Assembly: GCA_019347905.1 (NCBI GenBank)
Contig: JAHWKJ010000003.1
Coordinates: 1-39,705, forward strand
DNA: 39,705 nucleotides
Origin: Planctomycetota bacterium
Lineage (GTDB): Bacteria; Planctomycetota; Planctomycetia; Planctomycetales; Planctomycetaceae
Direction of reading: 5' to 3'
Positions 1 through 39,705 of this stretch are shown one piece after another. The translations under genes and the position numbers were made by a program. The first letter of the stretch is position 1. Each line of letters opens with the position of its first letter. The notes below the pieces were generated by a model, which was not told where the DNA came from, did not search any database, and was given only the letters and a program-made list of their open reading frames with translations.

Positions 1-90
1 ATCGCGGGCATGGAGCGGGCGGTCGATGTCTTAGGGCAGGAAGGATGGGTCCTTGATAGCGATGACGGCGACGGCGGCTGTGCCTATTAA
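1..90 (+). CDS. Possible 3' end of a gene running off the left edge
   Basis: Frame 1 is open from base 1 to a TAA at 88-90 and encodes 29 residues ending in an acidic, glycine-rich tail (DSDDGDGG). The stretch is too short to identify and no family is recognised. The only support is an open frame with ordinary codon use, so it may be chance. Confidence 0.25.
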   Translation: MAGMERAVDVLGQEGWVLDSDDGDGGCAY

Positions 91-202
91 CAGCCGTGGG
101 GACGTTGGCAACATCGCGGCGAACCTTGCGGGATAGGGGTGGAATTCCGGCTTATGGCTAATGCGGCCGCGGGACCGCGGAAATGGAATGGCATTGACCC
201 AC

Positions 203-266
203 GTTTAGCCGCGGCCCAACGGGCCGCGAGGCTGCGTTCGCGCGTCCCGCTGGGACGCGGCTAAAC
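203..266. repeat. Palindromic repeat doublet, family A copy 1
   Basis: The outer arms read GTTTAGCCGCG and CGCGGCTAAAC. Inside each arm is a short hairpin: GCGGCCC-AAC-GGGCCGC on the left and GCGTCCC-GCT-GGGACGC on the right. The same architecture occurs at 6088-6145 and 20125-20174. This is the layout of REP/BIME-type elements. The rest of 91-430 shows nothing I can assign. Confidence 0.8.
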
Positions 267-430
267 GCAACACAGTCCGTGGGAAAAAAAACAGACGATA
301 CAGGTCTTGAAACCGAAAGGCGATCTGCGAAGATACATCCATCGGGTCGTGCAAACGCAGCACGACGGACCATCCCCCCGCCTCGCGGCCGGATTTGGCG
401 AGTCGGCCGCAGCGGGATGTCTGGCCCCAG

Positions 431-443
431 AAAGGAGGTGATC
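431..443 (+). promoter_or_regulatory. Extended perfect ribosome binding site
   Basis: AAAGGAGGTGATC pairs with the 16S rRNA 3' tail over thirteen bases, far more than any other start in the window. It lies at ideal distance from GTG 446. No 16S gene sequence surrounds it. Confidence 0.6.
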
Positions 444-445
444 GA

Positions 446-490
446 GTGGATTACGACAGTAGTAGCCAACACAGAGGTGGCGTCCTGTAG
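446..490 (+). CDS. Candidate 14-codon small ORF with a perfect Shine-Dalgarno
   Basis: The sequence AAAGGAGGTGATC at 431-443 is complementary to the 3' end of bacterial 16S rRNA over its whole length. It sits seven bases (from GGAGG) upstream of a GTG at 446. The ORF encodes (M)DYDSSSQHRGGVL and stops at TAG 488-490. It is followed by a GC-rich hairpin (about 497-516) and, 110 bases later, by a strong terminator at 602-643. The whole could be a tiny translated leader or a dual-function RNA. An overlapping frame (279-548) also stays open and could be used instead. No homologue is recognised; the call rests on the unusually strong ribosome binding site. Confidence 0.4.
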   Translation: MDYDSSSQHRGGVL

Positions 491-601
491 GGACAGCCGG
501 CGGGTTGTCCGCCGGGACTGCCACCGAATCGTACGGGTCGCTCTGTAAACTACGCACGCAGGGCGATTGCCACCGATCACCGATCGAAACGTACGAGAAA
601 C

Positions 602-643
602 GGCCCGGCCGAGCGCGCCAGCGCTCGGTCGGGCCAGTTTTTT
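602..643 (+). terminator. Strong Rho-independent terminator
   Basis: A 15-base-pair stem (602-616 with 621-635, one G-U pair) closed by the loop GCCA is followed by AG and six T. It ends a short transcription unit on the plus strand, upstream of and separate from the kinase gene at 815. Bases 644-814 hold no gene that I can see. Confidence 0.85.
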
Positions 644-814
644 GCGCAGGGGCACAAGGGCCGTGCGCTTCCCGCTGCGCCGCCGCGCTTCCCTTTCATT
701 CGCCGGCCGCGCAGAATGACCATATCCGGCGACGCGCGGATTTCCCGGTGGGCTGGCTCCCGGTGTCGGTCGGCCGCGGGAATGAGCTGCGGTCGTTCCG
801 GGGATGCTGGTCCG

Positions 815-3800
815 ATGCAGCTTCACTGTCGTGCCTGTCAGACCTGCTTCGAGGTCGACGAGCGCTCGCCGCCGGCCGAATTGAGCTGCCCCTCTTGCGG
901 CAGCACGCTCGATCGCGCGGAGCTCGCCACGCTCCCCATGCAGGTCGCGTTTGGCCGCATCGAACAGTTCGAGCTCTTGCACCAGGTCGGCTTGGGAGCC
1001 TTCGGGACGGTGTGGAAGGCGCGCGATGCCCATCTCGACCGCGTGGTGGCGGTCAAGGTGCCGCGCAGCGAACGTCTGGAGCCGGCGGAGGTCGAGCGCT
1101 TCCTCCGCGAAGCCCGCGCGGCCGCGCAACTGCGGCATCCCGACATCGTCAGCGTGCACGAGATCGGGCAGTCGGACGAGACGGTGTACATCGTCACCGA
1201 TTTCGTCGAAGGCGTGACGCTGGCCGACTGGCTGACGGCCCGGCGGCTTTCCCCGCACGAGGCCGCCGAACTGTGCGCACGGATCGCCGAGGCGCTGCAT
1301 CATGCGCATGAAGCCGGCATCGTGCACCGCGACCTGAAGCCGTCCAACATCATGGTGCAGGTCGAAGACGGCGGCTCGTTGCACCCCTTTGTGGCCGACT
1401 TCGGCCTCGCCAAGCGCGAGAGGGGCGAGGCCATGCAGACCGTCGACGGGCAGGTGCTGGGCACGCCGGCGTATATGTCGCCCGAGCAGGCTCGCGGCGA
1501 AAGCCACCGCGCCGATCGGCGGTCGGACGTCTACTCGCTGGGAGTGATCCTCTACGAACTGTTGTGCGGCGCGCGGCCGTTCGGAGGCAGCGTGCGGATG
1601 TTGATGTACCAGGTGCTCCACGACGATCCGCCCCCACCGCGCAGGCACAACCCGCGGCTGCATCGCGACCTGGAGACGATCTGCCTCAAGTGCCTGCAGA
1701 AGGATCCGGCCCGGCGCTACGCCACGGCCCGCGAGATGGCTCTCGACCTCCAGCGGTTCTGCGCGGGCGAAGCCATCCTGGCCCGGCCCGAGCCGTGGTC
1801 GGCCACACTCTGGCGAAAGCTCCGCCGGCACAAAGTGGCTGCGCTCGCCGTTGTCGTAATCGCCGCGGCCGTGGCCCTGACGGCGTGGCTGGTGCCGCAG
1901 TATTACGATCACCGCGTGGCCGCGATCCGGCAGGAGATCGAGTCGGGCCTCGCGGCCCCGGAACTGAGCGGCCGGTATCTGGAGCAGATGGAATCGTTGA
2001 TTGTCCGGCTGGAAGGGCTGGCGCCGGAACAGGCGCGGACGGAGCGGCAGACGCTGTATCGCCAGTATGCCGCGGCGATTGGGCGGCGGCTGCTGGAGCC
2101 GTACCTCGAGGACGCGAAGCTGGCGGTCATCGAGCGCGCGGTCCAGCATCTGGAAAGCCGTGCCCCGGAGGATGCCCGGCGGCTGCGCGACACTCTGCAG
2201 AGCCGGCTCAGCGACTGGCACGTCCTGTTTCATCTGGCGCCGCCATTCTCCAGCGAGACCGGCATCTTCGATCCGCACACGGTCGAGGTGGAGGACGGGG
2301 GCGTGCTGCCGCGCGCCGCGGTTGAAGGCGCGGCGAGTCCGCAGGCGGTACTGACGAGCGTGCCCGTTCGGGGACATGTCGAGCTGCGGGCCATGTTCGA
2401 GGCGCAAAGCTGGCCGTCCGCGCCGGCGCTGGGAGTGATTCTGAACGCCGACGAGCGGCACCGTTACGAGTTCCTGCTCAGCACGTCGAACTGGGGCCGC
2501 CGTTCCTCGGCGGGCAGCGGCCATTTTTCGACGCTGGCTGACGCCCGCGAGCGCGGCGGTGAAGTCATGGTGCAGATCGCCCGCGACGGCGAGTTGTTGC
2601 GCGCCCGGCGGTTCAAGGTCAGCGAGCTTCCCGAAGGTCCGCTGGAATTGACGGCCCGTCGCGAGGGCAGCGAGTTGTCGCTGGAAATCACCGGCGGCGG
2701 GCGGCTGAGGTTTTTCGATATCTTTCCACTGCCGTCCGACGCGGGGACGTTCGGCGTCGCGTGGCCGGCCGGCGTGCGGCTGACCTCGCTGCGGGCTGCG
2801 CGGCGAATGCTGCCGGCTGAGCCGCGACCGCTCGAATTGGGCGACGAACTGTTCGCGCGCGGCCGCGATCATCTGCCGCAGGCATTGGCCTGGTATTCCG
2901 AGCAGGCGACCGCATCGGCGGGAACGCCGGTCGGTCAGGAGGCGCGTTACAAGCAGGCCCTGTGCCTCATCCAGCTCGGCCGGATCCGCGAGGCCGCGAC
3001 CGTGCTGGAGCCACTCGCCGAAGAGCAGGGCCGGCGCTGGCCGTTTCTGGCCCGCGTGCGGCTGTCGTTCGCGTACTTCGAGCTCGACCGCCTGGACGAT
3101 CTCGATCGCGTGCTCGACAGCCTGGTGTTCGCCAATCCAGAACTGCTGGCGGAGTTCATCGACGACCCTGCGGGAGACAACCGGCTGGAGCAACTGGCGC
3201 GGCTGATTCCCGACGAGTTCTATCAGCAGATGCTGGCCACCGCGATGCGGCGCTACGGCGGCGCGTTCGTCGTGCACTTCGATCGGAATCACGTCGAGCG
3301 GCTGCGGCGTCTGCAGTCGATTGTCGGCTCGCTGAACTTCGAGCCGTCGCAGCGGCTGAATGTTTCGCTGGTGCTCAGCTATGCGTATCGCATCACCGGA
3401 CGCAGCGAGGAGGCCGTCCGGATTCTTTCGGACGTACTGGCCTCCGACCTGCCCGAGCTGGTCTCGCCGGCGGAGCGCGTCAACCTGGTCGGCTGGTACG
3501 TCTGGACGCTGCGGGATCTTCCCGAGCGCGACTTCGAGGGGGCCTTGGAAACTGTCAACAACCACCTGTTGATGTCCGACGGCAGCTACCGACCAGGCTG
3601 CCTCGGGCTGTTGCTGGTGCGGGCCCGCATCCTGGCTGTCGCCGGCCGGCACGACGAGTGCCAGCGCGATCTGGAGGACTTTCTGCGTCTGGTCCCGGCC
3701 GAGCGCATGCAATACCCGGACTACGGCGCCGTCTGGCTGTTGCGCGGCTTTCTGCACGAGGAGCGCGGCGACATCGAAGCGGCGCGGGCCGCGTGGAGCC

Positions 3801-4525
3801 AGGGCCGCTACAGCGTGTACCTCCAGACGGCCGGGCGGCCCGAACCCTGGGATGTGTTCGGCGGCGACTTCACCCGCTGCATGGCCGTCATGGCCGGCGT
3901 GGGTCTCGCGTCGTTGGCGGATCAGTTCACCGAGGCCGAATACGATCGACTGCTCGATCAGTTGCGGCCGGCGCTCGGGCGGGTTGCGCTGCCCGCGCCA
4001 TGGCTGCTGGAACTGCGGCTGTTCAGGACGGATTTTCTGCGGCAGTTGTTTCAGACTCCCCGCGGACACGAATACGCGCGCAGGGTGGTGATGATGGACC
4101 TTTCGCTCGATGAGTTCTATCGCATGGCCTGCCAAACGCTGGTGCTGGAGGCGGTCCGGATGGATGGTTTCGACCGGCCGATGACGCCCGAAGAAGAAGA
4201 GGCGCTGTGGCAGGCGGCCGCGGCAGGATACGAAGAGGTGTTTCTCGGCAGGCAAGGCATCGGTGAGCGGGCGAGTCAGTGCCTCTGCCTGGTTGGCCTG
4301 TGGAGCGATTATTACGGCGCACGGCTGGCCTGGATGGCCGTGGCGCCGAGATTCTCAGAGGAAGTCCGCGCCGGAATCGCTTACGCGCTCGGCATGCGCT
4401 ACCAGAAGCTGGGCCAACCCCGGGTCGCCATCGACTTCCTCGAGCAAGCGGTGGAATGCTCCACCGAAGGCTCGCTGCTGCAGAGCGTCGCGCGGGCGGA
4501 ATGGGTGCGGTTGACGCAGCCATAA
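815..4525 (+). CDS. Transmembrane Ser/Thr protein kinase with long helical-repeat C-terminus
   Basis: A 1236-residue protein starting at ATG 815, chosen because a GGGGA box precedes it and translation opens directly into a zinc-ribbon-like CxxC...CxxC pair (C5/C8 and C25/C28). The kinase domain spans about residues 50-315, with glycine loop GLGAFGTV (59-66), Lys81, Glu98, HRDLKPSN from 171, DFG at 195-197 and SPE at 222-224, so it should be catalytically active. One membrane helix (about 341-360) puts the remainder outside the cytoplasm. That 870-residue part includes a beta-rich segment and then many helical pairs resembling TPR repeats (about 690-1236). Such Hanks-type kinases with large sensor tails are typical of planctomycetes; the signal sensed is unknown. 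The 4098-base ORF on the opposite strand (158-4255) is its antisense shadow. Confidence 0.93.
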   Translation: MQLHCRACQTCFEVDERSPPAELSCPSCGSTLDRAELATLPMQVAFGRIEQFELLHQVGLGAFGTVWKARDAHLDRVVAVKVPRSERLEPAEVERFLREARAAAQLRHPDIVSVHEIGQSDETVYIVTDFVEGVTLADWLTARRLSPHEAAELCARIAEALHHAHEAGIVHRDLKPSNIMVQVEDGGSLHPFVADFGLAKRERGEAMQTVDGQVLGTPAYMSPEQARGESHRADRRSDVYSLGVILYELLCGARPFGGSVRMLMYQVLHDDPPPPRRHNPRLHRDLETICLKCLQKDPARRYATAREMALDLQRFCAGEAILARPEPWSATLWRKLRRHKVAALAVVVIAAAVALTAWLVPQYYDHRVAAIRQEIESGLAAPELSGRYLEQMESLIVRLEGLAPEQARTERQTLYRQYAAAIGRRLLEPYLEDAKLAVIERAVQHLESRAPEDARRLRDTLQSRLSDWHVLFHLAPPFSSETGIFDPHTVEVEDGGVLPRAAVEGAASPQAVLTSVPVRGHVELRAMFEAQSWPSAPALGVILNADERHRYEFLLSTSNWGRRSSAGSGHFSTLADARERGGEVMVQIARDGELLRARRFKVSELPEGPLELTARREGSELSLEITGGGRLRFFDIFPLPSDAGTFGVAWPAGVRLTSLRAARRMLPAEPRPLELGDELFARGRDHLPQALAWYSEQATASAGTPVGQEARYKQALCLIQLGRIREAATVLEPLAEEQGRRWPFLARVRLSFAYFELDRLDDLDRVLDSLVFANPELLAEFIDDPAGDNRLEQLARLIPDEFYQQMLATAMRRYGGAFVVHFDRNHVERLRRLQSIVGSLNFEPSQRLNVSLVLSYAYRITGRSEEAVRILSDVLASDLPELVSPAERVNLVGWYVWTLRDLPERDFEGALETVNNHLLMSDGSYRPGCLGLLLVRARILAVAGRHDECQRDLEDFLRLVPAERMQYPDYGAVWLLRGFLHEERGDIEAARAAWSQGRYSVYLQTAGRPEPWDVFGGDFTRCMAVMAGVGLASLADQFTEAEYDRLLDQLRPALGRVALPAPWLLELRLFRTDFLRQLFQTPRGHEYARRVVMMDLSLDEFYRMACQTLVLEAVRMDGFDRPMTPEEEEALWQAAAAGYEEVFLGRQGIGERASQCLCLVGLWSDYYGARLAWMAVAPRFSEEVRAGIAYALGMRYQKLGQPRVAIDFLEQAVECSTEGSLLQSVARAEWVRLTQP

Positions 4526-4624
4526 CGGCTGCACCGGTTAAAGCGGCAAGCATGGGGGACCGCTCGAAACCACCGGACCGCGCACCTGTTCGAGGCGGCG
4601 TATCCTTGCGCTGCGGAGAACACT

Positions 4625-5569
4625 ATGCCGGCGACAGGGATCGACATCACGCACGGCGGGACGTGGCTGTGGGGCGCGCTGAGCGTGCTGGTGACCGCTG
4701 CGCTGGCCTTTGCGGCCGGCGTCGCCTGGGGCCGCGCGCAGCCGCCCCTTTCGGCTCGCGTGCGGCGTGAGGCCGGCCGGCTCGCAGAGGCCCTGCTGGC
4801 CGCGCTGGAAACGGCCCGCGAGGCCTCCGTGCTGCTGGCAGATACGATGGCGTGGCGCTTCGGCGATGACTTTGCACAGCGGCTGTCGAAGTCGCGTCAG
4901 CGGCTGGCGGATTCGCTGGAGAGTCTCGACGCCCGTCTCGATGCGTCGGACCCGCACCAAGAGAGTGCAGAGCGGCCGGAAGCGCGTCCGCTCCAGGTCG
5001 AGTGGGCGCGGGAGCCGGAAGATCCCGTGACGCGGCTCCCCGCGCGGCCGGCGTTCGAACTGAACCTGCAAACTCTCGCCGATGCCGTCGACGCGGCCGA
5101 CTCGCCGGCCGGGATTTTGCTCGTTCGCATCGACCACGTGGCGCGGCTGCGGGGACGCGCCGGGCCGGCGGGTCTGGATGCGATCCTGGAGCGCGCGGCG
5201 CGGCTGTTATGCCGGGCGCTCCGCGAGGGCGACCTCGTCTGCCGCACGACGGACGATACGTTCGCCATCCTCCTGGCCGGCATCGACGCGGTGTCCGGCG
5301 AGCGGCTGGCAAGAAAGATTCGCAATTTGCTGCGCGAGCACCGCTTCCACGTTCCGCCCATCACGAAAGGCGGGCCGGGGGGAATCGAAGATGTCGGACG
5401 CGAGGTGCTGGTCACCGTCAGCCTGGGCTACGCCCGCGTTCGCGCGGGCGAAGGGGCCGAGGTGGCTCTCAGCCGCGCCGAAAGCGCCCTGGCCACCTCG
5501 CAGCGCCGTGGACGCAATCAGCTTCACGTCCACGACGGCACGCGCATCGCTCACTGCACGGCGGTGTGA
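4625..5569 (+). CDS. Membrane-anchored protein with degenerate GGDEF domain
   Basis: A 314-residue protein with one N-terminal membrane helix (about 14-35), a helical linker (45-105) and a GGDEF-type domain from about 132 to 305. The domain begins with DPVTRLPAR, the usual DxLTGLPNR entry motif. The signature YGGDEF is replaced by TTDDTF (208-213), losing both glycines and the catalytic Glu. Diguanylate cyclase activity is therefore unlikely; a c-di-GMP/GTP-binding or regulatory role is an inference. The start ATG 4625 follows GGAGAA. It lies 100 bases after the kinase gene on the same strand, so the two may be co-transcribed. Its 3' end converges on the small membrane gene at 5575. Confidence 0.8.
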   Translation: MPATGIDITHGGTWLWGALSVLVTAALAFAAGVAWGRAQPPLSARVRREAGRLAEALLAALETAREASVLLADTMAWRFGDDFAQRLSKSRQRLADSLESLDARLDASDPHQESAERPEARPLQVEWAREPEDPVTRLPARPAFELNLQTLADAVDAADSPAGILLVRIDHVARLRGRAGPAGLDAILERAARLLCRALREGDLVCRTTDDTFAILLAGIDAVSGERLARKIRNLLREHRFHVPPITKGGPGGIEDVGREVLVTVSLGYARVRAGEGAEVALSRAESALATSQRRGRNQLHVHDGTRIAHCTAV

Positions 5570-5574
5570 ACGAG

Positions 5575-5895
5575 TCAGGACTGCTTCTTCGGCAAGGCGA
5601 TCGCGTACAGCATCGTGACGGTGCCCAGCGACATCAGGCTGAAGGCGGCCCAGTCCGGCGGGTCCACGATCTTTGGTTCCGCCACCGGTTCTTCGGCCGG
5701 TACGGCAGTCGTCTGGCTGGCCGGGCCGACACGAGCGCGGATGTTGGTCCGCTGGTCGACCTGCTCGGCCACGTTCTCGGCGGCCGCCGCGGTCGTTTCG
5801 CCGGGAGTCTTCAGCACGAGCTTATCGACGAACAACAGCGAAATGCCCCACAACGTAACGAATAACCCGGAGGCAAAGAAGATGGAGCGGAACAT
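5575..5895 (-). CDS. Small two-helix membrane protein of unknown function
   Basis: A 106-residue protein with a hydrophobic helix at each end (about 5-24 and 82-101) and a Pro/Ala/Thr-rich linker between them. It starts at ATG 5895 and converges on the GGDEF gene with five bases between the stops. No family is recognised. It is preferred over the plus-strand frames because it has clear membrane segments and fills the gap exactly. Confidence 0.6.
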   Translation of the reverse strand: MFRSIFFASGLFVTLWGISLLFVDKLVLKTPGETTAAAAENVAEQVDQRTNIRARVGPASQTTAVPAEEPVAEPKIVDPPDWAAFSLMSLGTVTMLYAIALPKKQS

Positions 5896-6087
5896 CAGTG
5901 TTCACTCGCGTGCTGGTGCGTGCGGGATGGCGCGCCGTCGCGGCATGCGCGGCGTCAAAACTCGTATCGGCCGGACGACCGAGGATGGTTGACGCCGACC
6001 GCGCCCGTTGGGAGCCGGCGTCACAAACTCGCGTCGGATGCGACGGTTTCGCGCATTGTTCGAGCCGTGCGCGTCATTTGGGCCGAT

Positions 6088-6145
6088 GTTTAGCCGCGTC
6101 CCAACGGGACGCGCGCCCGCGCGTCCCGTTGGGACGCGGCTAAAC
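6088..6145. repeat. Palindromic repeat doublet, family A copy 2
   Basis: The outer arms are GTTTAGCCGCG and CGCGGCTAAAC. The internal hairpins are GCGTCCC-AAC-GGGACGC and GCGTCCC-GTT-GGGACGC. Compared with copy 1, G-C pairs are swapped for T-A pairs while pairing is preserved, which indicates selection or copying as a structure. It lies between the 5' end of the 5575-5895 gene and the 3' end of arfB; the rest of this gap (5896-6156) shows nothing clear. Confidence 0.85.
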
Positions 6146-6156
6146 GTGCGAATCGA

Positions 6157-6591
6157 TCAGCGGTCGAGGTTGGGCGGCTGGCGGCGGCGCTTGCGTTCGC
6201 TCGTCTGCCGCTTGTGCTCCAGCCGCCGCTCTTGCGAGCCGCGGGTCGGGCGGGTCTTGCGGCGTTTGCGGGGCGGACGGGCGACGGCCAGCAGCATCTC
6301 GCGCAGCCGCCTGAGGCACTCGGCTGCGTTCCGCCGCTGGTGGCGGTGCTGGTCGCTGGTCAGCGTCAACTCGCCTGTCGCCGACAGCCGCCGGTGATAC
6401 TTGCGCAGAAAGCGCTCGCGGACGTCGTCCGGCAGGCTGGGCGATTCGGCCGGGCTCCAGCGCAGTCGGGCGTGGGTGCTGACTTTGTTGACGTTCTGCC
6501 CGCCGGGCCCGGAGCTGCGGGAGTACGTGAAGCGGATCTCGTCCAGCGGGATAGCAATCGCATCGTTCACTTCGAGCCGTTCGCCGTCCAT
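6157..6591 (-). CDS. arfB: Peptidyl-tRNA hydrolase ArfB (ribosome rescue)
   Basis: A 144-residue protein of the ArfB/YaeJ class of release-factor-like hydrolases, which enter stalled ribosomes and hydrolyse the peptidyl-tRNA. The catalytic motif GPGGQNVNKV lies at 28-37, and the last 40 residues are very rich in Arg and Lys, the tail that in ArfB occupies the empty mRNA channel. Length matches the family (about 140). The start ATG 6591 leaves 40 bases to the pyrE stop upstream on the same strand, so the two may form one transcript. Confidence 0.93.
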   Translation of the reverse strand: MDGERLEVNDAIAIPLDEIRFTYSRSSGPGGQNVNKVSTHARLRWSPAESPSLPDDVRERFLRKYHRRLSATGELTLTSDQHRHQRRNAAECLRRLREMLLAVARPPRKRRKTRPTRGSQERRLEHKRQTSERKRRRQPPNLDR

Positions 6592-6631
6592 CGCAGATCC
6601 TGAAGGTCGCCGGGGCTATACGCGCGTGCTT

Positions 6632-7180
6632 TCATCCGGGGCGAATGCCGAAGTCTTCAACCGTGAGCAGCGTCCGGAATTCCACGCCCCGCTCACGAAA
6701 GCCAGCGGCCCCGCCTTGCAGACGGTCAACGACGGCCGCGGCCCCGACGACGCGGCAGCCGAATTCCTGAATGCGCTCGATGGCCGCGAACGTGCTGCCG
6801 CCGGTGGTGACGACATCATCGAGCACGACGACGGCCGTGCCGGGTGCGACGGGGCCTTCCACAAAGCGCCGCGTACCGTGGCCCTTGGCTTCCTTGCGCA
6901 CCAGAAAACCCTCCAGCGGCCGGCCGCGCTCGGCGGCGATGGTGAGCACGGCCGCCACGAGCGGATCGGCCCCGATCGACATCCCCCCCACGGCCGCGAA
7001 TTCGAGATCCTCAAGCAGTTCGAACAGCCCCTCCCCCGCCAGCCGGAGGCCCTCTGAAAACAGCGTGACCTGCTTGCCATCGAGGTAATAGCTCGACTTC
7101 TGGCCCGAGGCGAGCGTGAACTCGCCGAACTTCAGCGCCCGCTCCTTGAACAGCTCGATCAACCGCTGCCGGTCGTACAT
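6632..7180 (-). CDS. pyrE: Orotate phosphoribosyltransferase PyrE
   Basis: A 182-residue enzyme of pyrimidine synthesis that joins orotate and PRPP to give orotidine 5'-phosphate. The N-terminus has the typical FGEFTLASGQKSSYYLDGK segment (18-36), followed by the flexible-loop Lys residues in VRKEAKGHG (94-102) and the PRPP-binding motif VVVLDDVVTTGGST (117-130). Full length for the family. It starts at ATG 7180. A perfect palindrome sits 18 bases upstream of the start. Confidence 0.95.
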   Translation of the reverse strand: MYDRQRLIELFKERALKFGEFTLASGQKSSYYLDGKQVTLFSEGLRLAGEGLFELLEDLEFAAVGGMSIGADPLVAAVLTIAAERGRPLEGFLVRKEAKGHGTRRFVEGPVAPGTAVVVLDDVVTTGGSTFAAIERIQEFGCRVVGAAAVVDRLQGGAAGFRERGVEFRTLLTVEDFGIRPG

Positions 7181-7197
7181 GCGCTTTCCCCCCCACT

Positions 7198-7227
7198 GAA
7201 GCCCACCGGTTGCAACCGGTGGGCTTC
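7198..7227. repeat. Palindrome, family B copy 1
   Basis: Perfect inverted repeat with 14-base arms (GAAGCCCACCGGTT and its complement) around GC. It lies between pyrE and the MFS gene, both of which point away from it, so it is in a promoter region rather than at a terminator position. A related copy is inside dnaE at 15506-15533. Confidence 0.8.
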
Positions 7228-7349
7228 GCTAGCCTAATGACTGAAGGGTGCGGGCGGCCAGTGCAGGGCCGCTCGCTTGACGGGCTTCGGCGGCAGGTCG
7301 TAGGGTGCAGCGATCTAAAGCCGGAGCCGGATTCACAGCGAGGCTGCTC

Positions 7350-9242
7350 GTGGTACACAGCACGGGGCCTGACGAACAGCCGACGCGGATCCGCACGCTG
7401 ATCGTGCTCGTCACGACGCTGATGGCGGTGCTGTTGTACCTCGACCGCTTCTGCGTGGGCTTCGCGGTCGATTACATCCGCGAAGACCTCGATCTCAAGC
7501 AGAAGCACATCAGTTGGTTCATCAGCGCGTTCTTCTGGTCGTACGCGCTTGCGCAGGTGCCTTCCGGCTGGCTGAGCGACCGCTACGGCGCGCGGATCAT
7601 GCTGGTCGTGTACATCCTGTCGTGGTCGTTGTTCACAGGGATGATCGGGGCCGCGTATAGCCTGGGCATTCTGCTGCTCATGCGGCTGGGCTGCGGACTC
7701 GGACAGGCCGGCGCCTACCCGACCAGCGCCAGCGTGGTGAGCAAGTGGGTGCCGTTCTCGGCCCGCGGACAGGCCAGCTCGATCGTGGCGTTCGGCGGAC
7801 GCTGCGGCGGGGCGCTCGCGCCCTTGATCACCGCGCACCTGATCGTGCTGTTCGTGCCGCTGGGCGCGCCGGTCGCCTTCGATGAGGGCGATTTGCTCAG
7901 CGGCCATCGGCTGGCGGCGAAGTGGGCGCCCGCAAGCGATGCTGATTCAGAGAGTGCCGAGACGACGCAGCCAGGCGACGCGGCCGTGCACCTGTGGTCG
8001 CGGCTGACCGACAGCGAACAGACCCTGCTGCGGAAACTCGCGGACGAATACCGCGCGCTCGAAGCTCGCCAGGCGGCCGCAAAGGGAAACGATGCCGAAC
8101 GCCTGGAGCAGAAGCTCGAAGAGATGCAGCCGGAGGCCGGCGAGCGGGCCGCAGCGGTGGCGGCGCTCAACCGCCTCGTCGAAGGAACCGACGAGTTGTA
8201 CGACACGATGGCCTTCCGCAGCGTGAACCTTGTGGACGAGGCGCTCGATTACCTGGAGCGCGTCGAGGGCGGCGAGGAACTCTCGCCCGACGAACGCCGC
8301 CGCTTCCGCCGCTTCCTGCTGGAGGGCGTCTTCGGCCGCGAGCTGGGCATGCTCTACACGAGCGGCTGGCGGCCGGTGATGTACGTCTACGGCCTGGCGG
8401 GGCTGGTGGTGGCCGCGCTCGTGTGGCTGTTCTTCCGCAACCGGCCGGAAGAACACCCGTGGGCGAATGACGCCGAATGCCGGCTCATCGAGCGCGGCCG
8501 GCCCGCCGGGGCGCCCAGTCCGCACGGCAAGCCGGGCATGGTCCCGCTCGGCCGGCTGATGGCCAGCGGCAGCATGTGGTTCGTGTGCCTGATGCAGGTG
8601 GGCACCAACGTGGGCTGGCTGTTCATTTACGCGTGGCTGCCGCGGTACCTGATCGACGTGCACCAGCTTCCAATTCTGGAACGCGGGCTGATGGCCAGCA
8701 TTCCGCCGCTGGTGGGCATCTTCGGCATGCTGTGCGGCGGCTGGCTGACCGACCGGCTGACGGCCCGCTTCGGTCTGCGCTGGGGACGAAGGCTGCCGAT
8801 GATGGCCACCCGCTTCACCGCAGCCTTTGGGTACGGGCTGGTGTTGTGGCTTTCGACGTTGTCCGGCGAGAGCGGCTCGTTCTTCACGTCGCCCTGGGCC
8901 TACACGGCGGCGTTTTCGATCGTGGCGCTGTCGACGGATATGGGTACGGGCGCCGTGTGGGCCTTCAAACAGGACGTGGGCGGCCGCTACGTCGGCTCGA
9001 TCCTCGGCTGGGGCAACATGTGGGGCAACCTGGGCGCGGCCGTGTCGCCACTGATCTACGACTTCTACCTGGGCGAGCACCCCGAGGTGGACGACTGGAA
9101 CAACATGTTTCTGGTGTGCCTGGGAGCGTTCGTGATTTCGGGCCTGTGCGCGCTGGGCGTCGATGCGACCAAGCCGATCGCCCCGCCGGATGAGGAAGAA
9201 CCGGACGAGCCGCTTGCGTCGCGTCGCCCCGGCGATGAGTGA
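7350..9242 (+). CDS. MFS transporter, anion:cation symporter (ACS) type, with large loop insertion
   Basis: Major facilitator with about 12 membrane helices. The ACS type is indicated by LDRFCVGFAVDYI in helix 1, the loop motif GWLSDRYGAR (73-82) and GWRPVMYVYGLAGL with RNRPEEHP at the start of the second half. Members of this group import organic anions such as sugar acids. About 165 hydrophilic, charged residues (171-337) are inserted between helices 5 and 6, on the predicted periplasmic side. GTG 7350 is taken as start because a GAGG box precedes it; GTG 7305 is also possible. The lyase gene follows 25 bases later, so uptake of a polysaccharide breakdown product is a plausible shared job (inference). 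Confidence 0.85.
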   Translation: MVHSTGPDEQPTRIRTLIVLVTTLMAVLLYLDRFCVGFAVDYIREDLDLKQKHISWFISAFFWSYALAQVPSGWLSDRYGARIMLVVYILSWSLFTGMIGAAYSLGILLLMRLGCGLGQAGAYPTSASVVSKWVPFSARGQASSIVAFGGRCGGALAPLITAHLIVLFVPLGAPVAFDEGDLLSGHRLAAKWAPASDADSESAETTQPGDAAVHLWSRLTDSEQTLLRKLADEYRALEARQAAAKGNDAERLEQKLEEMQPEAGERAAAVAALNRLVEGTDELYDTMAFRSVNLVDEALDYLERVEGGEELSPDERRRFRRFLLEGVFGRELGMLYTSGWRPVMYVYGLAGLVVAALVWLFFRNRPEEHPWANDAECRLIERGRPAGAPSPHGKPGMVPLGRLMASGSMWFVCLMQVGTNVGWLFIYAWLPRYLIDVHQLPILERGLMASIPPLVGIFGMLCGGWLTDRLTARFGLRWGRRLPMMATRFTAAFGYGLVLWLSTLSGESGSFFTSPWAYTAAFSIVALSTDMGTGAVWAFKQDVGGRYVGSILGWGNMWGNLGAAVSPLIYDFYLGEHPEVDDWNNMFLVCLGAFVISGLCALGVDATKPIAPPDEEEPDEPLASRRPGDE

Positions 9243-9267
9243 CGCAGAATCATCAGAGGATCTGCCA

Positions 9268-10215
9268 ATGCGTGCCGCGATCGTGGTTGCGTTCTCGCTG
9301 GTGGCTTGCTGCTGCGGCGCCGCCGCGTGCGAGGATCGCCTGCCGGCGTTTCCGGGGGCGGAGGGCTTCGGCGCGCACACGCCCGGCGGACGCGGCGGCC
9401 GCGTGCTGGAGGTCGTCAACCTGGACGACGACGGACCGGGCAGCCTGCGGGCCGCGATTGTGGCCGAGCATCCGCGGATCATCGTCTTCCGCATCGGCGG
9501 CACGATCGAGCTGCCGTCTCCGTTGGCGATCACGCATCCGTTCGTCACCATCGCCGGCCAGACGGCCCCCGGCGGCGGTATCACGCTCAAAAGCGGCGCG
9601 AAGAATCTCTACGCTCCGCTGCAGATCAAGACGCACGACGTGGTGATTCGGCACATCCGCTCGCGGCCCGGCCCGGGGGCGATTCCGCCGCCTGGGCACG
9701 AGGGTTCGAACGTCGATGCGCTTACGATCGCCGACCTCCAGCGGCCGGTCTACAACGTGATCATCGACCATTGCTCGTTCAGTTGGTCGGTCGATGAAGT
9801 CGTCAACTCGTGGTACGACGCGCGCGACGTGACCGTGCAGTGGTGCATCATGGCCGAAGGACTCGACCGGCCGCAGGACCGCCCGGGTGCGGGCAGCAAG
9901 GGGCCGCTGTTCGGCGGGAAGGGCAGCGACCGCATCTCGGTGCACCACAATCTCATCGCCCACAACGTCGGCCGCAATCCCATGATTAAGGCGACGGGAC
10001 TTGTGGGCCGTCCGCCCGCCGACACGGACCACGACGGTCTGCCCGACGACTGGGAACGCCGCCACCGCTTCGACCCCGCCGATCCCGGTGACGCAGTGGG
10101 CGACGCCGACGGCGACGGCTACACGAACGTCGAAGAACTGCTGAACGCGACCGAACCGCGGGGCACGGGGTCAGACCCCTTTGCGAACGAGCGACGCAGA
10201 ACAACTGAGCGGTGA
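9268..10215 (+). CDS. Secreted pectate lyase-like protein (PL1 type), shortened
   Basis: A 315-residue protein with a signal peptide (about 1-18, followed by Cys residues). The N-terminal segment FPGAEGFGAHTPGGRGG and the region DDGPGSLRAAI are characteristic of polysaccharide lyase family 1-like proteins of planctomycetes. The parallel beta-helix runs to about residue 250 (HNVGRNPMIKATGLV) and then jumps straight into a Ca-binding thrombospondin-3-like tail (DTDHDGLPDDWE, DADGDGYTN). The middle helix turns normally expected there seem to be missing. The final 16 codons lie in a palindromic repeat, so the true C-terminus has been overwritten. ATG 9268 follows AGAGGA. The substrate cannot be predicted, and activity is uncertain given the shortening. 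Confidence 0.8.
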   Translation: MRAAIVVAFSLVACCCGAAACEDRLPAFPGAEGFGAHTPGGRGGRVLEVVNLDDDGPGSLRAAIVAEHPRIIVFRIGGTIELPSPLAITHPFVTIAGQTAPGGGITLKSGAKNLYAPLQIKTHDVVIRHIRSRPGPGAIPPPGHEGSNVDALTIADLQRPVYNVIIDHCSFSWSVDEVVNSWYDARDVTVQWCIMAEGLDRPQDRPGAGSKGPLFGGKGSDRISVHHNLIAHNVGRNPMIKATGLVGRPPADTDHDGLPDDWERRHRFDPADPGDAVGDADGDGYTNVEELLNATEPRGTGSDPFANERRRTTER

Positions 10216-10239
10216 GAGTCCGCAAAGGGGTCTGACCCC
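10167..10239. repeat. Nested inverted repeat containing GGGGTCAGACCCC
   Basis: Two perfect 19-base arms, GGGGTCAGACCCCTTTGCG at 10167-10185 and its complement at 10221-10239, flank a 35-base centre. Each arm is itself a palindrome around one A/T. This is the architecture of REP-type elements mobilised by Y1 transposases. The left arm supplies the last codons of the lyase gene. Confidence 0.9.
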
Positions 10240-10367
10240 TTCGTTGCGACAGTCCGACCGCGGCGATCCTGCCGGTCGTGCCGAAGTTTCCTGTTGCGCT
10301 GGTTGTCCGGCTGCCGATACGTCTCTCAGGACTTTGTCAGCACGCACACGTGCGCCAGTCCGCGAGA

Positions 10368-10385
10368 GGCCGGCTGAAGCCGGCC
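10368..10385. repeat. Short palindrome GGCCGGC-TGAA-GCCGGCC
   Basis: Perfect 7-base arms around TGAA in the leader of the small secreted gene at 10416. It resembles a single REP unit; no second unit is seen in the window. Confidence 0.55.
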
Positions 10386-10415
10386 ACTACGAACGCACCA
10401 GGGGGACCATCGATC

Positions 10416-10700
10416 ATGCAGCGCGCGATTCTTCTCGGCCTGTTTCTGGCCGCCGCAGCCCTGATGGGCGGCACCAGCGAAGCCGCCGGACAGGGCCAGC
10501 CGACCGACTGGCAGCGGTTCTACCACTACCCCTACGTGTACTACCCCCACAACTTCCAGCGGCCGGCCAGCTTCGACCATCTGTACTACCGCTACCCACA
10601 GTCGCGGCAGATCCCGGTGTACAACAAGGGCTGGTACAACTTCTACCCGACCGAGAAGCCCTACCACTGGGGCCACCACTTCATCCTCGACGTGTTCTAA
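10416..10700 (+). CDS. Small Tyr/His-rich secreted protein
   Basis: A 94-residue protein with a clear signal peptide (about 1-25, cleaved near TSEAAG). The mature part is rich in Tyr, His, Pro and Phe (for example YHYPYVYYPHNF, and KPYHWGHHF close to the end). ATG 10416 is preceded by GGGGGA. No function is known to me; it is probably an exported structural or envelope-associated protein. It sits between two palindromic repeats and has no obvious operon partner. Confidence 0.7.
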   Translation: MQRAILLGLFLAAAALMGGTSEAAGQGQPTDWQRFYHYPYVYYPHNFQRPASFDHLYYRYPQSRQIPVYNKGWYNFYPTEKPYHWGHHFILDVF

Positions 10701-10701
10701 C

Positions 10702-10788
10702 GTGGCACGGCCTGCCAGGCCGTCCGCGGGTTTCGGCTTCTTTCGTGGTTGGCGAGATCGCAGCGCACGGCCTGGCAGGCCGTGCCAC
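10702..10788. repeat. Inverted repeat with 22-base perfect arms
   Basis: The arms at 10702-10723 (beginning GTGGCACGGCCTGCCAGG) and 10767-10788 are exact complements around 43 bases. Each arm also folds on itself through ACGGCCT/AGGCCGT. It begins one base after the stop codon of the Tyr-rich gene, so it may also stabilise or terminate that transcript, although no T run follows. Confidence 0.85.
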
Positions 10789-10832
10789 TCGTCTTTGCGG
10801 CGGCGGCGAGTTTGCGTCATGATGAAGGTGTC

Positions 10833-11546
10833 ATGCGCATCCTCGTGCTCGGCGACATCCACTCGAACTGGCCGGCGCTCGCAGCCATCGACGAGCGGTT
10901 CGACGCCTGTCTGTTCGTGGGCGATCTGGTCGATTACGCGGCCGACCCCGTGCCCTGCATCGACTGGGTCCGCTCCCATGCCCAGGCGGCTGTCCGGGGA
11001 AACCACGACCACGCCGTGGCGCAGCACGTGCAGGTCCGCGGCGACTCGGGCTATCGCAGGCTCGCGGCCGCCACGCGGCCCCTGCACTGGGAGCTGATCG
11101 ACCCGCACCGCATGAAGTACCTGGCGCGGCTGCCGGTCACTGCGCGAATCGCTATCGACGGGCTGACGTTCCTGCTGGTGCACGGCACCCCGCGCGATCC
11201 GCTCGACGAGTACCTCACGGCCGACGCCAAAGCCTGGGCGGAGCGGCTGGAAGGCGTCGAGGCCGATTTCGTCTGCGTGGGCCACACGCACATCGCCTTC
11301 GAGCTCCAGCTCCAGGGCAAGCGCGTGCTGAACCCCGGGAGCGTGGGGCAGCCGCGCGACGGCGATCCGCGCGCGTCGTACGCGGTAATCGACAACGGCC
11401 GCGTCGAGTTCCGCCGCGCGGCATACGATATCGACGCCACATTACTTCAGATGCGCAAGTGCGGCGTTGCGGAAGATGCCATCGAACTGGCTGCCGGCGT
11501 CCTCCGCACCGGCAGCCGCCCCGAAGCCGCCGCCCCTTCAGACTAA
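10833..11546 (+). CDS. Metallophosphoesterase, YfcE/MJ0936-like
   Basis: A 237-residue calcineurin-like phosphoesterase. The metal ligands are visible in order: GDIHSN (7-12), GDLVDY (30-35), GNHDH (56-60), a late VHG (LLVHGTP), and GHTHI. Members hydrolyse phosphodiesters or phosphomonoesters using two metals; the substrate here is not known. ATG 10833 starts directly at the canonical MRILVLGDIH. The upstream in-frame codons overlap a palindromic repeat and are not counted. A heptamer repeat separates it from tsaD. Confidence 0.88.
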   Translation: MRILVLGDIHSNWPALAAIDERFDACLFVGDLVDYAADPVPCIDWVRSHAQAAVRGNHDHAVAQHVQVRGDSGYRRLAAATRPLHWELIDPHRMKYLARLPVTARIAIDGLTFLLVHGTPRDPLDEYLTADAKAWAERLEGVEADFVCVGHTHIAFELQLQGKRVLNPGSVGQPRDGDPRASYAVIDNGRVEFRRAAYDIDATLLQMRKCGVAEDAIELAAGVLRTGSRPEAAAPSD

Positions 11547-11592
11547 CCTCTGACCTCTGACCTCTGACCTCTGACTTCTGGCTTCTGACCTC
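11545..11592. repeat. Tandem 7-base repeat (CTCTGAC)n
   Basis: About four clean copies of CTCTGAC are followed by two or three diverged ones (CTTCTGG, CTTCTGAC). It fills the whole gap between the phosphoesterase stop and the TTG start of tsaD, so it forms the translation-initiation region of tsaD. Confidence 0.85.
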
Positions 11593-11593
11593 T

Positions 11594-12631
11594 TTGCACA
11601 CCACCGACCTCCTGCTGGCCATCGAATCCACCTGCGACGAAACGGCCGCCGCCGTCCTCGATCGCGAGCGCCGCGTGCGCTCCAGCGTCGTCGCGTCGCA
11701 GGATGAATTGCACGAGCGCTTCGGCGGAGTTGTGCCGGAGATCGCCTCGCGCGAGCACGTCCGCCGGATTCTGCCGGTCATCGAGGAGGCGCTCGCGCGA
11801 GCCGAGATCCGTTTGAATGACTTGTGCGCGGTGGCCGTCGCCACGCAGCCGGGACTGGTCGGCTCGCTGCTCGTGGGGCTGACGGCCGCCAAGACGCTTT
11901 CGCTGGTGCTCGACATTCCGCTCATCGCCATCGACCACGTCGAAGCCCACCTGTATGCGTGCCGCATGGCGGGCGGCGACGACGTGTTCCCCGCCGTCGG
12001 CCTCGTCGTCAGCGGCGGACACACCAACCTGTACGACTGCCGGTCGGCCGTCGAGTACGAGCTGGTCGGCTCCACCATCGACGACGCGGCCGGAGAGGCG
12101 TTCGACAAGGTCGCGAAGATCCTGGGTCTCGGATACCCCGGCGGCCCGGCGATCGAGCGCGCCGCCCGCGGCGGCAACCCGCAGGCGTTCGCATTCCCGC
12201 GAACGTTCCTGCACGAAGAGCGGCTCGACTTCAGCTTCAGCGGCCTCAAGACCGCTGTCCTGTACGAAGTCCGCGGCGTTCCCGGCCGCGAAGCTCAGGC
12301 CCCCGAATTGACCGAACAGCGGATCGCCGACGTCGCGGCGTCGTTTCAGGAAGCGGTCGTCGACGTGCTGACAGGAAAATGCCGCCAGGCCTGCGAGCAG
12401 TTCTCCTATAACACGCTGCTCGTAGGCGGCGGTGTGGCGGCCAATACTCGTCTGCGTGAGCGACTGGCGGAGCTGGCGAGGTCGGCATCGTTGCGGCTGA
12501 TCGTCGCCCCCCGAGAGCTCTGCACCGACAACGCCGCCATGGGCGCCATCGCCTGGGAAAAACTGGAGCGCGGCCAGACCAGCGATCTCGACCTCGACGT
12601 GACCCCGGGCCTCGTCCGCGCCACTCGGTGA
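11594..12631 (+). CDS. tsaD: tRNA N6-threonylcarbamoyladenosine (t6A) transferase subunit TsaD
   Basis: A 345-residue protein of the Kae1/TsaD family, which transfers the threonylcarbamoyl group to A37 of ANN-decoding tRNAs together with TsaB and TsaE. Visible motifs: [13 protein letters not shown] (9-21), the metal-binding HVEAH (115-119), SGGHT (140-144), [16 protein letters not shown], and near the end [11 protein letters not shown] and DNAAMGA. Full length. The start is taken as TTG 11594 because the family begins only a few residues before the ESTCDET motif and no ATG or GTG is suitably placed. No ordinary Shine-Dalgarno is visible because the upstream region is a heptamer repeat. Confidence 0.95.
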
Positions 12632-12712
12632 AGCACTTTGCTATACTGTGGTCGCCGGCAAAGGCCGCCGCCGTGCAGCACGAGCGCACATGTCCAGCGA
12701 GAGGTTCAAGCC

Positions 12713-12901
12713 ATGTCTCTCGATAACGACCGCGTCCTCGACCTGGAGTCGCAGACCCGCGACGAACTCGGCCGCATTCCCGAACGCACAGCCGATCCCG
12801 CCGAAGCAAGGATCGTACGGCACGATCTGCCGCACGACCCACGGCAGCGTGCTGTCGAGCGGCGCGAATTGTACTGCAATGCATTTCCGGCTGAGGCGTG
12901 A
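12713..12901 (+). CDS. Small hydrophilic protein of unknown function
   Basis: A 62-residue ORF starting at ATG 12713, with GAGAGG about seven bases upstream. It is highly charged and probably helical (SLDNDRVLDLESQTRDELG). It stops three bases before the next gene on the same strand. No family is recognised. The good ribosome binding site and fit between neighbours support it, but its short length leaves real doubt. Confidence 0.45.
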   Translation: MSLDNDRVLDLESQTRDELGRIPERTADPAEARIVRHDLPHDPRQRAVERRELYCNAFPAEA

Positions 12902-12904
12902 CGG

Positions 12905-14395
12905 ATGGCGGAGCATCGCATGCAAGAGGCGGATTCAAGATCCGGGCCGGCCTCGCGCGGATGCATGACTGTCATCTCGCTCGTGGTTCTTTCGATTGCC
13001 ATCGCCGCCATGCGGTCTCCTGCGCAGCCCGAAGTCGACTATCGGGCTCGTTCGGTCGTCCCGGAGCTTCGAGCCATTCCGACGGAACGACTGCTCGACC
13101 GTCTGCTGACGCTCGACGAGGACGCGGCGGGAATGATCCTGCTGGACGGCGACGTTACCTCATCTTTTGCCGCGATGGATCCGCGGCACGATCCTCTGCT
13201 TCAAGACTACGATCCTCCACTCCAGCCGCTTCCCGACGAAATGCGCGAAATCATCGCGCGTGGTTGTGCAGCGCTGCCCGTTCTCCTGCGGCACATCGAT
13301 GATCCGCGGGCAACGCGGACGCACATCGTCACCCACTCCTATGTTCGGATTGGGACATTTCCCAGAATTTCACGTCCACATCCTCAACGACAGCACTTGA
13401 GCAAATGGCCGCGTGCGGGAATGGCTCTCAGCAACGGGTACGATCCCCGGTATGACGAAACGGATCGTCAGCCGGCCGGAGTCACCACGCGCTGGTACGA
13501 AGCGGGTGGTGAGGATATCGAGCATCACACTGTCACCGTCGGTGACCTGTGCTACGCGATGGTCGGCCAGATCGTGAATCGCGACCTGGCGCCGTTTCAA
13601 TATGGCGGTTCAAATTGGCTCGACGTGCATTCGCCGGTAGCCGTGCCAGCCCTGGCCGCTGCCGTCCGCAAAGACTGGGGCGGACTGGTCCCCGCCGAAC
13701 ATCGCCGATCTTTGATCGAGGACGCCTGGGCGGTGCATCCGGACCCTTGGGGCTCTGCGCGCGTAAGCGGGGCCGTTCAAAGGCTGTGCTTTTATTACCC
13801 TCAGGCCGGCGAAAAGACCGTGCTGAGTCTGCTTTCCCGCGACGTCTACAGCCTTTCGCGAGCCGTGGATCAATTCACGACGCTGCTCGACAGTACCGAA
13901 CTTTCGGAACAACTGCGGCATTTCGACACTTACCGGCAGAAACATGGCGACAACGCGGCCACCAGCGTCGTCATTCTGTTGCGCGACGAACAAGACGAAA
14001 TGATCGAGAACTTTGAATTCCTCGCGAGGCCGGGCACGTCGATCAGCATGTCGATCTCGATAGAGGAGTACCGCGCGCGATTCAAACGGCTGCAGAGATT
14101 GCTGCCCGCGCTCGAACGGTGGCTGCCGGACGCGCATGATCCGCGATGGCTCGCGAGTATCGTTCAGCAGGAGCAACTGATTGATGCCACCGCCAGATTC
14201 CCCTCTCCAAGAATCGACGCGGCTGTCGAAGATGTGTTCCGCCGCTCGCGGCAGGTCGCGGACGAGAACGGGTACGAACTCTGGGGACTGGCACACGCCC
14301 TGATCGCTCGGTTCTCAGGCCGGCCGGAGGCAGACAGGTACCGCGAGTTCCTGGCGCAGCAAGAAACTCGCGCAGCGCCGACGCAGTCGCCGTGA
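12905..14395 (+). CDS. Predicted exported protein of unknown function
   Basis: A 496-residue protein with one hydrophobic helix (about 22-37, TVISLVVLSIAIAA) followed by a large soluble part, so it is probably exported or anchored. The mature part begins with VPELRAIPTERLLDRLL and contains ALPVLLRHIDDPRATRTHI, which reads like helical-repeat material. A poorly conserved-looking middle follows and the C-terminal third is helix-rich. No catalytic motif is recognised. ATG 12905 has GAGG at a suitable distance; starts at 12920 or 12965 are also possible. Confidence 0.7.
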   Translation: MAEHRMQEADSRSGPASRGCMTVISLVVLSIAIAAMRSPAQPEVDYRARSVVPELRAIPTERLLDRLLTLDEDAAGMILLDGDVTSSFAAMDPRHDPLLQDYDPPLQPLPDEMREIIARGCAALPVLLRHIDDPRATRTHIVTHSYVRIGTFPRISRPHPQRQHLSKWPRAGMALSNGYDPRYDETDRQPAGVTTRWYEAGGEDIEHHTVTVGDLCYAMVGQIVNRDLAPFQYGGSNWLDVHSPVAVPALAAAVRKDWGGLVPAEHRRSLIEDAWAVHPDPWGSARVSGAVQRLCFYYPQAGEKTVLSLLSRDVYSLSRAVDQFTTLLDSTELSEQLRHFDTYRQKHGDNAATSVVILLRDEQDEMIENFEFLARPGTSISMSISIEEYRARFKRLQRLLPALERWLPDAHDPRWLASIVQQEQLIDATARFPSPRIDAAVEDVFRRSRQVADENGYELWGLAHALIARFSGRPEADRYREFLAQQETRAAPTQSP

Positions 14396-14445
14396 TCTGT
14401 GTTGTTGCGGGAGACGCTTCCGGAATCCGGGCCGCGCGCCGGTGC

Positions 14446-14727
14446 TCACCAGCCGTGACGGCTCAGAATCGCTTCGTATTCGCGGCGATGGCAGTCGAAG
14501 TCGACCTGTCGTCCCGCGATGTCGCAGGCGACGTCGAACGGTTCGTCGTGGTAGACCAGCTCGTCTTCGTCCGGCAGTCGATCGGGCAGCTTCTCGAGGT
14601 CGTTGCGGAGGCATGCCGCCTTGCACGTCGCCACGCTTCTGTCGATCGAGTGGAATTCCACCAGGCAATCGACGACTGCCTCCCAGAAACTGTCCTTATC
14701 TTTCGTTGTGAGAGAATCGACAGTCAT
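14446..14727 (-). CDS. Small acidic protein of unknown function
   Basis: A 93-residue acidic protein containing VYHDEPFDVACDIAG and ending CHRREYEAILSRHGW. It is encoded on the same strand as dnaE, 27 bases downstream of its stop. No family is assigned. The opposite-strand frames in this stretch have no coherent features, so this is the preferred reading. Confidence 0.55.
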   Translation of the reverse strand: MTVDSLTTKDKDSFWEAVVDCLVEFHSIDRSVATCKAACLRNDLEKLPDRLPDEDELVYHDEPFDVACDIAGRQVDFDCHRREYEAILSRHGW

Positions 14728-14754
14728 CAGCGCACTGCTTCTTTGAACGTGACG

Positions 14755-17700
14755 TTACCGTCCGTTCCCCGAGCCGTTCCCGTTGCCGTTTCTGCGCTTG
14801 GGCGTCGCGTGCAGGCGGTAGTGTTCGTCGCCCAGCACTTCGCCCAGGGCGGACTGCAGTTCGGCCGTGCAGGAGACGCGGAGGTCCGTGGGCGTGGCCA
14901 GCACGTAGCGCAGGCGGCGGGCGGCGTCGGCCTTTTCGGCGCTGTCGACGACGATCACGACTTCCGTGCGGCCGGGGTAGCGCGATAACACGCTGCGCAC
15001 GCGGCGCATGTCTTCGCCCGAGTGCAGGCCCCGCTGGAACTTGATCGCCAGCCGGTCCGTGAACTCGCGGTCGGCCTCTTCCAGCGTGAACAGCCGCTCC
15101 ACGATCAGGTTCGGTTCGCGGCCGCGGCGGTCGACGCGGCCCTGCACGAACACGATTCGCTCGGCCTTCACCTGCTCGCCGAAGCGGGCGAACTCCTCCG
15201 GCCACATGATGCACCGCACCACGCCCCCGGCGTCTTCGAGATCGAAGTTGATGTACCGCAGATGGCCGTTGCGGCTGGGCTTTTTCGTCTGGGCGATCTT
15301 GGTGGCGGAGATCATACCGGCCAAGAGCACTTCCGCGCGGTCGTCCAGCCCCGCGAGCGATTTGGTGGTGTGGGTGGCGTGCCGCTTGAGCCGCTCGGCG
15401 TGTTCCGTCAGCGGGTGCGACGTGAGGTAGAAGCCCAGCGCCTTTTTTTCGCCGGCGAGCTTCTGGCTGTGCGTCCAGTCGGGCGCATCGGGAAGAGACG
15501 CCCCCAAGCCCACGGGTTCGGGCCCGTGGGCTTCTGGCTCTTCATCATCGCCGCCGAACAGGTTCTTCTGACCGAGTTGCTTATCGCGGTTGCGGGCGGA
15601 GGCCGCCTGCACGGCCCGGTCGACGGCCAGCATGTGCTGCTCGCGATTGGGGCCGAGCGAGTCGAGCGCCCCGGCTTCGATCAACAGCTCCAGCACGCTG
15701 CGGCTGAGGTGCTTGGAGTCGATGCGGTCGGCGAGGTCGAAGATGTCGCGGAAGGGACCGTTTGCCGCGCGCTCCGAGACGATCGCCTCCAGCGCGCCTT
15801 CGCCCACGCCCTTGATCGCCCCCAGGCCAAACGTCAGCTTGTCGTCCTTCACGCCGAACTCGACGTCCGAGCTGTTGATGTCGGGCGGCAGCACTTCGAT
15901 CTTCATGCGGCGGCAGTCGTCGACGTGCTCGGCGATGCGGTCGGAGCTTTCCATCCCGCACGAGAGCAACGCCGCCATGAACTCCAGCGGATAGTGCGCC
16001 TTCAAGTACGCCGTCTGGTAGGCGACCGCTCCGTACGCGGTGGAGTGCGATTTGTTGAACCCGTAGCCGGCAAATTTTTCGATCAGGCCGAACAGCTCGA
16101 CGGCCGTCTTCTCGTCGATGCCGCGCTCTTTCGCCCCCGCCACGTACTGCTCGTGGAACTCAGCGATCGTCTTCAGCTTCTTCTTCGAGATGGCCTTGAT
16201 GCAGCGGTAGGCGGCGGGGAGGTCAATGCCGCCCACGCGGTTGAGGATCCGCATCACCTGTTCCTGGTAGACCATCACGCCGTACGTTTCTTCCAGAACC
16301 TCATCGACCAGCGGATGGATCTTCCGCGGCGGCTTTCGGCCGTGCTTTACCTCGACGTAATCCATCACCATGCCGCCTTCGAGCGGCCCCGGGCGGTAGA
16401 GGGCGCTGGTGGCGATGATGTCACGGAAGCTGTCGGGCTTCATCTTCGTCAACAGATCGCGCATGCCGCCCGATTCGAGCTGGAAGATGCCCTTCGTTTC
16501 GCCGCGCTGCAACAGCTCGAACGTCTGCCGATCGTCGAGCGGCAGCGTGAGCGGATCGATGTCGATGCCGCGGTGCCGGCGGACGTTCTGCACGGCTTTG
16601 TCGAGAATCGTGAGGTTCCGCAGGCCGAGAAAGTCCATCTTCTGGAGACCCGCCTGCTCGACCGTGGGGCCGTCCCACTGCGTGAGTATGTCTTCCTTGC
16701 CGGAAATCCGCTGCGGGGGGATGTACTTCGAGATCGGCTCGTCGGCGACGACCACACCCGCGGCGTGCGTGCCGGCGCTGCGGGCGAGACCCTCCAGCCG
16801 CAGGGCGATGTCGATCAGCTCGGTAATCTGCGGATCGCCGCGGTAGGCGTCCATCAGCTCCGGGCTGTCTTCCAGCGCCTGCTTGAGCGGGATGTTGAGC
16901 GTATCGGGCACGAACTTGGCGACCTCGTTGACGCGGGCCAGCGGCACACCCAGCGCCCGGCCCACGTCGCGGATGACCGCCTTGGCCCGCAGCGTGCCAA
17001 ACGTGCCGATCTGGGCCACGTTCTCGACGCCGTACCTTTCCTTGGTGTAATCGATGACGAGCTGCCGGCGGTCGCGGCAGAAGTCGATGTCGATATCGGG
17101 CGGCTCGGTGCGGCTGGGGTCGAGGAATCGCTCGAACAAGAGGTCGTACTTCAGGGGGCAGACGTTGCTCATCCCCAGGAGGTACGCCACGATCGCTCCG
17201 CAGGCCGAGCCGCGGGCCTGGCAGGGGATGCCCTTTTCGTGGGCGAAGCGGACGAAGTCCCACACAATGAGGAAGTAGCTCGCATAGCCCATCTGTTCGA
17301 TGACCGACAGTTCGTAGTCGAGCCGCTGGCGGTGTACATCGCTGACTTCGTCGCCGTAACGTTCGGCGAGCTTCGCTTCGCACAACTCGCGCAGGTATTG
17401 GCTGTCGGTCTTTTCCTGGGGCGGGTGGAAGACGGGGAAGTGCGGTTTGTGGTCGAGCTCGATCTCGACGCGGTCGGCCAGCTCCTGCGTGCGGGCGACC
17501 GCTTCGGAGTGACCCGGGAAGGCGGCGTACATCTCTTCCGGCGAGCGAACGAAGAGTTGATCGGTCTCCATCCGCATGCGGTTCTGGTCGCTCATGTCGG
17601 TGCGGGTGTTGACGCACAACAGCACCTCGTGAGCGTTCGCGTCGTCCTGCTTCAGGTAATGGGCGTCGTTGGTGGCGACGACGGGAACCCCGTACTTCTG

Positions 17701-18294
17701 CGCGAGGTCGAACGTCCCTTCGGCGCACAGCCGCTGAATCTCGAGACCGGCGTTCTGCACTTCGAGATAGAAGCGGTCGCCGAAGACGCGGGCGAACCAC
17801 TCGACGAGGTCCTGGGCCTCGTGCGTGCGGTCGGCGAGAATGTGGTGCGACAATTCGCTCGACGCGCAGCCGGACAGGCAGATCAGGCCGTCGCTGAACG
17901 CCTCCAGCAGTTCGCGGTCGATCCGCGGCTTGTAGTAGAAGCCCTCGGTGTAGGCGACCGAGGCCATGTGAATCAGGTTCTGAAAACCCTGCCGGTTCAT
18001 CGCCAGCAGCGTGAGGTGATAGCTGGCCTCACCCAAGGCGCTGCGGCTGCGGTCCTGCCGCCGGCCGGGGGCTACGTAGGCTTCGTAGCCCAGGATCGGC
18101 TTGATGCCCTCGTCGCGGCACTTGCCGTAGAACTCGAGGGCCCCGTAGAGGTTTCCGTGGTCGGTGATGGCCAGGGAATTCATCCCCAACTCTTTGGTGC
18201 GGGCGACCAGGTCGGGAATGCGATTCGCGCCGTCGAGCAGGCTGTAATGCGTGTGGCAGTGGAGATGGCAGAACGGGCGGGTCGAGTCGGTCAT
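14755..18294 (-). CDS. dnaE: DNA polymerase III alpha subunit DnaE
   Basis: A 1179-residue replicative polymerase. The order is: N-terminal PHP domain (HLHCHTHYSLLDGANRI at 10-26), palm with catalytic aspartates in PDIDIDF (399-405), thumb and fingers, tandem HhH region, then an OB-fold (about 980-1070). It is full length and similar to other DnaE1 proteins. It ends in a low-complexity Gly/Asn tail (GNGNGSGNG). Residues about 920-929 are encoded by a palindromic repeat inserted in frame in the linker before the OB fold. ATG 18294 follows an AGGGA box. It is transcribed divergently from the DUF1501 gene. Confidence 0.97.
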   Translation of the reverse strand: MTDSTRPFCHLHCHTHYSLLDGANRIPDLVARTKELGMNSLAITDHGNLYGALEFYGKCRDEGIKPILGYEAYVAPGRRQDRSRSALGEASYHLTLLAMNRQGFQNLIHMASVAYTEGFYYKPRIDRELLEAFSDGLICLSGCASSELSHHILADRTHEAQDLVEWFARVFGDRFYLEVQNAGLEIQRLCAEGTFDLAQKYGVPVVATNDAHYLKQDDANAHEVLLCVNTRTDMSDQNRMRMETDQLFVRSPEEMYAAFPGHSEAVARTQELADRVEIELDHKPHFPVFHPPQEKTDSQYLRELCEAKLAERYGDEVSDVHRQRLDYELSVIEQMGYASYFLIVWDFVRFAHEKGIPCQARGSACGAIVAYLLGMSNVCPLKYDLLFERFLDPSRTEPPDIDIDFCRDRRQLVIDYTKERYGVENVAQIGTFGTLRAKAVIRDVGRALGVPLARVNEVAKFVPDTLNIPLKQALEDSPELMDAYRGDPQITELIDIALRLEGLARSAGTHAAGVVVADEPISKYIPPQRISGKEDILTQWDGPTVEQAGLQKMDFLGLRNLTILDKAVQNVRRHRGIDIDPLTLPLDDRQTFELLQRGETKGIFQLESGGMRDLLTKMKPDSFRDIIATSALYRPGPLEGGMVMDYVEVKHGRKPPRKIHPLVDEVLEETYGVMVYQEQVMRILNRVGGIDLPAAYRCIKAISKKKLKTIAEFHEQYVAGAKERGIDEKTAVELFGLIEKFAGYGFNKSHSTAYGAVAYQTAYLKAHYPLEFMAALLSCGMESSDRIAEHVDDCRRMKIEVLPPDINSSDVEFGVKDDKLTFGLGAIKGVGEGALEAIVSERAANGPFRDIFDLADRIDSKHLSRSVLELLIEAGALDSLGPNREQHMLAVDRAVQAASARNRDKQLGQKNLFGGDDEEPEAHGPEPVGLGASLPDAPDWTHSQKLAGEKKALGFYLTSHPLTEHAERLKRHATHTTKSLAGLDDRAEVLLAGMISATKIAQTKKPSRNGHLRYINFDLEDAGGVVRCIMWPEEFARFGEQVKAERIVFVQGRVDRRGREPNLIVERLFTLEEADREFTDRLAIKFQRGLHSGEDMRRVRSVLSRYPGRTEVVIVVDSAEKADAARRLRYVLATPTDLRVSCTAELQSALGEVLGDEHYRLHATPKRRNGNGNGSGNGR
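15506..15533. repeat. Palindrome, family B copy 2, inside dnaE
   Basis: The arms AAGCCCACGGG (15506-15516) and CCCGTGGGCTT (15523-15533) flank TTCGGG. It matches the intergenic palindrome at 7198-7227 in sequence and structure, but here keeps the dnaE frame open, encoding AHGPEPVG in a linker. Confidence 0.8.
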
Positions 18295-18434
18295 CGGGCA
18301 AATCCCTGCGCCGGGTGAAGCGGTCCGTCAGAAGATGTCCGGCAAGAGCCAGGCCGCCCCTGCCACCAGCCATTTTAGCGAGCCGCCGCAAGGGTTCGTA
18401 GTGACCGCGAAGAGCCGCATTCCGCCGGGGTCTT

Positions 18435-18517
18435 GCCGCAAGAAAGCACAGAAGTCGCAAAAGGGAGAGATGCCGAATGAGCATCGTCTTCTTGCGCCTT
18501 CTGCGGCTTTTTGCGGC
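18435..18517. repeat. Imperfect inverted repeat with TTTTGCGGC-type arms
   Basis: The arms at 18435-18464 and 18487-18517 are near-complements made of GCCGCAAGAAAGCACAGAAG-like sequence. It lies in the 318-base gap between divergent dnaE and the DUF1501 gene (18295-18612), which must also hold both promoters; no clear -35/-10 boxes are seen. The same words recur in the tandem array at 21741-21813. Confidence 0.65.
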
Positions 18518-18612
18518 AATGAACTGCGGCTTCCTGTGCGGTCCCAGGCGGAATTCGTTATTATGGGCGACGTTGCCGCCGAGTCGCGCGATCGTGCTGG
18601 GGGAGGAACTTC

Positions 18613-20109
18613 ATGACATCGCCATCACGCCGGATTTCGATTCGTGAACCGCTCCCGCGGCGGCAGTTCCTCGGCGAGTTGGGCATGGGCTTCGGCGGCC
18701 TCGCTTTGGGGGCGATGCTCGCCCGCGATGGACTGCTGCGGGCCGAATCGGGCGGAGATACATCCGTTCTGAGCGGCATTCCGCATTTCCCCGCGAAGGC
18801 GAAGAGCGTCATCTGGCTGTTCATGGTGGGCGGGGCGAGCCACATGGAGACGTTCGACCCCAAGCCGGCCCTCGACCAGTACGCCGGCGTCGAAATGGGT
18901 GAGACGCCCTACAAAGACGTGCTCGCCAGGGACTATCTCGAGAAAAACCTGCGCGTCGTCGTCCCCAACGACGCCAACGGGCACATCCGCCACAAGCTGT
19001 ATCCGCTGCAGATCGGCTGGCGCAAGCGCGGCGAGAGCGGCATCGAAATCAGCGACTGGTTCCCGCATCTCGGCGAATGTGCCGACGAGCTCGCCGTCGT
19101 CCGCTCGATGTGGACCACCGACAATAATCACGGGGCACAGCTTCAGTTCCACACCGGACGCCATCGCCTCGATGGGTTCTTCCCCACCGTCGGTTCCTGG
19201 ATCCACTACGGCCTCGGCTCGCTGAACGAAAACCTGCCGCAGTTTGTGGTGCTGGGCACGCCCATCGCTGATTGCTGCGGCGGACAGAATGCCCACGGCG
19301 GCGATTATCTGGGGCCGGAGCACAACGGCGTCGCGCTCAAGATCGATCCCAGGGACCCGCTGCCGTTTGCCTCGCCGCCCGGCGACGTGTACCGCGAGGA
19401 GCAGGCGGCGGAGTTCGAGCTCCTGGGCCGTCTGAACCGCATCGCAGCGGCGGACCGGCCGTTCGACGCCGCGACCGAAGCCCGCATCAAGAGCTACGAG
19501 CTGGCCTTCCGCATGCAGACGGCCGTGCCGGACCTGGTGCGGTTCGAGGAAGAGACCGCCGCGACACAAGCGATGTACGGTCTGGGCGAACCGGCCACGA
19601 ACGTGTTCGGCCAGCAGTGCCTGGCGGCCCGGCGGATGGTCGAGCGCGGCGTGCGCTTCATCCAGATCTTCCACGGCTCGAACGGGGGCGCCGGCCGCTG
19701 GGACGGCCACAGCAACCTCAAGTCCGGCCACGCACGTTTGTGCCAGGAGACCGACAAGCCCATCGCGGCGCTGCTCAAGGACCTGCGCCAGCGGGGCCTG
19801 CTCGATGAAACGCTGGTCGTGTGGGGCACCGAGTTCGGCCGCACGCCGGGCGCGCAGAACACCAACGGCCGCGATCACCATCCGTTCGGTTTCTCGATCT
19901 GGATGGCCGGCGGGGGCCTCAAGCGCGGCATCGTCCACGGTGCGACCGATGAATTGGGCTTCCACGCCGCACAGGACCGCCACTACGTGACCGACCTGCA
20001 CGCGACGGTGCTCCGGCAGCTCGGTCTCGACTCGCGGCGGCTGGAGATCCCCGGCCGCAAGCGGCTGGAGATCGACCACGGCGAGCCCATCCACGCGATC
20101 ATCGCGTAG
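18613..20109 (+). CDS. DUF1501 family protein, Tat-exported
   Basis: A 498-residue member of the DUF1501 family, relatives of sulfatases/alkaline phosphatases that are extremely expanded in planctomycetes. The twin-arginine signal is RRQFLG (16-21) followed by a hydrophobic stretch (to about 45). Family landmarks are present: [19 protein letters not shown] near the C-terminus, and [18 protein letters not shown]. Its biological role is not established. Usually a DUF1553 (PSD1) cytochrome-type gene is adjacent, but none is here. ATG 18613 is preceded by GGGGGAGG. Confidence 0.93.
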
Positions 20110-20124
20110 CGCGTGTCAGCCGAT

Positions 20125-20174
20125 GTTTAGCCACGGCCCAGCGGGCCGCGCGGGCCGTTGGCCCGCGGCTAAAC
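20125..20174. repeat. Palindromic repeat doublet, family A copy 3
   Basis: The outer arms are GTTTAGCC and GGCTAAAC. The internal hairpins are ACGGCCC-AGC-GGGCCGC (one mismatch) and GCGGGCC-GTT-GGCCCGC. It lies fifteen bases after the DUF1501 stop, in the gap before the gene at 20270, and is the shortest and most diverged of the three copies. Confidence 0.8.
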
Positions 20175-20269
20175 GTGCGATCGCCGGAATCGCCCTCCGC
20201 AGGGTCGGATCGCTGTGCTAACATCCGCGGCCGTATTGACCCGCTGGAACTGGTCAGGAGGACCCGCTC

Positions 20270-21190
20270 GTGCGAAGGACTGCTTTTCTCGCTGCGGCTG
20301 TTCTAATCGTCGCGGTACTGCCGGCGATGCGGTGCGCCGCCGAAGACGGCCCCGTGACGCTCGCCTACCGCTTCAAAGCCGGCGAGACGGTGTACTACGA
20401 CGTCGAGCACACGACGACGTTCACCACGCGCAAGGGCCTCGTCTCCGAGACCGCTCGCAACGAGACAAAGACCCGCAAGCATTACCGCGTCGTGGACGTG
20501 GCCGCCGACGGCACCGCCACGCTGGAGCTGATGCTCGACCGCGTGCAGATGTCCGCCCGCTTCGGCGAGGGCGAACCGCAGTCTGTCGACAGCGATCAGC
20601 CCGACGACTGCCCGCCGGTCTACCGCTCGATGCTGAAGACCGTCGGGAAGCCGCTGGCCCGCATCCGCGTCTCGCCCGCAGGGGAACTGCTGGAGGCGAA
20701 GGCCCTGTTGGCGGAAGACGTGCAGCCGTCAGTCTCGGGGCCCGCTCCCGGCGGATCGGCCGACGACGCGGGTCGCAATTTTCTCGTCGTCTTTCCGCCG
20801 CAGCCGGTGTCCGTCGGCGGGACGTGGAAAGACACGTTCGACGTGCCGGTGAACGTGACGCGGACGCTGAAGCGCGACGTACGCGTGCTGCGGAAGTACA
20901 AGCTGCTGGAAGTCAAGGACGGCCGCGCACGCATTTCGCTCGAGACCGCGGTGCTGACGCCGATCGACGACCCTCTGGTCGAGGCCCAGCTCATCCAGCG
21001 CGAGTTCAGCGGCACGATCGAGTTCGACATCGCAAAGGGCCGGCTCGTGGCCCGCCGCTGGAACGTCGACCGCACGGTGCTCGCGCCCGTGGGCGACGAC
21101 AGCTCGATGCACGCCGTCGGCGAGCGGATCGAGAAGCTGGTCGAATCGCCGCAGCCAGCCGCGCGGCCGGCAGAGGCCGGGGCGAAATAG
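20270..21190 (+). CDS. Secreted protein of unknown function
   Basis: A 306-residue protein with a signal peptide (about 1-24, cleavage near RCAAED). The mature part is beta-rich with alternating charged strands (YRFKAGETVYYDVEHTTTF, GTATLELMLDRVQM, FSGTIEFDIAKGRL), like the DUF6263-type exported proteins of planctomycetes; that family name is a guess from pattern alone. GTG 20270 follows an AGGAGG-like box (CAGGAGGACC). No enzymatic motif is visible. Confidence 0.75.
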   Translation: MRRTAFLAAAVLIVAVLPAMRCAAEDGPVTLAYRFKAGETVYYDVEHTTTFTTRKGLVSETARNETKTRKHYRVVDVAADGTATLELMLDRVQMSARFGEGEPQSVDSDQPDDCPPVYRSMLKTVGKPLARIRVSPAGELLEAKALLAEDVQPSVSGPAPGGSADDAGRNFLVVFPPQPVSVGGTWKDTFDVPVNVTRTLKRDVRVLRKYKLLEVKDGRARISLETAVLTPIDDPLVEAQLIQREFSGTIEFDIAKGRLVARRWNVDRTVLAPVGDDSSMHAVGERIEKLVESPQPAARPAEAGAK

Positions 21191-21235
21191 CTCGCCGGCG
21201 TTGATTCTGCGACACCAGGGCAAGGGGTCGAAAGT

Positions 21236-21523
21236 CGAACTCAAAGCCGTGCAGCCGATCTGCACCGGCAGACCCGCGGAGTGCGCTTCCTCACAGGCGA
21301 TGGCGGCGATGCGCTCGAAGGTCGCATCGTCCTGCGCGTAGAATTCACCCGTCGTACCGCCGGTGTAGACGCCGCCAACGCCAGTCCCGGCGTAGGAGCG
21401 GACCTCCGATCGAAACCGCTCTTCGTCGAGCCGGTCGTCCTCCCTCCAGGGAACGATCAGCGCCGGCCAGACGCCGCACAGGGTCCCGCTCGTCAGCTCC
21501 TGCCGTGCCATGCTGTCGTTCAC
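21236..21523 (-). pseudogene. 5' fragment of a DapA-family (dihydrodipicolinate synthase-like) gene
   Basis: From GTG 21523 the first 96 residues match the N-terminal third of the DapA/NAL aldolase superfamily: GVWPALIVPWREDDRLDEE, then GVYTGGTTGEFYAQDD and GLPVQIGCTALS. After that the frame runs into sequence antisense to the gene ending at 21190 and the similarity stops. The Schiff-base Lys and the rest of the barrel are missing, so the product cannot work. GTG overlaps the stop of the SDR fragment (GTGA), showing that both came from one operon. Confidence 0.8.
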
Positions 21524-21727
21524 CCGGGAAGCATCATGCGCCCGCCGTTGGCCACGACCGTCTGGCCGGTCATGAAGCTCGATTCGTCGCTCAGCAGAAA
21601 TCGAATCACCGCGGCGATTTCTTCGGGGCGGCCGATTCTCCGCATCGGCGTGTTCTCAATGATGTGCCGCCGCGCCTCCAGCGAGAGCGTATCCGCCATC
21701 TCGCTCTCTGTCAGGCCCGGCCAGTCA
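21520..21727 (-). pseudogene. 3' fragment of a short-chain dehydrogenase (SDR) gene
   Basis: The minus frame ending at TGA 21520-21522 encodes the classical SDR C-terminus: [32 protein letters not shown], and [14 protein letters not shown]. The N-terminal Rossmann part with TGxxxGIG and YxxxK is absent; similarity ends at about 21727, next to the motif CAAAGTAGAATGTCCCC and a TTTTGCGGC array. It lacks a start codon and is a remnant. Confidence 0.8.
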
Positions 21728-21740
21728 AAGTAGAATGTCC

Positions 21741-21813
21741 CCTTTTGCGGCTTCTTTTGCGGCTTTTTTGCGGCTTCTTTTGCGGCTTTTGCGGCCTTTC
21801 CCCTTTTGCGGCC
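21741..21813. repeat. Tandem TTTTGCGGC array
   Basis: Six copies of TTTTGCGGC separated by CTTC, TT or CCTTTCC lie between the SDR fragment and the BREX operon. It marks the border of the BREX segment. Related words form the inverted repeat at 18435-18517. Confidence 0.8.
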
Positions 21814-21825
21814 TCTACGACCCCG

Positions 21826-21841
21826 GTGATTCAGTAATCAC
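21826..21841. terminator. Possible weak hairpin after brxL
   Basis: GTGATT-CAGT-AATCAC is an inverted repeat nine bases beyond the brxL stop. No T run follows on the minus strand, so intrinsic termination is doubtful. Confidence 0.25.
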
Positions 21842-21850
21842 TATGGCCAA

Positions 21851-24163
21851 TCATATGGCGATGGCCCCCAACTCACTGATCACTTCTCCGATGAGTGGTC
21901 GGTTACCCGCGTCGTGATCGACGCACCGAACGATCAGCCTTCGCCATGTCGGATGCAGCACAAGATCACCGTCAGTTTGGCCGGTCAGCAAGAAAACGAG
22001 GATCTTGCCGAATGAATAGATGTCAGCGCTAGGTTTCGCTTCGGCGCCGTCGAATTGCTCTGGCGCCATGAATCCTGGCGTGCCGTATCCTTGGAAAGTC
22101 CGCTGCGTCATCATTCGCCCCAAGTTCTTAGAAATGCCGAAATCAGCCAGCTTCCAGCGACCGTGCAGCGCGAGCACGTTCTGCGGCTTCAGATCGCGAT
22201 GCACGATTGCATGGCCGTGCAGCTCACGGACCGCTTCCGCGATCTCCAAGCCGATTTGTTTCGCTTCCGTGACGGACACGCCTGAACCGTGCTGTTCTTC
22301 GACATAGCTCTGGAGGTCGCCACCGTCGGCGTACTCGGTGACCAAGGCGAAATAGTCGTCGTCACGCAGAAAATCGAGCACCTTCAGCACGCGCGTGGTC
22401 TCCGCGCGCATGAGCTTCTCGTAGATCCGCGCTTCGCGCTCCAAGGCCGCTTTATCGGTGGAGCGGCTGCGAACCCGCTTCAGGAACACCGTCTCGCCAG
22501 ACTCCCGGCTGCGGGCCATCCAGGCCTCCGCCATGCCGCCGGCCTGGAGGAGTTTCAGCAGTTCGTATCCACGAAAGACTTCGTTGCTGACGCCGCCGGA
22601 CACGTGCTCGACCGCCGCCGCCCGACCTGATATTCCCTCGAGCGGGACCGACGATTCGATGTGCTCCGGGCAGCGGACGGAGAGTTCCTCGCCGCTCGAC
22701 TTATCCACGAAAGTCAGGTCCGCTGTCCGGAATTCCCCGGGGTTGATGCGCCGAAGTTGCTCCTTCACCCGTCGCCGCATTTCCAGCGCAAACGTGAGGT
22801 ACTCGCACAACTCTTCCCGCCTGACCTCGCCGTCGGGATGGATCAACTTGACGAGCCCCGAGACCGTCCGCATCACGGCTTTCCGGTCACGATGGCCGAC
22901 ATGCTGTCCGAAGGCGAAGTGCCGCTCGTACAGATCCGTGTAGTTCAGCGGGCGAAGCTCGTTGTGAAGGATCTCGGCGATGTAGTCGGCGATGAAGCCG
23001 AGGTGCGACGTGAAAAGTTCCGGCGTCAGCTTTGGCATCTCCCAGCCCGGCAGGTACGCGTGCCAGCGGTCATGGAACGCGTCGTCGTCGCGGATCGTCT
23101 CCGGTAGCGGCGCGAAGAGGTGCGAAGTCTCCACGAGCGTTTCCACGTCGCCGTGCGTGTTGCCGCCGAAGACGATTCCCGCCTCAGCCGAGATCGTGCC
23201 CTTGTCGTCGCCGCGCGAGAACGAGCCCTGCTCCATGTAGCCCTTGTACATGTCCTTGTCGTTCGCCGATTTGAAATTTGGGCCGGCGATCTCGTCGAAG
23301 GCGACGACGTCGTACTTGACGACCAGCCCCGGCTTGTCCCGGCGGTTTTTCCACCCGAACAGATCGGTGACGCTCCCCTGCCCCCCGGACAACAGGACGA
23401 CGTACGGCGACACCTCTCGGTACACGAAGGATTTTCCCGTCTCCTTCGGCCCGAGTTCGACCAAGTTGTAGTTCCGTTCCACCAGCGGAACGAGGCGGAG
23501 CAGATACAAGAGCTTGCGCCGCCAGCTCAGGGCCGCCTGCGTCGGCTCGTAGCCGATCGTCCGCAAGAGCACGTTCACCCACTCCTCGCGCGAGAAGTGG
23601 CGGCGAGCCTCGACGAACTCGCCGAGATCCGCGCTGGCAATCTGGATCGGCTGCATGCGTTTGAGCACGAACGGACGCGTGACGCCGCCGTGGACGATCG
23701 TCTCGTCGAACGCCAGCTCCAGGTTGGCCCAGACGCCACCGGTCAATGTGCGTTCGTAGGTGTAGACGACGCGTTCGTCGATGTGCACCTTGTCGAGTCC
23801 GGACGTCGCGAACCGGGCCCAGTACTTGCCGCCTTGGTCCTTCTCGTCAAAGGTGACGGTGACCAGGTCGATCATCTTCATCGACCGGTAGCGCTGCAGC
23901 CGGGCCTTGACCAGCTCGTTCTGGTCGGAGCGGACGATCCGCTCCCGAATCATGTCCTTAACGCTCGCCACGCCTGCGTCAATCTGGTTGTCATCAGTCG
24001 TCGAGCAGTACTTCCCCAGCAGGTATTCCAGGACGTACACCGGAATGCTGAAGCCGACCTTCAGCCGCTGCACGAGATCCTTGCGGACCACGCGGCCGGG
24101 AAAGTGCTGGATCAGCTTGCGGTCGAGCGCATCGACCCAGCCTGGCTCTGCACCACTCGACAT
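21851..24163 (-). CDS. brxL: BrxL-type AAA+ ATPase fused to a Ser/Thr protein kinase
   Basis: 770 residues. Residues 1-505 are a BrxL homologue: the Lon-related BREX protein, a DNA-binding AAA+ ring needed for phage defence. Landmarks are KVGFSIPVYVLEYLLGKYCS (35-54), Walker A GPKETGKS (238-245), Walker B VVAFDEI (286-292) and FRTADLTFVDKSSGEE (478-493), where the ATPase core normally leads into the Lon-protease-like C-terminal part. That part is absent. Instead a full Hanks kinase spans about 533-770: a degenerate glycine loop (LLQAGGMAEAW), Lys562, Glu577, HRDLKPQN (655-662), DFG (674-676), APE (700-702) and Asp714 before SFG. One uninterrupted frame spans both halves. ATG 24163 follows GGAGAGG, 18 bases after pglZ. 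The gene ends the operon. The kinase target is unknown; BREX components or phage proteins are the obvious candidates (inference). Confidence 0.9.
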   Translation of the reverse strand: MSSGAEPGWVDALDRKLIQHFPGRVVRKDLVQRLKVGFSIPVYVLEYLLGKYCSTTDDNQIDAGVASVKDMIRERIVRSDQNELVKARLQRYRSMKMIDLVTVTFDEKDQGGKYWARFATSGLDKVHIDERVVYTYERTLTGGVWANLELAFDETIVHGGVTRPFVLKRMQPIQIASADLGEFVEARRHFSREEWVNVLLRTIGYEPTQAALSWRRKLLYLLRLVPLVERNYNLVELGPKETGKSFVYREVSPYVVLLSGGQGSVTDLFGWKNRRDKPGLVVKYDVVAFDEIAGPNFKSANDKDMYKGYMEQGSFSRGDDKGTISAEAGIVFGGNTHGDVETLVETSHLFAPLPETIRDDDAFHDRWHAYLPGWEMPKLTPELFTSHLGFIADYIAEILHNELRPLNYTDLYERHFAFGQHVGHRDRKAVMRTVSGLVKLIHPDGEVRREELCEYLTFALEMRRRVKEQLRRINPGEFRTADLTFVDKSSGEELSVRCPEHIESSVPLEGISGRAAAVEHVSGGVSNEVFRGYELLKLLQAGGMAEAWMARSRESGETVFLKRVRSRSTDKAALEREARIYEKLMRAETTRVLKVLDFLRDDDYFALVTEYADGGDLQSYVEEQHGSGVSVTEAKQIGLEIAEAVRELHGHAIVHRDLKPQNVLALHGRWKLADFGISKNLGRMMTQRTFQGYGTPGFMAPEQFDGAEAKPSADIYSFGKILVFLLTGQTDGDLVLHPTWRRLIVRCVDHDAGNRPLIGEVISELGAIAI

Positions 24164-24181
24164 GTCGAGCCTCTCCGCCGA

Positions 24182-26677
24182 TCACCAGTCGCTGATCTCG
24201 ATCTTCAGGATGACCTCTTCTCGCGTCAGCAGTTGTTCATCGTCGGCATCCTGAACCTCGATGACAAGTGATGTGCCGTAGGGAAGATCCGGCCGAGGCT
24301 CCACGAGCACGAGGGGAACGGCTTTCGCAGTCGTGTCAGGCTCGACGAGTACGGGATCGGTGTGCCTGAAGACGAGTTTTCCGGCGGCTGGATCCTTCAC
24401 TTTCACCAGGACCCGCCGCGCCAGCAGGTTGCTTTCCGCTCCGAACATCGTCCGCTGGTCGGCGGCCGCCTGGACTTCGACTCGCGGTGCCTCGCTGGTG
24501 ATGTGCCCGACCGGCTTGAGCACGACGCCGATCTTTCGCGCCTTCGCGGGCCACGTCGCGACGACGACCGGCACGATCGCCTCCTGCAGCGTCGCCCCGC
24601 CGTGAAAAAACCCTAACGACCCATACGTGCGGAAGGCGTTCGTGCCGCGGGGCACCACGACCTGCAGATCCGAGCAGGGGACACGCAGCCGCACCGCCGT
24701 CGCGTGCGACAGGTTTCGGCCGACCACGGCGCGGCGATGCGTCCACAGCACCTCGCCTGTGGGCAGCTCCTCCTCGATATCGTGCTCGTCCGGCTGCCAG
24801 TGGAAGAACCCGTGGTCGCTGACGACGATTACGCGATGGAAGCCTGCGTCGCGCAAGCGGTGAATCGCCTGTACGTACCGGCTCAAGTGATCGTCGGCAC
24901 CGGTGAGCTCCAGCCGGCCGTCATGGCTGTCGAGTTCGTTCCCGTGCACGGCAATCACTCGCCGCCTGGCGGAGGCCCTCTTCAGGCTGCTGCCGTCCAG
25001 CACCTCCTCGATCTTGAGCCAGTCCCGGATCTCCAGGGTCTCCTTCAGCCAGCTCCGCCGTTTGTCGGCGCGCCCCAGGTCGCCGTCAAAGCCGGCGGCC
25101 GTTACTGAAAACGACTTGCCGTCGGCCGACAGCGCCACCGCGAGCTTCTCGCGCTGGATGGGCAACGCGAACGACATGCCCAGGGGCGTGATCGTCGGGA
25201 CCGGTGCCACGGCGGCCGAGACGCTCGCCCGCCGCGCCGGCTCGCCCTGATTCAGCAGTCCCGACAACCGCTGGCCGAGCTCGAATCGGCAGGCGTCGAC
25301 GAACAGAATGGCCGTCGGCACGATCTGCTGTTCCAGCTCTCCCAGCAGCAGCTCACCCGCCGTGGGCAGCTCAAACAGCTTGTCCGGCTCACGTGCCAGC
25401 AGCTCTGAATGCGCCCGGCCGACGCGGTCCATCGTCCGCAGATAGCCCCGCCGCAGCCGGGCGCGGAGCCGGACAAGCTGCTGCGGCAGCTCGGGTTCTT
25501 CGACGAACAGCCGCTCGCCGGCCTCATCGAGCCGCCAGCCCTGCGCAACGTACCAGTCGATGGCGTGCCGGACCGACTTCCACGCCTCCTCCACGCCGCC
25601 GTTCTCGACGATCAGGGCGGCAGCTCCGGCCAGCTCGCACAGGAACCGCCAGCCCACGGGCCGGGCGGCCAGCCGGCCCCAGAAGCCGCTCTCTCGCTCC
25701 TTGAAGGTCTGAGCGCCGCGTGCCAGCGCGTCCACGTCCTCCAGTCGCTCGAGCTGATCGACCGCCTGGTCGAACAACGTCTGCTCGACGATCCGCGAGC
25801 TCCGGGACCGCGGCGGCGCGGACAGGTTCCGCGCCCAATACACCAGCCCCGTCGTTCTCTCGGCTTCCGGGACAAGTTCCTCGAAGCTGGCAAGATACGT
25901 CACGTAATGCTGCCACTGCTTCAGCAGGTTCAGCGCCCGCTGCCGCGCCAGCCCGGGCGGGATGATCTTCTCCGGCTCGCGGAGCGGCTCCCGAGGCGAG
26001 CCGTCACTGGCGTCGGTACACAACACACACGCCGTCGCTGCAATCCGCCACGATCTTTCTGATTGGCCGGCGGGATCGGGGAAACCGAAATCCTCGGTCG
26101 CACGGCGGACGAAGAAATCGAACCGCCCTTCCGCCCGGAGCCGCTCGAACTCTCCTTCCGGCCCGGCCAGCACGTCGAGCATCCGGTGATCGCCAACCAG
26201 CGTGCCTTTGGCATTCGCCGGTGTAAGCTCCTTCCAGGTCTCGCGCGGTTTGTCGAACCATTCCCGCGCCTGTGCCGCGAGCAGCCCATCAAGCTGGCCC
26301 TCGTCATCCCGCGAGACGTCGACGCCGTATTCCCGCAGGGCGTCGAGCAGCGGGCGCTGCCAGACTTCCTCGGCCTGCAACTCGAACGGTTTGAACCACG
26401 TGATCCCCTCGCGCGCCACCGGCAGCCAGACGACGCGCGGCGCCGGCGGCGTGCGATAGAACCGGTCCCGAACGATCAACTCGTGCTCGGCCTCATGGCA
26501 CGACGCCGGTGCCCACAATTCAAACGCGTTGGCTTCCGCTGCCATTCGCAGCAGCTCGAGCCATTCGCGATCGGGATCACACCATACGAGGAGCGGCGGT
26601 GGGGCCGACTGGCGGCCGAGGACTTCGCCGATCGTCGCACAGAGCCAGCTCCGAAAGGTGGTCGACGCCGTACTCAT
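24182..26677 (-). CDS. pglZ: BREX protein PglZ (alkaline phosphatase superfamily)
   Basis: 831 residues, the usual size for BREX PglZ, a core component required for both host methylation and phage exclusion. The PglZ domain occupies the second half: the metal-binding segment ILFVDACRFELG (457-468), VIVVSDHGFFHW (616-627) with Asp621 and His622, and the family signature HGGATLQEAIVPVVV (692-706). The N-terminal half carries helical regions and an opening LLVWCDPDREWLELL motif also seen in this family. It starts at ATG 26677, 27 bases after the DUF4276 gene, and is followed after 18 bases by brxL, the normal type I BREX order. Confidence 0.93.
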   Translation of the reverse strand: MSTASTTFRSWLCATIGEVLGRQSAPPPLLVWCDPDREWLELLRMAAEANAFELWAPASCHEAEHELIVRDRFYRTPPAPRVVWLPVAREGITWFKPFELQAEEVWQRPLLDALREYGVDVSRDDEGQLDGLLAAQAREWFDKPRETWKELTPANAKGTLVGDHRMLDVLAGPEGEFERLRAEGRFDFFVRRATEDFGFPDPAGQSERSWRIAATACVLCTDASDGSPREPLREPEKIIPPGLARQRALNLLKQWQHYVTYLASFEELVPEAERTTGLVYWARNLSAPPRSRSSRIVEQTLFDQAVDQLERLEDVDALARGAQTFKERESGFWGRLAARPVGWRFLCELAGAAALIVENGGVEEAWKSVRHAIDWYVAQGWRLDEAGERLFVEEPELPQQLVRLRARLRRGYLRTMDRVGRAHSELLAREPDKLFELPTAGELLLGELEQQIVPTAILFVDACRFELGQRLSGLLNQGEPARRASVSAAVAPVPTITPLGMSFALPIQREKLAVALSADGKSFSVTAAGFDGDLGRADKRRSWLKETLEIRDWLKIEEVLDGSSLKRASARRRVIAVHGNELDSHDGRLELTGADDHLSRYVQAIHRLRDAGFHRVIVVSDHGFFHWQPDEHDIEEELPTGEVLWTHRRAVVGRNLSHATAVRLRVPCSDLQVVVPRGTNAFRTYGSLGFFHGGATLQEAIVPVVVATWPAKARKIGVVLKPVGHITSEAPRVEVQAAADQRTMFGAESNLLARRVLVKVKDPAAGKLVFRHTDPVLVEPDTTAKAVPLVLVEPRPDLPYGTSLVIEVQDADDEQLLTREEVILKIEISDW

Positions 26678-26704
26678 CAGGGTGTCTTCACGAGGCGAAC
26701 GCCG

Positions 26705-27331
26705 TCAAAGCCCCGCCGCCTTTGCCAGTTCAAGAAGCTCCGCGAGCATCGCTCTCAGATAAGGGCACTTGTCTGCCGCAACGTTCGGGTCGAGTTTCGC
26801 GAACAACTGCTTACCGTAGGTTGTCTTCTTGTAGCTCCGCCGAGTTGCCTGGCGGTAGATCCGATCCAGAAGTTTCGCCGGAGGCTCGTCGAAGTTGATC
26901 GTCTCCGGCAGGGCGATCTTCTTCGGGAACGTATCCTGGACGGCGCGGGGGAAGATCTCCGGCTGGCTCAGGAGCCAGGCCTCGAACTCGTGCACGGCGA
27001 AAAACATCCGGAATCGTTCGAGCCCCAGGGCCTCTGTAAAGTGCGCCACGGCCCAGTCATATCTGTCCTGCGCCCCGGTGATGTGCTGCGGATAGAAGTT
27101 CGGTCCGTACAGGTCCAGCAGGGCGACGACCGCAATGATCTCCGTTTGCCGCGGACCGTCCAGATGCATGCGAGCCCGATCCGCCATCTTTCGGGCCAGC
27201 TCAGAATACCCTTCGAAGTGAACCATCTGGATCCCGACCGGTTGGCTCAATCGCGGATCGAGCCACCGCTTCAGGAATCCGGCCGCCGACTCCTTCTCGG
27301 TTCGGCCCTCGGCGAGCATCACGAACTTCAC
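26705..27331 (-). CDS. DUF4276 family protein, Toprim/RloB-like
   Basis: A 208-residue protein. The opening MLAEGRTEKE (with Glu in the xxEGxTE pattern), the LLDLYG segment and the FEAWLL block are the marks of DUF4276, which is related to RloB and Toprim-like nucleases. These genes typically follow an AAA ATPase, as here. GTG 27331 overlaps the TGA of the ATPase gene (GTGA), so the two are translationally coupled, with GGAGG inside the upstream gene as ribosome binding site. By analogy with OLD/AbiL/PARIS-like pairs, the ATPase probably holds this effector in check; that is inference. Confidence 0.85.
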   Translation of the reverse strand: MKFVMLAEGRTEKESAAGFLKRWLDPRLSQPVGIQMVHFEGYSELARKMADRARMHLDGPRQTEIIAVVALLDLYGPNFYPQHITGAQDRYDWAVAHFTEALGLERFRMFFAVHEFEAWLLSQPEIFPRAVQDTFPKKIALPETINFDEPPAKLLDRIYRQATRRSYKKTTYGKQLFAKLDPNVAADKCPYLRAMLAELLELAKAAGL

Positions 27332-28584
27332 ACCATCGCCTCCAGTTCTTTCGACCGGTAGAGCTCGCCCAGCGTGTACTGCTGAAGCCAGTAATCCACC
27401 TCATCTCCCGAAAGCACCCGCAGCTCCGTCTGGCCATTCCGCCACTCGACAACCGTTGTCGTCGGCGACTCACCCTCGAAAGCGTCGAGCAGCTCCGGCG
27501 AATGCGTCGTGAGAATAACCTGCGCACGCTGGGACGCATCGCGGGCGTATTCCGCCACGATCGGCAACATCGAAGGATGCAGCCCGGTCTCCGGCTCGTC
27601 GATCGCGATCAACGGCGGCGGCGAAGGGTTAGCGAGCACAGCGAGCAGAAACAGAAACCGGAGCGTGCCATCCGAGAGATCCCCAGCCGACTGCTCGCGC
27701 TGCAGGCTGCGCCAGCGGATCCGCAGTTGGATCCGCTGGTCGGCCGCCGGTGGAAAGACGAGCTCTTCGAAGTCGTCGCCGAACGCGGATTGCATCGCCG
27801 TGTTGACTTCCTGTTTGAAATCGCGACTGCCGGTATACAGGCTGTGCAATACGGAGATGAGGTTCTGGCCATCGGCACTCACCTGCGATTCCGCACGCGT
27901 GACCTGCGGGGCGCGGATGGAAGCCTGCCGATGCGTCTGAAAATCGTGGTGGATCTTCCACGCGGCGATCTCCTGCTGAAACGCGGCGACGAAACGGTTC
28001 GCGGCAAACGGGCCCGAAGCGAACGACAGCAGCGTCTCACCTTCCGGAAGGGACTCCGCCGCTGCTGAGATGGCCTGACCACGTGCGGGTTCTGGAGTTG
28101 TCGTAGTCGTCGTCGTCGGAACGGACTCGAATCGCTGCGCCTTCGTTGAATACACGACTGCGTGGCCCGGATGTCGCTCAAGCAACTTGAACGGCTCGGT
28201 CATCTCGCCGCTTTCGACGCGAGCAAAGTTTCCGAGAAGCTCATGCTCAATCCGGAAGGCGCTGGAGACGCCGAGTTGTGCGATCGCGATTTCGTACGTC
28301 AGGGCATCCGTGGCTGGATCGGTGTACGGCGGGAGCGGCGTCATCCTGGCTCGGATGCGAATCTCTCGGGCCTGCCCGTCCCAGACCAGCGGGCCCATGC
28401 CGCCTTCCTGCTGAATATACGAGCCGAGTCTCCCGGCGGCCGCGGTGCTCAGCATCTCCAGGACGCGCAGCAGATTAGACTTGCCGCTGGCGTTCGGGCC
28501 AATGACAACATTCAGGTCGCCGGGCCGCCACGTCTGTGACTTGAGTGAGCGGAACCCTTCGACTTCGAGCTGGATGATCTTCAT
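27328..28584 (-). CDS. AAA_21 (OLD/RecF-like) ATPase of a two-gene defence module
   Basis: 418 residues from ATG 28584, chosen because AAGGGAGGA precedes it and the protein then begins MKIIQLEVEGFRSL, the normal start of the family; the 33 in-frame codons upstream lack this. Walker A is GPNASGKSN (29-37). The signature segment AGDLSDGTLRFLFLLA is followed by Walker B LIAIDEPETGLHP and the switch histidine in ILTTHSPELLDAF. A run of seven Thr (VPTTTTTTTPE), from a near-perfect trinucleotide repeat around 28098-28120, interrupts the middle. It is coupled by a 4-base overlap to the DUF4276 gene. The pair sits between pglX and pglZ, a position where BREX loci often carry extra defence genes. Confidence 0.88.
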   Translation of the reverse strand: MKIIQLEVEGFRSLKSQTWRPGDLNVVIGPNASGKSNLLRVLEMLSTAAAGRLGSYIQQEGGMGPLVWDGQAREIRIRARMTPLPPYTDPATDALTYEIAIAQLGVSSAFRIEHELLGNFARVESGEMTEPFKLLERHPGHAVVYSTKAQRFESVPTTTTTTTPEPARGQAISAAAESLPEGETLLSFASGPFAANRFVAAFQQEIAAWKIHHDFQTHRQASIRAPQVTRAESQVSADGQNLISVLHSLYTGSRDFKQEVNTAMQSAFGDDFEELVFPPAADQRIQLRIRWRSLQREQSAGDLSDGTLRFLFLLAVLANPSPPPLIAIDEPETGLHPSMLPIVAEYARDASQRAQVILTTHSPELLDAFEGESPTTTVVEWRNGQTELRVLSGDEVDYWLQQYTLGELYRSKELEAMV

Positions 28585-28639
28585 CTTCAATCCTCCCTTG
28601 GTGCCATCCGCGGCAGCGCTTCTGACGCCCCAAAGTGCG

Positions 28640-30658
28640 TTACAGATCCACTCCCAGGAATCGCTTCTCCGGGATCGCCGCATCCAGCACGGGGTCCAGG
28701 AGCCATGGCGGCCGCTGCAACTCGACCGCCGGCGGTTCCGTCGTTGTCACGATGTACTGAAAGGCCGGCTCGGTCCCTTCGCCGCCGCAGCCTTCAATCA
28801 TACGCACCAGCCGGAACAATTTGCGGTAAAGGTCCGCGGACATGTCGGAAGCCCGCGGCCCGTCGTGGATGAGAATCCGCGGATGGCAGCCGTAACCCTC
28901 AATGCTTCTTACCAACGCCGTCAGATCGAAGGCAAGATTCTTGACGATGCGGATTGCGGAGCTACGGCGCTCACCGCGACAGAATACGGTCAGGCCGATG
29001 TCGCGCCCCGAGAACGATGCCCGGCCTACGACTTCGCGTCCGAGCAGGGCGCAAATGAAATAGTCGAACTTTTCCGAGAACGCTCGCATGGCCTGAGTAG
29101 CCGCCATGCGCAGCTCCTCTTGCCGGCGATTCGACCGTCCAATCGCAGCTTCGAGCTGCAAATCCTCAGCCTTGAGCTGTTCTTCGTCTGTGCGTGCCGA
29201 CGCGACGTAGCCAGCCAGCCGTCGCAGGTTCGAAATGTGGGCTTCCAGCCCTGTCGCATGACGAATCGTCTCTTTCTGAGTCCGTCGTGCCGTCGCAACC
29301 GCATACCTGGCTGCCTGCGTCTCCCGTGATCGCGATGTCAGCTCGGCCTGCTCCTCGCGGAGACGACCCTCAAGGGAACGAAGGATCCGCTCAACCATCT
29401 CCGCCCGCTCGTCCAGGCCCTTCTCGGCATAAGCTTGGACGAACTGCGCAGGGCGGGAACTCACCACGGGGCATCCCGCCTCACGGGCCACATCCACCGG
29501 AACGTTACAGAAACCGGATGACGGTCCGAGACTCTCCTTGAATGCCAGGCGCTGCGCCTCGGTGATGGTCCCGCGCAAGCTTTGCAGTTCCGCGCGCTTA
29601 TCCTCGAGTTCCCGCGTGATGTTTCGGACAACTGCCGCCTGTGCTCCCTCCTCTCGTATGGCAGTCTCCAGTGCACCCTCCAAAGCACGAATCGCTGGCT
29701 CACCGACTTCGTCGCGTTGCTGCGCCCGGAGTGCGGTGGCGAGTTCCTCAATGGCGTTGTCACACGCTTCCCGAAACAACCCGTCCTCGACCGGCGGCAG
29801 TTCGCCGCCTAGCTCAACACGCAGCCGCTCTCGGTCGACCTGAGACTGGTGTGCCAGTTTCGGAAGCTCAGCTCGAATGGCTTTCCGTCGACTGAGACGC
29901 TCCTCGTTCTCTCGTCGCTCCCGATCCTCTTCGTCGGATACAAGCTTCAGCAGAGCTCGCAGCAGCAGGTGCCGCTCTGTTGCATCCAGTTGCGGCGATC
30001 GGGAATCGGTTGAGGCATCTCGCCATTCGATCAGCCGATCGAAGTGGCATTCCTGGTCCCGCGCAATCCATGGCAGCACGTGATCCCACAGGATTGGACC
30101 GCGCGAGGCTGAAAACTGCCTCACGGGGAGATCTCGCAACGCAGCACTCGCCAGCGCATCGAGGTACTTATCGAAATCCAGCCGCTGAGCATCGGGATCC
30201 AGTGCCTCGGCGATGATTGAGGTCCGGAGTGCGAACGGGTGCGCGCCGACCGCGAAGGGACGGCAAACGACCCATGGGTCATCATCGATGAATACATGCG
30301 CGACAACCCAGCCGCGTGGAAATCGGACCCGGACCTCGGCCCGCAGAAGCTCGTCGCCGAAATGCGCCTCGCCGAGAATGTGTCGCAGGAACCTGCAGAA
30401 CGTTGTCTTTCCGGCCGCATGACCGGAGAGACTGTCTTCAAACAGCCCAGTACCTTCGGTTTCGCCGTCGGCGGGTTTTGCCCACAGGATGTTCATGCCC
30501 CGGTGCAAAACAACCCGCCGGACCAGGTGTTCCTCCGCGTCGCTGAGTTCGCGCAGAACCCGCAGTTCCTGAATCCAGACCGCCGGTGATCTCCGGTGGG
30601 GATCCGGGATGATCCGCGTATCGGCATCCATTTCGATGAGCCGAAGCTGTTTCTCCAT
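28640..30658 (-). CDS. SMC/Rad50-like coiled-coil ATPase in the BREX operon
   Basis: 672 residues. A P-loop SGHAAGKTTFCRFL (78-91) lies near the N-terminus, a long charged helical region (about 230-515) is predicted to be coiled coil with a short break containing CNVPVDVAREAGCPVV, and the C-terminal half-site has RILIHDGPRASDM (594-606), resembling the Walker B/D-loop region of DUF2326-type ATPases from ABC-three-component systems. The exact family is uncertain. ATG 30658 lies four bases after the pglX stop; 55 bases separate its stop from the next ATPase. It may be a BREX accessory or a separate defence gene lodged in the operon. Confidence 0.75.
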   Translation of the reverse strand: MEKQLRLIEMDADTRIIPDPHRRSPAVWIQELRVLRELSDAEEHLVRRVVLHRGMNILWAKPADGETEGTGLFEDSLSGHAAGKTTFCRFLRHILGEAHFGDELLRAEVRVRFPRGWVVAHVFIDDDPWVVCRPFAVGAHPFALRTSIIAEALDPDAQRLDFDKYLDALASAALRDLPVRQFSASRGPILWDHVLPWIARDQECHFDRLIEWRDASTDSRSPQLDATERHLLLRALLKLVSDEEDRERRENEERLSRRKAIRAELPKLAHQSQVDRERLRVELGGELPPVEDGLFREACDNAIEELATALRAQQRDEVGEPAIRALEGALETAIREEGAQAAVVRNITRELEDKRAELQSLRGTITEAQRLAFKESLGPSSGFCNVPVDVAREAGCPVVSSRPAQFVQAYAEKGLDERAEMVERILRSLEGRLREEQAELTSRSRETQAARYAVATARRTQKETIRHATGLEAHISNLRRLAGYVASARTDEEQLKAEDLQLEAAIGRSNRRQEELRMAATQAMRAFSEKFDYFICALLGREVVGRASFSGRDIGLTVFCRGERRSSAIRIVKNLAFDLTALVRSIEGYGCHPRILIHDGPRASDMSADLYRKLFRLVRMIEGCGGEGTEPAFQYIVTTTEPPAVELQRPPWLLDPVLDAAIPEKRFLGVDL

Positions 30659-30662
30659 CTCG

Positions 30663-33600
30663 TCATCCTGCGATCAGCAGTCGGACCGCCTGCCTGTCCT
30701 CCTGGGTTCCAAGCTCCTCGGCAGCGACCTCGGGCAATGAGTCCACAACGGCCAGCGCGAGCTGAGCATCGGCGATCAGCCACGGGTCGCTGGGACGAAT
30801 TCGATCGGCATTTATCAGAACCGCCACCCCATCTCGGAGGCGTGCGTGGTCCAGCCGCTCACGATTGAGGAGATCGAGGATTGTTTCGCGAAAGTACCCC
30901 GCGGCAGGCGACTCACAGAACGACGCAGCCCAAGCGACGGCGAGGTTCTTCAGGTCCCGCGGCGCCCGGTCAACGAGCTGCTGACGCGACACCAGAAGCG
31001 AGTACGCGCGCACGAGGCGCATGAGATCGCTCGATCCATCGCTGTTCCGCAGCATCGCAATCAGAACAGCGGCCGGATAGAGTGCCGGCTCACCAAACGG
31101 CCGCCGCTGCTCTTGCGGAAGAGCAAACCTCGGCGCTCTTTGTTCAATCTCCGGCCACCATCCCGGCCGCGGCAGCTTGCCCTCCCGCACCCAGCGCCGC
31201 TCATCGGCGCGCCATTCGGCGCGGTCGGCGATCGCCTTATCCACATCTCTGCGGTTCAGAACGTCGGCCGCCAACACGCCGGCCTTCTGGAGCGGGGCAA
31301 TGTTCACCCGGACGCCGTCGTTGATGTCCGGGACATAGGCCGATTCCTGGCGGACGAACTCCGAAACCGTCTGCGGCGGCGGTCGGCGGCCGTCGAGGCT
31401 GGCGACCTCGTCGTAGAGTGGCTGCTCCGCGAGCCACGGCTCCCAGCCGGCCGCCTCGGCGCACGACCAGGACTCGATCTCGTTGCGCACGCCCTTCGCC
31501 CGGGCGGTCCGGTCGCGGACCTGGCGGTTCAGATCGCAGATCTCGGCCTTCAGCTCCTTCGAGCGGAGCTTGAGCTCGTTCAGCTCCTGCCGGGGCGGCG
31601 GCGGGTCGGTCGAGATTTCGGCCTCGCAGTCGGCCAGGTCCGCCTTGCGGGCCTTGATGTCGGCCTTGATTGGGGCCAGCACTGTCGCGTCGAACCGCTT
31701 CCACCAGACGTCGCAAGACCCTTCAAGCGCGCCTTCGACCATCGCCTTGGCCTCGCGGCAGATGATCGGCGCCAAGTCGGCCGCCGTCGGCTCTTCGGGC
31801 AGTGCCGCGGCTTTGGGCGGCTTTGGGCCGACGGCGGCGCAGTGGTGGTCGAGCCGCTCACAGGCCTCGGCGATCCACGAGCCGAGGTCCGGGTGCAGGT
31901 CCGCGCGGGCGGCGGCCCACAGCCACTCGTCGAGGACGTTGCGCCTGACCGTCTCGCTCAGCCGCCGCAGCCAGTGGGCCTTGAGCGCCAGGCAGGCGTC
32001 ATCGATGGCGTACTGCCGGAGCGTCCCCTGGAGCTTTTCGGGACCGAAGCCGCAATCGATCACGTCGGCCAGCTTCGTGTCGAGCGCTTTGAGCTCCTCG
32101 AGTGTCTCCAGCAGCTCCAGCCGGCGGCCCTCCTGGCGGTCGCTGCGGACTTCGGCGGGGACGGCGAGGACACCCCGCAGCTCGGTCTCGTGCCGTTGCC
32201 GCAGGACCCCCACGTACTGCGTGCGGATCTTGGGCAGCAGGTCGCCGTCGAGCCGGTGATAATAGGCCAGGCAGGCGAACGCGGCTGCTCGGCGAGCGGT
32301 GAACGTTCCCGACTGAATCTGCCAGGCGATGGGGCGCTTCTTGAACTGGCTCGCGTGCTGCTTGAAGAATTCGATGGCGAGCCAGGCATCGAGCAGCTTG
32401 CCCATGACTTCGGCAAAGTCGCCGGCGTCGATCTCCTCAGCCCTCAGCCGCTCCTGGACTCGCTCATCCAGGGTCGATTCGTTGGCGAATGGGGTGAGCG
32501 GGATGATGCCGTCCGGGTCGGCCCAGTCGGGGACCGGTTCGCCGGCTTCGATCTGTTTGGGCCAGCAGTGGCCGAGCAGGCGAAGTACCGTGACAGTGAT
32601 GCGGTCGGCCCACAGCCGGCGTTCCTCGGGAAGGCAGCGCCAGCCTTCGGTTTCGATCCCTTCCTTGAGGAGCCAGTAGACGGAGATTGGATGGATCTCT
32701 AGTCGCTGTGACAGTTCTTCAAGAAATGAGTCCGGTGGTATAGCAATCCGCGCACCGACAGCTAATGCCTCACCTTCATCTTCATCTTCATTGACTGACT
32801 GGTCAGGCTCAGGTTGGGATCTGCCAAGGGGCCCGGCACCGAAGTGCGTTCTCAAATGAGAGCGAAGCAAATCAAGCTCTGCACGTTCTAACGTACATCG
32901 TGAGTGGTCGATGAGCCTTGCGAGTGCGTCTTCCGGGAGCCTGATTGAATCGCCAAGCGACGGTGGTTGGTCGTACGAAGTGAGCAACGGATACCAACCG
33001 GAAGGTGTCCCAGTCTCGTAAGTGACCTCCATAATAGCAGCTTCATTGAGTTGGAACGAGCTAACAACAGCTCGCTCAAGACAGGCCGCGACAGTGTGAC
33101 GCAAAGCGCTAATGCACGCCAAACGAAGAGTGAGCTCTTGCCTAAATGGCGTTGCGCATTCGAACGTGATGTCAGTCATTTCGCGGCAGCTGATTTCACA
33201 CGCCTTGCATTCGCGGGCAGTGGTTACGAGCGGTTGGCAGCCAAGATGCGAGGGCCAAGGGAGTAAGGGCGGATAGCCTTCCGAGAAGACGATCTTCTGG
33301 CTGAGCGACCGAAGAAGATAGGTAGCAACGCGCGAGTTAAGAAATGCGGCAGTGGCCGATGTAACTAATGAAGAATTGAATAACGGGAAAACTCCACTGC
33401 TGATGTTTGTGAAGATACTGCCGGGATATAAATATCGTAATCCCAGAGACCCTGATGCGACCTGGGCATACCAATATCCTGAGCGGCCGTAGAATTGTTC
33501 ATTACGGACAACGCTCGGGGGAAATGCTTTGACGCGCGCGCCGTTATACTCCCACTCGACTGTAAACGTGTTTGGTCCCCACCATCGCGAGTAGCCACCT

Positions 33601-34484
33601 CCGTGGGCTGCAGGTCGCCATCGGTCGGTATGACCTGCTTCCCAGACTGTGCGTATGAATCGCTCCTTATCAGCCGTTGCAAGCCCTTGGCGAATGGACG
33701 CGAAATTGCCAAGACGCTTGTCCTGCTTTAGCAACGCAAAGAAGTCCTCGCGCAAGTAGTACACAAGTGGAGCGCTGGGAATGCCCACGAAGTCACTTTG
33801 AGCAGGATGTGAAACGGCTGCTTCGAAGTTACCGGAGATTGCCTGACGAAGTAGAGAGGATTGTTCGTCACAAACTCGAGGGGAAGCTAGCCGACATGCC
33901 CAGAGCCTATGCAGAGTGGATGGCGGTTGCATGCCCAGCGTGAAGAGCAGTGGCGCAACGGCTGCATTGCCAATCTCCGAAAAGGCGTATCGTCCGAGAT
34001 GCACGAGGGTTTCTAGGGAAGTGTCGACGACCAGACCACGAAACGAATCACATCTCGTTGGCTGAGAGGCATGGTGATTGACAATTCTCAATTGGGCGAA
34101 CGCACGAAGGAACATCCACGACTGCTGGGTCACCATTGCCACCCGGCCGCCCCCGGCAGCGAGTTCCAGATTGCGGAGAATGAATGCGGCGTACATATCC
34201 CGCTTGGCGGGCTTGAAGTTCCGCTCGACGTACTTCTTGAGCGCTGGCCCCATGTTCTTGCTGCCCATGTACGGCGGATTGGCGGCCACCACGTCGTAGC
34301 GCTGGCTGAGCAGGTCTACCAGCCGGAAGCCAGCGCGAGTTTCAGCGCCGAGCAATTGATCCAGAAACTCGCCCGATTCGCGCGCCCGCTCAGTGAAGGC
34401 GTCGATGGCTGCCTTCGCGCGGTAAAAGAGCCGGTCGCCAAACCCTTCGTCAGAAATCTCGTGGAACGGCAACTGGCCGCGCAA
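30663..34484 (-). CDS. Open C-terminal piece of PglX after the TAA
   Basis: If translation restarts (TTG 34484 is the first plausible codon; 14 further in-frame sense codons lie between the TAA and it), 1273 residues remain open. They include YDVVAANPPYMGSKNMG (methyltransferase motif IV), the target-recognition region, and a long extension with DGIIPLTPFANESTLDERVQERL, a predicted coiled coil (around KADIKARKADLADCEAE and QELNELKLRSKELKAEI) and a helical C-terminal 170 residues. It lacks SAM motif I and could not methylate alone. Whether it is expressed is unknown. The stop TGA lies four bases before the SMC-like ATPase start. Confidence 0.6.
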   Translation of the reverse strand: MRGQLPFHEISDEGFGDRLFYRAKAAIDAFTERARESGEFLDQLLGAETRAGFRLVDLLSQRYDVVAANPPYMGSKNMGPALKKYVERNFKPAKRDMYAAFILRNLELAAGGGRVAMVTQQSWMFLRAFAQLRIVNHHASQPTRCDSFRGLVVDTSLETLVHLGRYAFSEIGNAAVAPLLFTLGMQPPSTLHRLWACRLASPRVCDEQSSLLRQAISGNFEAAVSHPAQSDFVGIPSAPLVYYLREDFFALLKQDKRLGNFASIRQGLATADKERFIRTVWEAGHTDRWRPAAHGGGYSRWWGPNTFTVEWEYNGARVKAFPPSVVRNEQFYGRSGYWYAQVASGSLGLRYLYPGSIFTNISSGVFPLFNSSLVTSATAAFLNSRVATYLLRSLSQKIVFSEGYPPLLPWPSHLGCQPLVTTARECKACEISCREMTDITFECATPFRQELTLRLACISALRHTVAACLERAVVSSFQLNEAAIMEVTYETGTPSGWYPLLTSYDQPPSLGDSIRLPEDALARLIDHSRCTLERAELDLLRSHLRTHFGAGPLGRSQPEPDQSVNEDEDEGEALAVGARIAIPPDSFLEELSQRLEIHPISVYWLLKEGIETEGWRCLPEERRLWADRITVTVLRLLGHCWPKQIEAGEPVPDWADPDGIIPLTPFANESTLDERVQERLRAEEIDAGDFAEVMGKLLDAWLAIEFFKQHASQFKKRPIAWQIQSGTFTARRAAAFACLAYYHRLDGDLLPKIRTQYVGVLRQRHETELRGVLAVPAEVRSDRQEGRRLELLETLEELKALDTKLADVIDCGFGPEKLQGTLRQYAIDDACLALKAHWLRRLSETVRRNVLDEWLWAAARADLHPDLGSWIAEACERLDHHCAAVGPKPPKAAALPEEPTAADLAPIICREAKAMVEGALEGSCDVWWKRFDATVLAPIKADIKARKADLADCEAEISTDPPPPRQELNELKLRSKELKAEICDLNRQVRDRTARAKGVRNEIESWSCAEAAGWEPWLAEQPLYDEVASLDGRRPPPQTVSEFVRQESAYVPDINDGVRVNIAPLQKAGVLAADVLNRRDVDKAIADRAEWRADERRWVREGKLPRPGWWPEIEQRAPRFALPQEQRRPFGEPALYPAAVLIAMLRNSDGSSDLMRLVRAYSLLVSRQQLVDRAPRDLKNLAVAWAASFCESPAAGYFRETILDLLNRERLDHARLRDGVAVLINADRIRPSDPWLIADAQLALAVVDSLPEVAAEELGTQEDRQAVRLLIAG

Positions 34485-35995
34485 TGCGTCCTCGCGAAAC
34501 TCGGGGAAGAGGTAATTGGCCTCCCGTTATTCGCGGACCTGACGCTCCCAAGTCGCGTGCTCCTCGCGGATGATCTCGCGGAGGTCCTGCGCCGGCCGGG
34601 CCAGGCTGCCGATCTCGTCGATATGCTCCATCGTCTGAGCGAACTTCCGCAGGACACGTGCGACAGACGGCTCCTTCTCGAACCCGGCCAGAAACTCCTC
34701 CCACGCCGGCCCCTTCAAGTGGCTGGCGGTGGCCGCAACGAGGTTCGTCGCCGCGCCGGCGTAGTCGAACGCCCGCTCGGCGGCCTTCATCCACAGTGCG
34801 ACCTCGGCGATCTGCACGCTCCGCGGGTCGATGTCGATGCCGTACAGGTTCCGCGTCAGGATCGCGTCGCAGATTGCGTCTGGTTCGGTCAGCTCACCTT
34901 CTTCCTCGTACATCGCATAGAACAGGTCGAATGCCTCCAGCAGAAAGTGCCCCGAGCCGCAAGCCGGGTCGAGGAACGTGATCTCCCGGACTGATTTGTG
35001 TTCGACCGGCGCCCGGTCGGCGTCGCGGACGTAGTACTCCCATTCGTCGCACAGCTTCGACTCGGGGTGCATGCCCATCCACGTCGCGCCCAGCGAGTTC
35101 TGCACGAGGAACCGGACCATGTAGCTTTCGGTGTAGAGCTGCGTGGCGGGCACGATATCGGCGCCTTCGATCTTCGCCCCCTTCTTCGTGCGGACTCTCT
35201 CGAAGACGCGGTCCTTCTCCTCGGTGTTCCAGTACTGGTAGGCCCAGCCCAGCGCATCGGAGCGCTGAACAGTCCGGCCGGGCCGGCTGACGTGACCGTC
35301 GCGTCCGGCCCGTCCGGGGCACCCCCGTGCGGCTCGTTCTCCTGGGTCGCGCCGCGCGGCTCCGGCTCGGCCGCCGGGCGGATGCGGTACTTCTGCAGCG
35401 TCACGGGATGGAGGCTCACCAGGCCGAAGCAGTCCAGGAGCGCCGCGGGCGACGGCCGCAGCGCCACGCCCGCCGCCTCGGCTTCGAACAGCAGCGGAAG
35501 CTGACGCGCCCGCTCGCGAAACACCTGGTCCAGGAGCGCGAAGCGGCCCTCGTCCTCGCCCGCACACATCTCGGGTCGCCGCTGCGCCAGCCGGTGGTGC
35601 TCCAGCGAGCGCCCGCCGTAGACATCCTTCTGGAGGATCACCTCGTCGATCAGCCCCCGCGCTTCCATGCACCGCAGCGCCAACAGGCGATTGGCCCAGG
35701 TATAGGCCGTCTCGCGGAGGAACTCGCCGATCGCCTCGGCACGCTCGACGCCGGCCTCACGGCGGACGGCCAGGTACGCATCGACCACTGTGCGGGCCCG
35801 GCGGTCCTCGGCGGAGATGTGCTGCGGCAGCTCGTCGCTCGGCACCGGCTCGCGGTCGCGGCGAACGCCCAGCCCGGCCAGCCGCTGCTCCAGGTCGCCC
35901 GGCTGCCAGTTCCCGTCGCGGTCGTAGCGGCCTTCGAGCAGGTGCCGCAGTTCGAGGACGATGGCCTTGAGGAGTTTGCGTTCTGCGGGCGTCAT
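30663..35995 (-). pseudogene. pglX: BREX adenine-specific DNA methyltransferase PglX, broken by a frameshift and a stop codon
   Basis: PglX methylates adenine in the BREX host motif and is required for both self-marking and defence in studied systems. It starts at ATG 35995 (MTPAERKLLKAIVLELR), 16 bases after brxC. The N-terminal frame runs to ...AGLFSAP; one missing base at about 35256-35260 shifts the frame, after which DALGWAYQYWN continues in the next frame. This middle part holds SAM motif DPACGSGHF and NLYGIDIDPRSVQIAE. It meets an in-frame TAA at 34527-34529; the same frame resumes immediately as REANYLFPEFREDALRGQLPF and contains the catalytic NPPYMGS. Corrected, the protein would be about 1777 residues, long for PglX (commonly about 1200). 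Bases about 32690-34150 have lower GC and match the target-recognition part. Sequencing error cannot be ruled out, but two independent lesions make a real pseudogene likely. Confidence 0.88.
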
Positions 35996-36011
35996 GGCAG
36001 TCGGGTGTCGT

Positions 36012-39000
36012 TCAACGAAGTTCCACGTCACAGCCGCCGCCGAGGAGCCGGCACACGTGCTCGTCGAGCTTGCGGTTGAGCTGCTGCCACTCATCGAGCG
36101 TGGACACGCGCGTGACCGTGGCCACGTCGGTCATGCGGACGGTGCAGACCTGGCGCGAAGGCCGTGCGCCTTCGCCGGGCGTCGTCCCGCTGCCTGTGGT
36201 GGTCTGCGCGCGGCGGGCGGCGTGCTCGGCAATCCGGCGGCCAAGCTGCACTACGAGCTGCCGGGCCTGATCGGGAAATGCCGCGACCTGCGCGGGCAGG
36301 GTTGCGCTGTCGAGCTGCTCGCGCAGGTTCCGCAGCGGCTGGGCCAGATTCGACTCCAGGGTCGCATCGAGCTGTCGCTCGGCCAGCTCACCTGGCAGCC
36401 GCTCCAGCACCTGGTCGAGGATCCCGCGCGCCTCACATCGCCAGGAATCGAGCACGGGAGCCAGTTCGAGCTGCGCCTGGGCCTTGCGACTCTCCAAGGC
36501 ATTCCACACATCGCTTTCGGCGAAAGAGGCGGCCGCCCGTGCCGCGCGATAGTCGCCGAGCAGCTTCGCCAGGGGCGATGCGGCGTCAAGCCGGTGCTCG
36601 ACCGCTTCGAGATGCGCGACGAAGTCGCTTAAGTCTTTGAAGAGAATCGCGTGCTGCTGCCGGAACCGGGCGTGCCGCTGGATGGCCTCGCGGCCGACCG
36701 CGAGCGTGTCCTGCCGGGTGTGGATCTCGTTGACGCGATGGACGGGGTTTGTCAGCTCGAGGACGATGTTCCAGGCGTCGTGACCCTCGCTGAAAGCGGC
36801 CGGCAGCGGCATCCCGGAACCGGCCGTCCACAGCCTCACGGCTTCCGCCTGGGCGAGCACGTCGCGTCCGAGCTGGTCGGCGGCGGCGGCCAGGGCGGCG
36901 GGAGTCTCGTCGATGTTGCGGGTGCGGGCCAGCTTCATCAGGAACTTTCGGGTCTCGGTGAGGACCTCGGGATCGACCTCGCCCTCCTCCAGAATGAGCT
37001 GCGTGCGGTCGAAATTGCGGGCGACGCGGAGCGCGTCGACGACGTCGCGGTCGGCGGGGTTCGAGTACTCCTTCTGGCCGATCGAGAGCTTCACGTTACC
37101 GCCTCGGACGAGCGCCGCCACGCCAACGCGGACCGCGTTGGGATCCCAGCCGTAGCCGATCCCGCACAGCGTCTCCAGCAGGTCCTTACCGTGAACGCGC
37201 TTGCCGTCCTTCTGTGCGGTGGCAAGCTGGATGCGGATGGCATCGAGCAGGGGCGCGTGCAGGTCCACTTTGCCGGCCTTATCGAACAGCCTGAGCGCCG
37301 CGAGTTCGCGGGTCGTGTCGGTCTGGCCGGCGAGGACGTCCTGAATAGCTTTCTGCTCGTGCGTGATGCGGACCGGGACTTTCTCGAACCGGGGATACAG
37401 CGCGGGCCAGCAGGCGGCCATCCCGCCGCGCAGGGCGCCGCCGGAGGTCTGGCCGGGCTTCAGCCCGAGCAGCCGGCTCATCCCCTGGAACACGAGGTGT
37501 CCCGTGCGCAGGCCCTCCTTGAGACCTTCGACCACGCGGCGTTCGAGTTTGACCAGATCGTCTGTTTCGCGCTGCATCGCGAGCTGCCGGGCCTCTTCGG
37601 ACTTCCGCGGATCGCCTTTCCAGTTGCCGATCACCTCCTTGACGGCCAGAAACCGGGCGAGGTCCCGATCGAACGCGTTCACGCGTCCGCACAGGAAGAA
37701 GATCGTGTTCTGGTCTTCCGAGCGCAGGCTGCGGTTCTCCAGGTCGGCCAGCGTCACGCGCCCGACGGACAGCGGCGTATACAGCTTGAGCGTCACGTCG
37801 CCCTTCGTGCCCGTCACAGGATGGTCGTCAACCATCAGTTTGAAATGGAACTCGTGGTCACGGTACGACACCACGTCGGAGTCGAGCCAGCGCCGCCAGG
37901 GCGTCTTGCCTGACTCCTGAATGAAGTTGTCGCGAAGCCCCCGCTCGCGGTCCTGCAGCATGTACTGCTGCTCGGTGGTCGTGACTTCTTCTTCGAACGT
38001 GCGCTTCTCGCCGGTGAGGAACTCGAACTCTTCGCCGATAGGGGCCACCAGCCCGGCCGCAATCAGCCGCTCCAGTTCCGGATCGATCCGCGCGAGGACG
38101 GCCGGCAGGTCGTCATCGGCGCTTTCGACGAGCAGCCGGGCGATGTTGTCCCTCGTCCGCGGAATGAACGATAGCTCGCGGATAAGGTACAAGACCTCGG
38201 CGACCCGGGTCGTCAGCGGCGTCGCGCCGGGCACGGTGTCTTTCAGCCGCAGCAGCTCCGTGCGCACGTCAGGGCTGATCTCGCCTTCACCGGCGAGATT
38301 CGCGTAGAGCTCGTCGAAGCTGACCAGTTCTCCCAGGCTCTCCTGGAGGTAGCGTCGCCGCCCGGCGCGGAGGATGTCCTGGGTGATGGCCAGCAGCGTG
38401 CGCGTCGAACCCGACATCTGCTCGCCGCGGCCGCCCTTGGAGCGGAGCGACTTGACGATCTCGGGCACGACGTGGACCTGCCACGGAAAGAACGGGTAAT
38501 ACGTGGCGAACTTCTCTTTCGTGCAGGCGGGGAGCGTGCGGCTGGCGACGTTCGCCGGTTCACCCAGGCCGCGAATGACGCCGCCCCGCCGCTCGTACAG
38601 CTCCTCGACGGCATCGTGTCCGGCAATGCTCTTGCGGAACAGCCGGTCCTCGAGCACCAGTTCGATATTCTCGGTCGTGAGGGCTGGCTTGAAGCGGAAC
38701 CGGCCTTCGATCTTCTTGAAGTCGCTGTCCAGCGCGCGGGCTTCCTTGTAGATCGAGCCCATGTCGCCGTGGGTCGTGACGACGATCCAGATGCGGCCCT
38801 GGCCCCGCAGGGCGGCGTCTTCGACCAGGGCCTGGAGCTGCGAGAGGCGGCTGGAGTCGTCTTCGATCCACTGGCCGGATTCGTCGAGGACGAACAATAG
38901 CCGCTGGGCTTTCTTCCGCTCCGCCTGGCGCTGCTCCATGTCGCTGAGGATCGTGTCCACCAGGAATCGCACATTGTGCAGCTCGCCGCTCTCGGCCTCG

Positions 39001-39695
39001 CGCAGCGCGCGATCGACGCTGTCGGAGGAGGGGAAGACGTCGGGAGCGACTTCGCACGCCGCAGCGTACAGGTGCGAGCGGTAAAACGAGAGGTTCTTCT
39101 GGATGTCCGGCCAGGCTCGTCCGGCGCGGGATTCGACGGCCCGGTGCAGCCGCTCGAGCTTGCCCTGCCGATCGAGCTCGGCCTCGATGACCCGCGCATA
39201 GAGCAGGTTACCGCTGTATCCGCGCGACAGGTAGTACTGTGAGAGCAGCAGGCTGGCCAGCGGCCGGCTCCGGCTGTCGGCGAGCGTGTTGAGGTTGAAG
39301 GCCAGAACGCCGGTTTCGCACTGGTCGATCCGCGAGAGGCTGCGGAGGATCGAGCCGCGGCGCGGCGCGTCGGACTGGAGACGGGACTCGAATCGCTTCG
39401 CGGCCGGGACTCCGGCCAGCATCGGATTGCTCACCAGCAGCGAGGCGATCTTGGCGAAGTGCGATTTGCCCGATCCGAAATACCCGGAGATCCAAGTGCC
39501 GATCTCCGTAGTCCGCTGGAGAAACGTGTCCGTGTAGTGCTCCAGCAGGTCATCCAGGTACTGCTCAATCAGCGGTGTGACGACGTAGCTGCCGATCTCG
39601 GCAGCCAGCTTGCGTTCGTCGTCCCGTTCGCCGACCTTGATGACCGGCTCAATCTTGTCTTCAACGGGCGTGGCGAACAGGTCCCCGATTCTCAC
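36012..39695 (-). CDS. brxC: BREX P-loop ATPase BrxC
   Basis: 1227 residues, full length for BrxC/PglY, a large STAND-like P-loop protein that is a core BREX component. The N-terminus (MRIGDLFATPVEDKIEPVIK) matches where family members begin, supporting GTG 39695, ten bases from the window edge. Walker A is GYFGSGKSHF (71-80); LLFVLDESGQWIEDD (266-280) is Walker B. Later signature regions include SRLLGLKPGQTSGGALRGGM and the conserved YGWDPNAVRVGVAALVRGG. The downstream pglX start lies 16 bases after its TGA. Genes upstream (brxA/brxB or brxF/brxE) would be beyond the window. It is intact, in contrast to pglX. Confidence 0.94.
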   Translation of the reverse strand: MRIGDLFATPVEDKIEPVIKVGERDDERKLAAEIGSYVVTPLIEQYLDDLLEHYTDTFLQRTTEIGTWISGYFGSGKSHFAKIASLLVSNPMLAGVPAAKRFESRLQSDAPRRGSILRSLSRIDQCETGVLAFNLNTLADSRSRPLASLLLSQYYLSRGYSGNLLYARVIEAELDRQGKLERLHRAVESRAGRAWPDIQKNLSFYRSHLYAAACEVAPDVFPSSDSVDRALREAESGELHNVRFLVDTILSDMEQRQAERKKAQRLLFVLDESGQWIEDDSSRLSQLQALVEDAALRGQGRIWIVVTTHGDMGSIYKEARALDSDFKKIEGRFRFKPALTTENIELVLEDRLFRKSIAGHDAVEELYERRGGVIRGLGEPANVASRTLPACTKEKFATYYPFFPWQVHVVPEIVKSLRSKGGRGEQMSGSTRTLLAITQDILRAGRRRYLQESLGELVSFDELYANLAGEGEISPDVRTELLRLKDTVPGATPLTTRVAEVLYLIRELSFIPRTRDNIARLLVESADDDLPAVLARIDPELERLIAAGLVAPIGEEFEFLTGEKRTFEEEVTTTEQQYMLQDRERGLRDNFIQESGKTPWRRWLDSDVVSYRDHEFHFKLMVDDHPVTGTKGDVTLKLYTPLSVGRVTLADLENRSLRSEDQNTIFFLCGRVNAFDRDLARFLAVKEVIGNWKGDPRKSEEARQLAMQRETDDLVKLERRVVEGLKEGLRTGHLVFQGMSRLLGLKPGQTSGGALRGGMAACWPALYPRFEKVPVRITHEQKAIQDVLAGQTDTTRELAALRLFDKAGKVDLHAPLLDAIRIQLATAQKDGKRVHGKDLLETLCGIGYGWDPNAVRVGVAALVRGGNVKLSIGQKEYSNPADRDVVDALRVARNFDRTQLILEEGEVDPEVLTETRKFLMKLARTRNIDETPAALAAAADQLGRDVLAQAEAVRLWTAGSGMPLPAAFSEGHDAWNIVLELTNPVHRVNEIHTRQDTLAVGREAIQRHARFRQQHAILFKDLSDFVAHLEAVEHRLDAASPLAKLLGDYRAARAAASFAESDVWNALESRKAQAQLELAPVLDSWRCEARGILDQVLERLPGELAERQLDATLESNLAQPLRNLREQLDSATLPAQVAAFPDQARQLVVQLGRRIAEHAARRAQTTTGSGTTPGEGARPSRQVCTVRMTDVATVTRVSTLDEWQQLNRKLDEHVCRLLGGGCDVELR

Positions 39696-39705
39696 GGCGG
39701 CGGTT

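Follow-up and report, generated by a model that had tools for sequence, protein, structure and literature searches.

Type-1 BREX loci carry six core genes in the order brxA-brxB-brxC-pglX-pglZ-brxL, and the methyltransferase PglX (BrxX) is required for both activities of the studied systems: deletion of brxX/pglX abolished methylation and defence in the Type-1 systems of E. coli and Salmonella (PMC6326788, PMC11341690). A further mark of Type-1 BREX is asymmetric 6mA methylation of the host, on one strand. That pglX can be lost or can vary in nature is already known. Homopolymer tract variation was described in brxX (PMC6326788), and a partial pglX lies beside an integrase in L. rhamnosus (PMC7513527). 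A current review treats the recognition domain as integral to the BREX methylase (PMC12707154), and the C-termini of Type-1 BrxL are listed only as Lon or HKD in a 2026 survey (PMC12839542).

The window, a stretch of 39,705 nucleotides, is contig 333 of the draft genome of a planctomycete-like bacterium (6.18 Mb, 779 contigs, 94% complete) and contained a BREX operon on its minus strand (Table 1), whose BrxC, PglX, PglZ and BrxL were identified by NCBIfam, PADLOC and Pfam. Relatives carry brxA and brxB ahead of brxC. In this genome, brxA and brxB ended the neighbouring contig (G000:C152), with the stop codon of brxB at its very end, and brxC opened on the window contig; the two ends are presumably adjacent. 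With this adjacency taken as given, the Type-1 BREX operon is complete, with brxA, brxB, brxC, pglX, pglZ and brxL occurring together. The first-pass annotation had described every gene other than pglX as open, which was correct for those operon genes that the window contains; on the other contig, brxA and brxB were open too. The intact PglX methyltransferase of a Type-1 BREX was absent, and owing to a frame break and an in-frame TAA the locus was classed as a Type-1 BREX whose methylase is broken rather than as a functional system. The pglX gene is best regarded, with a probability of about 0.7, as a recent pseudogene in an otherwise complete operon.

Table 1. Features of the window operon and two-gene PglX loci of relatives.
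Feature	Position	Strand	Basis or remark
brxC, intact up to contig end	36012..39704	(-)	NF033441 585 bits; stop 36014-36012
pglX (BREX-1 PglX/BrxX adenine methyltransferase), two lesions	30663..35995	(-)	PADLOC and NCBIfam PglX matches to pieces; Pfam Eco57I, MmeI_Mtase
Frame break in pglX, one base short relative to relatives	35256..35263	(-)	Alignment to relatives and codon usage
In-frame TAA in pglX	34527..34529	(-)	WERQVRE, stop, REANYLFPEF
Predicted first product of broken pglX	34889..35995	(-)	ORF list; 245 native residues (N-terminal bundle) and ~123 out-of-frame residues
Target-recognition region of pglX, foreign-looking codon usage	32700..34100	(-)	GC3 ~0.5, against ~0.85 on either side
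672-aa protein, no family assigned, between pglX and pglZ	28640..30658	(-)	Weak LmuB matches only
AAA_21 / MAD3- and HEC-01A-like ATPase	27328..28683	(-)	Profile matches
pglZ, intact	24182..26677	(-)	NCBIfam, PADLOC, Pfam
brxL, Ser/Thr protein kinase domain (residues ~516-730) replacing C-terminal Lon-like domain	21851..24163	(-)	Pfam, NCBIfam, motif reading
Two-gene PglX loci	L020:4756-12763, L021:8525-14819, L033:4719-12748, L032:67-6315
Two-gene PglX loci, continued	L029:2668-7921, L039:2449-6287, L041:326-5250

As read from the sequence, pglX ran from the ATG at 35995-35993 to a final stop at ~30663 on the minus strand, and the full-length equivalent of its product was ~1776 residues. The upstream frame (MTPAERK... 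to ...AGLFSA) was valid through 35261, and the downstream frame (DALGWAYQYWN...) was valid from 35258. Relatives, collected by a genome scan and a whole-genome search and then compared by tblastn, had a single contiguous motif of the type F.APD.LGWAYQ.W where the window gene lacked one base; the motif F.APDALGWAYQYWN was conserved at the site of the break and lay in one open frame in intact relatives. By alignment, the break fell at the boundary between the N-terminal helical bundle and the methyltransferase domain, corresponding to residue ~212 of E. coli BrxX. The TAA, read as 34529-34527, was located in a variable linker between motif I (DPACGSGHFL), which binds SAM, and motif IV (NPPY), and tblastn found no stop at this position in any relative. 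Relatives L005, L017, L018, L019, L022 and others, with identities of 41-50%, were open at both sites, so that pglX carries disabling lesions where its relatives are open. The comparison covered 170 genomes of the order, which held no strain of the same genus and in which the nearest relative was 46% identical.

A homology-free measure, the codon-usage log-odds trained on other genes, showed a frame swap at ~35260 and a high score on both sides of the TAA. The single-base deletion at about 35256-35260 and the in-frame TAA at 34527-34529 that the first-pass annotation had reported were thus both borne out, the former by the contiguous motif of the relatives and the frame swap, the latter by the relatives without a stop there and the coding scores; the comparison with related genomes that it had proposed gave intact relatives reading through both sites. 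An alternative code for TAA was rejected, as other window genes end in TAA. A programmed frameshift was also rejected, since a slippery motif was lacking and translation would in any case halt at the TAA.

Outside the two lesions, window PglX was well conserved. It kept 130 of the 137 positions invariant in 13 relatives, where the other relatives ranged from 0.89 to 1.0, and its C-terminal half kept 167 of 179; at the level of protein conservation, no decay was visible apart from the lesions. This conservation indicates that the damage is either recent or not real. A recent event would leave no trace of relaxed constraint on the rest of PglX in a count of invariant positions. The same lack of further decay suits the possibility that the lesions are an assembly or consensus artefact, in which case pglX would be intact in the living organism and the contig would be a mixture of strains or poorly covered at this spot. 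The draft consists of many contigs, and errors can cluster locally. However, neither lesion site was a homopolymer, and two independent types of lesion fell in the same gene, and the other operon genes had none.

The background rate of such lesions bears on the same question. Frame switches and stops flanked by coding sequence were sought in the window and 81 further contigs of the same genome (82 sequences, 654 kb). The position 35263(-) was the top frame switch in this sample (51.8 nats), with no start codon nearby, and 34529(-) was the strongest internal stop, when ranked by the coding score of the 14 codons that follow it (20.4 before, 21.3 after). Elsewhere, in ~614 kb, only two further lesions, judged by eye, were accepted, and the remaining weak candidates were mostly ordinary gene overlaps or antisense noise. 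One of the two was a frame break at ~2905-2958 of L052 (G000:C304), in the 3'-terminal part of a DUF1501-like gene, which leaves clear frame breaks at about one in 614 kb; the other was an in-frame TGA at L096:10193 (G000:C328) within a coding region (...GEKRLRE, stop, RWEPSVEF...), possibly at a cysteine position. At 2 per 614 kb, ~0.02 lesions are expected in a 5.3-kb gene, a rate that is a lower bound since the scan has limited sensitivity and misses some lesions. Evenly spread assembly noise is unlikely, because two lesions were found in one 5.3-kb gene against two in the other ~614 kb, and two in one gene would still be unlikely under evenly scattered errors at a several-fold higher rate. 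The low background speaks against assembly noise of a general kind but says nothing against a local problem. An artefact is accordingly an unlikely explanation, but one that carries some weight.

A phase-variable switch, by which pglX would be off in this cell line and able to revert, was extremely improbable. Neither lesion had a homopolymer of at least 4 bases, a tandem repeat or a slippery motif, no inverted arms flanked a pglX segment, and there was no silent or second copy of pglX in the genome. The homopolymer or SSR tract, invertible segment or silent cassette that marks a phase-variable pglX was therefore lacking, and the known routes to pglX phase variation (PMC6326788, PMC11341690) are removed by these results. 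Moreover, both separate lesions would have to revert, and a substitution-type TAA is no switch. Another Eco57I-type enzyme in the genome was considered as a spare PglX and rejected, since it is DrmMI/IIG-like. It belongs to a second defence locus (L046, G000:C106), which contained this methylase of 1555 residues, a SNF2-type helicase and a DarTG toxin-antitoxin pair.

PglX was naturally encoded by two genes in several relatives. In L020, L021, L029, L032, L033, L039 and L041, the cut fell at a single conserved point, following HRLTAFRLIGPKSPEEKD.LLR, and an ORF of its own encoded the recognition half. The genes between the halves were HEPN, nucleotidyltransferase (MNT)/HepT-like, HTH/IrrE and ParA- or AAA-type genes, and several genes in these loci were joined by 4-base stop/start overlaps. 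The survey text (PMC12839542) has no mention of split PglX. In L025 (8447-16592), a full-length PglX was followed by an antitoxin-like/PIN pair and then by a second C-terminal, recognition half, which is possibly a spare specificity cassette. In L036 (8297-11607) and L037 (891-5065), the N-terminal half of PglX was followed directly by RAMP-like genes (Cmr/Csm-type, CRISPR type III), of which only the L036 gene was scanned; both contigs end before any C-terminal half.

The natural split lends some support to a working enzyme in the window, in which reinitiation would give fragments that assemble. The last fragment of window pglX, 1273 residues, was open and long in the ORF list, and a possible restart, a TTG at 34484 with GAGG five bases upstream, could yield these last 1273 residues. 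The natural split, however, lies elsewhere, at residue ~755 of the read-through, with coupled stop/start overlaps that neither lesion site has. The frame break had no nearby start codon in the new frame and no slippery motif, which leaves the first junction unbridged, and the TAA cuts inside the methyltransferase core. A split but functional PglX is thus very improbable.

Recent loss of pglX fits the evidence best. Through the one-base loss, the methyltransferase domain would be cut off from the N-terminal bundle; through the nonsense codon, the motif that binds SAM would be cut off from both the catalytic NPPY motif and the target-recognition region. The gene would be left as three fragments, split within the catalytic core, and no full-length PglX would be made. 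The second lesion probably arose after the first had removed selection. Because PglX is needed for both in the studied Type-1 systems, the strain would be without BREX methylation and BREX defence, and both are probably silenced. The earlier expectation that loss of the methyltransferase abolishes methylation and, in studied systems, defence agrees with the published deletions (PMC6326788, PMC11341690). Three origins had been offered for the lesions, namely selection against BREX, a phase-variable switch and sequencing errors; genuine recent loss fared best, the switch had no support in the sequence, and sequencing error was made less likely by the scarcity of lesions across the genome. Selection against BREX and simple relaxed constraint would be indistinguishable here. 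The break is best read as recent gene loss of an ordinary kind, with no new mechanism behind it. It offers a naturally occurring methylase knock-out within an otherwise intact BREX operon, in which the persistence of BREX genes after loss of the methylase can be studied. In L023 and L024, from another Planctomycetota draft, the pglX, pglZ and brxL genes of a BREX relative were apparently interrupted by frame breaks or stops, which suggests either wholesale decay or a poor assembly.

The GC3 dip of the target-recognition region was also present in the contiguous relatives profiled, as expected if this region is exchanged between lineages. The two extra genes between pglX and pglZ (27328-30658, minus strand) had a lower GC3 than the core genes. 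A relative of the AAA_21 ATPase occurred at the same operon position in L022.

The larger value of the locus, beside the pglX lesion, lies in the BrxL-kinase fusion and in the relatives with a separate PglX specificity gene. Residues 1-506 of window BrxL were normal and matched Pfam BrxL_N and BrxL_ATPase. Of the parts by which BrxL is recognised (SIGMA-HTH/OB, MCM-like AAA+, and a Lon-like or HKD C-terminus), the N-terminal and AAA+ parts were present and the C-terminal part was not; this last part is not a strict requirement, because Type-4 BrxL has no C-terminal extension. The kinase domain contained the motifs HRDLKPQN, DFG and APE and is apparently active. In order-wide and phylum-wide searches, no alignment of another BrxL match extended into the kinase, and the C-termini read in other matches were Lon-like. 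It is conceivable, though highly doubtful, that the operon is kept because it remains functional after the loss of methylation: the BrxL-kinase fusion, together with the pair of the ATPase and the 672-residue protein, would form a methylation-independent defence that reuses BREX parts. Irregular GCCGCAAAA repeats were located at ~21735-21815 of the window, just downstream of brxL.

When compared with the methylation-associated defence system MADS (MAD3 ATPase, MAD6 kinase), the window ATPase and kinase domain gave sub-threshold MAD3 and MAD6 matches; however, the scores were far under the family cut-offs, and the core of the operon is BREX. The separate specificity gene of the relatives' PglX resembled Type I restriction, in which HsdS is such a gene. 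As in the inactivated or phase-variable pglX loci (PMC7513527, PMC6326788), pglX is the affected component of an operon that is otherwise retained, whereas the window gene had only a plain deletion and a nonsense codon; an integrase, an inverted repeat, a homopolymer and a second copy were all absent. The Type-1 BREX was the closest match, since all six core genes occurred in order in this genome, window PglX and PglZ scored best to the BREX-1 models, and BrxC was over its family cut-off. The window locus differed from it in the broken pglX, the two extra genes between pglX and pglZ, and the kinase that BrxL carried instead of a Lon-like C-terminus.
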